From Chloroflexi bacterium OLB13 (lineage in GTDB: Bacteria; Chloroflexota; Anaerolineae; Aggregatilineales; Phototrophicaceae): DNA of 64,000 nt. The stretch lies in contig JZRA01000068.1 of assembly GCA_001567485.1 (NCBI GenBank), positions 1-64,000 on the forward strand, written 5' to 3'. The stretch's first letter is position 1, and each line of letters opens with the position of its first letter. The notes below the pieces were generated by a model. That model searched no databases. It had not been told where the DNA came from and worked only from the letters and a program-made list of their open reading frames with translations. A program made the position numbers and the translations under genes. This document shows positions 1-64,000 of this stretch, piece after piece.

Positions 1-219
1 GTCCTGCGGCGGCGTGATCACGTACGGCGTCGGCGGCAGCGGAAGCAGCGTCGGCAGCGGCAGCGGCGTGCCGGGGAGCGGCGTCGCCTGCGGGGTGACC
101 GCTGTCGGCACGGGGGTCGGACAGACATAATATGCTGTCTGTAGGACCGCCGTCCCGCAGGCCAACATCGCTGAAACGACGGCCAATGCCGCAGTCAGGA
201 AACGCACGGTGCGTGTCAT
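1..219 (-). CDS. putative lipoprotein, 3' end outside window
   Basis: Reading the minus strand from the ATG at 217-219 gives an open frame to the window edge, about 73 codons without a stop. The N-terminus has a hydrophobic segment ending in M-L-A-C, a plausible lipobox with the lipidated Cys near residue 21. A Pro/Thr-rich stretch follows (repeats of TP, LP, PLP), as in extracellular linkers of Chloroflexota surface proteins. It starts 12 bases after the stop of the next minus-strand gene, with GAAGGAA just upstream of the ATG as ribosome binding site, so the two are probably co-transcribed. No function can be assigned because the folded part lies outside the window. Confidence 0.6.
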   Translation of the reverse strand, partial: MTRTVRFLTAALAVVSAMLACGTAVLQTAYYVCPTPVPTAVTPQATPLPGTPLPLPTLLPLPPTPYVITPPQD

Positions 220-231
220 TCGCGTTCCTTC

Positions 232-1447
232 CTACGGAATCAGCCCCGGCTGGTTGCCGGGTGCGAGCAAGTGCGTGAAGCGAACGTTTCCGCCGCGCCG
301 GCCGTTCGGAACCGACCACACTTTGCCGAAATACGGCACCGCGACCCGTACCGGTGTGTCGGCTACGAGCTGGTATCTGCGCGTAGCCGCTGACATCCGT
401 GAACGCCTGCGCGATCACCCGATTGGTGCCGGCTTCGACCACGCGCACGGGGATACCAGACACGCCTTCAGCCGGATCGACGGCGCGATTGCCGTTCTCG
501 TCGTAGGCAATGACCACGGAGACGATCATCTGCGCAGGCGGCATTGGCGTGATGATCGGCAGGACAACCTGCGGCGCGGACACCCGCTCGATGCGTGCTG
601 CGTCGCGCGGCTCGTCGGTCAGCGGTGGCATCGCAGGCGGCGCGCCGATGATCGTGTTGAGGCCGGCGCGGTACACCTGCACGGCGTCCAGCGCGATTGC
701 TGAACCTTCGCTGTCCGGATTGCGTTCGTCGGCGCTGCGCAGAGTAAGGACGTGCGGCCCCGCGCCGAGGCTGTACACCTGTGTACCGGGAAATGCGAGC
801 TCGGACGAGTACGCATCGACCGTATCGATGACCGCCCCGTCGACGATCACGTTGAATACGCCCATGTTGCGCGCGGCGACATACCGGATGCGCAGGCCCT
901 CGCCATCGAACACCATGCTGACGGCGCTGTCCGGTTCGTCTGAGCGGTGATACTGACCGCGGCTGGTACCGGCCTGCTGTCGCCGCTCCCACGGTGTGCT
1001 GTAGCGTATGTCCGGATGATCCGACTCGTAGCTGATCCATCCGGCGTAAGGCGGCGGCTGGTCGGTTGCATCCGGCAGCGGCTCGAACGGAAGCGGGGGC
1101 GCTGGCAGCACGATCGTTCCGGCCGGAAGCCCCGTGGCCGTCGGTGGGACGATGACGCCGGGCATGACCGCATGGATTTCGAGAACGCGTGTTGAAAGCG
1201 TGGGTGTCGGCGTTGCCGTGGACGTCGCGGTCTGCGTTGGCGTCGCGGTCGCCGTCCATGTGGCTGACGGTGTCGGTGTTCGGGCTGCGGTGGCGGTTTG
1301 CGTGGCTGTCCGGGATGGTGTCAGCGACGGCAGCACCATCAACGTAGGCAGCGGCTCGCTGGCCTTGACCTGCCGCTCAACGACAAAGAAGGCAACGATG
1401 CTCCATGCCATCAGGCATACAGCCGTCAACACCAGTAATCGTCGCAT
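232..1447 (-). CDS. secreted protein with T/P-rich linker and CBM-like domain (frameshifted)
   Basis: From the ATG at 1445-1447 the protein has one N-terminal membrane segment (about residues 4-23), then a long Thr/Pro/Ala-rich linker. A beta-rich domain at about 150-250 resembles carbohydrate-binding or galactose-binding-like folds (GLRIRY, VDAY, ALDAVQVYR). A Cna-B/SdrD-like segment follows, beginning DENGNRAVDPAEG. Near position 375-387 the frame changes: the first frame degenerates into Arg-rich sequence, while another frame continues sensibly (YQLVADTPVRVAVPYFG) to a TAG at 232-234. The locus is 1216 bases, one more than a multiple of three. It is probably exported and membrane-anchored by its N-terminus. 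The domain calls are by eye and tentative. Confidence 0.55.
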
Positions 1448-1556
1448 GTTCGCCTCCGCCGAGTTTCCTGCATCTCAGCGTAGCAACCGCAGCGATCCCA
1501 AGCTGACGAGAATTACAGTTCTGCGTTAGCGATTTTGCCAACTTGTCGTGACGATC

Positions 1557-2195
1557 TCAGTTGGACGGGAACGCGAAGCCTTCCTGAATGGCCATGCTGA
1601 TCAGGTGCTCGTTGGTCTGAACGCCGAAGCGCCGGCGCAGCTTCTGGCGCACGAAGTAAACGCGCCGCAGCGGCACGTCCATCTGCCGGGCGATGTCGCT
1701 GACATGCAAGCCTTGCGCGAGCAGCCGCAGCACGGTGCGGGCCTCCGCGTCGAGCTTCCAGTCGCGCAGCGGGGACTGCATCGCGGTCAGATACTCGGCG
1801 TTCGCGGTCGGCGAGAGGTAGGGCCATCCCCGCAGAGCCATATCGACGGCCATCGGCAGACAGGTATTCAGATCATCGCCGACCATCAGGTAGCCTTTCG
1901 CCCCGGCTGCTAGCAGGTCGCGAATCAACAATCCGTCGCTCGTTGTTCCCATGACGATGATGTGCGCAGGTGGCACAGCGTGTCGAAGCTGCTCGACCAG
2001 CGCCAGCGTGTCGATGAGCGGGTCAAAGCGGTCGCCCAAGAGGATGATAGCGGGCTGTACCGCCTTGGCTTGCGCGATCAGATCGCTTCCGTTTTCGGCC
2101 CTGCTGAGTGTGGTTCGCGCCTGCCGCAGGAGGACGGTTTCCGCGCCGATGACACTCAAGCTGTTGCTGTCTGCGACCAGGATTCGCGCTGACAT
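1557..2195 (-). CDS. NarL/LuxR-type response regulator with atypical receiver
   Basis: A protein of 212 residues. Residues 1-120 have the alternating pattern of a receiver domain, and about 145-205 form a LuxR-type helix-turn-helix (LDAEARTVLRLLAQGL then SDIARQMDVPLRRV). The receiver is unusual. The strand that normally ends in the phosphorylated Asp reads AIILLGDRFDP, where Gly sits at the usual Asp position and Asp comes one later, and the conserved Lys region reads YLMVGDD. It may therefore act without phosphorylation, or bind a ligand. No histidine kinase is adjacent. A palindrome lies about 80 bases upstream. It resembles two other regulators in this window (3905-4561 and 36420-37148). 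Confidence 0.85.
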   Translation of the reverse strand: MSARILVADSNSLSVIGAETVLLRQARTTLSRAENGSDLIAQAKAVQPAIILLGDRFDPLIDTLALVEQLRHAVPPAHIIVMGTTSDGLLIRDLLAAGAKGYLMVGDDLNTCLPMAVDMALRGWPYLSPTANAEYLTAMQSPLRDWKLDAEARTVLRLLAQGLHVSDIARQMDVPLRRVYFVRQKLRRRFGVQTNEHLISMAIQEGFAFPSN

Positions 2196-2273
2196 CGTTC
2201 TACCCTCGAATGATACGCTGTCCTCTCAGCATATCGCAGGTAAACCGGCGCGCGATGTCATGCTGTGACATTT

Positions 2274-2293
2274 GATGCACAAAGATTTGCATC
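2274..2293 (-). promoter_or_regulatory. operator-like palindrome upstream of the NarL-type regulator
   Basis: GATGCA, 8 bases, then TGCATC: a perfect 6-bp inverted repeat in an AT-rich spacer upstream of the regulator that starts at 2195. The right half belongs to an 11-mer (AGATTTGCATC) that recurs at 4755-4765, upstream of the second regulator. An autoregulatory operator is a reasonable guess but is not shown. Confidence 0.35.
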
Positions 2294-2355
2294 GGTGTGA
2301 AAATCACGAGACTGTAGATGTTGGATTAGCCGCTGCAATCAAGGCGTTCAAGCGG

Positions 2356-2745
2356 TCACGCGTTTGTGGCTGCCGGCGGCCTTAACGTCGCAGCGAGCAG
2401 CAGGAGCACTCCACCCGGCACGAACAGCAGACCAAAACCCCACGCCCCGACGATGGCCATGCCCACCGTAAAGAGCACCGCCATCCAACGCAGACGTCGT
2501 GCGAGTGCGGCATTGTCAATGCGCGTACTGACCAGCGCCATGATGCCCGCGACAATCATCAATGCCAGAAAGGCATACCCCACCAGGCTGCCGCCCTGCT
2601 GGAGATACGACTGCCGGTTACAGACCATGTCCTGACCCTGCGGCAGGCACGTGGCGAACACCGGAAGGAACAGGATACCGATCGCCAGAGCGATCTGCAT
2701 CAGCCCGCCAGCGACAGCAAATAGCGATCCGCGACTCTTGGGCAT
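2356..2745 (-). CDS. small four-helix membrane protein, function unknown
   Basis: A protein of 129 residues with four predicted hydrophobic segments (about 10-30, 52-70, 85-102 and 104-122) and short loops. Two Cys flank the first loop (TCLPQ and VCNRQ). The ATG at 2745 has a strong ribosome binding site (GGGGGAGG) and lies 12 bases after the stop of the upstream minus-strand ORF, so they form an operon. I recognise no family. It could be an integral membrane partner of the upstream Cys-containing protein. Confidence 0.65.
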   Translation of the reverse strand: MPKSRGSLFAVAGGLMQIALAIGILFLPVFATCLPQGQDMVCNRQSYLQQGGSLVGYAFLALMIVAGIMALVSTRIDNAALARRLRWMAVLFTVGMAIVGAWGFGLLFVPGGVLLLLAATLRPPAATNA

Positions 2746-2757
2746 TGCTGCCTCCCC

Positions 2758-3066
2758 CTAGTAACAGGCCATTGTCCAGTACCACAACAAGCTCCACGTC
2801 CGGTATTCCTGCGTGAATCGACAGCTTCCAGTCCCGTTTGCGTAGACGGTGGGGTAGTTCCACAGCTTGTTGTAATAGATGGTCCCGCTGCAGTCGAAGA
2901 GGCCTTTGTATTTGAACTCACCGGATTGAACGAACCCCACCCACGGCAGGCCGACACCGCTCGAAATCTGCATGTTGTTTTGAACTTTGAGCTTCCAGCC
3001 TTTGCCGCAGGACGGAGGCCGGTTCTCGCGATGCGTCAGCGTTCCGCCGCCCGTGCTGCAGCTCAC
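2758..3066 (-). CDS. Cys-containing exported-type protein, 5'-truncated
   Basis: The frame is open from about 3105 to the stop at 2758-2760, and its only possible start is GTG at 3066. The product (about 102 residues) is rich in Gly, Ser, Thr, Trp and Tyr with five Cys (SCST, PSCGKG, DCSG, SCRF, MACY), a composition usual for secreted proteins. No signal peptide remains. The frame is closed by a stop at 3106-3108, just where the opposite-strand TPR gene also loses its start. The real N-terminus appears to have been deleted. Family unknown. Confidence 0.45.
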   Translation of the reverse strand: MSCSTGGGTLTHRENRPPSCGKGWKLKVQNNMQISSGVGLPWVGFVQSGEFKYKGLFDCSGTIYYNKLWNYPTVYANGTGSCRFTQEYRTWSLLWYWTMACY

Positions 3067-3085
3067 GATTTGAGAACCGCTGTAT

Positions 3086-3883
3086 GTGAAGCTGATCGAG
3101 CTGTACTACAGCCAAGGGACTGCGTGGGCGATGACCGGCATGAGCTGGGCGGAACTGCTGCATGGCAACTACTCTGAAGCGCAGAAGTACATCGACAAGA
3201 GCCTGGAGCTGCATCGGCAGGCCGGAGATCTGCTGAGTTCGGCGTTGGCGCTTGCCTGTGATGGCTGGATCGCGCTGTATACGGCGGACATCGACGCTGC
3301 CGTACAGAAGCTGTCGAACTGTCTGGCGCTGTGCCAAGAGTTGGGGTTGGTCAACTTGAGCGTCTGGCCGTTGGTCGGCCTCGGACGAAGCGCGTTGTTT
3401 CTAGGTAATCCGGTGCAGGCACGGCACTGGTGTGAAGAAGCACTGCGCCTCTGCAAGGAATTGAACTTCCCGCCGATGACTCCGTGGGTTTACATCGCCT
3501 TAGGGAAGCTCTACCGGATGGAGCGGGATGTCGAGTCGGCGTTTGACTATCTCGATCGCGCGTTGACGCTCAGTCACAAGCGCGAGGACAAGAACGCGTT
3601 GACCGCAGCGCTGGAGGAATTCGCCGCTCACTTTGCCGATCAAGGCCATGCGAAGTTGGCTGTACAGCTCTACGGTTTTGCAGATCAATCGCGTGTAACT
3701 CACGGTCTGCCGTTATCACTGATCGACCGCAAAGAGCACGACGAGGTGACGGCGGTGCTGCGGGCAAACAAGCACGCCGATTGGAACGCGAATTGGCAGG
3801 TCGGCCGGTCACTGAGATGGTCGGATGTCACTGCACTGATCTACGATCGACGGATCGGATTTGAGCAAAGCAGCGGCCAATAG
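3086..3883 (+). pseudogene. C-terminal TPR remnant of a large ATPase/LuxR-type regulator
   Basis: The product (265 residues, GTG at 3086) is built of helical tetratricopeptide-like repeats (AWAMTGMSWAELLHG, ALACDGWIALYTADI, WVYIALGKLYRMERD). It ends in the segment VQLYGFADQSR followed by GRSLRWSDVTALI. That tail resembles the C-terminus of large signal-transduction ATPases of the AfsR/BTAD or MalT/LuxR type. The NTPase part is missing: a stop at 3071-3073 closes the frame and sequence before 3074 is unrelated. There is no ribosome binding site at 3086. It is best read as a gene fragment left by a deletion, or a misassembly, at about 3075-3105. Confidence 0.6.
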
Positions 3884-3904
3884 GCTTTATCCCGCTGGCG
3901 GACA

Positions 3905-4561
3905 TCAGCTATTCTCCTGCTCAACGCCCTGCGTATCCAACAGCCCGCTCTGGTGTGCGATCGCGATCAGATGAGCATTGTTCTGCGCGTCGAATCGAGC
4001 GCGCAGAAACTGGATGATCCGGTAAACGGTAGGTCTTCCCAGGCCAACATGCAACGCGATCGCCTTCGGCTCGAAGCCGTTCGCCAGTAGTCTGAGTACA
4101 TCGTACTCGCGCGGGCTAAGCGGAACAGGCAGCACTCGCTGCCCATCGATAAATCGCGATATCCCCGGCGACAGATGAAAGCCGCCCCGTTTCCCTGCGA
4201 CGATCGCCTGAACAAGATGAATCTTCAAGTTGTCGTGTTTATAGAGGATGCCGCGAACGCCACAGCTGACAAGCCGCAGAACCATATTGATGCTAGGTTG
4301 CTGGAGGATGACGATGATGATTGCCGAAAGCTCTTGCAGAAATATCGCCTTAATTTCCTTGAGCAAAGTCGTATGTTGTGGCAAGGAGTCTTCAACGAGG
4401 ATGACCTGCACAGCATGTTGACGCAGGTATTCCTTCGCGGCGTCAAAATCGGGAAACGCTTCCAACCACTCAAGTGGCATCTGCGATTGCAAGCTGATTT
4501 GAGCGATGCTGCTGCGGGTATGCGCGTTGGTCGAAATCGAGACTGCCCTAATCGGTCGCAT
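3905..4561 (-). CDS. NarL/LuxR-type regulator with degenerate receiver
   Basis: The start was placed at the ATG at 4561 because GGGGGATC precedes it at the right distance; an in-frame ATG at 4630 has none. The 218-residue product has a receiver-like N-terminal half. The acidic pocket is missing (SISTNAHTRSS instead of an Asp pair), and Glu stands at the phospho-site position (VILVEDSLP). The C-terminal LuxR helix-turn-helix begins at PLSPREYDVLRLLANGFEPK. Phosphorylation by a kinase is unlikely. The gene converges with the TPR fragment, 21 bases away. Its upstream region holds two pairs of short direct repeats that may bind it. Confidence 0.8.
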   Translation of the reverse strand: MRPIRAVSISTNAHTRSSIAQISLQSQMPLEWLEAFPDFDAAKEYLRQHAVQVILVEDSLPQHTTLLKEIKAIFLQELSAIIIVILQQPSINMVLRLVSCGVRGILYKHDNLKIHLVQAIVAGKRGGFHLSPGISRFIDGQRVLPVPLSPREYDVLRLLANGFEPKAIALHVGLGRPTVYRIIQFLRARFDAQNNAHLIAIAHQSGLLDTQGVEQENS

Positions 4562-4962
4562 TGTTAACTGATCCCCCAGTGTGAGCTCTGGTCGCGAGGC
4601 TAGTGGCTTGGCGCCATAGCTGATCGCCATTCTATGCCGTGGCCTGCCCGGCTGATCTCAAAAAGTCCTCAAAGAATCTTGAGTAGATGACGATCTCAAG
4701 ATTGTCTGTCATTTTGCTGTGATCGCTCTGCAAAACATCTGCATTTACAGATTCAGATTTGCATCCTGCAAAACTATCTCAAAAAGTGACCAAACGTTGC
4801 ATTCCAGACCGCACTCGCTGGGTTACGCTGGTTACAAGTCGAGTTACCAGGGGGAAATTACATGGAATGCATCATATACGCTGCAGCCCAATTCCCCTTC
4901 CGTCTGTCTCGGTCTTCCTACGGCAAGCCGGTGCGACATCGGGGAAATGCGGGAGGTCCTAA
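4562..4962. other. AT-richer intergenic spacer with short direct repeats
   Basis: About 400 bases without a convincing gene, lower in GC than the flanks. ATCTCAAAAAGT occurs at 4655-4666 and again at 4776-4787. CTGCAAAAC occurs at 4728-4736 and 4766-4774. AGATTTGCATC (4755-4765) is shared with the spacer upstream of the regulator at 1557-2195. These could be binding sites controlling the regulator starting at 4561. The right part may also contain the left end of a small element carrying the serine recombinase. Confidence 0.4.
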
Positions 4963-5178
4963 GTGAACAACATGAGTTCAACAACAGAGCTCCCGACTTC
5001 AAGACTCTCCGAATCTCCCGATGTGATGATCAAGCGGGTGTTCCGCGTCGCTCAAATTCTAGCCGCCGTCGTGTACCCGTACGGTTTTGATGAGGAAACT
5101 ACAGAAAACTGCGCCGAAAATCCGCTTCGCGGCGAGTTGCAGTATCGTGAACAAGAACCGAAGACACATGCTGTGTAG
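4963..5178 (+). CDS. small hypothetical protein preceding the recombinase
   Basis: GTG start at 4963 with GGGAGG six bases upstream, 71 codons, stop TAG at 5176-5178. The product is mostly hydrophilic, with a short hydrophobic middle (VAQILAAVVYPYGF) and an acidic C-terminus. Its stop overlaps the ribosome binding site of the recombinase frame at 5192, so the two look translationally linked. No family recognised. It could be a cofactor of the recombinase or a chance ORF. Confidence 0.4.
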   Translation: MNNMSSTTELPTSRLSESPDVMIKRVFRVAQILAAVVYPYGFDEETTENCAENPLRGELQYREQEPKTHAV

Positions 5179-5191
5179 GAGCGGCAGATCG

Positions 5192-6937
5192 ATGGCGACA
5201 AACAGGCGAAAGAGACGGGCACCGTCCTCACCCCAACCTGGATGAGCCATCTACTTGCGGACAAGCAGCGACGAGAACCAGAAGCCGGAACTCTCGCGCG
5301 CACGACAGCGGTTTGTCATCGAAGAGAATGTGCTCAAGCACTCTGAACTATCCGTGATCGATGAGTACATTGACGTGCTTACGGGCAAGACACCGAATCG
5401 GGATGGATATCAGCGACTGCTGACAGATGCCCGTGCTGGTCGATTCTCACATGTCATCGTGGAACGCGCTGACCGCTTTGGACGGAACGATACGGAGGCG
5501 CTCCGTGCCATTGACGAGCTGCATGAATTCGGTGTCGCTGTGCGCTTCGCCAATTCGCCGGATCTTGATCCAATGGATCCGGATGATCGAGTCATCGTAG
5601 CGCTGTCCTTCACATTGGCGCGACGCGAGTCAACGCTCTTGGGGATTCGGGTCAAAGGGGGATTGCAGGCAAAGCGTCAGAGCGGTGGTTTTTGTGGGGT
5701 TGCACCCGATGGATACCGCAATGTAGAGGACAAGGTGCTTGGAGAAGCCAAAAAGCTTCAAGGACGGCACACCCACTGGATCGAGCAAGACCCAAAACGC
5801 GCCTCACTTTGGCGCTATGCTTGGGATCTGCTGCTGCAGAACGAGCTGACGCTGGAGCAGATTTGTGAGGCCCTCCACGCCAAAGGGCACACGTATCGAA
5901 GCGGGCGTCCATTTGTTCACGTCAAGAAGCATGGCAAACGGGTCGCAAATACCAGTACGCTTGCGGCGATCTTCCACAACTGGACGTATGCTGGATGGGT
6001 GACCAGTCGTGCGGGAAAAATACCGCCAAAGTCCATCAGAGGAAACTGGGAACCGCTTGTCTCAACGGAGGAATTTGAGCGTGGACTGGCAATTCTCGAG
6101 CAACGCGACCGGAAACGTGGACGTGAACGTCGCCATGACTATCTGCTCAAGGGACTGATCTACTACAGCGCGCCTGACACCCAGGATTTGACCCGTCTGA
6201 CCTGTTCCACGTCCAACGCGTCTCGTTCGGGCGGGGGAACCCCTTACTACTGCATCGCGCGCAGCAGCATCAACTTCCGATGCAGCAGTATTGACGGACA
6301 GATGGCAGAGGCCCTGCAGAGCGTACAGGTTGATCCCGATCTGATCCCGCTGATTCGTGCTGCATATACCGATGACATTGCGGAGGCGATGGGCCATCTG
6401 CGCCCGGACGAGCGCGCGCAACAGCTGGCTGCCCTGAAGTCGATCGACGACGAAGAAGTTCGGCTGATGCGACTCTACGCAGCCGGAAAAGTGACAGACA
6501 GGCTATGGGACATGCAATGGCAGGAATGGCAGGATCGCCGCTCACGTATTCGGATGAGTTTGGAAGGGTTGGAAGGGCAGCAGCAGGTCTACATCGAGAA
6601 TCTTGACGCGGCGCTCGAAATCATCGCGCAGGTGGGTATCGTGTATAATCGACTTGAACGCAGCGATCAGAAAGACCTGCTGCGTTACATGGTTGAGAGG
6701 GTCGTCGTTGACCCTGCGGGAAAGATACGTTTGGAGTTGTGTGCGCCATTCGCGTACTTGCAGGATATCACGGAGCGAGTACGCCGTGGGGCATCAGCGA
6801 TTAGCAAGGGCAGAAAAGCAAAGACCGCCAGCAATTCTAGCGGTCTCGGCTCAGGAAGCAGTTCGGATAACTTCCTTTCGTGCGGGAGGGACAGGATTCG
6901 AACCTGCGAACCGGGTATAAGCCGGTTAACCGCTTAG
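5192..6937 (+). CDS. large serine recombinase, in-frame stop near N-terminus, 3' end over tRNA-Ser
   Basis: The best-supported start is ATG 5192, with TAGGAG upstream. A TGA at 5243-5245 then interrupts the frame directly before the family's first strand (A-I-Y-L-R-T-S-S). A TTG at 5255 could restart translation but would lose that strand. Core features: the catalytic-Ser motif YLRTSS, VERADRFGRND, a recombinase domain (APDGYRN, then ALHAKGHTYRSG), a Cys-containing zinc-ribbon-like stretch (LTCSTS, YYCIAR, FRCSS) and a charged helical region. The last 40 or so codons cover a tRNA terminator and part of tRNA-Ser on the other strand, so the native C-terminus probably ended earlier. It would catalyse site-specific integration or excision. 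Probably inactive as written. Confidence 0.75.
6809..6846 (-). terminator. intrinsic terminator of the tRNA-Ser pair
   Basis: On the minus strand a 7-bp stem (AGACCGC at 6840-6846 with GCGGTCT at 6822-6828, loop of 11) is followed by TTTGCTTTT. It lies about 36 bases beyond the 3' end of tRNA-Ser(GCT), which fits termination of that transcript. It sits inside the recombinase reading frame on the other strand. Confidence 0.6.
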
Positions 6938-6972
6938 CAGGCGGCCCCATTCGACCACTCTGGCACCCCCCC
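6883..6972 (-). tRNA. tRNA-Ser(GCT)
   Basis: Ninety bases with a 7-bp acceptor stem (GGGGGGG with CCCTCCC, one G-U pair), a D arm GCCAGAGTGG, an anticodon loop centred on GCT, a long variable arm typical of serine tRNAs and the T loop GGTTCGAATCC. CCA is not encoded. It decodes AGC/AGU. It lies 30 bases downstream of tRNA-Ser(TGA) on the same strand, so both probably share one promoter. Confidence 0.93.
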
Positions 6973-7002
6973 AAGATTTGGGACTTGCGGTCTGGCTGAA
7001 GG

Positions 7003-7090
7003 CGGAGGGAGTGGGATTCGAACCCACGGTAGCGCGGTGCGCTACGTTGGTTTTCAAGACCAATGCCTTAAACCACTCGGCCATCCCTCC
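7003..7090 (-). tRNA. tRNA-Ser(TGA)
   Basis: Eighty-eight bases with acceptor stem GGAGGGA with TCCCTCC, D arm GCCGAGTGG, anticodon loop with TGA, a long variable arm (class II) and T loop GGTTCGAATCC. The discriminator is G and CCA is not encoded. It decodes UCN codons. It is the promoter-proximal member of the two-gene tRNA-Ser unit. Confidence 0.94.
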
Positions 7091-7118
7091 AATCTAGGCA
7101 GATCGGCCAAGCGCGAGC

Positions 7119-7147
7119 AGTGTAGCACAAGCCCGCAGATGGGTCAA
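7119..7147 (-). promoter_or_regulatory. sigma70-type promoter of the tRNA-Ser pair
   Basis: On the minus strand TTGACC (7142-7147), 17 bases, TACACT (7119-7124). Transcription would begin near 7112, some 20 bases before the mature tRNA-Ser(TGA). Confidence 0.7.
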
Positions 7148-7222
7148 TGGGGCCTCGCGTATCCCCTGCGTGATCGGGGGTACAATAGGGATGCTTGTGC
7201 CGCGCTTGACTCAGGAACCGAC

Positions 7223-8236
7223 GTGGACACCCTGCTGCTGATCGCCACTCTCTTGTATCTCATGTTTGTGATCTATGCTGCCAATCAGGTGCAGGCCGGT
7301 TTATGGGAGCCGAGCATCATCCGCCTGTGCTTGATGTCGCTGGTTGGCCTGTTGTTCATCTTGGCGCCGTGCAGCCTTCAGGCGCTGATTCTGAGCAGTG
7401 ATCCGGCGTTGTCCGGCCAGTTCACGCCGATCAGCCCGTTCCAAGCGCTGTTCGTCGCGGCCTTTGCCAGTGCCGCCGCGTTGTTTTCGTATCAAATCCT
7501 CCAACGGCCCGAACTGCGCGTGTCCGTGGCACGATACATCAAGGGTTACAACCCGGAGTCGCAGGTACACCTGACCGCTGTCGTGCTGTGCCTGCTGGCG
7601 CTGACCGCGGTCGCGTTCAACTTCATGCTGGCGGGTGGGGTGTCGGGGATCGCGGACTCGTATGAGCAGTCGGAACTCTCACTGCGGACGAGCATTCTAG
7701 AATCTGCGCTGTTCGTCGCGGCCGGGTTTCTGGGCGTTGGCTTCGCGATCCGACGCGGGGGGCCGGCGTCGCTCGATCGACTCGGACTGCGCATCCCGAC
7801 TCGGAATGACGTGATAACGGGCGTGGTTCTAGGCATCGCGTTGTACGGGGTGGCGGCCGTTTTCAGCACGGTGTGGATCACCCTGAGCGACCCGCAAACG
7901 TTCGCAGAGCAGACGCGCGCCACGCAGGAGATCAACAGCCAGCTCGCGTCGCTTCCGGTCGCGATTCTGGTAGGCGGCGGCGCGGCCATCGGCGAAGAGG
8001 TGTTTATCCGCGGGGCGCTTCAGCCGATCTTCGGCCTGTGGCTGACGAGCGCGTTCTTCGCCTTGCTGCACAGCCAATACCTGCTGACGCCTACGCTTGC
8101 GCTGATGTTCGTGCTCGGGTTATCGTTCGGAAGACTGCGCCAGCTTCAGAGTACGACCGCTGCGGTCATTGCTCACTTCATTTACAACATCGTCCCGTTC
8201 GCGCTGTATGCACTGGGAGGAGGGGGGCTGAGTTGA
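7223..8236 (+). CDS. CPBP-family intramembrane metalloprotease
   Basis: The start was placed at GTG 7223 because the frame upstream runs through tRNA-Ser sequence. The product (337 residues) has about eight membrane segments. The C-terminal half carries the CPBP/Abi signature: GEEVFIRGAL (EExxxR), then FFALLHSQ (FxxxH) and AHFIYN (HxxxN). These supply the Glu and His residues expected to bind metal. Family members cleave prenylated or small membrane proteins, but the substrate here is unknown. The stop TGA overlaps the TTG start of the next gene, so the two are translationally coupled. Confidence 0.85.
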   Translation: MDTLLLIATLLYLMFVIYAANQVQAGLWEPSIIRLCLMSLVGLLFILAPCSLQALILSSDPALSGQFTPISPFQALFVAAFASAAALFSYQILQRPELRVSVARYIKGYNPESQVHLTAVVLCLLALTAVAFNFMLAGGVSGIADSYEQSELSLRTSILESALFVAAGFLGVGFAIRRGGPASLDRLGLRIPTRNDVITGVVLGIALYGVAAVFSTVWITLSDPQTFAEQTRATQEINSQLASLPVAILVGGGAAIGEEVFIRGALQPIFGLWLTSAFFALLHSQYLLTPTLALMFVLGLSFGRLRQLQSTTAAVIAHFIYNIVPFALYALGGGGLS

Positions 8237-9893
8237 TCCGCACGCTCATCGTCGCGGCTGCGTTGTTGGCGGTCACACTGCGTGTCGCTGCCCAGCCGGG
8301 GTCGCCGCTCGGTCTGCCGACGGCTGTCCCGATCACGCTGACCGCGACGGAGACGGCGTCACCTCTCAGCACCGCCACCCCGACTGCGACATCCACGCCG
8401 ACCGCCACGGCGACGTTTACCGCGACCCGCACGCCGACCGCCACAGTCTTTCGGACGCCCACCGTCCACCCTTCGATCACGCTTGAGCCGGTCATGCCGG
8501 AGGTGCGCGCCGAGGTGTTGTTCCCGCTTGGTGTGGCCTTTGATGTACGCTACCGTGCGCCCGCCGCCGGCATGGACTGGGCCATCTACACATGGGAGCA
8601 GGGGGAACGAAACGGGCGCGCGACCCTCGATCTCAGCAGCGCCTCCGCCGATGATTATGGCTGGGTGCGGATGGCGGTGCTGTGGGAAGTCCCTGCCGAC
8701 CCACCTGAGCCGTTCACGCCGCTAACGTTTACGTGGGCGTTCCAACCGACGGCGCAGGCGCTTGAGACGGTCGCGATTGACATTGTCCTGACCGATCAGC
8801 GCTTTGAATGGGAACTGCTCGAACGGCCCGACGACGGCATCGAGATCGCGGTGCCTGAAGGGACGGTTGCGACGGCTGCGATTGCGGGGCAGCTTGAACG
8901 CATCCGCGAACTGATCGCCCCGACGGGCCGCGATATCCCCGCGATGAAGCTGGCGCTGTTCGACTCGGCGCGGGGATCGAATGCCTGTACCGAAAATCCT
9001 GAACTTCAGAGTGTCGTGCTGGCCGACCGCCTGCCTTGTCGAATCACCGACGCGACCGCATCTACGACCGGACAGGATGGATTCGGCTGACGGCGTCGCA
9101 CCTCAGCGGAACGGTCGCGCAGGACGTGATCTCGGATTACGTCATGCAGCGGGTGTTCGCTGAGGCGTTCGAGGCGGAAACGACCCCGCAGTGGTTCAAA
9201 GTGGGGGTCGCGCAGTATTTCTCGTCGGTGGGCAAGGCGCAGGCATTGGTTTCGGTGCGCGATGCCTTTCGCACCCGCCGCCTGCTGCCGTCGCTAGCGA
9301 CGGCGCCGGACGACCCCGCGCGCGAAGCGCTGTGGCGCGACCAGAGCTTCGGTTGGGTCGTGTACATGACCGACCAGATCGGCCGTGATGGACTGCTGGC
9401 GATCTTTGATTCCATGGCCGATGGAGCGACGCTCGAAGAGGCGTGGGAGGCGGCCTCTGGCGGACAGACGCTTGCCGCGATTGAGGCAGGGTGGCGGGCG
9501 TGGATCTTCACGCCGCAGGCGGAGATCGCCTACAGCGCGCCGCCGTTTGGCCCGCCGACGCCCACCGTGCGCCCGTCCCGAACCTATACGCATACGCCGA
9601 CTCCGACCGAGACGTTCACGCCGTCGCCCACCCCGACCGATACGTTGACGCCTACTGTTACGCTGACGTACACGCCGACGACGGCCAGCGGTTATGCGCC
9701 GCCGACCCGTGCGCCTTCGCTGACCCCGTCCGACACGCCGACTGCTACCGCCACCCCGCGCCCTGCCGAACTCTTCGAAGCCCCATCCGAGGCCGAGGCG
9801 GAGTCGTCGACGGCGGCGCTTGTCGTGGTCGGGCTGGTCGCGGCCGCGGTGGTGCTGCTGATCGCGATAACGTTGATTTTGCGCCGACGTTGA
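8233..9893 (+). CDS. surface protein with degenerate peptidase MA-like domain (frameshifted)
   Basis: TTG start at 8233 overlapping the CPBP stop. Order: signal peptide (LIVAAALLAVTLRVAAQ), TPT-type linker, beta-rich domain (about 90-190), peptidase MA-like domain, second TPT linker and a C-terminal membrane helix followed by Arg-rich residues. The frame breaks at about 9030-9045, where the first frame ends in low-quality sequence. The next frame picks up DRIYDRTGWIRLTASHLSG. Length mod 3 fits one lost base. In active homologues an HExxH stands where this protein has VISDYVMQ. The following TPQWFKVGVAQYF matches the usual WxxEGxAxYF region without its Glu. It is therefore probably a non-catalytic, membrane-anchored binding protein. 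Confidence 0.65.
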
Positions 9894-9947
9894 ATGGCGT
9901 ACACTTGCGATGACCGGTTATGACGTTGGGTTAACGAGGAACAGCAC

Positions 9948-10334
9948 ATGCCAGTAGAAATCGGTTGGAGAGCGGGCAAGCGGTTGCTTGGCGTCCGCTA
10001 CCACGGGAAGATCACGGCGGATGATGTGCGTCGCCTGACCGAGCAGATGGGGAAGATCGTCAAAGAGGGAACCGCGCCGATTCACGTGGTGATCGATGCG
10101 TCGGGCGTCAGCGGCGTGGGGATCGGGCTGGGTGATCTGCGCTCGCTTTCGACGCCGAACTTCCCGGAAATTGGCTGGATGGCGATCATCGCGCCGAACG
10201 CCGTATATCGGTTTTTCATCTCTATCGGGGTGCAGTTCTCGCGCGGGAAGTACAAGTTCGTCAACTCGGTCGACGAGGCTGAACGGTTTCTGGTCGAGCA
10301 GGACTCGACCCTCGAAGACGTATTAGAGACCTAA
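9948..10334 (+). CDS. SpoIIAA/STAS-like protein
   Basis: A protein of 128 residues, cytoplasmic, with alternating strands and helices typical of SpoIIAA-like (STAS fold) proteins: RLLGVRYHGKITADDV, then PIHVVIDASGV and a C-terminal helix with SVDEAERFL. There is no clear DSSGL phospho-serine motif, so it is not an obvious anti-sigma antagonist. AACGAGGAAC lies upstream of the ATG as ribosome binding site. Neighbouring genes give no functional hint. Confidence 0.6.
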   Translation: MPVEIGWRAGKRLLGVRYHGKITADDVRRLTEQMGKIVKEGTAPIHVVIDASGVSGVGIGLGDLRSLSTPNFPEIGWMAIIAPNAVYRFFISIGVQFSRGKYKFVNSVDEAERFLVEQDSTLEDVLET

Positions 10335-10410
10335 CGCGAAGCGGCGGAACACGACCCTAGCCGTCGCGCGGTTATCCGCTACGATTCATACGCCAAATAA
10401 GCCGAGGCGT

Positions 10411-11474
10411 ATGATGATTAACCTCTACGAACTAACCCGTCCCGAACTCGACTCGCTGTTGGCAAGCTGGCAGCAGCCTCGTTTTCGCGCGGGACAGGTA
10501 TGGTCGTGGCTGTATGACAAGCTGGCGGCCGACTTCGAGTCGATGACCGACCTGCCGGAATCGCTGCGCCGGCAGTTGAGCGACACCTGCACGCTCGGTG
10601 TGCTGCATATCGCCGCTGAGCGCGCCAGCAGTGACGGAACGGCCAAGCGCGTCTATGAGCTGCCAGACGGACAGCTTATCGAATCGGTGTTGATGCCGTA
10701 TGACGACGACCGGCGCACCGCATGCATCAGCACGCAGGCGGGGTGCGCGATGGGATGCGTGTTCTGCGCGACCGGTCAAATGGGGTTCGCGCGGCATCTG
10801 AGCGCTGCGGAGATTGTCGAGCAGGCGATTCACTTCGCGCGTCAGCTTCACCGCGAGGGAGAACGGCTGTCGAACGTCGTCCTTATGGGTATGGGCGAGC
10901 CGTTCCATAACTATGAGGCGTCGCTGGCCGCCGTGCGCCGGCTGATGGCCGATCTCGCATCGGCGCGCGGCACATCACGATCAGCACGGTTGGCCTTGTG
11001 CCGCAGATACGCCGATTTGCCGATGAAGCGCTGCAAGTCCGGCTGGCGATCAGCTTACATGCCGCGACCGACGACGAACGCTCGGCGCTGCTGCCGATCA
11101 ACAAACGCTACCCACTGGCCGAACTGCTCGACGCATGCCGCGAGGTCGTCGAGAAGACCGGCCGGCGCGTGACGTTCGAATGGGCGTTGATCGCGGGCGA
11201 AAACGACACACCGGAACAGGCGCACGCGCTGGGCAGCTTGCTGTCTGACCTCAACTGCCATGTGAACCTCATCCCGCTGAACCCGACCGGCGGCTATGCA
11301 GGCCGCCCGTCCGATCCGGCCGCAGTGCGCCGGTTTATCGACATCCTCGAAACGTATCACGTTCCCGCGACCGTGCGCGTCCGGCGTGGGATCGACATCG
11401 ACGCCGGATGCGGGCAGCTCAAGGCGGCGGTGCTGCGGCGGCGCGGGCGCGGCGCTGTCGAGGACGCCGGCTAA
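10411..11474 (+). CDS. rlmN: 23S rRNA/tRNA adenine-C2 methyltransferase RlmN (frameshifted)
   Basis: RlmN is a radical-SAM enzyme that methylates C2 of A2503 in 23S rRNA and A37 in some tRNAs. Visible: the cluster motif CAMGCVFC at about 112-119, MGMGEPF, and in the second frame ITISTVGLVPQI, SLHAATDDER, LIPLNPT and the resolving Cys in IDAGCGQL. The frame breaks at about 10958-10962. Restoring one base gives LAIGARHITISTVG, the normal family sequence. All catalytic residues are present once the frames are joined. The stop is followed after one base by the next gene's ATG. Confidence 0.88.
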
Positions 11475-11475
11475 C

Positions 11476-13094
11476 ATGCTGACCGTCGGGGATGCGCTTG
11501 GGCTGGCGGTGTTCTCCGGCGCGCACTGCGTGGCGGGCGCGGCAGGGCTTGGCCGGGTGGTCGAGTGGGTGCATAACGTAGGCGTTCCGGACGCGGCCAA
11601 CTGGCTCAACGGCGGCGAACTGGTGCTGACGACGTACATCAACATGCCGCAGGACACCGATGCACAGGCCAACTACCTGAACGCGATGGTCGATAAGGGA
11701 GTGGCCGCGCTTGGGATCGCCGTTGGCCGCTACATCGACCGCATCCCGCAGCCCCTGTGCGACATCGCCGAAGCGCGCAGGTTCCCGCTGATCGCCGTGC
11801 CGTTCCAACTGCTGTTCGTCGACATCGCGCGCACGATCAATCAAGCGATTGCGCAGCGTGATCTACGCGCGGCGCTGGACATCCATCAACGTCTGACGCG
11901 GCTTGTCATGCAGGAAGCCGGGCTGACCGAACTGGCGGTCACGTTGGCGACGCTGGTGCAGCAGTCGGTAAGCATCGAAAACGACCGCTTTGAGGCATAC
12001 GCCAATCACAATCTCGCGCCGGTGGATGAGGCGCGCCGGTATACGCAGCAGCAGGGGCGCACCGATCCACGCCTTGTCGCCGCGCTCGAATCACGCGGGT
12101 ATCTGCCGGAAATCCGGCGCACGCTGCGCCCGATCATGCTGCCCAAAATGCCGGATGTCGGGCTGGAGATGGAGCGCATCCTTGCGCCGATTGTGCTCAA
12201 CGGCGAGGTGTACGGCTACCTGTGGATCATCGCCGACGGCAGCCCGCTGACTGAGCTGGAACGGATGGCGGTGGAAAGCGGATCGACGGTTGCGGCGTTG
12301 ATGCTGCTGCGCGAGGAACGTGCCCAGCGCGCCGCCGTCGAGGAGCGAACCGAGCTGGTGACCCGCCTGCTGTCGCCGCGCGCCATCGAGCGTGAGGATG
12401 TGTACGCTGACCGCGCCGCCCGCTGGGGGCTGAATCTGCGCGCGCGTACCGGGTGGTCGTGGTCAACGGCGCGCGCCCACCGCTGAACCCACTGCTGGCG
12501 CGGACGGAACGATGGCTGCACGCCGCCGCCTTGCATGGACTTGCAGGCGTGAGCGCCGATCAAGTGGTGCTGCTGGTCGAGGACTCGCGCGGGCTGATGG
12601 ACGCCGTGCAGCAGTGGATTGACCAGATCGGGCCGGAACGCGACGAGGTGCGCGCGGCGATCAGCTCGGCTGGCCGTGGGGTGGCGTGGGCCGCGCACGG
12701 GCTGGTCGATGCACAGGACGCGTTGATCTTGGGCGCACGGTTGGCTGACGCCTCGGTGGTTCTGACCTGCGACGACCTGAGCTTTCCGCTGACGCTCTAT
12801 CGCGCCGGGCCGGCCGCGCTCGACTCGAATCCGCACGTCCCGGCGCTTCGGCGGCTCCGTGCCGAGACAGGCGCCGACTTGTTCCACACCCTGCACGTCT
12901 ACTTAGAGCAGGGTGGAAGCGGCGTCGCCGCGGCGGACTCACTGCACATTCACCGATCGACGCTCAATTATCGCCTCGGTCGGATCGCCGAGGTGGCCGG
13001 TATGGACTTGAGCGATCCGCGCCAGCGCCTCGCCTTACACACCGCAATCGTGCTGATGCTGCTGTTCGACCCGGCGACCCTGCCTGATGCGTGA
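11476..13094 (+). CDS. PucR-family transcriptional regulator (frameshifted)
   Basis: The product (about 539 residues when joined) has the N-terminal PucR sensing domain (VGDALGLAVFSGA to about residue 125), a middle GAF-like/GGDEF-like region and the C-terminal PucR helix-turn-helix (LEQGGSGVAAADSLHIHRST, NYRLGRI). The frame breaks at about 12440-12447 in an alternating GC tract. One added base restores LRA-x-YRVVVVNGARP. Family members regulate purine or other nitrogen-compound catabolism as ligand sensors; no such genes lie nearby, so the effector is unknown. It overlaps the next gene by 8 bases. Confidence 0.8.
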
Positions 13095-14013
13095 GGTTCT
13101 CGACCGCATCTTCAAAGCGCATGGTTTGGGGCGGGTTGGTCATGTGACGCGCCCGGTCGATGGGCGTAACAACCTAATTTACATTGTGGATAACCGACTG
13201 GTTGTTCGCTTCGATGGGCTTACCAGTGCCGACACGACCGACCCCGAACTGACCACACGCTTTGCCGGCGAGGCATGGGTGTACCGGGCGTTGGCCGGTC
13301 ACGGCCTGCCGACGCCGAATGTGCTGGTGATAGACGACAGCCGGGAAATCGCGCCGATGCCGTACATCGTGATGTCGTTCTTGGCGGGACGCGCGGCGAT
13401 TGACAGCCCGGAGCTGACCGCGCGACAGCTCCAGACGTTAGCGTTCGATGTGGGGCAGTTTCTCGCGCGTATGCACAACGTGATGTCTTTCGACCGCTTC
13501 GGCAAGTGGCATCAGCTTCATGACGGGTCGCATTGGGCAACGTGGGCGAAATGGCCGGCGGCTTTCTTCGACCATTACGCGCAGTGGTCGGACGAACTCG
13601 GCGGCGCGGCCAGCCCCGATCTGGTGCGTGATCTGCGGGCGCTGGTTGACGATGCGCGGCCTGCCTTCGAGCAGGTGACGCAGGGCGTGATCGCGCATCG
13701 TGACGGCCATCCCGGTAACGTGCTGCAAGTCGGTGGACGGCTCACCGGCGTGGTGGACTTCGAGTGGTGGATGGCGGCGGATCCCGCGTGTGATTTCGCC
13801 GTAGACGATCAGTGGGCCGCGTTGGGTGACGGGTGCGTCGGCGCGATGTACGACGGCTACACATCCATTCGTCCGCTGACGGCCGGCCATGCCGCGAAAA
13901 CCCGCGTATACAACCTGCTGCGCGACTTCGACGACGTTGTTGCGTCGTATGCCGCTGGCGATCACGCGGCGTCGCGGGCGGCGGCCCGAAAGCTGCGCGC
14001 TAAGCTCGGTTGA
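13087..14013 (+). CDS. aminoglycoside phosphotransferase (APH)-family kinase
   Basis: A protein of 308 residues with a protein-kinase-like fold. The catalytic loop is HRDGHPGNVL at about 204-213, and the metal-binding Asp is in GVVDFEW at about 221-227. The N-terminal lobe has NNLIYIVDNRLVVRF. APH-family proteins phosphorylate small molecules such as antibiotics, choline, homoserine or sugars; the sequence does not tell which. It is translationally coupled to the PucR gene by overlap. Resistance should not be assumed. It converges with the ABC ATPase gene, overlapping by 14 bases. Confidence 0.8.
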   Translation: MREVLDRIFKAHGLGRVGHVTRPVDGRNNLIYIVDNRLVVRFDGLTSADTTDPELTTRFAGEAWVYRALAGHGLPTPNVLVIDDSREIAPMPYIVMSFLAGRAAIDSPELTARQLQTLAFDVGQFLARMHNVMSFDRFGKWHQLHDGSHWATWAKWPAAFFDHYAQWSDELGGAASPDLVRDLRALVDDARPAFEQVTQGVIAHRDGHPGNVLQVGGRLTGVVDFEWWMAADPACDFAVDDQWAALGDGCVGAMYDGYTSIRPLTAGHAAKTRVYNLLRDFDDVVASYAAGDHAASRAAARKLRAKLG

Positions 14014-14752
14014 TCGCAGCGCGTACTTCGCGGGCGGTCTCGCTGAAATCGGGCGTAAACGCGTCTTCCGGGTGGCGTGGACGGCGAATCGTGACCGGGA
14101 TATTCGCGATGATCTGGCCCGGCCGGCGGCTCATCACCAGCACGCGGTCGGCCAGCAGGGTCGCCTCGGTGATGTCATGCGTGACCATCAACACCGTCTG
14201 CTGCTCCCTGCGCCATGCCCGCAGCAAATCGAAGCTGACCTGCTCACGGGTCAAGGCGTCGAGCGCGCCGAAAGGCTCATCGAGCAGCAGCAGGTGGGGC
14301 TTTTGCGACAGCACGCGCCCCAACGCCACACGCTGCGCCATGCCGCCGGACAGTCCGCCCGGATACGCGTTGGCGAAATCCGTGAGGCCCAACATCTCAA
14401 GCAGGGCGTCGACGGCTTCCATCCGCTGTGCCCGGCCGGCACCGGCCAGCTCAAGCGGCAGCGCGACGTTGTCACGCACGGTGCGCCACGGCATCAGCGT
14501 CGCGTTCTGAAACATCAGCCCGACGCGAGGGGACGGCCCGCGCATGGTCGTCCCCTCCAGCCGGACGCAGCCAGTGGTTGGCGTCTGCAAACCCGCGATC
14601 ACGTTGACCAGCGTACTCTTGCCGCAGCCACTTGGCCCGACGAGGCACACGAACTGGCCGGGCGGGATGTCAAACGACAGCGGGCCGAGGGCGAGCAGCG
14701 GCTCGCTGTTCGGCTGCGTGAAGGTCACGGATAGGCTGCGGATTTCGAGCAT
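14000..14752 (-). CDS. ABC transporter ATPase, riboflavin uptake system
   Basis: A protein of 250 residues of the SsuB/TauB/ThiZ type. Walker A GPSGCGKST is at about 39-47, the Q-loop in MFQNATLMPW, signature LSGGMAQR at about 134-141, Walker B LLLLDEP at about 154-160 and the switch His in VTHDITEA. It is the last gene of a riboswitch-headed operon, starting 9 bases after the binding-protein stop. It would energise the permease encoded upstream. Riboflavin as substrate is inferred from the riboswitch and the RibXY-like partners. RibXY systems are often described without a dedicated ATPase gene, so an adjacent one is useful context. Confidence 0.85.
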   Translation of the reverse strand: MLEIRSLSVTFTQPNSEPLLALGPLSFDIPPGQFVCLVGPSGCGKSTLVNVIAGLQTPTTGCVRLEGTTMRGPSPRVGLMFQNATLMPWRTVRDNVALPLELAGAGRAQRMEAVDALLEMLGLTDFANAYPGGLSGGMAQRVALGRVLSQKPHLLLLDEPFGALDALTREQVSFDLLRAWRREQQTVLMVTHDITEATLLADRVLVMSRRPGQIIANIPVTIRRPRHPEDAFTPDFSETAREVRAAINRA

Positions 14753-14761
14753 GGCGCGGGC

Positions 14762-15937
14762 TTAACTCTCCGGCGTGACCGCGATCGGCGCAGCGCCTTC
14801 GTAGTCGATACCCATCGGGATAAAGTCGCTGATGTAGGCGCCGGTAATGTCGAAATCGGCGGGGATGGAACCCATCATCGCCATCGTGTCGCGGGTGATC
14901 AGCCACGCATTGTCGTCGATGATGCCGGTCAGCGGATGATCCCAAAGTTCAATCGTCGCCAGCAGCACCTCGAACTGCGCGAGTTCCGCAGGTTCGAACG
15001 CTTCGCGCAGGGCATCGCGGACTTCGATGCGCTTAACGGCGATGTCGTCGGGGCTGGGCAGCGTGGCGAGCAGGGCGTCGAACTCCGTGGCGTACCCCTC
15101 GAGCGCGTCGATGAATGCCTGCGACTGCGGTAGGTTTTCGACGTGGTTTAGGCTGTGCAGATAGGCGCGTGCAGGGTTGGTCGCCGTGTCGAATACGCCT
15201 TGATCGAACGCGGTCGTCACCGTCCATACGAGGCTGCCCTCGTTCTTCACGACGTCCTCATTGGTGACGATGCCGTTAGAGGCGATATTGGCGAAGTCCG
15301 CGACTGGGAGCACGGTGATACCGGTCACGTCACCGCACTGTCCAGCGTCGATTCGGCGCTGGATTTCGAGCGGTTCGTTGTTGATATAGACGACCGCGGC
15401 GTCTACGCCACCGGCGCACAGCACGTCCGGCGCGACATAACCGATGGATTCGAGCTGAAGGTCGGCTTCGGTGAGGCCGGCGCTGGCGAGCAGTGCCGTC
15501 AGCGCGGTGTAGCTCGCGCCGAACGGGCCGGGGATCCCGACGCGCAGCCCGGCCAGATCATCTGGCGAGTCCATCTCGACACCATCGCGCGCCACGACCG
15601 CGACGGGGAACTGCATAAACCATGTATAGAGATAGACGACCGGGATTCCGGCGGCGCGCGCCATCAAGACCTGTTCACCGCTGATTAGCCCGAACTTCGG
15701 GTCGCCCTGCGCGATCTGGATAACGCCGATGTTCTCGTCACCGTGTTGAATCTGGAAGTCATAACCGGCGTCTGCGAAATAGCCTTCTTCGATGGCGACG
15801 TAAAGCGGTGCGAATTGAACGTTGGGGATGAACGATGCGAAGAACGGCAGCGGCTGAAGCGGCGCGTCCTGCGCGGTTGAACTCAACCCGACAACGGCGA
15901 ACAAGACGACGAGCAGCAGGCGAAAACGGGATGTCAT
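14762..15937 (-). CDS. ribY: NMT1/THI5-like substrate-binding protein, probable riboflavin binder
   Basis: The start was set at the ATG at 15937, preceded by GAGGAG; sequence upstream in the same frame overlaps the permease gene. The 391-residue product has a signal peptide ending near STAQD. A periplasmic-binding fold of the NMT1/THI5 type follows: VQFAPLYVAIEEGYFADAG, GVIQIAQGDPKFGLIS, GLRVGIPGPFGASY. This family binds thiamine precursors, and in RibY riboflavin. The upstream FMN riboswitch favours riboflavin. It is not clearly lipidated. The gene symbol is assigned by context rather than by close identity. Confidence 0.8.
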   Translation of the reverse strand: MTSRFRLLLVVLFAVVGLSSTAQDAPLQPLPFFASFIPNVQFAPLYVAIEEGYFADAGYDFQIQHGDENIGVIQIAQGDPKFGLISGEQVLMARAAGIPVVYLYTWFMQFPVAVVARDGVEMDSPDDLAGLRVGIPGPFGASYTALTALLASAGLTEADLQLESIGYVAPDVLCAGGVDAAVVYINNEPLEIQRRIDAGQCGDVTGITVLPVADFANIASNGIVTNEDVVKNEGSLVWTVTTAFDQGVFDTATNPARAYLHSLNHVENLPQSQAFIDALEGYATEFDALLATLPSPDDIAVKRIEVRDALREAFEPAELAQFEVLLATIELWDHPLTGIIDDNAWLITRDTMAMMGSIPADFDITGAYISDFIPMGIDYEGAAPIAVTPES

Positions 15938-15962
15938 GCGCAACTCCTCATAATGAGTGGAC

Positions 15963-16781
15963 TTATTCGAACTGCTGCCAGTGCAGCAGGCGGCGTTCCA
16001 GCGCCGATACAAGTTGGTAGAGGCTGATCGCCAGCGCGGCCAGCAGGATAACGGCGACAAACACCAGTGGGATATCGTACTGCGAGAGGCCAAGCCGCAC
16101 GAGGTGGCCAAGCCCGGCATTTCCGTTGATCAACTCGCCGACGACCGCGCCGATCACGCTCAACGTCGCGGCGGTCTTCAACCCGCTGAGCAGCACCGGC
16201 ATGGCCGCCGGCGCTTCCAGCTTGACGAACATCTGCCGCCGGGTCGCCTGCGAGACGCGCATCAAGGCGATCAACGTCGGCGGCACGTTGCGGATCCCGA
16301 CCACCGTGCTCATCAACATCGGGAAGAACACAATCAGCGCGCTGGTGATCGTCTTGCTGGTGATGCCCGGAAACCAGATGACCAGCAGCGGGGCATAGGC
16401 GACGACCGGCGTCGACTGGAGCGCCACGATCATCGGTGACAGCACGTCGTCCAACAGCGGGCTGTGGGCGATGACGTAACCGAGCGCAACGGCGAACAAC
16501 ACACCGAACGCAAGGCCGGACACGACCTCGACCACGGTCGTCCAGATGTGTGGCCATAGGCGGCCAGTGCTCAGCCAGTCGACGAACTCGGCCCACACCG
16601 CGGCCGGTGCGGGGAGTTGATAACTGGGTAGGGCTTCCGACATCACGAGCAGCTGCCACGCGAGCAGCATCAGCCCCAGCGTGATGACGCCAGCATAGCG
16701 GCGGATCGAGCGCGGCGCTACGCGGCGGCCATAGCGCACCGGGATGCGCGTTAGGCGGATGAGCGGAAGCGGCAGTTGCAT
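15963..16781 (-). CDS. ribX: ABC transporter permease, probable riboflavin uptake
   Basis: A protein of 272 residues with about six membrane segments and the BPD-type permease EAA-like loop (ATRRQMFVKLEAPAAMPVLLSGLK). It resembles SsuC/TauC/ThiX permeases. It is the first gene behind the FMN riboswitch, with the ATG 136 bases past the aptamer. The binding protein follows after 25 bases and the ATPase after a further 9, giving one operon. FMN binding should turn off expression of the uptake system. Substrate assignment is by genomic context. Confidence 0.83.
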   Translation of the reverse strand: MQLPLPLIRLTRIPVRYGRRVAPRSIRRYAGVITLGLMLLAWQLLVMSEALPSYQLPAPAAVWAEFVDWLSTGRLWPHIWTTVVEVVSGLAFGVLFAVALGYVIAHSPLLDDVLSPMIVALQSTPVVAYAPLLVIWFPGITSKTITSALIVFFPMLMSTVVGIRNVPPTLIALMRVSQATRRQMFVKLEAPAAMPVLLSGLKTAATLSVIGAVVGELINGNAGLGHLVRLGLSQYDIPLVFVAVILLAALAISLYQLVSALERRLLHWQQFE

Positions 16782-16784
16782 CGG

Positions 16785-16809
16785 AAAACCCCGTTCAACG
16801 TGACCGGGG
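16785..16809 (-). terminator. terminator-like hairpin between FMN aptamer and ribX
   Basis: On the minus strand CCCCG (16805-16809) pairs with CGGGG (16789-16793) and is followed by TTTT, ending three bases before the ribX ATG. The hairpin also contains the only purine-rich run that could serve as ribosome binding site (CGGGG). It may act as a riboswitch-controlled terminator, a site-occluding stem or both. Confidence 0.45.
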
Positions 16810-16917
16810 CCGAGTAGAGGACTATCGCGTGCCGCCGGAGACGGGCAACATCATACCATGCGTGCAGGCGAACGGGCAGCATAAGAGCGCCGTTGCACAG
16901 CACATCCGGCGTACAGC

Positions 16918-17067
16918 GACCTTCTCCCATCCGGACTGTAACCGTCGGCCCCGGAATTCCACCGGATCAGCCGCCGTGTTCGGTGTTCGGAACGCGACGG
17001 GTCGCGGGCTGAGGAGCACTTACGCTCCATCACCGCCGGTAGGGGATTCCACCCTGCCCCGAAGGTC
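16918..17067 (-). promoter_or_regulatory. FMN riboswitch (RFN element)
   Basis: Read on the minus strand, the conserved RFN blocks appear in order: GACCTTCGGGGCAGGGTGGA, then CCTACCGGCGGTGAT, AGCCCGCGA, GATCCGGTGGAATTCCGG, GGCCGACGGTTACAGTCC and GGATGGGAGAAGGTC. The closing stem P1 is GACCTTC with GAAGGTC. FMN binding represses downstream expression. The next genes on this strand are an ABC permease, binding protein and ATPase, giving a riboflavin-uptake operon. The variable stem (GGAGCGTAAGTGCTCC) is short. Confidence 0.95.
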
Positions 17068-17206
17068 TGTCGATTGAGTCGATCATATCACGAGATTCGG
17101 CCCCTAGCGCCGGATACTATGCGGAAATTTATGAGACGTTTAGCCCGGACATGGCTATACTCGTGAGCAGAAATGCGGCGATAGCGTTGTTGGAGAGGAA
17201 CTGCCG

Positions 17207-17995
17207 ATGCGACTCCGCGTATGGATCGCGGTGCTGGTGCTGATGGCTGCGGGCTGTCAGTCCGGGCCGCAGACTCGTGAGCCAATCGGGACGGTGACGC
17301 GGCCCGATCTGGTCGGGTTGATTGACTGGGAACGGTCTCCGCTGGCAGTTGTATTCCGCGCGGAAGTGACCGCCGCGGATGTCGATGCGTTCGAGCGCCG
17401 CAACGACGTGGCCGACTGCACGATTTACGGCGATAACCGCGTGGTCTATACGCCACCCGGTGGATTGAGCGGCCCCGTCGTGTTCCAATCGGTGAGCGAT
17501 GAAGCGATCCGCGTCTTTGTCGAAGAACTCACGCTGATCTATCAGTTTTACAACCGGAGCAGCGGGCTGGATGCGCTGGCGCCGGAGAATAGGCCGCCGT
17601 TTATCGAGACGCTGCTGCTGGTGGTGAATGGACAGGCGCATCGCGCGGACGCGCTTGGCGCGCTGCCGGACGGCTACTACCGCGACGTGACCGAACGCTG
17701 CCGGGCCGTGGCTGATTCTCCCGCCGAGCTGATCCCTGCGGCGGGGTATGTGTCGGTACGGCCGATCACGTATAACCCGGAGCGTCCGAGTGTTGAATGG
17801 CAGCACAGCGATCTTCTGAACTTGGCGGCGCTGAACCCGGACGAACGGGTGTGGATCAGCGGGGAAGGCGCGCAAGAACTGTGGCGTCTGCTGCGGACTT
17901 ATGGCAGCGATGTGCAGATCACGCAGGGCGAGACGACGCTGCAAGCGGCGGTCGAGGCGCCGGGCGTGACGCGTTTCTCTCCGCCGCGGCCGTAA
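17207..17995 (+). CDS. putative lipoprotein, function unknown
   Basis: A protein of 262 residues. The N-terminus is a lipoprotein signal (VLVLMAAGCQSG, lipobox A-A-G-C, Cys at about 17). The rest is mixed alpha/beta with no family I recognise. Segments such as RPDLVGLIDWERSPLAVVF and VWISGEGAQELWRLLRTYG suggest a compact extracytoplasmic domain. A GAGAGGAA ribosome binding site precedes the ATG. The divergent neighbour is the FMN riboswitch. It ends 55 bases before galE. Confidence 0.7.
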   Translation: MRLRVWIAVLVLMAAGCQSGPQTREPIGTVTRPDLVGLIDWERSPLAVVFRAEVTAADVDAFERRNDVADCTIYGDNRVVYTPPGGLSGPVVFQSVSDEAIRVFVEELTLIYQFYNRSSGLDALAPENRPPFIETLLLVVNGQAHRADALGALPDGYYRDVTERCRAVADSPAELIPAAGYVSVRPITYNPERPSVEWQHSDLLNLAALNPDERVWISGEGAQELWRLLRTYGSDVQITQGETTLQAAVEAPGVTRFSPPRP

Positions 17996-18050
17996 GTGTT
18001 ATACCGGCGGCGCGTGTATAAGTGAACGACTGCGGCTTTAGGACACAAGG

Positions 18051-19079
18051 ATGAACGGAATGAAGGTGCTGGTCACAGGCGGGGCAGGGTATATCGGAAG
18101 CCACGTAGTCTATCGGTTGATCGAGCGCGGGCACGAGGTCACAGTGTTCGATAATCTGAGCGCGGGACACCGGCAGGCGGTGCACCCGAAGGCGAAGTTC
18201 GTGCAAGGCGATCTACTCGACATGGCGGGGCTGACGGTGGCCTTTGACGTCAATCAGCGTGACGGCGCGTCTCCGTTCGATGGCGTGCTGCACTTCGCGT
18301 CGCACATTCAGGTCGGCGAGTCGATGCGTGACCCGTTCAAGTATCTGCGTGACAACGTCAACGCCACGACGAACCTGCTCGAAGTGTGTACCGCGACCGG
18401 CGTCGACCGCTTCATCCTGTCCTCGACCGCCAACCTATACGACGCGCCCAAACGGATCCCGATCACCGAGGACGAGGCGCTGATCCCCGGCAGTGTGTAC
18501 GGCGAGACGAAGTACATCGGTGAGCGCTACCTGATGTGGATGGAACGCATCTACGGCATGAAGTACTGCTGCTTGCGCTACTTCAACGCCAGCGGCGCGC
18601 ATCCGGACGGCATCATCGGCGAGGATCACCGCCCGGAGACGCACCTGATTCCGCTGGTGATTCAAGTGGCGCTGGGCCAACGTCCGCACGTTGACGTGTA
18701 CGGCACCGACTACGACACGCCGGACGGCACGGCGATCCGCGATTACGTGCATGTGACCGACTTGGCCGACGCGCACATTCTGGCGCTGGAGGCGCTCAAG
18801 GACGGCAAGAGCCGGGTGTACAACCTCGGCAGCGGCAGCGGCTATTCGGTGCTGGAGGTGATCGAGTCGGTGCGCCGCGTGACCGGCCATCCGATCCCGG
18901 TCAAGGACGCGCCGCGCCGGGCGGGAGATTTACCGCGCTTGGTGGCGGACAGCACGCGCATCAGCGCCGAGCTGGGCTGGGAGCCGGAATACGACAACCT
19001 CGACCGCATCGTTGAAACGGCATGGAAGTGGCACCAGAGCCATCCCGAGGGGTATGGGGGGCAGGGCCTCCGGGTATAA
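18051..19079 (+). CDS. galE: UDP-glucose 4-epimerase
   Basis: A protein of 342 residues of the extended short-chain dehydrogenase family, interconverting UDP-glucose and UDP-galactose. The NAD-binding GGAGYIG is at about 10-16, the catalytic Ser in SSTANLY at about 124-130 and YxxxK in YGETK (Tyr150, Lys154). The substrate-binding RYFNASGA and the late motif [15 protein letters not shown] are present. Length is typical. A second ATG three codons in could also be used. The product would feed exopolysaccharide or cell-envelope sugar synthesis. A precise hexose specificity cannot be read from sequence. Confidence 0.92.
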
Positions 19080-19107
19080 TCACGGTATCCGTGTGAGGAC
19101 TCCTGCG

Positions 19108-19382
19108 ATGACCCTTGACGCGATTCTTGAGGAGATCAAGGCGCTGCCCGTCCGTGAACGGAAGCCGTTGATCCAGCGCATTATCGACTCACTGCCCGAT
19201 GATGGTGCGGCCCCACCGACACTCCGCCGGAGCATTGTTGAACTACGCGGACGGAACAAAGAGATTGGGCAGGGGATCGACGCGAGACGTATGTTGATTC
19301 CATGCGGAGTGAATGGGCCGAGGTGCGCCGCAATCAACCGCGCAGTCGAAGCGACGTGGAGGCGGCACAAGAACCGTTGTAG
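19108..19382 (+). pseudogene. antitoxin-like small protein (frameshifted), no toxin found
   Basis: ATG at 19108. The start (MTLDAILEEIKALPVRERKP) and middle (ELRGRNKEIGQGIDA) resemble small antitoxins of Chloroflexota and Cyanobacteria that pair with PIN-type toxins. After about 19280 the frame should shift to read ETYVDSMRSEWAEVR and end at TAG 19380-19382. Length mod 3 fits one lost base. The stop overlaps an AGGAG-like site, but the short frame that follows ends after 15 codons and no PIN toxin is visible. It may be an orphan or a decayed antitoxin. Confidence 0.5.
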
Positions 19383-19451
19383 GAGATATGGGGTATACAA
19401 GTCCTATCCGACAAAGGCTTGCGCTTCTGACCTGAGTGCAGCGAGGAATGA

Positions 19452-20114
19452 ATGAACCCACAACCGCTAACCCGCGATATCTTAAAGATCGAGGCGCGGG
19501 AATTCGCAATCCACTTGAGTCAACGACAGATTCCGCAACTCTACGGTATCACAGATGGGAAGGCAGTAGGAACTTACGTGGAACACGGTTTCCGGGACTA
19601 TTTGTTAACACGATACCAAATGGCTTCAGGAAATTCCGCACACGGGATTGATTTCCCTGAGTTGGATATCGACTTGAAGGTGACTTCGATTAAGCAACCG
19701 CAGTCGTCGTGCCCCTATCGAAGCGCGAGTCAGAAGGTGTATGGGTTAGGCTATAGCCTTCTGGTATTCACTTATTCCAAAGTTGACGAGTTGGATACAT
19801 CCGCATCAACCCTCATCATCAACCACGTGCTCTTTATTGACGCCAAGCGCACCGCAGACTTTCAGACAACCGCCGCACTACTGGGAATACTGGAGAGAGG
19901 TGGTAATCACGACGATATTGTTGCGCTTCTTGAGGAACGAAATCTCCCTCTTGATGAGATAGGTAGAGATCAGCTAGCGACGAGAATTCTAAGGCAACCA
20001 CCGGTACAGGGATACCTTACAATGAGTAATGCTCTCCAATGGCGTCTTCAATATGGCCACGCCATCACCCAATCCGCTGTACTTGACTCGGGAGTGGAGA
20101 ACCTTCTTGTCTAG
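19452..20114 (+). CDS. probable type II restriction endonuclease
   Basis: A protein of 220 residues with lower GC than its neighbours. It contains a PD-(D/E)xK-like core: GIDFPELDIDLKVTS, where Asp, Asp and Lys are suitably spaced, followed by a Ser/Gln-rich stretch and VYGLGYSLLVFTY. It overlaps the start of a DNA methyltransferase gene by 86 bases, and that pairing is the main reason for the call. Recognition sequence unknown. ATG at 19452 has AGCGAGGAA upstream. It is probably horizontally acquired. Confidence 0.7.
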   Translation: MNPQPLTRDILKIEAREFAIHLSQRQIPQLYGITDGKAVGTYVEHGFRDYLLTRYQMASGNSAHGIDFPELDIDLKVTSIKQPQSSCPYRSASQKVYGLGYSLLVFTYSKVDELDTSASTLIINHVLFIDAKRTADFQTTAALLGILERGGNHDDIVALLEERNLPLDEIGRDQLATRILRQPPVQGYLTMSNALQWRLQYGHAITQSAVLDSGVENLLV

Positions 20115-21684
20115 GGAATTTGGAGATTTTCAGACACCGCGTCGACTTGTGAAAGAAGTCGTTGCATGTCTCAGGGAGTCCGGAAAACGCTGGGATCGAC
20201 TACTAGAGCCGACGTGCGGCGTTGGCAACTTCATCTTGGGAGCAGTTGAAGGACACCTGCTGAGCGATGGCGCAAAAGTGATTGGGATTGAACTTCAACA
20301 GCGTCACTTCGTAAAAGCGTGCTGCCTCAACGAACACGCTCTTGGCAGTCAGTTCGATCTGTTTAACACAAGTATCTTCAATGTCGATCTGAGTTCTCAA
20401 CTAGAATGGCCTCACAAGGGGAAACTTCTGGTACTTGGTAATCCCCCTTGGGTTACAAACTCCGAACTCGGTGCTTTATCGAGCGATAATGTGCCTACAA
20501 AGCGTAATCTCAAGAATCTAAACGGTCTGGATGCGATCACGGGTGGGTCAAATTTCGACATAGCCGAGTCTATATGGCTAAAACTCATCGATGAACTCAA
20601 GGATGAAGAACCTACCATCGCGATGCTATGCAAGACTTCGGTAGCACGCAACATTATTGAGTATGCTTCGCGAGGCAAATTGCCAATTGCTAGTGCCTTG
20701 ATTCGGAAGATCGATGCCGCGAAGTGGTTCGGAGCGTCTGTAGATGCGTGCCTATTCGTGGTTGAAGTAAGCCGAAATGCCCATGCTTTGAGTCAAGTTC
20801 CTGTTTTTCGAGACTTGAAGAGTACGAGTCCGGAACACGTCATTGGTGTACTAGACCGCGGACTGATAGCAGATCAGCGCTCATATAGCGAAGTGCGCAT
20901 CGTAGAGGGTAGCTTTCCATTTCAATGGCGACAAGGCCTTAAGCACGACGCGGCAGACGTTATGGAACTCACTTGGCAGCGAGACGGATCGCTGCGGAAC
21001 AAGCTCGGTGAACCTGTCCATATCGAGTCGGACTTTGTATATCCGCTGCTAAAGAGTTCAGACGTCGCCCATGCACGTACAACAAGAATTGAACGTGCTG
21101 TCATTGTTACCCAGACCTTCGTGGGAGAATCGACAACGCCTCTATCAACCAACGCTCCGCGATTGTGGGCTTATCTACAGAGCCACTCCCAAGTCTTTGA
21201 GCGTAGGCGCTCCTCAATCTATCAAGGTAAACCAGTATTCTCAATCTTCGGCATTGGACCCTACTCCTTTGCTCCTTTCAAGGTCGTAGTTTCGGGTATG
21301 TACAAGTCGCCGAAATTCGTCGCGATCGGTCCATATGGACAGCGCCCAGTTATGATGGACGACACATGCTATTTTGTTCCCTTCGAATCGGCTATGGAGT
21401 GCGCGATAACGGCAACGCTGCTCAACTCAAGCCCCTGTAGACAGTTTCTAGAGTCAACAATGTTCCGCGATGGGAAGCGACCGATCACGAAGAAACTACT
21501 GCAACGCATTAGCCTTGATGGGTTGGCTGAGCTGGCGAGTTCTGATGAACTACGGAATCAGTCCACTGACCTAGCTAGTCACCTTCTACATGATAAGGCC
21601 GCGACTAACCTTGAAAGTTGGGACGCGGCCTTAGGTTCGTTGACATTAAAGCAACCGTCTCTGTGGGGAGTAGATTCGCCCTGA
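20029..21684 (+). CDS. N6-adenine DNA methyltransferase (type II modification enzyme)
   Basis: A protein of 551 residues (ATG 20029, alternative ATG 20053). The SAM motif I is EPTCGVGNF at about 61-69, motif II GIELQQRH and motif IV VLGNPPW (NPPW, an N6-adenine methyltransferase hallmark). The FGDFQTP segment is typical of M.TaqI-like gamma-class enzymes. The C-terminal 250 residues would recognise the target (YPLLKSSDV, FVPFESAMECAITATLLNSS). It protects host DNA from the overlapping endonuclease. GC is about 50 percent, well below the flanks. Confidence 0.88.
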   Translation: MLSNGVFNMATPSPNPLYLTREWRTFLSREFGDFQTPRRLVKEVVACLRESGKRWDRLLEPTCGVGNFILGAVEGHLLSDGAKVIGIELQQRHFVKACCLNEHALGSQFDLFNTSIFNVDLSSQLEWPHKGKLLVLGNPPWVTNSELGALSSDNVPTKRNLKNLNGLDAITGGSNFDIAESIWLKLIDELKDEEPTIAMLCKTSVARNIIEYASRGKLPIASALIRKIDAAKWFGASVDACLFVVEVSRNAHALSQVPVFRDLKSTSPEHVIGVLDRGLIADQRSYSEVRIVEGSFPFQWRQGLKHDAADVMELTWQRDGSLRNKLGEPVHIESDFVYPLLKSSDVAHARTTRIERAVIVTQTFVGESTTPLSTNAPRLWAYLQSHSQVFERRRSSIYQGKPVFSIFGIGPYSFAPFKVVVSGMYKSPKFVAIGPYGQRPVMMDDTCYFVPFESAMECAITATLLNSSPCRQFLESTMFRDGKRPITKKLLQRISLDGLAELASSDELRNQSTDLASHLLHDKAATNLESWDAALGSLTLKQPSLWGVDSP

Positions 21685-21717
21685 GATGGCTGTGAAAGCC
21701 TCCGCTTGATTTCCTAC

Positions 21718-23619
21718 CTAATCCTCCAGCGCGCTGGTGTCCCCTTCCGGCTGACCGAGCGCCCGCGCTTTGAGCACGCGCCGCATGATCTTTCCGCTGC
21801 GCGTCTTGGGTAACGCCGGCACAAATTCGATCTTGCTCGGCACCGCAATCGGCCCGACCTCGTGACGGATGTGCGCCTTGAGCGTCTCGGCCAGTTCGTC
21901 GCTGGGCTGTTGACCGGCCACCAGAATGCAGTAGGCGTAGATGATGTGCCCGCGCACGTCGTCGGGAATGCCGATCACCGCCGCTTCCGCCACCGCCGCA
22001 TGGCTGACGAGGCCGCTTTCGACCTCTGCTGTGCCGAGCCGATAGCCGCTGACCTTGATCACGTCGTCCATGCGCCCGATCACCCAGATATAGCCGTCTT
22101 CGTCGCGGCGCGCGCTGTCCCCAGAGAAGTACCAGCCCTCATGGGAGAAGTGGCTCCAGTACTGTGACACGTACCGGTCGGGATCGCCCCAAATCGTCCG
22201 CAGCATCGACGGCCACGGCTGTTTGATGACCAGCAGACCGTCCTCGGTGGGGCCGCACGGTCTGCCTTCCTCGTCCACGACATCCACGATGATGCCGGGG
22301 AACGGACGGGTCGCGCTGCCGGGCTTCAGGGGGACAACCGGCAGCGGTGTGACCATGAATCCGCCGGTCTCAGTCTGCCACCATGTGTCCATGATCGGGC
22401 AGCGTTCACCGCCGATCACGCTGTAGAACCAGCGCCACGCTTCAGGGTTGATCGGTTCGCCGACGCTGCCGAGCAGGCGCAGACTGGAGAGATCATGCTT
22501 GCGGGGCAGCTCGTCGCCGTGGCGCATGAGGCCGCGAATGGCGGTCGGCGCGCAGTACAGAATCGACACCTTGTACTTCTCGACCACCTGCCACCACCGG
22601 TCATGGCCGGGAAAGTTCGGCGCGCCCTCGTAAATGACGCTGGTTGCCCCGAGGATCAGCGGCGCGTACACGATATAGCTGTGTCCGGTGATCCAGCCCG
22701 GATCGGCGGCGCACCACCAGATGTCGTCTTCTTTGATGTCGAACACCCAAGACAGCGTGACCGAGATCAGCAGCTGATAGCCAGCCTGCGTGTGCAAGAT
22801 GCCCTTCGGTTTGCCGGTCGTGCCGCTGGTGTAGAGGATGAACAGCGGGTCTTCGGCATCCATCTGCACCGTCTCGGCCTCCGGGCTGGCGGATGCCATC
22901 ACATCGTGCCACCACTGGTCACGGCCTGAGGTCATGTTGACTGCTTGACCGGTGCGCTTCACGCAGACGACGTGTTCGATGGTCGACGACCGCGCGACGG
23001 CGGCGTCGGCGATGTCCTTGAGCGCGACGATCTTGCCGCGCAGCCACGCGCCGTCACAGGTGACCATCACGCGGCTTTTGGCGTCGTCGATACGGTCGGC
23101 CAGTGACTGCTCGCTGAACCCGCCGTAGACCACGCTGTGCATCGCGCCGATCTTGGCGCAGGCCAGCATCGCGACGATGATCTCTGGCACGCGGCCCATG
23201 TAGATCGTGACGATATCGCCCTTCTTGACCCCGAGACTCTTGAGGACGTTGGCGAACTTACATACCTGTTCGTTCAGCCAACCGTAAGTGATCTCGCGCG
23301 AATCGCCGGGTTCACCTTCCCAGTAGTAGGCGATCCGATCCCCTTTGCCGGCGGCGATGTGCCGGTCGAGCGCATTGTGGACGACGCTGATTTTCCCGCC
23401 GACGAACCACTTGAAGAACGGCGCGTTAGACCGGTCGAGCACTTTTTCCCACGGGGCGAACCAGTCGAGGGTCTCGGTGGCGCGCTTGGCCCAGAACGCT
23501 TCAATATCACGCGCGGCCTCAGCGGAGAGGGCTTCATAGTCCTTGATTTTCGCGGCTGCTTTCACGGCCTCGGAGGGGTACACCCACTCGGAAGTGTGCA
23601 GCGTAAATTCGTCGCTCAT
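21718..23619 (-). CDS. acsA: acetyl-CoA synthetase
   Basis: A protein of 633 residues, usual length. It activates acetate with ATP and CoA. The adenylate-forming motifs are clear: YTSGTTGKPKG at about 270, WWQTETGG, YFSGDSARRDEDGYIWVIGR and the C-terminal PKTRSGKIMRR, whose Lys is the acetylation-controlled catalytic residue. The N-terminal ACAS domain begins near VYPSEAVKAAAKIKDYEAL. The next minus-strand gene upstream is proline dehydrogenase, 50 bases away, so the two may share a transcript. Confidence 0.96.
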   Translation of the reverse strand: MSDEFTLHTSEWVYPSEAVKAAAKIKDYEALSAEAARDIEAFWAKRATETLDWFAPWEKVLDRSNAPFFKWFVGGKISVVHNALDRHIAAGKGDRIAYYWEGEPGDSREITYGWLNEQVCKFANVLKSLGVKKGDIVTIYMGRVPEIIVAMLACAKIGAMHSVVYGGFSEQSLADRIDDAKSRVMVTCDGAWLRGKIVALKDIADAAVARSSTIEHVVCVKRTGQAVNMTSGRDQWWHDVMASASPEAETVQMDAEDPLFILYTSGTTGKPKGILHTQAGYQLLISVTLSWVFDIKEDDIWWCAADPGWITGHSYIVYAPLILGATSVIYEGAPNFPGHDRWWQVVEKYKVSILYCAPTAIRGLMRHGDELPRKHDLSSLRLLGSVGEPINPEAWRWFYSVIGGERCPIMDTWWQTETGGFMVTPLPVVPLKPGSATRPFPGIIVDVVDEEGRPCGPTEDGLLVIKQPWPSMLRTIWGDPDRYVSQYWSHFSHEGWYFSGDSARRDEDGYIWVIGRMDDVIKVSGYRLGTAEVESGLVSHAAVAEAAVIGIPDDVRGHIIYAYCILVAGQQPSDELAETLKAHIRHEVGPIAVPSKIEFVPALPKTRSGKIMRRVLKARALGQPEGDTSALED

Positions 23620-23669
23620 GGCGGTACCTTTCTATGTAAGTCTACTAATGTGGATGGTTCTCCCTGACT

Positions 23670-24595
23670 TTAGCGAGAGAACAGACTTTTGGCAAAGAAC
23701 CAAAGGTTTGCGGGGCGCTCGGCAAGGCGGCGCATCAGGTAGGGATACCACGCTTCCCCGTATGGAACATAGACGCGCACCTGAAACCCTTCGGCGGCCA
23801 GCTCGTGTTGACGCTGCGGCCGGATTCCGTACAGCATCTGGAATTCAAAGCGGGCAGGCGGGACGCTGTGCGCAGTGATACTTGTTTTAGCGGCGGCGAT
23901 CATCTTCTCGTCATGGGTGGCGATGCACAGATAGGCGGGCAGCGGTGCGGCAAGGTACTCGTCGACGATCTCGCGGTACTGCTCGTCCACGTCGCTCTTC
24001 TCAGGAAAGGCGACGGTCGGGGGTTCGAGGTAAGCGCCCTTGCACAGGCGGATGTGAGAGCCTTCGCCGGCCAACGCGCGCATGTCGTCCTTGCTGCGAT
24101 ACAAATAGCTCTGGATCACGGTACCAACGTTCGTGAACGCGTACTCGTCGCGCAGCGTGCGATAAATGCGCAGTGTGCGCTCGGTGTACTCCGATGACTC
24201 CATGTCAATCGTTACCGGGATGTTACCTAGCGACTGCGCCAACGAGAGGATATCGCGCATATTGCGAAGGCACAGGTCTTCGCTGATGTCGAGGCCAAGC
24301 TGTGTCAACTTGAGCGAGACGCTGGCTTTGAGCGCGTCAGCGGCGACGGCGTTGAGGAGGGCGACGTACTCGGCGACGACCGCTTTCGTCTCGGCTTCGT
24401 TCAACACGCTTTCGCCGAGATAGTCGACGGACACCAGCAGCCCCTCGGCGTTCAGCTTACGGGTCACGTCGATGACTTCGGCGCGCTTTTCACCCGCGAC
24501 GAAGCGCCGGGCCACACGGCGTGCAAGGAAGAATCGCGACATCAACGCACGCGCCAACGGGCGGCCGAAAGATAGAGCAGAAAACTGCGCAGCAT
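23670..24595 (-). CDS. proline dehydrogenase (frameshifted near the start)
   Basis: It oxidises proline to pyrroline-5-carboxylate with FAD. Visible: LVSVDYLGE, SVSLKLTQLGLDIS, TIDMESSEYTERTL, GSHIRLCKGAYLEP, ATHDEKMI, FQMLYGIRPQRQ and the C-terminal RVYVPYGEAWYPYLMRRLAE, RPAN. The true start is ATG 24595 (GAGGGG at 8 bases, -10 TATAAT at 24634-24639). It encodes MLRSFLLYLSAA, the usual N-terminus, but in another frame. A lost base in the GGG run at 24559-24561 would connect it to PLARALMSRFFLARR. An in-frame ATG at 24632 is too close to the -10 box. Confidence 0.88.
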
Positions 24596-24672
24596 ACACA
24601 CCCCTCGCACGCGGAAGCCAGCGAATGTGCATGATTATACGGAGTGTTGCGCCAATTCGGGAGACGCGACGA

Positions 24673-25530
24673 TCAGATTCCCGGTTTTCGGCCGTTCATG
24701 CTCACCGGCAGCATATACGCCGCCTGCAGCCGTGATTGCAGCGAGTCGCGGTCAACGCGGGACGTCAGATCAAAGCTGAGCGGCGAGACCGACACCAACC
24801 CTTCGTGGAGCACGGTGTAGATGTCGCTGTCAGGCTCGGCTGTCGACGGATCGAGGTTCTGCGCGTAGCCGACCGTACCATCGACTGTCAGGTCGCGCCG
24901 CGGCGGCCGCACCGGCCAGAACAGGCGCTTGCGGCTGATCCGCGTGACCTTCCACGGCGTGTTAGGCGTCGCGCGCGCCGGCACCTCGACCTTGAGCGCA
25001 TCGACATCGACCGGCCGTTCGCTGCTGTTGAGCATCCATTCGCCAAACATGCGAACGAAATACGCCGCCGTGCTGAAGTCGACCTCACGCGAGTATGTCA
25101 GGTGCAGATCTTTGGGGACTTGCAGCGACGCGGCGACCGCCGGGATTCCGAGACACGCGGCTTCGAGCGTCGCGCCGACGGTGCCGCTGATGGTGACGCC
25201 GTTGCCGACATTTTCGCCGTAGTTGATACCGCTGACGACCAGCGACGGCCAGCGCGGAGCAATCTCATACACGCCGTGCTGCACCGCTTGCGCCGGCGTG
25301 CCGTTCACCGCGTAGCCGGTGATCTCACGGCCCGCGATAGTCAGGGTGCGCTCAGCGATATTGCCCCGGCTCGTGATCGGCAAGCTGCGCGCCGTGCCGC
25401 TTTGTTGTTCGGCAGGGGCGACGACCAAAATATCGGCGACATCCGCAAACGCGCCGGCGGATGCCCACAGGCCGGGCGAGTTGATACCATCATCATTGGT
25501 GAAGAGAACTAAAGGACGTTGAGTTGACAT
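24673..25530 (-). CDS. surE: 5'/3'-nucleotidase SurE
   Basis: A protein of 285 residues. Metal-binding NDDG is at about 12-15 and SGINYGENVG in the middle. APAEQQSGTARSLP and the AVNGTPAQAV segment are typical of SurE. The enzyme dephosphorylates nucleoside monophosphates and exopolyphosphate. The C-terminal third follows the family's longer versions. It lies 41 bases upstream of the proline dehydrogenase start region on the same strand. Confidence 0.92.
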   Translation of the reverse strand: MSTQRPLVLFTNDDGINSPGLWASAGAFADVADILVVAPAEQQSGTARSLPITSRGNIAERTLTIAGREITGYAVNGTPAQAVQHGVYEIAPRWPSLVVSGINYGENVGNGVTISGTVGATLEAACLGIPAVAASLQVPKDLHLTYSREVDFSTAAYFVRMFGEWMLNSSERPVDVDALKVEVPARATPNTPWKVTRISRKRLFWPVRPPRRDLTVDGTVGYAQNLDPSTAEPDSDIYTVLHEGLVSVSPLSFDLTSRVDRDSLQSRLQAAYMLPVSMNGRKPGI

Positions 25531-25671
25531 TGTTGATCCTAAATCCGCAAGCGCTGGAAAGAAACGCCACCCGCGGGTTCCCCCAGCATAAGTCCAAATG
25601 TTAAATCGCGTGTATTAAAGATCCTTAAACATGACGCGGCGGTGGTGTGATTCCTGCGCTGCAAGCGTGTA

Positions 25672-26781
25672 TCAACCCGGCCGCTGATCGCGCCAGATGG
25701 GGACGTTGCCCAGCGTGCGCGATACGTAAAGCGCGGCGTTGGACAGCGGGGTGTCGGCATCGTCGTCAGCCATCGGTTCGACGACGTTCTTCAGCTTGTG
25801 TCCGTTCTTCGCGCCGAGGTCGAGTTCATCCTCGATGGTCAGCAAGTGCCTGAACGTTTCAGGGCCGACGCGCAGGTTGATCTCTGCGTGCTGCGACATG
25901 AGGCGCTTGCCGCGATGACTCAGCACTTCCGAGACGTACACGCTGTCGATGACGCGCGAAGGCACTGCCCATGTCGTGCGCCGTCCCAACCGCGCAGAGA
26001 TGGAGGACGTGGCGGGATCGACCACGATACGCGTTGGCTGGCGCGCGATCTCGACGATGTTCTTGATGACTAGAAGGATCAGTATGACTGCGACGAAAAG
26101 GCCCATATACGGCAGCAGATGGGGCGCGGGCAGCAGTGTTCCTGCGTTAGGCAGGGCGAGGTCAACGGTCAGCGACAGCACCGAAACGGCGATGAATGCG
26201 ACCGTCCACAAGCCGTACCAGATGATGCGGCCGATACGACTGCGGCGCCAGCGGGCCGCCAGCGCAAATTCCAGCGCGTCGCCGGATTGATGGAGTTCCC
26301 ACGTGCCGAGATCAATAGGAAGCGGCGGCAGCGGTGCTGGCTCTGCCGGCGTGTCATCGCTTGGCAGCGCCTTCGGCGGGATGACCTTGAGCGGCAGACG
26401 CGTGACCCGCGCAAGCGCCTGCGCGACCCGATTGGCGGCGAGGCTGTGCTGCGCGCCGTCTTCGTCATGCCAGCGCGCCAACTCCACCCAGCGCGACTTC
26501 CGCTGTTCGGCGATTTCCGGCTTGACCACGAATCCAAGCTGCCACGCCATCAGCGCAGGTGACCAGCCCAGCACGACGCTTTTGAGTTCGTGTACACCGA
26601 CGCCGCCTGCTGGCAGCTTCTGCAGCCGGTTGAACTGCGGGCTGGAGGTCAGCGTCCCATCGATGACCGCTTCGAAGATGACCCTGCGCAGTCCATCCGT
26701 CAAATCGACCGCCACCCAGCGATCTGGATGAAGCTCAACGGACACGGATTGATCTGCGCTGATAATGGTGAACTGCGACAT
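25672..26781 (-). CDS. membrane protein with two central helices, function unknown
   Basis: A protein of 369 residues: a soluble beta-rich N-terminal domain (about 1-170), two membrane helices (about 195-215 and 228-248) and a second soluble domain with a PH-like look (IVVDPATSSISARLGRRTTWAVPSRV, split here at a natural strand boundary). No catalytic motif is visible. It is divergent from dtd, 116 bases away. The architecture suggests a cytoplasmic-facing membrane sensor or scaffold, but this is only a guess. Confidence 0.65.
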   Translation of the reverse strand: MSQFTIISADQSVSVELHPDRWVAVDLTDGLRRVIFEAVIDGTLTSSPQFNRLQKLPAGGVGVHELKSVVLGWSPALMAWQLGFVVKPEIAEQRKSRWVELARWHDEDGAQHSLAANRVAQALARVTRLPLKVIPPKALPSDDTPAEPAPLPPLPIDLGTWELHQSGDALEFALAARWRRSRIGRIIWYGLWTVAFIAVSVLSLTVDLALPNAGTLLPAPHLLPYMGLFVAVILILLVIKNIVEIARQPTRIVVDPATSSISARLGRRTTWAVPSRVIDSVYVSEVLSHRGKRLMSQHAEINLRVGPETFRHLLTIEDELDLGAKNGHKLKNVVEPMADDDADTPLSNAALYVSRTLGNVPIWRDQRPG

Positions 26782-26897
26782 AACGCGATAACTCTGTGGC
26801 GGGAATGGACAAACAACGCTTGAAGAAGCGGTCGCTATTATCGCACAATCGCAGATGATGACCAGTTGAAGTTACTCCACGGGGAATCGAGGCGACA

Positions 26898-27362
26898 TTG
26901 CGCGTACTGCTGCAGCGCGTCACACAGGCACAGGTAACGGTTGGCGGCGAGATCACCGGCGCGATCCAGCACGGGTTCGCGGCGCTCGTCGGGATCACTC
27001 ATACCGACACCGAGGCCGAGGTCGACATCCTCGCTCGCAAAACAGCGGTGCTGCGTGTGTTCGATGACGAGGCTGGCAAGATGAACCGGTCGATTCTGGA
27101 TGTCGGCGGGTCGGTGCTGGTGGTGTCGCAGTTCACGCTGTATGCCGATGCTAAGGGCCAGCGCCGTCCTTCGTATCTGATGGCCGCACGGCCAGAGCAA
27201 GCCGAGCCGTTGGTTGCGTTGTTCTGCCGCAAACTGCGCGAGCAAGGCATCCTCAAGATCGAGACCGGTGTGTTCGGGGCGATGATGCAGGTACACATCG
27301 TCAATGATGGCCCGGTGACGATTTGGCTCGACAGCGCCGACCACGGACGCGCAGCAACGTAA
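26898..27362 (+). CDS. dtd: D-aminoacyl-tRNA deacylase
   Basis: A protein of 154 residues that hydrolyses D-aminoacyl-tRNA and recycles mischarged tRNA. Hallmarks: MRVLLQRVTQAQV at the start, the SQFTLYADAKGQRRPS motif and the cross-subunit motif NDGPVTIWLDS at the end, a slight variant of the usual N-x-GPVT. TTG start with GAGG seven bases before. Normal family length. Confidence 0.93.
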   Translation: MRVLLQRVTQAQVTVGGEITGAIQHGFAALVGITHTDTEAEVDILARKTAVLRVFDDEAGKMNRSILDVGGSVLVVSQFTLYADAKGQRRPSYLMAARPEQAEPLVALFCRKLREQGILKIETGVFGAMMQVHIVNDGPVTIWLDSADHGRAAT

Positions 27363-27466
27363 CGGCGATGTGCGAACTTCGATTCACGGCGCGAATTGCC
27401 CGTGACCTTGGCCCGTGTTTGAACGTATACTGAGTCGTGACTTACGCAGCGAGCAAGGGTTACTAC

Positions 27467-29929
27467 GTGCGCAAGCTCCTCGTTCTCGTGTTGGCTGCGG
27501 TCGGCATCCTTGTCGGGTGTCAACCCCAGCAAGTTACTCCACCCGAAGACCCGATGAGTCTTCTGCAGCGTGCGGCAGATGCCGTGCGCAGCGCCCAAAC
27601 TTTCAGGCTTTATGTCGAACAGACGGGTGATGACTACGTCATTCCGATCGTACTGGGTGGCGGCGTTGTCAACGTCCAGTTCCGGTTCGCGCGCGCGCAG
27701 TATGTCCATCCTGACACACTGCAAGCGAGCGTTCGTATTGTCACCGAGTCGTTTCCGCGTATCGCGATGGATGTCGAGGTGTTCAGCATCTCGACCGACC
27801 AATGGTTCCGGGTATCGCAGCTCGATTGGGTGAATGAGGACTTCGCGCCCGGTTTCAACCCGGTGGCGCTGATTGCGGAAGACAGTGGTTTCCAAGCCGC
27901 GCTGACCAGCCTCGTTGACCTTGACTATCTGGGCCGAACCATCCTTGAAAATGGTATGCAGGTTCATCACCTGCGCGGCGTGGCGAGCGGGCCAAAGGTG
28001 AGCGCACTGGTGGTCGGCCTGCTCAACATACAGGGCCTGCTGCCGTTGGAGGTCTTTCTCGACGCGGACACCGGGTTCCCCGCGCGTCTTATCTTAGAGC
28101 TGCCCGGCACAGCGCCAACCGCGGCGGATGAGCCGACCCGCTGGACGATCAACGTCTATGACATCAATCAGCCGGTCGATGTTGTGCCGCCGGGTGGAGT
28201 TGACTGGACGGCGCCCGCGATTGTCGCGCCAGTGACCGCCACGGCCGGGCGTATCCCCTTCGAGGCGCTGGCGCAGCTCGGAATCCTTGCGCTGGTCATC
28301 GGCGCCGCGATTGCCGTCCCGGTGATGTTGTGGCCGCGCTTGCGCCCACAGATTGACGCCGGGAAGGCGCCTGCTGCCGTTCGGCCATGGTTGATCGTCG
28401 CGATCGTGAGTGTGCCGGTGTTCATCGGCGCGCTCGATCTGACCGTCGTGTCCGCGTTCCTGCCAGAACTCATCGTCGACCTCGAAATCCCGCTGCAAAC
28501 CGGCCTCGACGATGCCGCATGGATCGTCAGTGGCTATCTGCTGGCGTACGCGATCAGCATGACGTTCATGGGCCGGGTCAGCGACCTTGTTGGACGGCGG
28601 ATGGTGTATGTCATCTGCCTCGGCGTGTTCGCTGCCGGATCGATTCTGGTGGCGATGGCGCATCTCGGGCCGACCGACTTCTTTCACAGTCTGATGCTCC
28701 GTCTCGGACATGTGCCCGACCGGCCTGACATTACGCTCGCCGTGATTATCCTCGGCCGGATCGTGCAAGCGCTCGGCGCTGGGGCGCTCGTGCCGGTCAG
28801 TCTTGCGCTGGTCGCTGACGTGTTCCCGCCAATGCGACGTGCGAGGGCGTTAGGCGTGATCGGCGCGGTCGATACGCTCGGCTGGGTGCTTGGGCATCTG
28901 TACGGCGGGATCGCGGTACAGTTCATGCCGTGGCAAGGCTTGTTCTGGATCAATGTGCCGATCACGGCCGCCGCGCTGGTGCTGATGTTGGTGGCTCTGC
29001 GCGGCGTGCCGGATGTGCGCGAACGGAGCCGGTTTGACTATGTTGGCGCGTTCCTGATCGTGCTGGCGCTCGCCGGGCTGACGCTGGGACTCGGCGCGAA
29101 CATCGAGGTAGGCGTTGACGTATCCGGCTTCGAGGAGCTTTCGCCGCTGCCTGCTTATGCTGCGCCGGTGCTGCTGGGCGTAGCGCTGAGTTTCATCCTG
29201 TTCATCTTGGTCGAACGACGAGTGAAGTCTCCGCTGATCGACTTGAGGATGTTCCGGCGGCGGGCGCTCTCGGTCGGCCTGCTGGCGAATCTGTTCGTCG
29301 GATACGTCTTGTTCGTCGGCCTCGTGACGGTTCCGATCCTCGTCAATGTCCGGCTTGAAGGCACCTCGACGCTGCAGCAAACGGCGCTGGTCGTCGGGCT
29401 TATGCTGTGCGGCCTGACGGTGCCGATGGCGGCGGCGGCCTTCCCCGGCGGCTGGCTGAGCGAACGGATTGGCGCCCGAACGACGACAGTCGCGGGCTTG
29501 TTGATCGCGGCGTTCGGGTTCGTGTTGGTGTGGCGGACGTGGACGTACACGGTGTCCGATGCGCTGGTCGTGCTCGAAATGGTCATCATCGGCATCGGCA
29601 TCGGCTTAACGTTCTCGCCGATCAGCGCGTCGGTCATCGACACCGCCGACGAGCATCATCGCGGGGTGGCGTCGGCGCTGGTGATCGTGCTCAGGCTCGT
29701 CGGCATGACGCTCAGCGTATCGACCCTGACGGCGCTGGCCCTGACGCGCGTGAATACACTACTCTCGCAGCGTGTCGGGGTAGTGGAAGGACTGGAAGAC
29801 ATTAACGCCGCGGCGCAGATCACTGTCGAGGTCTTGGCGGAGGTCGGGTTGGTCGCGGCGGTGCTGTGCCTGATCGGCGCGGGTATCGCTATGCTGCTGC
29901 CGAACACGCACACAGGTAAGGAGCGCTAA
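27467..29929 (+). CDS. LprG-like lipoprotein fused to P55-like 14-TM MFS transporter
   Basis: GTG start at 27467 (AAGGG seven bases upstream) yields 820 residues. The lipoprotein signal (LVLAAVGILVGC, lipobox L-V-G-C) is followed by an LppX/LprAFG-type domain at about 25-245 (LLQRAADAVRSAQTFRLYVE, FFLDADTGFP-like strand LPLEVFLDADTGFPARL). Then come a linker helix (about 255-280) and a DHA2-type MFS with about 14 helices (GALDLTVVSAFLPEL, GYLLAYAISMTFMGRVSD, DLVGRRMVY). In mycobacteria LprG and the MFS protein Rv1410c/P55 are separate operon partners that export triacylglycerol-type lipids. Here one polypeptide carries both. Lipid export is an inference from that homology. Confidence 0.85.
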   Translation: MRKLLVLVLAAVGILVGCQPQQVTPPEDPMSLLQRAADAVRSAQTFRLYVEQTGDDYVIPIVLGGGVVNVQFRFARAQYVHPDTLQASVRIVTESFPRIAMDVEVFSISTDQWFRVSQLDWVNEDFAPGFNPVALIAEDSGFQAALTSLVDLDYLGRTILENGMQVHHLRGVASGPKVSALVVGLLNIQGLLPLEVFLDADTGFPARLILELPGTAPTAADEPTRWTINVYDINQPVDVVPPGGVDWTAPAIVAPVTATAGRIPFEALAQLGILALVIGAAIAVPVMLWPRLRPQIDAGKAPAAVRPWLIVAIVSVPVFIGALDLTVVSAFLPELIVDLEIPLQTGLDDAAWIVSGYLLAYAISMTFMGRVSDLVGRRMVYVICLGVFAAGSILVAMAHLGPTDFFHSLMLRLGHVPDRPDITLAVIILGRIVQALGAGALVPVSLALVADVFPPMRRARALGVIGAVDTLGWVLGHLYGGIAVQFMPWQGLFWINVPITAAALVLMLVALRGVPDVRERSRFDYVGAFLIVLALAGLTLGLGANIEVGVDVSGFEELSPLPAYAAPVLLGVALSFILFILVERRVKSPLIDLRMFRRRALSVGLLANLFVGYVLFVGLVTVPILVNVRLEGTSTLQQTALVVGLMLCGLTVPMAAAAFPGGWLSERIGARTTTVAGLLIAAFGFVLVWRTWTYTVSDALVVLEMVIIGIGIGLTFSPISASVIDTADEHHRGVASALVIVLRLVGMTLSVSTLTALALTRVNTLLSQRVGVVEGLEDINAAAQITVEVLAEVGLVAAVLCLIGAGIAMLLPNTHTGKER

Positions 29930-29955
29930 AGGCGGCCGCGCAGGTCACTTCACTC

Positions 29956-29984
29956 TTGACCATCCACTGTGACTGTGCTATCTT
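29956..29984 (+). promoter_or_regulatory. promoter of tRNA-Gly
   Basis: TTGACC (29956-29961), 17 bases, TATCTT (29979-29984), ending 12 bases before the mature tRNA. Confidence 0.65.
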
Positions 29985-29996
29985 CATAGGCACAGC

Positions 29997-30068
29997 GCGG
30001 GTGTAATTCAGTGGTAGAATGTCTGCTTGCCATGCAGAATGTCACGGGTTCGAGTCCCGTCACCCGCT
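29997..30068 (+). tRNA. tRNA-Gly(GCC)
   Basis: Seventy-two bases with acceptor stem GCGGGTG with CACCCGC, anticodon GCC in the loop TTGCCAT and T loop GGTTCGAGTCC. The discriminator is T and CCA is not encoded. It decodes GGC/GGU. A dedicated promoter and terminator surround it, so it is a single-gene unit. Confidence 0.95.
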
Positions 30069-30072
30069 CAGC

Positions 30073-30098
30073 AAAACCCCGGTTAGCGCCGGGGTTTT
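30073..30098 (+). terminator. intrinsic terminator after tRNA-Gly
   Basis: AAAACCCCGG (30073-30082) pairs with CCGGGGTTTT (30089-30098), loop TTAGCG, followed by TGTTTG. A textbook stem with U tract. The opposite strand has AAAA before the stem, so it could also stop the minus-strand PBP operon. Confidence 0.9.
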
Positions 30099-30105
30099 TG
30101 TTTGT

Positions 30106-30399
30106 CTAGGGCGTGTCCTCGGTATCATCGGCGCTGCCCCGGCGAATCGGCTGATCGTCGGGGTGCAGCGCGCTGCCGGAGTATCCCAGATCGTGCAGGC
30201 GTTCGTGTTCCAGCGATTCAAGCCGCGCGGCGACCGTGCCGTAATCCGCGGGCGGAATGGGCCGGTCGATGCCGTCGGGACTGCGATAGACGTAGCCAGT
30301 TCCAGCGCACCAGTCGCAGTCACCCGTCTCGCCGGTGAAGTCGTCGGTGAGCCAGCCATATCCGTCGCAGGACGGACAACGCACGATAGAATCAGGCAT
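30106..30399 (-). CDS. small zinc-ribbon protein with two CxxCxGxG-like motifs
   Basis: A protein of 97 residues. Residues 8-35 contain CPSCDGYG and CDWCAGTG, the paired CxxCxGxG pattern of the DnaJ zinc centre, so it probably binds one Zn. The remainder is hydrophilic and acidic. There is no J domain. The gene starts one base after the stop of the upstream PBP gene, so the two are co-transcribed. It may help fold or assemble an envelope protein, but nothing proves that. Confidence 0.65.
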   Translation of the reverse strand: MPDSIVRCPSCDGYGWLTDDFTGETGDCDWCAGTGYVYRSPDGIDRPIPPADYGTVAARLESLEHERLHDLGYSGSALHPDDQPIRRGSADDTEDTP

Positions 30400-30400
30400 A

Positions 30401-32596
30401 TCAACCTCCAGTGCTGCCTGCCGGGATGTTCAGCGGGACGTAAGGCCCCTGCGCCCACCATTCGGGGAACGGCTCGTACTCCGGCGCGCTGAAATACCAG
30501 TCGAAGATGCGCCGGACGATGGGCGCGCTGACCTGTGATCCTTCGAGCGACTGGCTGACCACGACAGCGACCGCGATCTCCGGGTCTTCGGCCGGGCCGT
30601 ACGCGACGAACCACGCGTTGGGATAACGTGCTGTTTGTGCCGTGCCGGTCTTACCGCATACCTGGTAGGGCGCGTTGTCGAACCGGATATAAGCCGTGCC
30701 GAGGTCTTTGTTCGTGGTCGTGCCGCACATCCCCGCCTGAATTTCTTCCAATACGCCGGGACGGAAGTCAATCGTGTTGAGGACTACCGGCTCGAAGGTC
30801 TGTGATACTGCCGCGCCGTCGAAGCCGCCAACCTGCTTGACGATTGAAGGCTTGTAGACCGTGCCACCGTTGGCGAGCGCGGCGACCGCCACCGCCATTT
30901 GAATCGGCGGGACGGACACGTTGCGCTGGCCGACGGCGATGCTGATGGCTTCGCTGGTGAAGCTCGGTGTGTCGAGATCGGCGGCGGCCTCAACCGCGCC
31001 GGTAAAGATGCCGTATGGCTCGCCGAGGCCCAGCATACGGGCGTATTCCGCCAGTTTGTTGCCCTCAGCGTTGTAGAGTTCCGCGCCATACTGGAAGAAG
31101 AACGGATTGCAGGATGCCATAATCGCCTGTGCCGGTGTGATGTCCCCGGCGGGTGGGAAGTCATCGGTCTCGCGCCAGTCCGGGCGGCTTTCGACATCGT
31201 CGCCGACGGGCCGGCCATCCCAGCGCAGCCCGCAGGAGAAGATATCGCCCGGATTGACGATGCCCTCGTTCAACACCGCTGTGGCCGTGATTAGCTTGTA
31301 CACCGATCCCGGCGTATACCGTGACTGTGTGGCATGGTTGATGAACGGTTGGCGCGTGTCGGCGCTGACCTGCTGAAGCAGCTCGACGCGGCGCGCCGGC
31401 TCAGGCGAGGTCGGGTCGAACAGCAGTGGGTCGAACAACGGAAAGCTGACCATCGCGAGGATTTCGCCGGTTTTGACATCCAATACGACCGCCGCGCCAT
31501 CGCCGGAAATCTGCGGGCTGCCCCACGTCGGATAGGCGAAGTCGTAGGCATCCGCCATCGCCTGTGCCACGACGAGCTGAAGTTCGCGGTCAATCGTCAT
31601 CTGCACCGGCGTCGGCGCGCTGCCGCCGATGCTGGAGAACTCGCGCAAGACTACGCCGCCGGGTTCGGTGATGCGCAAGGTGCGCTCAGGGGTGCCGGCC
31701 AGCGCGCGCTCGAACATACGCTCGACGCCGCCCTGACCGATCAAGTCGCCTGCGCTGTAGCCGAGCGCCTCATACTGCGCCTGCTGGTCAGCGGTGATTT
31801 GGCCGACGTGCCCGGCGACGTGTGACATGGCGTTGTTGCCATAGTAGGTGCGTGTTTCACGGTCAAGCGTGATGCTCACCCCGCACGTTGACGTCAGCGC
31901 GGCTTGATTGGCGTCGTAATCCTCGGCGTTCAGTTCGGCCAGATAGAAGATCGTCTCTGGAAAATTGGCGGCGAACAGGATGTCGAACGCGATGAACGGC
32001 CGGCGAGTCAGCCGCGAGATGAGCGCCTTGCAGCCCTGCTCATCGGTCATGTTTGCGCGCGCGGTGTACATCGTCACCACACGGCCGCGCCCCGCCACGA
32101 TTTGGCCGTTGCGGTCGTAGATGTTGGCGCGTGGGGCAAGGTCACCATCCGATGTCAGGGTGCCGGTTGATGGCAGTTCGGCGAAGATGTCCATGCTTGA
32201 CCACGCCACACCCCAACGACCGGCGTCGTTCACGAGGCGCATCGTCCGGCCGGTGTCGACGATCTGCCCGAACAAGCCGGATTCGATCGTCACGTCATAC
32301 GAGACGGCGGCCGTTAGCCCCTGAAGGTGGACGTTCCCAACCGTGTAGTCCACGCCTTCAAGCCCCATCGCCGTATTCGCCACGATGTAGCGATTGGTGA
32401 AGACTTCCTGCGGATACGTTTGCTGGCTTTGCCGGCTGAGCAGCGCCCACATCGCGGCGCTGTCGGCGCGATCCCATGCGGTCAGAAATGCTTCGACCGT
32501 CTGGCGCGCGCCGTCGTCTTGCGCGGAAAGCGGAACGACCAGCGCGGCCAGCAGCAGCACAGCGCCAATCGTTCGGAATGCACGGGCGATGCGCAT
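30401..32596 (-). CDS. class B penicillin-binding protein with NTF2-like N-terminal domain
   Basis: A peptidoglycan D,D-transpeptidase. From the start chosen at 32596 (GGAGG upstream) it has 731 residues: a signal/anchor (AVLLLAALVVPLSA), an NTF2-like MecA-N-type domain at about 28-145 (TVEAFLTAWDRADSAAMWAL), a dimerisation domain and the transpeptidase domain. Active-site motifs are SVYK at about 431, SCN at about 495 and KTG at about 649. The N-terminal domain is the kind seen in MecA and related PBPs. That does not imply beta-lactam resistance. The zinc-ribbon gene follows directly. Confidence 0.88.
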   Translation of the reverse strand: MRIARAFRTIGAVLLLAALVVPLSAQDDGARQTVEAFLTAWDRADSAAMWALLSRQSQQTYPQEVFTNRYIVANTAMGLEGVDYTVGNVHLQGLTAAVSYDVTIESGLFGQIVDTGRTMRLVNDAGRWGVAWSSMDIFAELPSTGTLTSDGDLAPRANIYDRNGQIVAGRGRVVTMYTARANMTDEQGCKALISRLTRRPFIAFDILFAANFPETIFYLAELNAEDYDANQAALTSTCGVSITLDRETRTYYGNNAMSHVAGHVGQITADQQAQYEALGYSAGDLIGQGGVERMFERALAGTPERTLRITEPGGVVLREFSSIGGSAPTPVQMTIDRELQLVVAQAMADAYDFAYPTWGSPQISGDGAAVVLDVKTGEILAMVSFPLFDPLLFDPTSPEPARRVELLQQVSADTRQPFINHATQSRYTPGSVYKLITATAVLNEGIVNPGDIFSCGLRWDGRPVGDDVESRPDWRETDDFPPAGDITPAQAIMASCNPFFFQYGAELYNAEGNKLAEYARMLGLGEPYGIFTGAVEAAADLDTPSFTSEAISIAVGQRNVSVPPIQMAVAVAALANGGTVYKPSIVKQVGGFDGAAVSQTFEPVVLNTIDFRPGVLEEIQAGMCGTTTNKDLGTAYIRFDNAPYQVCGKTGTAQTARYPNAWFVAYGPAEDPEIAVAVVVSQSLEGSQVSAPIVRRIFDWYFSAPEYEPFPEWWAQGPYVPLNIPAGSTGG

Positions 32597-32714
32597 GCAG
32601 CCTCCAAGTCGTGCGGACATCTTTAGCAACTATAGGATGTGCGTCCCGTCGAGTCCAGCCGTTTGTGATATGATTGAAGGGTGATTAGACAACGATTTCT
32701 GGGTGTTGTACCGC

Positions 32715-33206
32715 ATGGCGCGTGCGATCATCTGTGTACTTGCGGTGCTCATACTCGCCGCATGTTCACTCGAACCTGAGGCCCCGACGGCGGGCGATGG
32801 AGAGGTCGGGCGGGTGCTCACGGTCATCGACGGCGATACCATCGACGTCGATCTGAACGGCGAAACCGTCCGCGTCCGTTATGTCGGCGTCAACACACCG
32901 GAACGTGACGAAGTGTGTTACAGCGACGCGACCCGCGCCAATCGCGCGTTGGTGGAACGTCAGACGGTGCGGCTGGTGGCGGATGTCAGCGATACCGACC
33001 GGTTCGGGCGGCTTCTGCGTTATGTTTACGTCGGCGACACGTTCGTCAATCAGCAGCTGGTCGCCGAGGGCTGGGGCGAAGCTGTCCGGTATGATCCCGA
33101 TGTGCGCTATTACGATCAGTTCGTACAGTTGGAGAACGAGGCTGAACGTGCTGGCCGCGGATGCCACCCGACTGGGATCTTCGATGACGGATCCACAACC
33201 CGCTAA
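32715..33206 (+). CDS. thermonuclease-family lipoprotein
   Basis: A protein of 163 residues from ATG 32715. Lipoprotein signal VLAVLILAACS (lipobox L-A-A-C) and a staphylococcal-nuclease fold: VIDGDTIDV, VRYVGVNTPE, DRFGRLLRYVYVG and VAEGWGEAVRY. The catalytic Arg/Glu/Asp positions (VNTPE, DRFGR) look intact. It would degrade DNA or RNA outside the membrane. It overlaps the next gene by 23 bases. Confidence 0.85.
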   Translation: MARAIICVLAVLILAACSLEPEAPTAGDGEVGRVLTVIDGDTIDVDLNGETVRVRYVGVNTPERDEVCYSDATRANRALVERQTVRLVADVSDTDRFGRLLRYVYVGDTFVNQQLVAEGWGEAVRYDPDVRYYDQFVQLENEAERAGRGCHPTGIFDDGSTTR

Positions 33207-33672
33207 CACGACGCCTGACGCGGCCCGTCTCCGTGAGCTTTCAGGTCAGCGCAGGCATGTCTGGCAGCTGTTTTTGGCGGGGGGTGTCCTGTTCATCGCC
33301 GTGATGAGTGTGATGATCGCTGCCGCGGGGCCGCACATCGGTGTGCTGGCAAACCTTTTCGTGATTGCACTCTGTTTGATCCCTCTACTGCTGGTATCGT
33401 TTTTGCTGATGATCGGCGTGACCGCCGCGATCTGGGGCGTCGGCCGTCTCGATGAGAGTACGGTGCGCCAGACCGTGCGCGCGGAAAACGCCGCCGCCGA
33501 CCTCACGCAGCGCACGCGTGATGTTGTGCGCAGCGGCGGCTCGCGGCTGATCGGGCTGTCAGCGGCGGTTGAACGACTGGCCCCGCTCTGGCGTATTTTC
33601 GACAGCGACGAGACGAAAGGAGACGGCGATGGAGCCAAACGCGCAGCGGATGAAACGTCTGCCCACCCGTAG
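33184..33672 (+). CDS. small membrane protein, function unknown
   Basis: A protein of 162 residues from ATG 33184, inside the end of the nuclease gene. Two membrane segments (about 29-50 and 58-85) are followed by a charged helical tail (RAENAAADLTQRTRDVVRSG). No family recognised. Overlaps on both sides indicate translational coupling within the 32.7-36.4 kb operon. Confidence 0.65.
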   Translation: MTDPQPANTTPDAARLRELSGQRRHVWQLFLAGGVLFIAVMSVMIAAAGPHIGVLANLFVIALCLIPLLLVSFLLMIGVTAAIWGVGRLDESTVRQTVRAENAAADLTQRTRDVVRSGGSRLIGLSAAVERLAPLWRIFDSDETKGDGDGAKRAADETSAHP

Positions 33673-33919
33673 CGGTTCGTTGAAGCCCGTTAAGTCAGCC
33701 GGGAAACGCTCGCTGACCGGCTATCTGTTCGGCGGAGTGGGAGGGCTTGCGTTGGGCCTGCTGAGCACGTACTTTTTCCACCGGGCTTCGAACGAGAACG
33801 AAGAAGGCCCGCAGCCGATCCAGACGGCGCAGTTGTTCGGGCTTGCCCTCACGCTGCTAACGGTGCTGCGCCAGATCGCCGAGATGGGTAAGCCGCCACA
33901 TAAACGGGGACGAGGATAA
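33629..33919 (+). CDS. small membrane protein, function unknown
   Basis: A protein of 96 residues from ATG 33629, chosen because AAAGGAG lies upstream. A basic N-terminus (RMKRLPTRSGS), a Gly-rich membrane helix (YLFGGVGGLALGLLSTYF) and a second weakly hydrophobic helix (AQLFGLALTLLTVLRQI). It overlaps the preceding gene by 44 bases and ends 6 bases before the SRAP gene. No function assigned. Confidence 0.6.
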   Translation: MEPNAQRMKRLPTRSGSLKPVKSAGKRSLTGYLFGGVGGLALGLLSTYFFHRASNENEEGPQPIQTAQLFGLALTLLTVLRQIAEMGKPPHKRGRG

Positions 33920-33925
33920 TTTGCG

Positions 33926-34603
33926 ATGTGTGGACGATTCGTACTCACTGCCGACGCTGCAACGCTCCAACTAGCATTTGATCTAGAGACCACGCCAGCC
34001 CCGCTGGCCCCGCGCTATAACATCGCGCCAACCCAGCCGGTCGCTGTCATCACCAACGCGGCCCCCAAAGAGCTGACGTATCACCGCTGGGGGCTTGTCC
34101 CGTCGTGGGCGAAGGACATCTCGATCGGCAGCCAGATGATCAACGCGCGCGCTGAGACGGCAGCTGAGAAGCCGTCGTACAAGAACGCGCTGCGTCGCCG
34201 CCGCTGCTTGATCCCCGCCAGCGGGTTCTACGAGTGGCCGAAGAAGGGTCAAAATCCGCTGTATATCCACTTGAAGGACGACAAGGTGTTCGCCTTTGCC
34301 GGCCTGTGGGAAATCTGGCGCAGCCCCGATGGCGATGAGCTGCACACCTGCACGATTCTGACGACCGAGCCGAACAACTACATCCGCCAGTTTCACAACC
34401 GTATGGCGGTCATCCTGCCGCGTGATCGCTACGCCGACTGGCTCTTCGGTGGTGAACTTCAAGCTGCGGAGGCGCTGTCGATCCTTACGCCTGTCGATGA
34501 AGACCGGATGGCGGCGTACGAAGTGTCGAAGCGAGTCAACAGCCCGGCTTTCGACTCGCCGGAGAATATCGAGCCATTCGGCACACAGGCGGGTTTATCG
34601 TAA
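33926..34603 (+). CDS. SRAP-domain protein (HMCES/YedK family)
   Basis: A protein of 225 residues that in the family forms a covalent shield on abasic sites in single-stranded DNA. Key residues visible: catalytic Cys2 (MCGRF), PRYNIAPTQ, INARAET, ASGFYEW with the active-site Glu and the HNRMAVIL motif (usual HxRMP, here with Ala instead of Pro). Length is typical. It overlaps the following lipoprotein gene by one base. Confidence 0.93.
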   Translation: MCGRFVLTADAATLQLAFDLETTPAPLAPRYNIAPTQPVAVITNAAPKELTYHRWGLVPSWAKDISIGSQMINARAETAAEKPSYKNALRRRRCLIPASGFYEWPKKGQNPLYIHLKDDKVFAFAGLWEIWRSPDGDELHTCTILTTEPNNYIRQFHNRMAVILPRDRYADWLFGGELQAAEALSILTPVDEDRMAAYEVSKRVNSPAFDSPENIEPFGTQAGLS

Positions 34604-35421
34604 TGCGGCTGATCCTTGCGCTGATCGTTGTATTCGTTCTAGCGGCGTGCGAGGCGACGACCGCTCCACCCGCGCCGGTGACGCTTGACGCTCCGCTCGT
34701 CCCGGTGGCGACCTCGATGGCCCCTGCCGGCACACCGCCGACACCGGATCGAACTGCACGGACGCTGGTGCCCACCAACACGCTGTTTGTCGCGCCGGTC
34801 GCAACGGCTTCACCCACGGCCGGCCCGACGGATGAACCGCCGCCCACCGACGACCCTGATCAGGTTGTCGTCACGCTTAGCCCGCTGGTCATCACCGATG
34901 TCGAGCCGCCGGTGCACATACAGCTTCCCAAAGGCTGGACGGTCGCGTCAGATGCCATCATTATGCCCGAACTCGATGAGCTTGGCGTGGTGCCGTTCGG
35001 CTACTATCGCGGCCCCATTACGGGCGGCACAGGCGTGATCACCGTCCTGTACGGATTCCCTAATCTCGTATCCGGATTTGGCGGCGGGAGCGCCAACGTG
35101 TTTACCGACGCCCTGCGCTTGCTGCTGTTTGCGATTATCGAGCCGGAGTGCGAATACTCGTTCGACGAGGAGCGGCCGTTCCGCATGGGCGAGATCACCG
35201 CGCGCGGCACCTACTATGCGGCGGATGAGTGCCCGGACGGCCTGCCCAGCCTCAAAGGATGGTTCGCCGCGTTCAACGTCGAAGGGCTGAATGTCGCCGT
35301 GTACGCGTATGTCGAGCCTCTGGAAGCCTACGACGGGCCGGGCCGGGCCGAATTGGCAGCCGTCTTCGACAGCGTCACGGTTGACGTATCACTGCTTGCC
35401 ACCGAGACTCCAACACCATAA
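34603..35421 (+). CDS. putative lipoprotein with T/P-rich linker, function unknown
   Basis: A protein of 272 residues. The signal is IVVFVLAACEAT (lipobox L-A-A-C), then a Thr/Pro/Ala-rich linker to about residue 85. A beta-rich domain follows (PPVHIQLPKGWTVASDAI, GVITVLYGFPNL) with two Cys (PECEY, DECPD). No known family. Its start overlaps the SRAP stop, so it is part of the same operon. Confidence 0.7.
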   Translation: MRLILALIVVFVLAACEATTAPPAPVTLDAPLVPVATSMAPAGTPPTPDRTARTLVPTNTLFVAPVATASPTAGPTDEPPPTDDPDQVVVTLSPLVITDVEPPVHIQLPKGWTVASDAIIMPELDELGVVPFGYYRGPITGGTGVITVLYGFPNLVSGFGGGSANVFTDALRLLLFAIIEPECEYSFDEERPFRMGEITARGTYYAADECPDGLPSLKGWFAAFNVEGLNVAVYAYVEPLEAYDGPGRAELAAVFDSVTVDVSLLATETPTP

Positions 35422-35446
35422 CACGTGAGAACGTAAGGAACGCCCA

Positions 35447-36412
35447 GTGAATTGGATGAAACGTATCCTGCTGCTCGGCGCCGTATTGAGCTGCGTTTTT
35501 GCTCCGGCGTTTGCCCAGACCACCGAAACGCCGCCCCCCGACGGCACGACCACACCGACCGAAATCCCTGCGACCCTACCGCCGCCCGAACGCCCGACCG
35601 CGCGCACGACACTGACCATCGGTGCGGTCGAGGTGCAGTTGTATTTCGATGCGATCAAGCAGGGCGGGATCGGCGTGCTTCATGTGATCGGAGATGGCGT
35701 CACGGCGGCGCGCGCCGAGTGGCTGGGCGACATCATCCCGTTCTTCCCCGCCCGCGATGACGGCCTGTTCGCGATCCTGTCGGCCAATATCGAGCAGACT
35801 TCACGCGAATATGACCTGACCGTATACGTCGATACTGCGGCGGGGACATCGTCGGCGTCGACGCGTGTCCGTGTCGGGCTGGGCGGGTTCGTCCGCAGTA
35901 CCTTCACCGTGCCGAACGACCGGGCGTACCTGATTGATCCGGAGATCGAACGTGCGGAGTTCGCGCGACTGTCAGCCGTGTTTGAAGACAATACCGCGCC
36001 GAGGCAGTGGGACGAAACCGGTTTCGCGATGCCTATCTTTGGCGAATTCACGTCGCCGTTTGGCGAGCTGCGCCTGCTCAATGACGTGGTCGAGACGCGC
36101 CATACCGGATGGGATATGCGCGCCGCGACTGGCGTCCCGGTTCAGGCGTCAGCGGCCGGGACGGTGGCGTTCGCCGGATTACTGGACATCCGCGGCAACT
36201 ACGTGATCGTTGACCACGGGCAGGGCGTATTCAGTGGATACGCGCATCTGTCGCAGATCCACGTCACGCGCGGCCAAAAGGTCACGGCGGGTCAAGTGCT
36301 GGGCATGTCCGGAAACACGGGGCGCAGCAGCGGGCCGCACATGCATTGGGAGATGAACATCAACGGCGATTGGGTCGATCCGCGCATTGTCTCGCGGACA
36401 TGGCTGCCGTAA
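35447..36412 (+). CDS. M23-family (LytM-like) peptidoglycan endopeptidase or scaffold
   Basis: GTG start at 35447 with AAGGAA upstream. It has 321 residues: signal peptide (ending APAFAQ), a short Pro/Thr linker, an Ig-like or beta-rich domain, then the M23 domain at about 205-320. Zn-binding motifs are intact: HTGWDMR (HxxxD), YAHLS and HMHWEM (HxH). The enzyme would cut peptide cross-links in the wall. It is last in the operon and converges with the NarL-type regulator at 36420, 7 bases apart. Confidence 0.88.
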   Translation: MNWMKRILLLGAVLSCVFAPAFAQTTETPPPDGTTTPTEIPATLPPPERPTARTTLTIGAVEVQLYFDAIKQGGIGVLHVIGDGVTAARAEWLGDIIPFFPARDDGLFAILSANIEQTSREYDLTVYVDTAAGTSSASTRVRVGLGGFVRSTFTVPNDRAYLIDPEIERAEFARLSAVFEDNTAPRQWDETGFAMPIFGEFTSPFGELRLLNDVVETRHTGWDMRAATGVPVQASAAGTVAFAGLLDIRGNYVIVDHGQGVFSGYAHLSQIHVTRGQKVTAGQVLGMSGNTGRSSGPHMHWEMNINGDWVDPRIVSRTWLP

Positions 36413-36419
36413 TGCGGCG

Positions 36420-37148
36420 CTAATCCCGTTCGTCGAGCGCCGTATAGCGCAGGAAAGCGCGTTCCTGCTGCGTGATCTCGTCGGGGAAATCCAGATCTAC
36501 GGCGGATTCGAGAATGCGATACGCCTTCTTGATGTAGCCGCGCACCGTACTCAAACCGATTCCAAGCTCATCGGCGACGAGATACGCGGGCATCCCGCCA
36601 AGCCACAGCTCAAGTGCTTCTTTGACGCGCGCGGTGAGCTGGGGGAATTTTAAGCTGGGCGGCAGTATCGCGGCGTGCTGTAGGCGCGGCGGCACACCGC
36701 GCACGGCGCGTACAGCGTCGGAGACGCCGGACGTGACGGTGAAATCGCGCTTTTCAGAGTAGACGATAGCCCATCCGATACGCAAGTTGACCTCATGTTT
36801 GAGCAGGAACGCCTTTGCGCCTTTATCGGCAGCGGCGGTCACGAGGTCGAGGTCGAACTGCTGGGCAAGACATACAACCCGACAGCGCGGTAGTTCCAAG
36901 CGCAGTTGTTCGAGTATCCGCCGCAGGTCTGCCGGCCCGCCGACATGATTGGCGTCAATCAGGATGTAATCCGGCTGTTCGGCGATCGGCACGCTGTGGA
37001 GATGCTGCCACATGCCGCTCAGGCTGTCGGTGCGTAGGGTGACGCGCGTGCGCCGATCCCAAGCCAGAAACGTATAGATCGCGTGGCGCGCATACGTGTC
37101 CGGATCGTAGATCAGCACCTTGAAGTTATAACGCGTGATTGAGGTCAT
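36420..37148 (-). CDS. NarL/LuxR-type response regulator
   Basis: The start was placed at the ATG at 37148 (GGAGG seven bases before). It has 242 residues: a receiver domain with Asp in VLIYDPD, the phospho-acceptor Asp in YILIDANH and Lys in LLKHEV, all present, unlike the two relatives near 2 and 4 kb. The C-terminal helix-turn-helix is unusual for LuxR: LWLGGMPAYLVADELGIGLS. It is the third gene of a unit after the M20 peptidase and glycosyltransferase. No kinase nearby. Confidence 0.75.
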   Translation of the reverse strand: MTSITRYNFKVLIYDPDTYARHAIYTFLAWDRRTRVTLRTDSLSGMWQHLHSVPIAEQPDYILIDANHVGGPADLRRILEQLRLELPRCRVVCLAQQFDLDLVTAAADKGAKAFLLKHEVNLRIGWAIVYSEKRDFTVTSGVSDAVRAVRGVPPRLQHAAILPPSLKFPQLTARVKEALELWLGGMPAYLVADELGIGLSTVRGYIKKAYRILESAVDLDFPDEITQQERAFLRYTALDERD

Positions 37149-37189
37149 GGAGGCCTCCGACGTGTTACCAGTCCCCGGAAGTATACGAC

Positions 37190-38197
37190 CTAACCCGCCG
37201 TGTGGCAAAACCATCCCGGCTCAGCGCCAGTCCGGCGGACGATGGCGGATACGCCACAACACCCCGGCAGGTAGCCGATCATCTTGGCGACATCACCGAC
37301 GACGCGAATGACGGGAACCCATGCCGCCGCTTTCACGAAATCAAGGGTTCCGGCGTGTGGCAGCCCGCGCATGACCGCCGGCAGTCGTGACCACGGTCGG
37401 CGGCAGTACGCCACCGCGCCAACGGCAAACAGCCCCCACGCGGTCGGGTGGATCACGAAGCCCGCCGCGGCGATCAGCGGCGCGCCGATCAAGTAGGCGC
37501 CGCAGCGGATCGCGTGACGCTTACGCCAGAGGTCAGCTTTGCCGTCGCCGCGGGCGTACAGCCGGTACTGCTTGTAGAACGCGCGCAGGGACGTGCGCGG
37601 CTGAAAGTAGACGAGCGCATCCGGCGCGAACGTGAACGGGCCGGCGATGTCCTTCATACGGAAATCGAAGACCAGATCCTCGCAGTAATCAAGCCACTCC
37701 GGATAACCACCGACACGTTCCCACGCGGCTTTGGTGAACGCCACGCTGCGGCTGCTGGGAAGGAATGTCGCCGGGTTGATGTCTGTTCGCTGCGGCAGAA
37801 CGGTCGCGCCCATCGCCGCCTCGAACACGGTGCGCACGTCCGGCAGGAAAAAACCGGAGACGCCTTGCACCGACGGATCGCTTTCAAACGGCGCGATCAA
37901 GTACTCTAGCCAGCGGTCGGTGAGGCGCACTCCGGCGTCGGTCGCGGCGATGATCGCGCCGGATGCCGCAGCGATAGCGAGATTGCGCCCACGGCTGATG
38001 TTCGCGCCGGGTTCGACGCGCAGCACAATCGGCAGGCGGTTGGTGTAGCTCTGGATGATCGCTGCGGTCTGATCGGTGCTGCCGCCGTCCACGATAACGA
38101 TCTCGTCCGGTAGGCGTGACTGACTCGCCAGCGACTCCAGTAATCGCCGGATCGACTCGCCCTCGTTGAGGACGGTAGCGATCACAGAAACGCGCAT
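37190..38197 (-). CDS. family 2 glycosyltransferase, membrane-associated
   Basis: The start was set at the ATG at 38197. It has 335 residues: a GT-A fold (VSVIATVLNEGESI, EIVIVDGGSTDQT, AATDAGVRLTDRWL), with the ATDAG segment at the usual DxD position. Two hydrophobic stretches near the C-terminus (about 245-275) would attach it to the membrane. It probably adds a sugar to a lipid or exopolysaccharide. Substrate unknown. It lies 23 bases from the M20 gene on the same strand. Confidence 0.87.
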   Translation of the reverse strand: MRVSVIATVLNEGESIRRLLESLASQSRLPDEIVIVDGGSTDQTAAIIQSYTNRLPIVLRVEPGANISRGRNLAIAAASGAIIAATDAGVRLTDRWLEYLIAPFESDPSVQGVSGFFLPDVRTVFEAAMGATVLPQRTDINPATFLPSSRSVAFTKAAWERVGGYPEWLDYCEDLVFDFRMKDIAGPFTFAPDALVYFQPRTSLRAFYKQYRLYARGDGKADLWRKRHAIRCGAYLIGAPLIAAAGFVIHPTAWGLFAVGAVAYCRRPWSRLPAVMRGLPHAGTLDFVKAAAWVPVIRVVGDVAKMIGYLPGCCGVSAIVRRTGAEPGWFCHTAG

Positions 38198-38220
38198 GAC
38201 TGAGCCTCTTGGCGTCGCGA

Positions 38221-39615
38221 TTACGTGCGGCTCCGCTCCGCGAACGCCTGATGGAATGCGATGATCGCCTGAGTGCCCTTGTGGTACAGATCGAGTCTGA
38301 AGTGCTCGTCGGGGCCGTGCGCGCCATCGGTGCTCAAACCGAACCCCATCAGGATCACGGGGAGACCAAGCTCGCGCTGGAAGTCGGAGACGATGGGGAT
38401 GCTGCCACCCTCGCGCATGAACACCGGCCGACGTCCCCACGCCTGCGTATACGCGTCGATGGCCGCTTGCATCGCGGTCGAATCGCGTTCGGTCAGGGCC
38501 GGGTCACCGACATGCAGCAGACGGACATCGCTCGTGACGGTGGGCGGCGTGATCTGCGCGACATACGCCTTGACCTTTTCGTAAATATCACGCGGCTCTT
38601 GATCGGCGACCAACCGGCAGCTGATCTTCGCCATCGCCTTGGCGGGCAGCACGGTCTTCGCGCCCGTGCCGGTGAAGCCGCTGAGCATCCCGTTGACTTC
38701 GAGGGTTGGGCGTGCGCTGACCCGTTCGCGCAGGCTGTAGTCCGGCTCACCCCACGGGGTCGTCAAGCCGGTCGCCCGTGACCAGTCCTCCTGCGTCCAC
38801 GGGGTCTTCGCCAGCTCGTCGCGCTCGTCTTTGCCGAGCGGGCGAACGTCGTCATAGAAGCCGGGGACGCTCACCGCGCCGTCGGGATTGTGCAGCTTGG
38901 TGATGATCTCGGCCAGCGCCTGCGCGGGATTATGTACGGTGCCGCCGAAGCCGCCGCTGTGCAGATCGGTGGCTGGCCCCTGAACGTGGATCTCCATATA
39001 CGCAAGGCCGCGCAGCGCATAGACGATCGACGGTTGTTCGGCCGAGTAGATCGACGTGTCCGAGATCAGGCACGCGTCCGCTGACAGGCGGTCTTTGTAC
39101 TCGGCGACGAACTGTCCGAGATGGAGTGATGAAACCTCCTCCTCGCCTTCGAAGATCACCTTGATGTTGACCGGAAGCCCATCGGTATTCACCAGCGACT
39201 CGATAGCGTTCAGGTGCGCGACGACCGGCCCCTTGTCGTCGGTGCTGCCGCGCGCATACAACACGCCGTCCTTGACGACCGGCTCGAACGGATCGGTCGC
39301 CCAGCCATCGGCTTCGCGGTCGGCGGGTTGAACGTCATAGTGTCCGTAGATCAGGACGGTCGGGCGGTCGGCGCCGGCAGTCAGCCATTCGCCGTACACG
39401 ATCGGATGTCCGGCGGTGGCGATCAATTCAGCCGTCGGGAACCCGATCCGCTTCATCTCATCCACCAGCCATTGACCGGCGCGCTTGACCTCTCCCGCCA
39501 ATTCGGGCGTTGTGCTCACCGAGGGGATCCGCACGAGGTCGAATAGTTTTGTGTTGAACCGATCAGCGTGCGCCGCCGCGTAATCCTGAGGGGACATGAG
39601 GGTTTCCTGTGTCAT
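38221..39615 (-). CDS. M20-family dipeptidase/carboxypeptidase
   Basis: A protein of 464 residues. The metal site is visible: YGHYDVQPAD, ARGSTDDKGP, FEGEEEVSS with the catalytic Glu pair, DTS and the C-terminal HGPDEHF. A lid domain follows about residue 200. It resembles the CNDP/PepV-like dipeptidases that cleave broad dipeptides in the cytosol. ATG 39615 has a 55-base divergent spacer to the PP2C gene. Confidence 0.93.
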   Translation of the reverse strand: MTQETLMSPQDYAAAHADRFNTKLFDLVRIPSVSTTPELAGEVKRAGQWLVDEMKRIGFPTAELIATAGHPIVYGEWLTAGADRPTVLIYGHYDVQPADREADGWATDPFEPVVKDGVLYARGSTDDKGPVVAHLNAIESLVNTDGLPVNIKVIFEGEEEVSSLHLGQFVAEYKDRLSADACLISDTSIYSAEQPSIVYALRGLAYMEIHVQGPATDLHSGGFGGTVHNPAQALAEIITKLHNPDGAVSVPGFYDDVRPLGKDERDELAKTPWTQEDWSRATGLTTPWGEPDYSLRERVSARPTLEVNGMLSGFTGTGAKTVLPAKAMAKISCRLVADQEPRDIYEKVKAYVAQITPPTVTSDVRLLHVGDPALTERDSTAMQAAIDAYTQAWGRRPVFMREGGSIPIVSDFQRELGLPVILMGFGLSTDGAHGPDEHFRLDLYHKGTQAIIAFHQAFAERSRT

Positions 39616-39670
39616 AACCCGCGAAACAGGGTAGCATTATAGCAGGTCGCTCAACTTCAAAAGGTGTCGA

Positions 39671-40918
39671 ATGTCCGAGGCGTTGAACCTGTCTCCAGAT
39701 CATCTCGCCGTGATCTACCGGGTGTCCGGGATGATGAACTCCAGTCTCGATTTCGACACCGCCCTTGAAAACATCATGGGCGCGGTGATGACGGTCGTCA
39801 ACGCGGAACGCGGCTTCATGCTGCGCGTAGATGAGGCCACCGGTGAACCTAGCGTGCTGGTGGCGCGCGGCCCGACGAACGATACCGAAGGCTACAGCAC
39901 GACCATCGTCAATCAGGTCATTAAGACGCGCCAGCCGATGCTGACCAACAACGCGCAGTTCGATGACCGGTATCAGCCGGGGCAGAGCATCATCATACGC
40001 GGCTTGCGCGCCATCTTGTGCGCGCCGCTGCTGATTAAGGATCGGCTGATCGGCGTGATCTACGTCGATACGTCGATGCGCGCCGGAAACTTCACGCCCG
40101 GTGACCGCGATCTGCTTGGCGCAGTTGCGGCGCACGCGGCCATCGCGCTGGAGAATGCCCGCCTGTATTCGCTCGCGGTCGAGCAGGGCCGGTTGATGCG
40201 TGAGCTGCAAATGGCCCGCGAGATTCAGGAGTCACTGCTGCCGCAGCACATGCCGCAGATGCCCGGCTACGAAATCGCCGCGCACTGGGAGTCGGCGCGC
40301 GAGGTCGCAGGCGACTTCTATGATGTGTTCGCGCTCGGTGACGACCATTTCGCGGTGGTGATCGCCGACGTATCAGACAAGGGCGCGCCGGCCGCGTTGT
40401 TTATGGCGGTCGCACGGACGATGATCCGCACGATGGCGCACGCAGGCTCAACCGCGCTCGATACGCTCTCGCATACCAACGACCTGATCCTCGAAGACGC
40501 CGAGAGCGGCATGTTCGTGACGGTCTACTTCAGTATGTACCGCACGGGAGGCATGGTCGAGCATGTCAACGCTGGTCATAACCCGTCCATCCTCTACCGG
40601 CACAACGAGAAGCGCGCGTTTCTGCTGCCGCAGGGCGGGCGCGCGATCGGGTGGTTCCCGGACAATCCACTGCGGCGCGATGAGATTCGCATGCAGCCCG
40701 GCGACATCTGCGTGTACTACACCGACGGCGTATCCGAGGCGTCCAACAGGGCGGATCAGATGTACGGCGAGGAACGGTTGATCGCCGCGCTCCAGCGTAA
40801 TGCTCATCTGCCTGCCGATCAGATCCTGAGCGCGATTTTGAAGGATGTCGACGCGTTTTGCGAGGACGTTGATCCGTTTGATGATCAGACGTTGGTTGTC
40901 GTGCGCTTTACCGGCTGA
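39671..40918 (+). CDS. GAF-domain PP2C/SpoIIE-type serine phosphatase
   Basis: A protein of 415 residues: N-terminal GAF domain (about 20-165), a short coiled linker (MRELQMAREIQESLLPQ, typical of RsbU/RsbP-like proteins) and a SpoIIE-type PP2C domain. Metal-binding residues: EVAGDFYDVF, VIADVSDKG, YYTDGVSEA and FDDQTLVVV. It would dephosphorylate a STAS-type antagonist in a partner-switching cascade. The antagonist gene may be that at 60451 or elsewhere. AAAGGTG precedes the ATG. Confidence 0.9.
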   Translation: MSEALNLSPDHLAVIYRVSGMMNSSLDFDTALENIMGAVMTVVNAERGFMLRVDEATGEPSVLVARGPTNDTEGYSTTIVNQVIKTRQPMLTNNAQFDDRYQPGQSIIIRGLRAILCAPLLIKDRLIGVIYVDTSMRAGNFTPGDRDLLGAVAAHAAIALENARLYSLAVEQGRLMRELQMAREIQESLLPQHMPQMPGYEIAAHWESAREVAGDFYDVFALGDDHFAVVIADVSDKGAPAALFMAVARTMIRTMAHAGSTALDTLSHTNDLILEDAESGMFVTVYFSMYRTGGMVEHVNAGHNPSILYRHNEKRAFLLPQGGRAIGWFPDNPLRRDEIRMQPGDICVYYTDGVSEASNRADQMYGEERLIAALQRNAHLPADQILSAILKDVDAFCEDVDPFDDQTLVVVRFTG

Positions 40919-40980
40919 ACGTAACGCCGGCCCGGCATCGGGGTTATGTGATTTGATGCGATAAGCGATCAAATCCCCCT

Positions 40981-42243
40981 ATGACCTCCAATACCAACAG
41001 CCAGAACCTGCAAGCCTTTCGATGGGTTCTCATCGCCGCCGGTGTGGCGATCACGTTTGCGACGCTGTGGGCGATTCGCAGCATCTTGCTGCTCACGCTG
41101 GCGTCTGTCGTGCTCGTCGTGCTGGTCACGATGCCGGTGCGCTTCTTGGCGCGTTACAACGTGCGGCGCGGCCCGGCGATCGCGCTCTCCCTGACGGTGA
41201 TGACCGGTGTCGTGCTGCTGCTCGGACGTGTCATGCTGCCGGAGCTTATCGAGCAGTTCAATACGCTGACCACTGAAATCCTGCCGGAGGGCGTCGTTCA
41301 GCTCATCCAGAGCATCAACGAGGCCGAGCTGCTGGCGCCCGCGCCGTTCCCGTATCACATCTTCGACCACGCCGCGAGCTATAACCCGTCGCGCTGGGTG
41401 ATGTTGATTGCGCAGCCGTTGGCGTATCCAGACAGCTTCCTGTACGAGTCGCTGCGTCCGATCATCGAAAGCGTGCGTGTCGATGCTGATCTCGTGAATG
41501 AAGTCGCGCGGCAGATTGCGACCGCGATCGGGCAGATTGGCGTGTCGGTGCTGCCGTTCGTCGGGGACGTCGCCAGCACCGTGCTCAGCGTGCTGATCGT
41601 GATCTTCCTGAGCCTGTACTTCTTGATCGACCCCGGTGGTTATGCCGAGGGCATGATCCGGCTGTTCCCGATGTGGTATCGCGAACGGGCGCGCGCCATC
41701 ATGTCTCAGATGTACGACTCGGTGCGGGGCTGGCTGGAAGGGACATTCATCTCGATGATCTTCGTCGGGGTGGCGAGCTGGCTCGGGCTGAGCCTGCTGC
41801 AGCTCGAACAGGCAGCGGCGCTCGGTGTATTGGCGGGGCTGTTGTCGTTCGTCCCGAACTTCGGGCAGCTCGTCGCCGTCATCGCCGCAATCGTGGTCGG
41901 CGTTGTACAAGCGCCTAGCAGCGTGGGTTGGATCATCGTCGTTATCTACGGGACTTCGTTTGTGCAAAGCCAAGTCTTTACACCGCTGCTGTTCGGTCAG
42001 AGCATCCGCATTCCGCCGGTGCTGGTGCTGCTGGGCCAAATTGTGTGCGGCTCGCTGTTTGGCTTTCTGGGGATCCTGCTGGCCGTGCCGATCACGGCGA
42101 TCTTCCAGATCCTCGTCCGTGAGGTTTACGTGAGAGACGTGCTGGGCGACCGTTCGGAGGCGCGGGATTCGTCGCGCAAGCAGCGGCATGATCCGTCCAC
42201 GGCGGCAGACGATGGAAGCGAGCTGGTCGCCGACACCGCCTGA
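40981..42243 (+). CDS. AI-2E/PerM-family transporter
   Basis: A protein of 420 residues with about seven membrane segments. It has the family's pattern: a Pro-rich early segment, a long soluble loop (LIEQFNTLTTEILPEG), then SVLIVIFLSLYFLIDP, FVPNFGQLVAVIAAI and a C-terminal LVREVYVRDVLG. The tail is hydrophilic. Reported roles of the family range from AI-2 export to Na+/H+ antiport; none can be chosen here. It ends 35 bases before the -35 box of the rrn promoter. Confidence 0.87.
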   Translation: MTSNTNSQNLQAFRWVLIAAGVAITFATLWAIRSILLLTLASVVLVVLVTMPVRFLARYNVRRGPAIALSLTVMTGVVLLLGRVMLPELIEQFNTLTTEILPEGVVQLIQSINEAELLAPAPFPYHIFDHAASYNPSRWVMLIAQPLAYPDSFLYESLRPIIESVRVDADLVNEVARQIATAIGQIGVSVLPFVGDVASTVLSVLIVIFLSLYFLIDPGGYAEGMIRLFPMWYRERARAIMSQMYDSVRGWLEGTFISMIFVGVASWLGLSLLQLEQAAALGVLAGLLSFVPNFGQLVAVIAAIVVGVVQAPSSVGWIIVVIYGTSFVQSQVFTPLLFGQSIRIPPVLVLLGQIVCGSLFGFLGILLAVPITAIFQILVREVYVRDVLGDRSEARDSSRKQRHDPSTAADDGSELVADTA

Positions 42244-42277
42244 GCACGATATTTGTGACAGCATTCGCAAACCGCCC

Positions 42278-42305
42278 TTGACACGGGAACGGCCGAGGCT
42301 ATAAT
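42278..42305 (+). promoter_or_regulatory. consensus sigma70 promoter of the rRNA operon
   Basis: TTGACA (42278-42283), 16 bases, TATAAT (42300-42305). Both hexamers match the bacterial consensus exactly. GC-rich sequence follows the -10 box. Transcription should start near 42312. Confidence 0.85.
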
Positions 42306-42311
42306 GCCGCC

Positions 42312-42650
42312 CTTGTCGCTAGAGCGACGTTAACAAACGACCGAACAGAGGATGACGGAGCGCGCGTAAGGGCGAGGCTACCGCCAGCGCGTACTCGTCG
42401 ACGCATCGGGTGGTTGTGGGGCCACTCAGCGACAACTGAGAAAAGCGCACTTGCTTGGACAGATATCCCAATTTATCCAAAACAGTTTAAGAAACTGGGG
42501 AAAATGGGGTTGACTCTCCAACGCGAGGATGCTAATCTGTCGGTTCCGCGCAAAACTGCCGCAGGTATGTTTGCGCGCGGAGAGCAGCTTAACAGCAGAA
42601 GAGTGAGACAGAAGAGCCCCGAGGTTATGGGAGAACCATGGCCTTGAGAG
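42312..42650 (+). other. rRNA operon leader
   Basis: About 340 bases between promoter and 16S. It has no convincing gene. A 77-codon frame at 42414-42647 lacks a good ribosome binding site and family similarity and is discarded. The tract should hold processing stems and antitermination signals, but I see no clear boxA. Confidence 0.6.
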
Positions 42651-47229
<4,579 letters not shown>

Positions 47230-47347
47230 AGAATGGGTGGTGATGCAGGGAGCAGATCGCTTCGCGCACCGGAGCGTGAGGAAAAGTTACTCGTAGACGG
47301 CAAACCGCAAACCCGATATCCCCCTTGAGAAAAGGCGAGGGAGGTGT

Positions 47348-47463
<116 letters not shown>

Positions 47464-47638
47464 TCATCTCTCTCGCTTTTCTTTTTCCTACGCGACTCCA
47501 CCTTCGCTGCTGCTAGCCTCAGATCACGGGGTTCCTGTTTAGACGCCGGGACGGTTTTAGGGTACTCTCACAGTGTGGCCGCGTTGGTGCATCCATTACG
47601 TCTCTCACTGCTTGTCGGGATTGCAAGGGAACCCTGCC

Positions 47639-49953
47639 ATGTTACGCCGCTTTGCTTGGATGCTGGCTGTTCTGCTGCTGTCGGCCGCGCCTTCAATCGC
47701 CCAAATTCCCGCTGGACGCGGTGTTGAGCACCTCAGCGGTTCAGCGTCCTACACCTTCCCGTATTTCCGGCTGTTTCTGCCTGATCCATACGTTGTGTTG
47801 TACGACGCATACGGAATCATCGCCAAAGATATTGACTTCATGCCCGCCGAGGACTCGCAGATCATCGGGGCCATCACGACCGATCCATTTCAGTCGCCGT
47901 TTCGCTTTGAACTGAGTATGCCTTACAGCGGCCGTGGTGAGGCGCTTGACGTTGACAATGACGACGTCGCGGACACAGGCGTGCAGATCTACGTGGTCGC
48001 GGTCACGTCGAATACGTGGGACTCGCCGTTTCTGGAGCGGCGCGACGACTACGTTACCGGCATCATCAACAGCGCGGTCATCAGCAGTGATATCGACAGC
48101 TTCCTTGAGTTTCAGCGCGGAACCCTGATGGTTTACGCAGAGGACGGCGAGCAGGCGTTCCCATCCGGGCGTGGCGTGGACGGCGTGCTGTTCACCGATG
48201 ACGACCCGAGCATGCCGGTCGAGGCGGGGTGGTCGATGATCGACATCACCGCCGAGCCGTTTACGATCAACCGCAGCACGATCGCGTCCATGGATCTGTT
48301 GGAGGCCGAGGAGGCGGAACTCACCGACTTCAGCACGCTCAGCTACACCGACGCGTTCAACGCGATGATCGATCACCTGAGCCGGGAGTACGCGTTTACC
48401 GCGTACAAGCATATCGACTGGGAGGCGAAACGGGCCGAGTTCTTGCCGCGTGTTGAGGAGGCGCAGCGGAATCGCAGTTCGCTCGCATTCCGGCGCGCAC
48501 TGCGTGATCTCGCGTGGAGCATCCCTGATGGGCATGTGTCTGGCCCGAGCGTCCCTGAGGACTTCCAGCGCGATGTCTCAGGCGGGTTGGGCTTCGTGCT
48601 GCGAGAGCTGGACGACGGCTCGGTCATCGTGAGCTACCTCTCGCCGGGAGGTGCTGCGCAAACCGGCGGGATCGTCGTAGGCGACCGGATCCTCTCGATT
48701 GACGGAGAGCCGATTGGTCAAGCGGTCTCTGAGGTCGTCCCCTACACCGGATCCTTTAGCACGCCGCACACGCTGCGCCTTGAACAGCTCCGCTTCGTCC
48801 ACCGCCGGCCGATCGGCACGCCAGTCAAACTGACGATACAGCACGCGGACGGTACCGAACTGACGACGTCGCTCACCACGATGCTCGACAGTGACAGCTT
48901 TCTTGCCGCCGCCCTGAACGGCCCCCTGTCCGGAACGGAGCTGCCGGTCGAGTTTCGGGTCGATCCGTCGACCGGCTACGGCATCATCAGCATCTATAGT
49001 TTCAGTGATGATCTGCCGCTCACGGTGGCGTTGTGGGAACGCGCTCTCTCGCAGGCACGGTACAGCGAACTGCCGGGACTCATCATCGACATCCGGCGTA
49101 ACGGCGGCGGATCCGGCTTTTTGGGCGATCAGCTTCCGGCGTACTTCTTCGACGAGCCAATTGTCATCGGAAACACGGCCGAGTACAGCGAAAGCCGGCA
49201 GGATTTCGCCATCAATCCGCTGCTTGAGGATCGATTCATACTGCCGCCAGAGGATCGCCGTTACGATGGGCCGGTCGCCGTGCTGATCTCACCGGACTGC
49301 GCCAGCGCATGCGAGTCGTTCGCGTGGGCTATGTCGCTTGAGGGACGCGCCGCCATTGTCGGCCACTATCCTACGGCGGGGCTAGGTGGCAGCGTCGTTC
49401 CCATCTCGATGCCTGATGGGGCCACGTTCAATTACACCCACAGCCGCGCGGTAGACGCCGAGGGTAATATCAACATCGAAGGGATCGGCGTGCGCCCGAC
49501 CGTGCGCGTCCCGGTGACTGCGGAGAGTGTGCTGAGCAGCCGCGATGTGCTGCTTGAGGCGGCGATCAGCTATCTTGCCGGCAATCGGCCGATAACCGCT
49601 GATGCGGCGGCTGGAGGTGTCGCGTCAGGCGGTGAGATCGAAATCGGCCAGCCTGTCACCGGCGAGGTCTCGCCCGGTGGCCGTATCCAGTATCAACTCA
49701 TCGCACGCGCCGGTCAAAAGCTCGACATCGTCGTGCTGGGTGACGGCGCATTGGCGCGCGGCCTAGCCGTTCGCTTGCTGCTGCCGGGGGACAGTCGGCC
49801 GCTTGACGAGAGTTATGCGCTCAGTCCGGGTGAGCCGGGGCGGGATTCCTCGGCCTAGCGATCCCGTCCGATCTCGCGCTCATTATCGAGGTTGAAGCGA
49901 TCAGTCCGGCTGTCGGCGGGACGTTCACGCTGACCGTGCGGGAGTCCGAGTGA
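47639..49953 (+). CDS. S41-family C-terminal processing peptidase (frameshifted at 3' end)
   Basis: ATG 47639 has AAGGGA upstream. The product (about 771 residues when joined) has a signal peptide (to SIAQ), a large N-terminal beta-rich domain, a PDZ-like domain (SYLSPGGAAQTGGIVVGDRI) and an S41 catalytic domain. The nucleophile Ser is in DCASACESFAW, after GLIIDIRRNGGG. A C-terminal pre-peptidase-like domain follows (GQPVTGEVSPGGRIQY). The frame ends early at 49858 unless one G is added to the GGGG at 49838-49841. The corrected tail runs to 49953 (LALIIEVEAISP). It would cleave exported proteins outside the cell. Confidence 0.82.
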
Positions 49954-50873
49954 GCGACGGCGGCGAGACCATCGACCTCGTCGCCAGCGAGCCGGCAGAC
50001 CGGCTTGACCGCTGGTTGTCGGAACGGATCACCCGGCTGACGCGCGCGCAGATTCAGACGCTTATCCGTGACGGAAGCGTGACCGTGGACGGACGGATTG
50101 CGAAGCCGGCCGCCAAGCTCAAGGGACGCGGCGAACGAATTCGTATAGTCATTCCGCCACCGCCGCCGAGTGAACTCATCCCCGATGCGCTCCCGCTTGA
50201 CGTGCTGTACGAAGAACCGTCGTTCGCCGTGATTAACAAGCCGGCAGGGATGATCGTGCACCCCGGCGCGGGCGTCGACCGGGGGACGCTGGCGAACGGT
50301 CTGCTGGCGCGCTATCCCGAACTGGCGATGGTGAAGGGACAGCGCCGGCATGGCATCGTACACCGGCTTGACAAGATGACGTCCGGCGTGATGGTCGTGG
50401 CACGCACGGAGATGGCGTTGAACGCGCTCATCAAGCAGTTTGCCGCGCATACGGTCTCGAAGCACTATATCGCGCTGCTGGAGTCTGCGCCCAAACCGGA
50501 CGCCGGCGCCATCATGCTGCCCATTGCGCGCGACCCTGAACATCGCACACGTATGGCGGTGAGCCACAGCGGCCGGCCCGCGATTACGCATTACCGCGTG
50601 ATCGAGACGTTCACGGGGGGGTATGCGCTCGTGGACGTTCGCATCGAGACCGGCCGCACACATCAGATCCGTGTGCACTTCGCGCACATGGGCTGTCCGG
50701 TTGTCGGCGATACGACCTATGGTTTTCGCAAGCCGCGGCTAAAATTGGGGCGCACGTTTCTACACGCTGCCCGACTCGCATTCGACCATCCCGACGACGG
50801 ACACCGACTCGAGTTTGTGGCGCCACTGCCCGACGAGCTGGAACGCGTTCTCACACGCCTGCGTGCGATCTGA
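49950..50873 (+). CDS. rluD: RluD-family 23S rRNA pseudouridine synthase
   Basis: A protein of 307 residues. GTG start overlaps the corrected stop of the S41 gene, which supports that correction. N-terminal S4 domain (RLDRWLSERIT), then the RluA-type catalytic domain: GIVHRLDKMTSGVM with the catalytic Asp, VINKPAGMIVHPG, and ETGRTHQIRVHFAHMGCPV. It would modify uridines in helix 69 of 23S rRNA. Exact specificity between RluD and RluC-type enzymes is not certain. Confidence 0.9.
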   Translation: MSDGGETIDLVASEPADRLDRWLSERITRLTRAQIQTLIRDGSVTVDGRIAKPAAKLKGRGERIRIVIPPPPPSELIPDALPLDVLYEEPSFAVINKPAGMIVHPGAGVDRGTLANGLLARYPELAMVKGQRRHGIVHRLDKMTSGVMVVARTEMALNALIKQFAAHTVSKHYIALLESAPKPDAGAIMLPIARDPEHRTRMAVSHSGRPAITHYRVIETFTGGYALVDVRIETGRTHQIRVHFAHMGCPVVGDTTYGFRKPRLKLGRTFLHAARLAFDHPDDGHRLEFVAPLPDELERVLTRLRAI

Positions 50874-50882
50874 AAGGTTGGC

Positions 50883-51884
50883 ATGAACCGCAAACGGATG
50901 CTCATGTTTGCGCTGAGCTTAGGCGTCAGCGCGGTGTTCTTGGTGCTGGCGTTTCGAGGTCTGCGGCCGGAAGACGCGTGGGACGCGATTCGCCAAGCCC
51001 AGTTCGGCTGGCTGGTGGTCGGATTTGCCATTTCATTCGCCGTTCGTCTCGTCGTCACACGCCGCTGGAAGTACCTGATCGACGGCGTTCAGCCGGTGCC
51101 CTTCACGCGTCTGTACGAGCTGGTCAATATCGGCTACATGGGCAACAACATCTACCCCTTCCGCGCAGGTGAAGTGCTGCGGTGCGTGCTGCTTCAACGG
51201 TCGCACAAAGTCCCGATTGCCCAAAGCGGCGTGAGTATTCTGGTCGAGCGCGCCTTCGATGGTATCGTGATGGTGACGTTCGTCCTCGTGGGGCTGATCG
51301 CGCTGAACCTCGAAAGCGATGTTTTGCGCAACGGAGCCGCTTTGACCGGAGTGTGGTTCTTGGCCGCGGTGCTGATGTTCTTTTTTCTCGCGCTCCGGCC
51401 AAGCCTGTTTCGCCGCGTGGCGGGTTGGGTCGCCAAGCGCCTACCTGATCGGATTGGCGCGCGCATCTTGCAGCTGACCGACGACATTATCAACGGCACC
51501 GTCGGCCTCAGCCGGCCGCGTGATTTGTTTGGCGCGGTCGGCACGTCCTATCTGACGTGGATGATCGAAGCGCTGGCGTACACGGCGGTCGCGGTCGCGT
51601 TCAACGTCGTGCCGGTCAACTATATGCTCATGCTGATCGTCGTCGGCGCGGTCAACCTCGGCCAGATCATCCCGTCATCGCCCGGCGGCGTCGGCGTGTT
51701 CGAATACTTCGCTTCTACCGTGTTGATCGCGTTCGGTGTGCCGCAAGCCGACGCAGTCGCGTATGCGCTGCTCGCCCATGTCATCATCTGGCTGCCGCCG
51801 ACGCTCCACGGGTTCATCATCCTCAGCCGGCAGGGACTGTCCCTATCGACCGTGGCACATGCCCGCGACTTGCAAGAAGCCTAG
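50883..51884 (+). CDS. flippase-like (UPF0104/LPG synthase TM region) membrane protein
   Basis: A protein of 333 residues with about eight membrane segments. It has the family motif RAGEVLRCVLL in YMGNNIYPFRAGEV, then SVSILVERAFDG-like sequence (GVSILVERAFDGIVMV) and the PSSPGGVGVFEYF signature near 260. Family members translocate lipids or act as lysylphosphatidylglycerol synthase domains. Here only the membrane part is present. It is 9 bases from RluD and converges with the S8 gene (4-base overlap). Confidence 0.82.
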   Translation: MNRKRMLMFALSLGVSAVFLVLAFRGLRPEDAWDAIRQAQFGWLVVGFAISFAVRLVVTRRWKYLIDGVQPVPFTRLYELVNIGYMGNNIYPFRAGEVLRCVLLQRSHKVPIAQSGVSILVERAFDGIVMVTFVLVGLIALNLESDVLRNGAALTGVWFLAAVLMFFFLALRPSLFRRVAGWVAKRLPDRIGARILQLTDDIINGTVGLSRPRDLFGAVGTSYLTWMIEALAYTAVAVAFNVVPVNYMLMLIVVGAVNLGQIIPSSPGGVGVFEYFASTVLIAFGVPQADAVAYALLAHVIIWLPPTLHGFIILSRQGLSLSTVAHARDLQEA

Positions 51885-54402
51885 CCGGGGCCGCGGAATC
51901 CACTCGGCGCGGCCGGCGGCGGGAGCAGCTCTTGGCTGTCGGTTCGCCGGATCACTCCTCGCTCGTGGAACAGCGCGGCGTCGTCAATCCACAGCTTCGC
52001 GCCGATCGACGCCGATTTGTCTTTGACCTTGAAAATGACCTTCGTGACATCATTGCGATAGAGCCATGCTTGGCTTTCCATCAGATACCATCCGCCGTCC
52101 GCCGGGATCGGGATCACGAGCTTAATCGTGGTCGCCAGCGGGTCGGCGTGCTTGATCTTGAGCTGTACGACGGCGTTGACGGCGGGATCGGCGAATGCAA
52201 AGAACCGCACGCGGAATCCGTCCGTGCTGCGCAGCGAGAACTCGTATGTCCCCGCGTCAAGGGTTTGGCGCGCTACGCCCTTGTCCGCAGCGGAGTTGTT
52301 CTTCAAGCGCATACTGCACGGCGCCGAAATGTACGTCCCGTAACACTTTAACTTGCTCTCGCTGACGAACTCCCATGCGCCGAGGCCGAGGTCAAACGCG
52401 GGATCGCGCAGCACCTGAAGGCTGTTGGTGACGGTGACCGACGCCGCTGCGCTGTCAACCGACGTGACGCCGTTCTCGATCCGCACCCAGTATGACGCGC
52501 CGGTGGTCAGCGGCCCGGTGTTGAGCACTGCGGACTGCGCGCCAGCGATCGGGCTGGATGTATCGCCGGATATGCCGTTGTACCACTGGTATGACAGACT
52601 CTGACCGGCCGCCACGACCGACAGTTCAGCCGGTTCATCGTAAAGGATGGTGACGTCTGATGGCTCGTTCACGATGACGATATTGTCGCTGTGCGTGCCG
52701 TAGATGCGCATCCGAACATCGTTCAGCGTACCGGTCGTGCCCGCGACGGCATCGCGCACGCGCAGAGTCCACGTTCCGTACGAGAACTCATCCCAATGCG
52801 CGACCGTGTTGAATCGCCAATTGGTGTAGTCGTCGCCGTTGTCGGGCCGGCCGGGCATCAGCTGGCTGACCATGCCTGAGGGGGAAACCAGTTCAAAGAC
52901 GAGCTGACCACGGCTGGCATGTTGAGCCGTCACCCACACGTCGACGCTCTCGACGTTGATCGTGTCCGTGACGTTGAAGTCGACCGTCGTCCACGCGCCG
53001 CTGGGGCCGTCCTGAATGGCGTTGGCCGCCGTGATCGTACCGCTGTCATAGCTGGTTTCCGACGCGACTCCGGCCCACGTTTCCGCGAGTGCTACCGCTG
53101 CCCCCGCGTCGATACGCCCGAAACCGTAATAGTGGTTGTACGCATGGCCCGCGCCGTTCGTCTGCCAATTGGAATGAGAGACGTCAACCGGCGCGGCGGA
53201 GTGAACGAGGATGTGCTGCACGTCACGCCAAGTCAGGTTCGGATTGGCCTCAAGCATCAGGGCGATGACGCCCGCCGCCAGCGGCGCCGCCGAGCTTGTC
53301 CCGCCAAAACTGCTGGTACAGCCGCTGGGACTGCCCGCCGTCGTCGTGATTCCCAGTGACCCGCCGTTACTGGGCGCGCTGATGAGGATCGGAGACCCGT
53401 GCTCGCTGTACCACGAACTCACGCCGCCGTTGGTGATGGCCGCGACGGCGATGGTATAGCGCAGGTTAGCGTAACCGTCGGCGTTGACGTTGTCGAGATT
53501 CGCCTTACCATTGCCGGCTGCCCAAACGTAAATCGAGCCGAGGCCGCCGCGCCCCGACGTGATGCCGGCCTCAATCGCCGCGAGCGCCAGCGGGCCGGGG
53601 CCTTCGAGAGTCACGCCGTTGTCGGACGGCCCCCAACTGCTGTTGTAGATGTCGATGTCCTGCGGCATGAACCCGAGGGCTTGCGCCTCGATCGCGTCGG
53701 TTGTGAGGCCGCCGAGCATCCGCAGTCCTGACAGCGTGGCGTTATACGCCGCGCCAACGCCGCAGTTCACCCCGTCGTCGGCGGCCGCCATCACGCCAGC
53801 GACGGATGTGCCGTGCCAGCCGCCTTCGGGATTCGGATCACTCCCCAGAAAATCGTAGCTCAGGGGAGCGCTGTAGTTCGGAGTGAGATCGGGGTTGGTA
53901 TGCCATACGCCGTCATCGACGCTTGCCACAACGACACCTGTTCCCGTATAGCCATCAGCCCACGCTGGTTCGACGTTCGCGTCGATGCCTGCCGTCCCGC
54001 CGCCCTGACCGGTGTTCTTCAGATGCCACTGACTGCCGTAAAGCGGATCGGTAAAGCGCGGATACCGACCGAGCGCCATTTGCTGCTGCAAGAACACGAC
54101 GCCAGATTGACGCGAGTCCTGTGTGTACATCACTTGAGGCGAAGGCGCTCCGGCGTCGAGTTCGCCCGCTGGCCCGAACACATAGCGGTTCGTGCTGCCG
54201 GGGATCGCGCCGCGATTCACCAACGACCTGCGCGGCGGCGTTGATCCGGATCGGTTCCCGGCGCGAGTTCGGCGACCCAGATCGGAGCGAGCGTGCCGGG
54301 GGCTGCGGGCACGGCTAACGGTATCGACTGCGCCGACGTTCCAGCGCCAGCCAACAAGGCGCAGAAAGCTGAGGCTAACACTAAAATTTGAACTGGGCGC
54401 AT
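51881..54402 (-). CDS. kexin-like S8 serine protease with P-domain (frameshifted near start)
   Basis: The signal peptide frame starts at ATG 54402 (AAGGAAG upstream; LVLASAFCALLAGAGTSAQ) and continues into the proregion (WVAELAPGTDPDQ). One lost base at about 54225-54240 separates it from SLVNRGAIPGSTNRYVF. The mature enzyme has the S8 triad: Asp in VVASVDDGVWH, His in GGWHGTSVAG and Ser in GGTSSAAPLAAGV, plus oxyanion Asn in WAAGNG. A proprotein-convertase P-domain follows (ESVDVWVTAQHAS, GTWTLRVRDAVAG), then an Ig-like domain and a C-terminal beta-sandwich. It is secreted. The total of 2522 bases fits a single deletion. Confidence 0.85.
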
Positions 54403-54581
54403 CCGGCATCTTCCTTAATAGTATCCCCGTGGCTATTCTAGCATGATGCGGAGAATTCGGGCGGCGCGTCAGATGATCGTCAGGTACCGGGTATGGCATG
54501 TGTCCGCATCTTTGCGTTTCGCGACTCACGCGATGTGGTATGCTACACTCACAGCGGTTCTTACTCAGGAGACGCGCGAAC

Positions 54582-55520
54582 ATGAACTGGAAGCGGGCTA
54601 TCCTACTCTTGCTCGTCGTGCTGGTGGCCGTGCCTGTGGCGGCTCAAGAGGCCGACGCGCCGGCACAGATCCTTGAATCAGACGTTACGTATACGGTTGT
54701 GGAACGAGACAATCTTGACCGCATCGGCGCCTTCTTCGATGTGCGTGTGGCGTGCATCCGGGAGACGAACAACCTACCGGTCGGCGCGATCTTGCAGCCC
54801 GGCGACCAGCTCGTCATCAGCGCGACCTGTCCGGCGTACGACGGCGCTGCCCCGGTGATCAACCCGCGGCCGAACGCACCCGGTCGTACGGGCGCCGACG
54901 GCACGTACGTTGTGCGCCCTCAGGATACGCTGGACGAGATCGGGCAGGTCTTCAACATCTCTGTGCAGGCGCTCAAACAGGTCAATGGCATCCCCGATGG
55001 CCGCCGACTCGAAGCAGGCACGGTCATTATGCTCCCCGTGAACGCGCCGGAATACGGCATGTTCCCGGCGATGACGCTGGCGAACGCGCCCGAAATGGCG
55101 AACGTTCCGGGCCAAACCTACGTGACCACCGCCAACGACACGTTGATGGACATCGCGCAGCGGTTCAACATTTCGATTGTCACCCTGCGAGTCGTCAACA
55201 ACCTCGGCTATGCGCCGAACGTCGCGCCGGGCACGTCGCTGTTTATCCCGGAAGGCGCGACGCCGTACAATGGATTTCCGAACCCTGCCGAGCTGCACCA
55301 GCTTGAATCACGGGCGGAAGGCGCCGAGTTCTCCGGCGAAGTCGTGGTCGTTCAGCCGCAGGAGACAGTCGACGGCATCGGAGCGCGCCTCAACAAGGAT
55401 CACTACTGCATCCTCGCCGCGAACAACATCACCAACACGCGGATGGTGATCCCCGGCACGGCGCTCGTCATCCCGGCTGAATGCGGGCCGTATACCGGGT
55501 TCGATGTGGTCGGCCGATAA
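54582..55520 (+). CDS. secreted LysM-repeat protein
   Basis: ATG 54582 with AGGAG upstream, 312 residues. Signal peptide (LLLLVVLVAVPVAAQ), then four LysM-type modules at about 35-85, 105-155, 180-225 and 250-300 (YTVVERDNLDRIGAFFDV, YVVRPQDTLDEIGQVFNI). Two modules contain Cys pairs that could form disulfides. LysM modules bind peptidoglycan or chitin. No catalytic domain, so it may anchor or organise the wall. Confidence 0.88.
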   Translation: MNWKRAILLLLVVLVAVPVAAQEADAPAQILESDVTYTVVERDNLDRIGAFFDVRVACIRETNNLPVGAILQPGDQLVISATCPAYDGAAPVINPRPNAPGRTGADGTYVVRPQDTLDEIGQVFNISVQALKQVNGIPDGRRLEAGTVIMLPVNAPEYGMFPAMTLANAPEMANVPGQTYVTTANDTLMDIAQRFNISIVTLRVVNNLGYAPNVAPGTSLFIPEGATPYNGFPNPAELHQLESRAEGAEFSGEVVVVQPQETVDGIGARLNKDHYCILAANNITNTRMVIPGTALVIPAECGPYTGFDVVGR

Positions 55521-55546
55521 GCACCGGCCGCACATAACGCCAACAA

Positions 55547-55575
55547 AACGGGCCGCGTACGTCACGCGGCCCGTT
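55547..55575. terminator. bidirectional intrinsic terminator between LysM gene and glgP
   Basis: AACGGGCCGCG (55547-55557) pairs with CGCGGCCCGTT (55565-55575), an 11-bp stem. On the minus strand TTTTG follows, serving glgP. On the plus strand there is no clean T tract, so stopping of the LysM transcript is less sure. Confidence 0.75.
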
Positions 55576-55595
55576 GAGTCAGCGCGGCGCCCTGC

Positions 55596-58166
55596 CTAAG
55601 CCCACGTGATCAGCCCCGGCAGAAACGGCGTCGACAGCGTGTCGTTCTTGGGGATCACGCGCACGGAGATGCCACGATCGCCGCTGAACCCGTAGCCCAG
55701 CGTCGTCACGTAGGTATGCTCGCCGCCCTTACTAGACGTATGCTCCATCTCGATGGCTTCGCCTTCGTCGATGTCCCCGTCGGTCGTCAGCGGGCCGGAG
55801 TAGAGCTGGACGGACACATCACCCGGCTCTAGTTGGCCGAGCGAAATCACCGCTTTGATCTCGACCTTGTCACCGACGTGCATCGTATCGCCCGGCACGT
55901 CGACGCGCAGCACGCGCACGCCGCGCCATGCCTGATCGAGGCTCGCGCGCCATGCGGCAAACGCCAAACCACGCTTCAAGTCAGGGTGGATTAGCTGATA
56001 GGCGCGGTCGAACTCGGGCAGATAGTACCGCTGCGCATACTCCATAACCATTCGGCGCGTGTTGAAGAACGGCGCCAGTGTCTTGATGCTCGACTTCACC
56101 TTGCGGATCCACCCGCGCGGCAGACTGTCCCGGCTGTGATCGTAGAACAGCGGGATGATGTCCTGCTCCAAGACGTTGTACAGCGCCTCGGATTCGATGG
56201 CGTCCTGCGTCTCGGCGGCGCGCTCGCTGTACTCCTCGCCAGCGCCGATGGCCCAGCCAACCTCCGGCGAATAGGCCTCCGCCCACCAGCCGTCCAGCGA
56301 GCTGAAGTTCAGCCCGCCGTTGTAAACGACCTTCATGCCGCTGGTTCCGCTCGCTTCCTTGGGCCGGCGTGGGTTGTTCAACCAGACGTCGACTCCTTGC
56401 ACGAGGTAACGGGCGACCAGCATATCGTAGTTCTCAAGGAACACGATGCTCTGGCGAAGTTCGGGATCGCGCGCCAAGTTGACGATTCGCTTGATGAACG
56501 CCTTGCCTTCCTCATCATGCGGATGCGCCTTGCCGGCGAAGATGAACTGCACCGGGCGCTCAGGATTGTTGACGATCGCCTTCAGCCGGTCGATGTCCCG
56601 AAAGACGAGTGTCGCGCGCTTGTAGGTGGCGAAGCGGCGTGCAAAGCCGATGGTCAAAGCGTCTGGGTTGAGGACTTCGGCGGCGGCCTCAACTTCACGC
56701 TGGGGCGCGCCACGGCGCAGCAGGTGTGAGCGGAGGCGCGTGCGCACAAACCCGACCAGCCGGTCACGACGGCGTTCGTGGGTGCGCCACAGTTCGGCGT
56801 CCGGGATGCTGTCGATGGCGCTCCATACCTCCTCACGACGCTCATCAGTGCGCCACGACGGGTCAAGATAGCGGTCGAACAGCGCTGCCATCTCACGGCT
56901 GACCCACGTCTGAACATGGATTCCATTGGTGATCGAGCGGATCGGGACTTCTTGGACGGGGACGTTCGGGAACAACCACGCCCACATCCCGCGCGATACG
57001 TCACCGTGCAGTTCGGCGACACCGTTGGCATCGGATGACAGCCGGAGCGCCAGCACGGCCATTGAAAACAGGTCGTAGTTGTCGATGGCTTCGCGGCCGA
57101 GGTCGTGGAACTGGTCACGGTTGAGGCCGAGCTGCCCCCAGTACTCGCCGAAGTGCTCGTCGATCAAATCGTAGCCGAAGCGCTCCAACCCCGCGGGGAC
57201 AGGCGTATGCGTGGTGAACAGCGTGCTTGTGCGCAGGATGACTTTCGCCTGCGCGAAGGTGATTCCCGACTCTTTCATCAGGATGCGGATGCGCTCCAGC
57301 GCGAGGAATGCACTGTGACCCTCGTTCATGTGACACACCGAGGGGCGCATTCCCAACGCCTCCAATACGCGGATCCCGCCGATTCCGAGTAGAATCTCCT
57401 GCCGGATGCGCTGGCGACGGTCACCGCCGTACAGCCGGTCGGTCAGGTTGCGGTCGTCGGGGCGGGAATTCTCCGCGATGTTGCTGTCGAGCAGGAAAAG
57501 CGGCACGCGGCCAACCTGCACCTTCCATACCTGCGCGTATAACGACCGGCCCGGCAGCGAGACATCAATCTTGAGCGGCGCTCCCTTGCTGTCACGCACG
57601 AGCGTGATCGGCACGTTGGCGACGTCGTTGATCGGGTAGATCTCCTGCTGATAACCGTCGGCGTTCAGATATTGCTGGAAATACCCCTCTTGATAGAACA
57701 GGCCGATTCCCACCAGCGGAAGACCGAGATCGCTTGCGCTCTTGAGGTGGTCTCCACTGAGGATGCCCAAGCCGCCGGAATAAGTCTGGAGACACTCCGA
57801 GAGGCCGTACTCCATCGAGAAGTACGCGATGACCGGGCTGGTCTTGGCCTTGCTGTCGGCGCGGTGGGTGACGTACCACGTTTCTTTGTCGTTCATATAC
57901 GCGTCAAAGTCGTCGATGACTTTGTGGTACACGTTCATGAACGCCGGATCGGATGCGACCTGATTCAGCCGATCCTGCGCGATGCGGCCGAGCATCAGCA
58001 CCGGGTTGTGATACGTCTCCTCCCACAGGTCGCTGTCGAGCCTGCGAAAGAGATTGATCGTCGCCTGATCCCATGACCACCGCAAGTTGTACGCCAATTC
58101 GCTGAGGCGTTCGATGGACTTGGGCAGCACAGGGACAACGTGAACTGTTGCGACTGGTCTGATCAT
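55596..58166 (-). CDS. glgP: alpha-glucan phosphorylase (GT35)
   Basis: The start was set at the ATG at 58166 (GGGAG upstream). It has 856 residues. It releases glucose-1-phosphate from glycogen or maltodextrin. Features: the N-terminal DUF3417-type domain (SIERLSELAYNLRWSWDQ), EYGLSECLQTYSGGLGILSG, HMNEGHSAF, FTTHTPVPAG, RFATYKRA, FIFAGKAHPHD and EASGTSGMKVVYNGGLN with the PLP-binding Lys. This is the bacterial/archaeal long-N-terminal type (MalP-like, Thermus-type). Confidence 0.93.
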   Translation of the reverse strand: MIRPVATVHVVPVLPKSIERLSELAYNLRWSWDQATINLFRRLDSDLWEETYHNPVLMLGRIAQDRLNQVASDPAFMNVYHKVIDDFDAYMNDKETWYVTHRADSKAKTSPVIAYFSMEYGLSECLQTYSGGLGILSGDHLKSASDLGLPLVGIGLFYQEGYFQQYLNADGYQQEIYPINDVANVPITLVRDSKGAPLKIDVSLPGRSLYAQVWKVQVGRVPLFLLDSNIAENSRPDDRNLTDRLYGGDRRQRIRQEILLGIGGIRVLEALGMRPSVCHMNEGHSAFLALERIRILMKESGITFAQAKVILRTSTLFTTHTPVPAGLERFGYDLIDEHFGEYWGQLGLNRDQFHDLGREAIDNYDLFSMAVLALRLSSDANGVAELHGDVSRGMWAWLFPNVPVQEVPIRSITNGIHVQTWVSREMAALFDRYLDPSWRTDERREEVWSAIDSIPDAELWRTHERRRDRLVGFVRTRLRSHLLRRGAPQREVEAAAEVLNPDALTIGFARRFATYKRATLVFRDIDRLKAIVNNPERPVQFIFAGKAHPHDEEGKAFIKRIVNLARDPELRQSIVFLENYDMLVARYLVQGVDVWLNNPRRPKEASGTSGMKVVYNGGLNFSSLDGWWAEAYSPEVGWAIGAGEEYSERAAETQDAIESEALYNVLEQDIIPLFYDHSRDSLPRGWIRKVKSSIKTLAPFFNTRRMVMEYAQRYYLPEFDRAYQLIHPDLKRGLAFAAWRASLDQAWRGVRVLRVDVPGDTMHVGDKVEIKAVISLGQLEPGDVSVQLYSGPLTTDGDIDEGEAIEMEHTSSKGGEHTYVTTLGYGFSGDRGISVRVIPKNDTLSTPFLPGLITWA

Positions 58167-58369
58167 GCCAGTACTCCCTTGATCGCGCGTTAACCACATT
58201 GCGGTCAGCCTGAGGATACTGCCCTGAACGTGGGTTAACAAGACGATACGTACGAATCGCGGCAATCTGGCGACTTATTTCGTACACTTCATACCACCGG
58301 GGTGTTGTGCATTATGTCTATTCGCATTGAAGCACGGTCACTGATGAACGAACGTACGGCAGCTCAACC

Positions 58370-60199
58370 ATGATCGACAAGTTCATTGTCCCGCTGGGAG
58401 GCCGCAGCGCTGCAAGCCTTCCAACCCATGCCGGTATTCGGGCGCTGGATCGCGCGGCGCGCGCCGGCATGCCGGTTCCCGCCGGTTATGTCGTGCTGCC
58501 TGCGCTGGCGGATCTCGCCGTGCTGCACGGCGCGCTGACGGTCAACGGAGGGCGCATCGAGGTGCATGATCCATCGGTCGTGCGCCTGTGGCTGGACGGA
58601 GCCGCTGCGGCTGGCTCGGCCGTGTGGGTGAGGGGGATTCACGCCGTGGAACGCAGCACACCATCGCAGCCCGCGCACGTTCCAGCGAACGACCTGCTGT
58701 CCGCCGTCATATCGCTGTGGCAAACGCACCTCCACGCGCACGCCGACGCGACGATCCAGCCGGTGCTGATTCAGGACGCGCCTCCGATTGAACAGTACGG
58801 ATTGGCGTGGACATCGGCGGGGATCGGGCGCGATCACGCTGCGATTGCCTCCGGCGCGCGATTCCGCGACGTCGTTCTGGAACGGCTCTTTGGTTGGGAG
58901 CGTGCGCCTAATCCGCCGGAGATTGAACCGGCCATGGCGCGCATTCAGGCCCTGCTGCGTGATGTTCGCCGCTGGTTGGGCGGCGAGCACTGGCAGATCG
59001 AGTGGGTGGATGACGGCTCGACGTGCTGGCTGTTGAGTGTGCAGCCGTGCGAGTCTGAGCGCCCGCATAGAGGTATCGGCGCGCTCGTGCCCACGGCTGG
59101 GATTGGCGGCGGCCCGTTTACGCCGTTGGTGGCGGACGTGTTTAGGGCCGCTATAGATCGTGCGTGGTCGAAGGTCACGGCGATTGAGAACGGGCTTACC
59201 GACTTGCCGCCTCCAGCATGTGTCGCCCACAACCGGCTGTATGTCGATCCGGCGGACACGGCGACCGCGCTGCAAACCTTCGGGCTGGGAAATGGCGGTC
59301 TGCTGCCTTTCGTGCCGCCGGCGCAGGACGTTCGGCTTCCCCCGCGCACGGGACGACTCCTGCACTCGCTGGGGCGTGGGACGGCGCTTCGGCTGCTGGC
59401 GGCGCACTTGAGGGCCGTCCTGACTACTCCGCGAGCGCACGCCCTAGACACGACAGTGAACGACGCCCGCGCGTTGGTGGATCTCTTCGACCGGACGGCG
59501 GAGGTATATGGTCGGCTCTTTTGGCGTGTGTCGCACGTCTGGATTGCGGCGACCGCGGCCGCAGGGGTGGACGGCCAGCAGATGCTGCTAGCGGCGCTTC
59601 AAGGCACGGCGGACGCGGGCCGGCTCGCCGCGTATGCACGGTTCCGCGATCTCGCCTCGGATTATCTGTCGGTGCGGAAGGCGATCGAACGCGGCGAGAT
59701 GCCAAACAGCGAGGAGTTCCAAGCGGTTTGGGAGGAATACGCGCAGCGTTGGGGTGCGCGGACGGAGAACGAGCTTGAACTCGCAGCTGCGCGCGACCAC
59801 GAACATCCGCTTGCCGTCGTGCGAGAGATCGTCATGAAACAAGACACCGCCCAACAGCAGCGCCGACGCGGGTTGAAAGGCGCTTTGATGCGACCGCTGT
59901 TAGCGCGGGCGGCCCGCCTCGGTGAATCCTTCGCCCGCGATCTCGACATCGTGCGCCATACGTGGTTGGTGGCCGCGGATTGGCTCGCTGAGCGGGGCTT
60001 GATCGAAGGCCGCGACGACATTTGGCTGCTGACCCGGGCCGACCTCGAAAGGCTCGTTCTCGGCTGGCGGCCCGAGGGCGAGTTCTGGGCGCGGCGGCGC
60101 GCAGAGTGGACGGCGCTGCTAACTCAAGCCTCCGAGCCGGTGGTTGACCGTATCTTCTGCAGCGAACGGGGGAAAAGCCTTGACACCCCCCGTGGCTAA
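58370..60199 (+). CDS. PEP/pyruvate-binding domain protein lacking the phosphohistidine domain
   Basis: A protein of 609 residues resembling PEP synthase or rifampin phosphotransferase. It has the N-terminal ATP-grasp part (RAARAGMPVPAGYVVLP, VLIQDAPPIEQYGLAWTSAG, IEWVDDGSTCWLLSVQPC) and the helical middle part (WLVAADWLAERGLIEGRDDIW). The ATP-grasp motifs are degenerate. The C-terminal swivelling domain with the phosphorylated His is absent: the frame stops at 60199, within the promoter of tRNA-Asp. Catalysis of phosphoryl transfer is therefore doubtful. Either this is a truncated gene or a lineage of binding-only proteins. Confidence 0.65.
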   Translation: MIDKFIVPLGGRSAASLPTHAGIRALDRAARAGMPVPAGYVVLPALADLAVLHGALTVNGGRIEVHDPSVVRLWLDGAAAAGSAVWVRGIHAVERSTPSQPAHVPANDLLSAVISLWQTHLHAHADATIQPVLIQDAPPIEQYGLAWTSAGIGRDHAAIASGARFRDVVLERLFGWERAPNPPEIEPAMARIQALLRDVRRWLGGEHWQIEWVDDGSTCWLLSVQPCESERPHRGIGALVPTAGIGGGPFTPLVADVFRAAIDRAWSKVTAIENGLTDLPPPACVAHNRLYVDPADTATALQTFGLGNGGLLPFVPPAQDVRLPPRTGRLLHSLGRGTALRLLAAHLRAVLTTPRAHALDTTVNDARALVDLFDRTAEVYGRLFWRVSHVWIAATAAAGVDGQQMLLAALQGTADAGRLAAYARFRDLASDYLSVRKAIERGEMPNSEEFQAVWEEYAQRWGARTENELELAAARDHEHPLAVVREIVMKQDTAQQQRRRGLKGALMRPLLARAARLGESFARDLDIVRHTWLVAADWLAERGLIEGRDDIWLLTRADLERLVLGWRPEGEFWARRRAEWTALLTQASEPVVDRIFCSERGKSLDTPRG

Positions 60200-60208
60200 T
60201 GATAAACT
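60180..60208 (+). promoter_or_regulatory. promoter of tRNA-Asp
   Basis: TTGACA (60180-60185), 17 bases, TAAACT (60203-60208). The -35 box lies in the last codons of the preceding gene. The tRNA begins 12 bases after the -10 box. Confidence 0.7.
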
Positions 60209-60220
60209 GCGGTTCATTCA

Positions 60221-60293
60221 GGGGACGTGGTGTAGCGGTTAACATGCCACCCTGTCAAGGTGGAGATCGCGGGTTCAAATCCCGTCGTTCCCG
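60221..60293 (+). tRNA. tRNA-Asp(GTC)
   Basis: Seventy-three bases with acceptor stem GGGGACG with CGTTCCC (one G-U), anticodon loop CTGTCAA with GTC and T loop GGTTCAAATCC. The discriminator is G and CCA is not encoded. It decodes GAC/GAU. Confidence 0.95.
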
Positions 60294-60297
60294 ACAC

Positions 60298-60329
60298 AAA
60301 CGGTCAGCATTTGCGCTGGCCGTTTTTTT
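60298..60329 (+). terminator. intrinsic terminator after tRNA-Asp
   Basis: AAACGGTCAGC (60298-60308) pairs with GCTGGCCGTTT (60315-60325), one G-U, then a run of T to 60329. The minus-strand STAS gene is too far away to use it. Confidence 0.88.
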
Positions 60330-60450
60330 GCTGCTTATGCGTATTTTGCACGGGAATCGGCGATGGCTGACGAGGGCAGGGCGGATGCGGCACAAATCAA
60401 AACGGCCGCCGAAACGCGACCGTTCACAGATTCAAGCACACGCCTGACCG

Positions 60451-60789
60451 TCAATTCAGGCTTTTAAGCGCGTCGTTGAGATCGTCATAAAGCGGGAACA
60501 CGAGGTTGAGGCGGGTCTGCTTGAGCGCAACCTGTGTTTGGACGGCGGCGTGGGCCAGCACCAGTTTGCCGCTGCGCTCCTTGACGATGCGCAGGCCGCT
60601 AACCAACGCGCTCAGACCGCTGGAATCCACGAAGTTGACCTGTTGCAGATCAACGATGAGAAACACATAGCCGCTGTTGACGGTGTCTTGCAGCAGCGTG
60701 CGCAGGTTTCCGGCAGTGTGGGCATCCAAACGACCGCTTAGGTGGATGACCGCGCGCTTGTTCGGAAAATGCTCGACTGTATATTGCAT
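60451..60789 (-). CDS. STAS-domain anti-sigma factor antagonist
   Basis: The start was placed at the ATG at 60789 (GGGAG before). It has 112 residues, the standard SpoIIAA/RsbV length. The phosphorylatable Ser is in FVDSSGLSALV at about 58. VIHLSGRLDA and VDLQQVNFV match the family. It should bind an anti-sigma kinase when unphosphorylated and be released on phosphorylation. It lies downstream of the PP2C-HATPase gene on the same strand, 163 bases away. Confidence 0.92.
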   Translation of the reverse strand: MQYTVEHFPNKRAVIHLSGRLDAHTAGNLRTLLQDTVNSGYVFLIVDLQQVNFVDSSGLSALVSGLRIVKERSGKLVLAHAAVQTQVALKQTRLNLVFPLYDDLNDALKSLN

Positions 60790-60952
60790 CTCGACTCCCA
60801 GCGGAGAGGTTGTCAGCAATCCCGCAGGACAACCGACATGATCCACCTACACATAATAACGCGACTACTAGTATTAGAACAGTCTGATCCGTGCCGTGTC
60901 CCAGAATCATGACACGAAACGGCGCAGCTTGCCACACTCTGCCAACCTGCGC

Positions 60953-62887
60953 TTAGTTGCGGGTGCGCACCGAGTTCGGCAGATTCCGGATCATACGCCA
61001 GTGGTTGAAGTTGCCGGGAAGGCGCTGATACTGGATCGAGTCCATCACGTCCCGAATGATGTGCATTCCGTAGCCCCCCTCAGCCGGCGCGTCCTTGTCG
61101 AATCGCATCGGGGCACTGTCCCAGTTGAACGGCCGCCCGTTGTCCACCATCACCACTTCGATATGAGTAGGGTAGAGGGCATACAGGCCGTTGATGTACC
61201 CCTCGCCTTCGTTCACGCTGTGCTTCATGATGTTTGCCGCCGCCTCGGAAACAGCGAGATGAACCTCCTCGAACCAGACCTGATCGACTTCCACGGCGAG
61301 GTTGGCTGCGAAATGCTGAATCGAATCGGATACCGAGGCAAGCTGCGAGAGATCGCCCTCGATTCGCCAGTGCAGGTAAATATCAGGCTCGACCGGATTC
61401 TCAGGCAGCTTCTTGATGACGACGATGGTCATGTCGTCGGACACGGCGTACTCGCCCTGATGCTGCCCGTGCACTGCTTGTAGACGTTCGAGGATGCCTT
61501 CCGCCGGCAGCGAATTCAGCGTGAGCAAAAGCTGGCCGATCCCGCCTAATCCCAGCAATCGCCCCTTGTAATCTTCGACCTCGGTCAATCCGTCCGAATA
61601 CAGCAGCAGGACATCACCGGCTTCCATGTCGATCGGCTGTACAGCCGCCGAGATATTGGCGAAGATGCCAAGCGGAAAGGTCGTGCTTTCGAGGTGTAAG
61701 ATTTGATGATCGCTGGCGCGGTAGTGCAGCGCGGATGGATGCCCGGCGTTGGAATACACGACCGAACTGCCGTCCTGCCTGATGCTGAGAAGCGTGACCG
61801 TCACAAAGCGGTTGACGCGCACGAGGTCTTCGTACAACGACTGGTTGGCGTTGCGCAGGATCACGCCCGGATGATTGGCGCTGTGGAACTGCGACCGGAT
61901 CGCCGCGCGGACTTCAAAGCTGAGCAGCGCGGCAGGAAAGCCCTTGCCGGAGACGTCGCAGACCATCACGCTCACCGAGCCGTTGCCGCTGTATACGTCG
62001 TAGAGGTCGCCGCCCACCTTGGAGGCCGGCTTGAGCATCGCGGCGATGCTGAATCCGTCCGGGTTGGGCAGCGTGAGCGGAAGCATCCCGGTCTGCACTT
62101 CCGACGCCAGCTCCATGTCACGGCGGATACTCTCGCTGTCGACCTGCTGTTCGTGTAACCGGTCGATCTCGATGACGGTCGTCAACTGCTCAACGAGGCT
62201 TTCGAAGATCTGGATGTCGCCCGCGTTGTAGGTATGCGGTGTTTCGCGCGCCGCCATTCCGATGTATACCGGACGGCTCGCGTCGGTGAGCAGCCGCCGG
62301 CCGATGAACGACTTGAATCCACCGCCGGGGATCATGCGGTTGCACTGATCGGGCGTATCGCAGCGCAGCAAGCCGTCGCTGCGGATTAGAGCATGTAAGA
62401 TCGACGCTTCTTGGAAGTTGGTGAACCCATTCTGCGTCCACATGAACCGCACGTAGCCATCGCGGCCAAGCCCGACAAATGCCACGTCCAATTCGACGGT
62501 ATCGCACGCCATCGCCATCAGCTCGATACAGATCTGTTCGGCACCCAACGGAGACCGCATCAGCAGCGCCGCCTTGTGCATCAGCCCAAGCCGGTTCCAC
62601 GCCGTGACGAGCTGCTCGACAAGGCGCTGTGTGCGGACTTCCACCGTGGCCGCCGCCTGTAGTGTCACCGCCCAGCCTTTCAGCACGGCATTGGCCGACA
62701 CACGCAGATCAGTGCTGCGCATCCGTCCGATGAGCCACGCGCCCGGAACCATCTCGTGACAAACCGCGAGGGCATCGGTCGTGGGCATGTCGTCGCCATA
62801 GGCCACATAGAGCACGTCACCAAAAAGCTCGTTCCAAATGGGCCTGAGGCCGGTTAACTGGTGCTCAATCTCGTTCTGATCAGACAT
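60953..62887 (-). CDS. GAF / PP2C (SpoIIE) / HATPase regulatory phosphatase-kinase
   Basis: A protein of 644 residues: a GAF-like N-terminal region (about 85-245), a coiled linker (RRDMELASEVQTGMLPLTLP), a SpoIIE-type PP2C domain with KVGGDLYDVY, VMVCDVSGKG, LLYSDGLTE and SDDMTIVV, and a C-terminal RsbW-like HATPase domain (VHLAVSEAAANIMKHSV, MVDNGRPF, GGYGMHIIRDVMD). It can both remove and add phosphate on a STAS partner such as the product of 60451-60789. It overlaps the receiver gene by 8 bases. Confidence 0.92.
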   Translation of the reverse strand: MSDQNEIEHQLTGLRPIWNELFGDVLYVAYGDDMPTTDALAVCHEMVPGAWLIGRMRSTDLRVSANAVLKGWAVTLQAAATVEVRTQRLVEQLVTAWNRLGLMHKAALLMRSPLGAEQICIELMAMACDTVELDVAFVGLGRDGYVRFMWTQNGFTNFQEASILHALIRSDGLLRCDTPDQCNRMIPGGGFKSFIGRRLLTDASRPVYIGMAARETPHTYNAGDIQIFESLVEQLTTVIEIDRLHEQQVDSESIRRDMELASEVQTGMLPLTLPNPDGFSIAAMLKPASKVGGDLYDVYSGNGSVSVMVCDVSGKGFPAALLSFEVRAAIRSQFHSANHPGVILRNANQSLYEDLVRVNRFVTVTLLSIRQDGSSVVYSNAGHPSALHYRASDHQILHLESTTFPLGIFANISAAVQPIDMEAGDVLLLYSDGLTEVEDYKGRLLGLGGIGQLLLTLNSLPAEGILERLQAVHGQHQGEYAVSDDMTIVVIKKLPENPVEPDIYLHWRIEGDLSQLASVSDSIQHFAANLAVEVDQVWFEEVHLAVSEAAANIMKHSVNEGEGYINGLYALYPTHIEVVMVDNGRPFNWDSAPMRFDKDAPAEGGYGMHIIRDVMDSIQYQRLPGNFNHWRMIRNLPNSVRTRN

Positions 62888-63263
62888 CAGGAAGCTCGAG
62901 AGCGGTCTCTATTGCGCGGATCAAATCTATACGGCTGAAGGGTTTGAAGAGCAGTGACGTTGCACCCAAGCGGCGCGCCTCGTTGAAGAAGTTCTCGTCA
63001 CTGGTCGCTGAGATCACAATAAACGGGACGTGTTCGAGGTCGGGAAGCTCGCGGGCGTATTGGAGCAGGACAAGGCCGTTCTCTCCGGGCATCATCAGAT
63101 CGACACAGATGACATCTGGAACCCATTTCGCTAAGGCTTCGCGGGCCTGCTTGACGTTGAAGCAAAGCCGCAGGTCGAACTTTGGCTGAAGCATCATCTT
63201 CATCACATCGTGCATGATGATGTCGTCGTCAACGATCATGACACGGCGCAAGGTGTCCGTCAT
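62880..63263 (-). CDS. CheY-like single-domain response regulator
   Basis: A protein of 127 residues, a lone receiver with all key residues: IVDDD, phospho-acceptor Asp in VICVDLMMPG, the Thr/Ser switch in VISATSD and Lys in LFKPFSR. No output domain, so it probably acts on the overlapping PP2C-HATPase protein. The cognate kinase is not in the window. Translational coupling suggests fixed stoichiometry. Confidence 0.92.
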   Translation of the reverse strand: MTDTLRRVMIVDDDIIMHDVMKMMLQPKFDLRLCFNVKQAREALAKWVPDVICVDLMMPGENGLVLLQYARELPDLEHVPFIVISATSDENFFNEARRLGATSLLFKPFSRIDLIRAIETALELPDV

Positions 63264-63430
63264 AGCCTCTCATCTCTGGTCGGCCAACCGCGCTGCATGG
63301 ATGCAACCGGCCGATCTAGAATCCCTCCGCCGCTGTGCACACAAAAACCACGAGTGCATAGCGCCCGAACACTATTGTAGCGTAACCTATATGTTATAGT
63401 GGAGTCGCTCTTTTGGTGAGGAGTACAGCA

Positions 63431-64000
63431 TTGAGATCGCCGGACGCGCGTGCTTTCATAGTTCTCCTCGTGTTTTTGTGCGGCGCGGCCTTCGCTCAAC
63501 AGCCACAGGCGCAGCGGGCGTCGTCAAATGGACTTAGCGTACCGGTGCCATTGGGTTATGTTTCGGCGCAGCTTGGCCCCGGCGCGATCGGCCTAACTGC
63601 GCCGGACAACGGCGGCGTGATCCTCGTCGAGGCGCTCGGACGCACCGCGGACGCCGCGGCAGTGATGGATCAAACGTTGAGCCGCATCGGCGCGCGCCGA
63701 TTTGACGATGGCCTAGCGGTCGAGGGCGGTTCCGGCGTCACAGCGGCCCTCTCGTACGAACGTGCCGGAGTCTTGGGCGCGCTGTATGCGGTCGATGCGA
63801 ATGGCACGCTCGTCGTGCTGCGAATTGAGCCGCTGACCCCGGAGACGGCGCACACCGCGCAGGCTGTCGCAGCGGGTGTGGCCTATCACGCGCCGGAGGC
63901 CACAGCTTCCGTCGCACGCTGTGGCAGCGCGGCGCTTCCGTTGGCGCTCACCACCAGCGGCGGATTGCGGGCGTGCTTCGGCCCGGAATTCTTGGCCGAG
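63431..64000 (+). CDS. exported protein of unknown function, 3' end outside window
   Basis: TTG at 63431 with GAGGAG seven bases upstream opens a frame of 190 codons that runs to the window edge without a stop. It begins with a signal peptide (FIVLLVFLCGAAFAQ), then a mostly beta-rich segment (LSVPVPLGYVSAQLGPGAI, GVILVEALGRTADAA) and two Cys near 170-185. Possibly the ligand domain of a larger secreted protease or sensor. No family recognised. Confidence 0.7.
   Translation, partial: MRSPDARAFIVLLVFLCGAAFAQQPQAQRASSNGLSVPVPLGYVSAQLGPGAIGLTAPDNGGVILVEALGRTADAAAVMDQTLSRIGARRFDDGLAVEGGSGVTAALSYERAGVLGALYAVDANGTLVVLRIEPLTPETAHTAQAVAAGVAYHAPEATASVARCGSAALPLALTTSGGLRACFGPEFLAE

Follow-up and report, generated by a model that had tools for sequence, protein, structure and literature searches.

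An LprG-like lipoprotein and a P55-like transporter in one reading frame of a Chloroflexota genome

In Chloroflexi bacterium OLB13, one open reading frame appears to hold both an LprG-like lipoprotein and a P55-like MFS transporter, which in mycobacteria are the two separate products of an operon. The frame lies in a stretch of 64,000 nucleotides (contig JZRA01000068.1, positions 1 to 64,000; here called the window). Do its two halves belong to these families, is the frame a genuine gene fusion, and how might an LprG tethered to its transporter work?

The fused frame and its two halves

The features of the locus are as follows, in window positions.

27455–27459, + strand: AAGGG, putative Shine-Dalgarno-like sequence read from the letters, 7 nt before the GTG at 27467
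27467–29929, + strand: fused coding sequence of 820 amino acids (LprG-like lipoprotein, linker transmembrane helix and P55-like MFS), from the frame scan, TAA stop included
27467–27520, + strand: lipoprotein signal peptide with lipobox LVGC and Cys18 at 27518–27520, from the sequence and the conservation of the cysteine in the aligned set
27548–28183, + strand: LppX_LprAFG domain, residues 28–239, from Pfam, the LprG profile match and the predicted fold
28184–28384, + strand: linker, residues 240–306, with coding-like codon usage
28259–28327, + strand: extra transmembrane helix, residues 265–287 (hydrophobic core 271–289), from hydropathy and AF2
28385–29890, + strand: P55/Rv1410-like DHA2 MFS with 14 helices, residues 307–808, from profiles, structural alignment, AF2 and fold match
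29651–29890, + strand: TM11 (729–769, a 41-residue helix) and TM12 (779–808), the counterpart of the Rv1410 periplasmic extension, from alignment and AF2
29997–30069, + strand: tRNA-Gly (gcc), downstream and outside the system, from a tRNA call
30401–32629, − strand: penicillin-binding protein with NTF2-like MecA_N, PBP dimerisation and transpeptidase domains, from a domain search

The frame runs from a GTG start to a TAA stop through 820 codons with no internal stop, and another in-frame GTG lies upstream, at 27437. Codon log-odds favor the same frame throughout (0.42 in the LprG part, 0.38 in the linker, and 0.53 in the MFS part), with the two alternative frames negative in all three parts; the junction therefore reads as coding. 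The uninterrupted frame of the original prediction is thus borne out, as is its intact lipobox, whose cysteine is at least 90% conserved across the aligned set. The ribosome binding site, which had been called good, is better described as usable, since AAGGG falls short of a full Shine-Dalgarno sequence.

The N-terminal half matches LppX_LprAFG (PF07161) with 26.2 bits when the whole protein is searched and 30.7 bits when the domain is searched alone, above the gathering cut-off of 24, and 35 of the 36 aligned relatives match as well. A profile built from 36 Chloroflexota LprG-like domains finds Mycobacterium tuberculosis LprG (3mh8) at E 8e-18, followed by LprF (6e-11) and LppX (3e-5). The domain was modeled at a pLDDT of 93, and the model superimposes on LprG 3mh8 with a Z score of 21.5 (193 residues, rmsd 3.0); the first structure beyond the LprG, LprF, and LppX group reaches only 11.1. 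Profile and predicted fold thus support the LprG-like assignment made earlier, with LprG the closest among solved structures. Structures of LprG exist in triacylglycerol (TAG)-bound and PIM-bound forms.

The C-terminal half matches MFS_1 over residues 318–749 (172 bits). Its best relative in the PDB is MHAS2168 (8pnl), a homolog of Rv1410, both by sequence (E 8e-52, with EfpA next at 3e-21) and by fold (Z 41.1, with the next at 36.0), and the two are 34% identical over the structural alignment. The drug-efflux models EmrB, TcmA, and FexA match this half too, all below their cut-offs. Fourteen transmembrane helices are predicted by AF2, including the linker helices A (525–551) and B (565–585), in agreement with the 14-helix DHA2 transporter first proposed. 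As we read it, the alignment pairs the proton-coupling residues D35, R118, Q121, N184, and R426 of MHAS2168 with D324, R431, Q434, N496, and R743 of the fusion, and across 46 sequences these five positions vary little or not at all. Two of them, D324 and R431, never change among the 46 and supply the pair between the TM1 Asp and the TM4 Arg (D22 and R108 in Rv1410). The ion lock of Rv1410 (E147–R417) is incomplete, with R743 kept and T470 at the Glu position, which is E157 in MHAS2168; the neighboring Asp469 is invariant, yet is not an exact match. The loop between TM11 and TM12 is ~11 residues shorter than that of MHAS2168, and the model has no predicted strands at 692–697, where a TM9–TM10 β-hairpin was looked for, and ~10 residues fewer there than 8pnl. 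Sequence and model support a P55-like transporter with MHAS2168 as its closest solved relative; because the ion-lock Glu is replaced, we call it P55-like and not a strict Rv1410 ortholog.

A linker helix and the topology of the chain

After cleavage, a lipoprotein is on the outer side of the membrane, and an MFS transporter begins inside. A fusion of the two therefore needs an odd number of extra crossings between its halves. The linker of the window supplies a candidate for one, a helix that was absent from the original prediction and that raises the number of transmembrane helices in the fusion to 15, the lipid anchor not counted. The helix is flanked by four K/R residues toward the MFS and by one toward LprG. 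G013, one of two other genomes with a fused frame, has a linker of the same design, with one helix and positive charge on its inner side. In both proteins, a single helix with a positive-inside charge bias fits an N-out/C-in orientation, which would resolve the clash in topology. The fusion in the other genome, G016 (L055/L212, contig C244), has two strongly hydrophobic segments at linker residues ~285–342. By parity, its MFS N-terminus would end on the wrong side, and this counts against the topology model.

A hydrophobic linker segment is present in all three fusions (19-residue means of 2.2–2.5), and none occurs in the LprG tails of 92 of 92 unfused pairs, in which the highest 19-residue mean is 1.23. 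The junction in the window amounts to ~45 extra codons, the transmembrane helix included. A Pfam search of this linker gave no match, that of the G016 linker gave only sub-threshold two-TM families, and a DNA search of the window's own genome for a source of the linker returned only short, weak matches.

For the alignments of fusions with relatives, in-frame operon pairs were read through; a mixed MAFFT set misplaced LprG rows onto the MFS. With an input alignment built with such read-through pairs, AF2 modeled the whole chain at a pLDDT of 87.7 and a pTM of 0.86, and the extra linker helix at a pLDDT of only ~50. The pTM is higher than would be expected from random placement of the LprG domain, and bears on docking only indirectly.

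Fused and unfused genes among relatives

Of the 154 genomes of the order, 129 gave an LprG-like match at E ≤ 0.001. The full-length query matched 135 of the 154 at E ≤ 1e-20, a figure to which weak hits on other MFS proteins contribute. Among classifiable pairs, the order contributes 84 genomes and other groups eight in which lprG and p55 are adjacent but unfused, with the lipoprotein first; in 34 of these 92 pairs the genes overlap by 4 nt. In some genomes of the family (e.g., genus code g17), an LprG-like lipoprotein lacks an adjoining P55 gene (L163, L168, and L166); its neighbors are glycosyltransferase and polyprenyl synthase genes in L163 and recA in L168. A plasmid of Tsukamurella tyrosinosolvens (L283, 698–3057) carries adjacent, unfused genes for an LppX_LprAFG lipoprotein and an MFS protein.

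Among the genomes surveyed, the single-frame fusion was found in only three (the window's, G016, and G013), each represented by one MAG, and in the order unfused neighbors are the rule. Single-sequence searches of a class sample (396 genomes) and a phylum sample (400 genomes) found no further fusion. Among 80 loci taken from named records of genomes, most labeled Anaerolineae, Anaerolineales, Aggregatilineales, or Chloroflexi and a few labeled otherwise (Bacteroidetes and Pleurocapsa, for instance), no fusion turned up except that of the G016 record. No match in a TBLASTN search of plasmids covered 80% of the query, a result with little bearing on chromosomes.

The tree of MFS sequences joins the window's transporter half to those of two unfused genomes from its genus (SH-aLRT 99). 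Its branches require the fusion state to change three times. In the LprG tree the window again falls with its genus, at a support of only 68. A single origin of all three fusions was rejected (p-AU 5e-59), as was a clade of the window and G016 fusions (p-AU 6e-90); the G013 sequence sits on a long branch. The trees suggest that the fusions arose separately at least two times and probably three times. One fusion followed by many splits would be compatible with the counts alone, yet is the less simple account.

Mechanism, alternatives and known systems

Sequence and prediction show a chain that opens with a lipoprotein signal, continues through a domain of LprG fold and a single added linker helix, and ends in a DHA2 transporter of the Rv1410 type. 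On this basis, we think it probable, though well short of assured, that a genuine gene fusion has made a conserved two-gene lprG–p55 unit into one protein, a proton-driven exporter of a lipid or amphiphile with a tethered LprG acceptor. With the lipid anchor fixing its N-terminus and the added helix its C-terminus, the LprG domain would be on the outer face of the membrane, directly above the mouth of the transporter. Proton exchange would let the MFS half draw a lipid or amphiphile out of the membrane, and this cargo would reach the LprG pocket by way of the TM11/TM12 extension. The tethered LprG would act as a built-in acceptor or exit chamber, which may release cargo at the envelope surface or pass it on to a further acceptor. 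Being tethered at both ends, LprG in this lineage could not shuttle over long distances. The argument from fusion to a direct functional link between the halves, put in the original prediction as a Rosetta-stone case for a physical link, gains strength from three apparently independent fusions and a conserved gene pair.

Two overlapping genes might also have become joined by neutral accident, with the fusion working exactly like the separate pair. Most family members remain unfused, and precise pairing is unimportant in mycobacteria, where LprG and Rv1410 partners from different species are interchangeable and no strong physical binding between the two was found, so that tight pairing is not required there (PMC10576003), which also counts against the preferred reading. 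However, the separate fusions each acquired a new membrane segment, which suggests, from three cases, that the tether is tolerated or favored. We regard a purely neutral join as doubtful, if still a serious contender. An unlikely reading, and one that concerns the cargo, is that the protein is an efflux pump for drugs or small amphiphiles, with the LprG domain trapping hydrophobic drugs or stabilizing the pump and with membrane lipid not the physiological cargo. The sub-threshold matches to EmrB, TcmA, and FexA fit such a pump, Rv1410 was initially described as one for drugs (PMC10576003), and the mycobacterial TAG route is not evident here, with no WS/DGAT found in a search whose control genomes were equally silent. 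Yet MHAS2168, a homolog of a TAG transporter, clearly outscores every other match, and LprG, the match of the N-terminal domain, has been solved with TAG and with PIM bound.

It is improbable that the continuous frame yields two proteins through linker proteolysis or an internal start, leaving the fusion without mechanistic meaning. Although the low linker pLDDT and near-start codons around 28322–28330 would suit a split, no Shine-Dalgarno-like sequence was seen by eye ahead of those codons, and the added helix, purposeless in a split product, is in every fusion. An assembly or base-call error that erased a stop between two ordinary genes is very hard to credit: the window's species has a lone MAG and its genus mates are unfused, but far more than a stop has changed, with ~45 in-frame codons of coding-like usage and a transmembrane helix added, a similar design in G013, and G016 fused as well.

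The original prediction had carried over the mycobacterial movement of TAG-type lipids toward the outer envelope, and this part is not supported as stated. Omp85 was not found in the window's genome in a search that was positive in seven control genomes, so an outer membrane is unlikely in this host. WS/DGAT likewise gave no match, although the silent controls mean that its absence is not proof, and the ion-lock Glu is not conserved. With neither Omp85 nor WS/DGAT matched, TAG delivery to an outer membrane is not a fair default here, and the cargo may be another lipid, a glycolipid, or an amphiphile. A stricter version, plausible to us but not one that we would yet adopt, is that in this lineage, where no outer membrane is detectable, LprG would be only a tethered exit chamber, 1:1 with its transporter; the family would then need no free, shuttling LprG for lipid hand-off, and the cargo would be some surface lipid or glycolipid distinct from mycomembrane TAG. 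The flanking genes, a D-Tyr-tRNA deacylase upstream and the tRNA-Gly and penicillin-binding protein downstream, do not point to a cargo.

The published model of LprG and Rv1410 has only a brief contact between them and leaves open whether LprG departs from the inner membrane for delivery (PMC10576003). A natural single chain in which both ends of LprG are held at the membrane bears directly on this question. Structural studies of lipid transfer would also gain a complex of fixed 1:1 composition, and the proposed hand-off becomes directly testable. The widespread lprG–p55 pair in a phylum without mycolic acids points to a system older or more general than the mycomembrane. The open-licence literature searched contained no paper mentioning LprG with Chloroflexota and no description of a single-chain LprG–P55 or of the pair beyond the mycomembrane; earlier mention elsewhere is possible.

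Among known systems, the mycobacterial operon of LprG (Rv1411c) and Rv1410c/P55, with MHAS2167/MHAS2168 of M. hassiacum, shares with the fusion the lipobox, the LppX_LprAFG domain, the 14-helix DHA2 MFS, the long TM11 and TM12, the D/R/Q/N set, the cavity arginine, and the lipoprotein-first order. The fusion differs in being one chain instead of two with an added linker helix, in having Thr for the ion-lock Glu beside an invariant Asp, in a model without sign of the TM9–TM10 β-hairpin and with the shorter TM11/TM12 loop, and in a host genome lacking Omp85 and a WS/DGAT match (the latter with silent controls). The unfused Chloroflexota pairs (84 in the same order and eight elsewhere) have halves orthologous to those of the fusion, and the window's halves cluster with those of its genus mates; unlike the fusion, they are two genes, often with a 4-nt overlap, and their LprG tail is short and polar with no membrane segment.

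A further group couples a related, P55-like MFS to a large C-terminal, DUF3352-like domain (~1100 amino acids; L131, L132, L133, L135, and possibly L134). Their MFS parts are 35–41% identical to the window's MFS half (41% in L131, 1518–4895, + strand; L134 lies at 3–3059, − strand). Past the last MFS helix, these frames of ~1000–1140 codons have a hydrophobic segment and then the large domain, which in L131 scores 22.7 bits against DUF3352 (below the cut-off of 26.8) and in L134 has no Pfam match; the large domain apparently sits behind an added membrane helix. Compared with the fusion, the domain is another one and at the opposite end, and no such protein was found in the window's genome. LolCDE–LolA and LptB2FG resemble the mechanism proposed for the fusion in that a carrier domain receives its lipid or lipoprotein from an inner-membrane extractor, and the folds of LprG and LolA are related (Z up to about 9–11). 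Unlike the fusion, these systems are ATP-driven ABC transporters whose carrier is a separate, soluble protein and whose destination belongs to a diderm envelope.
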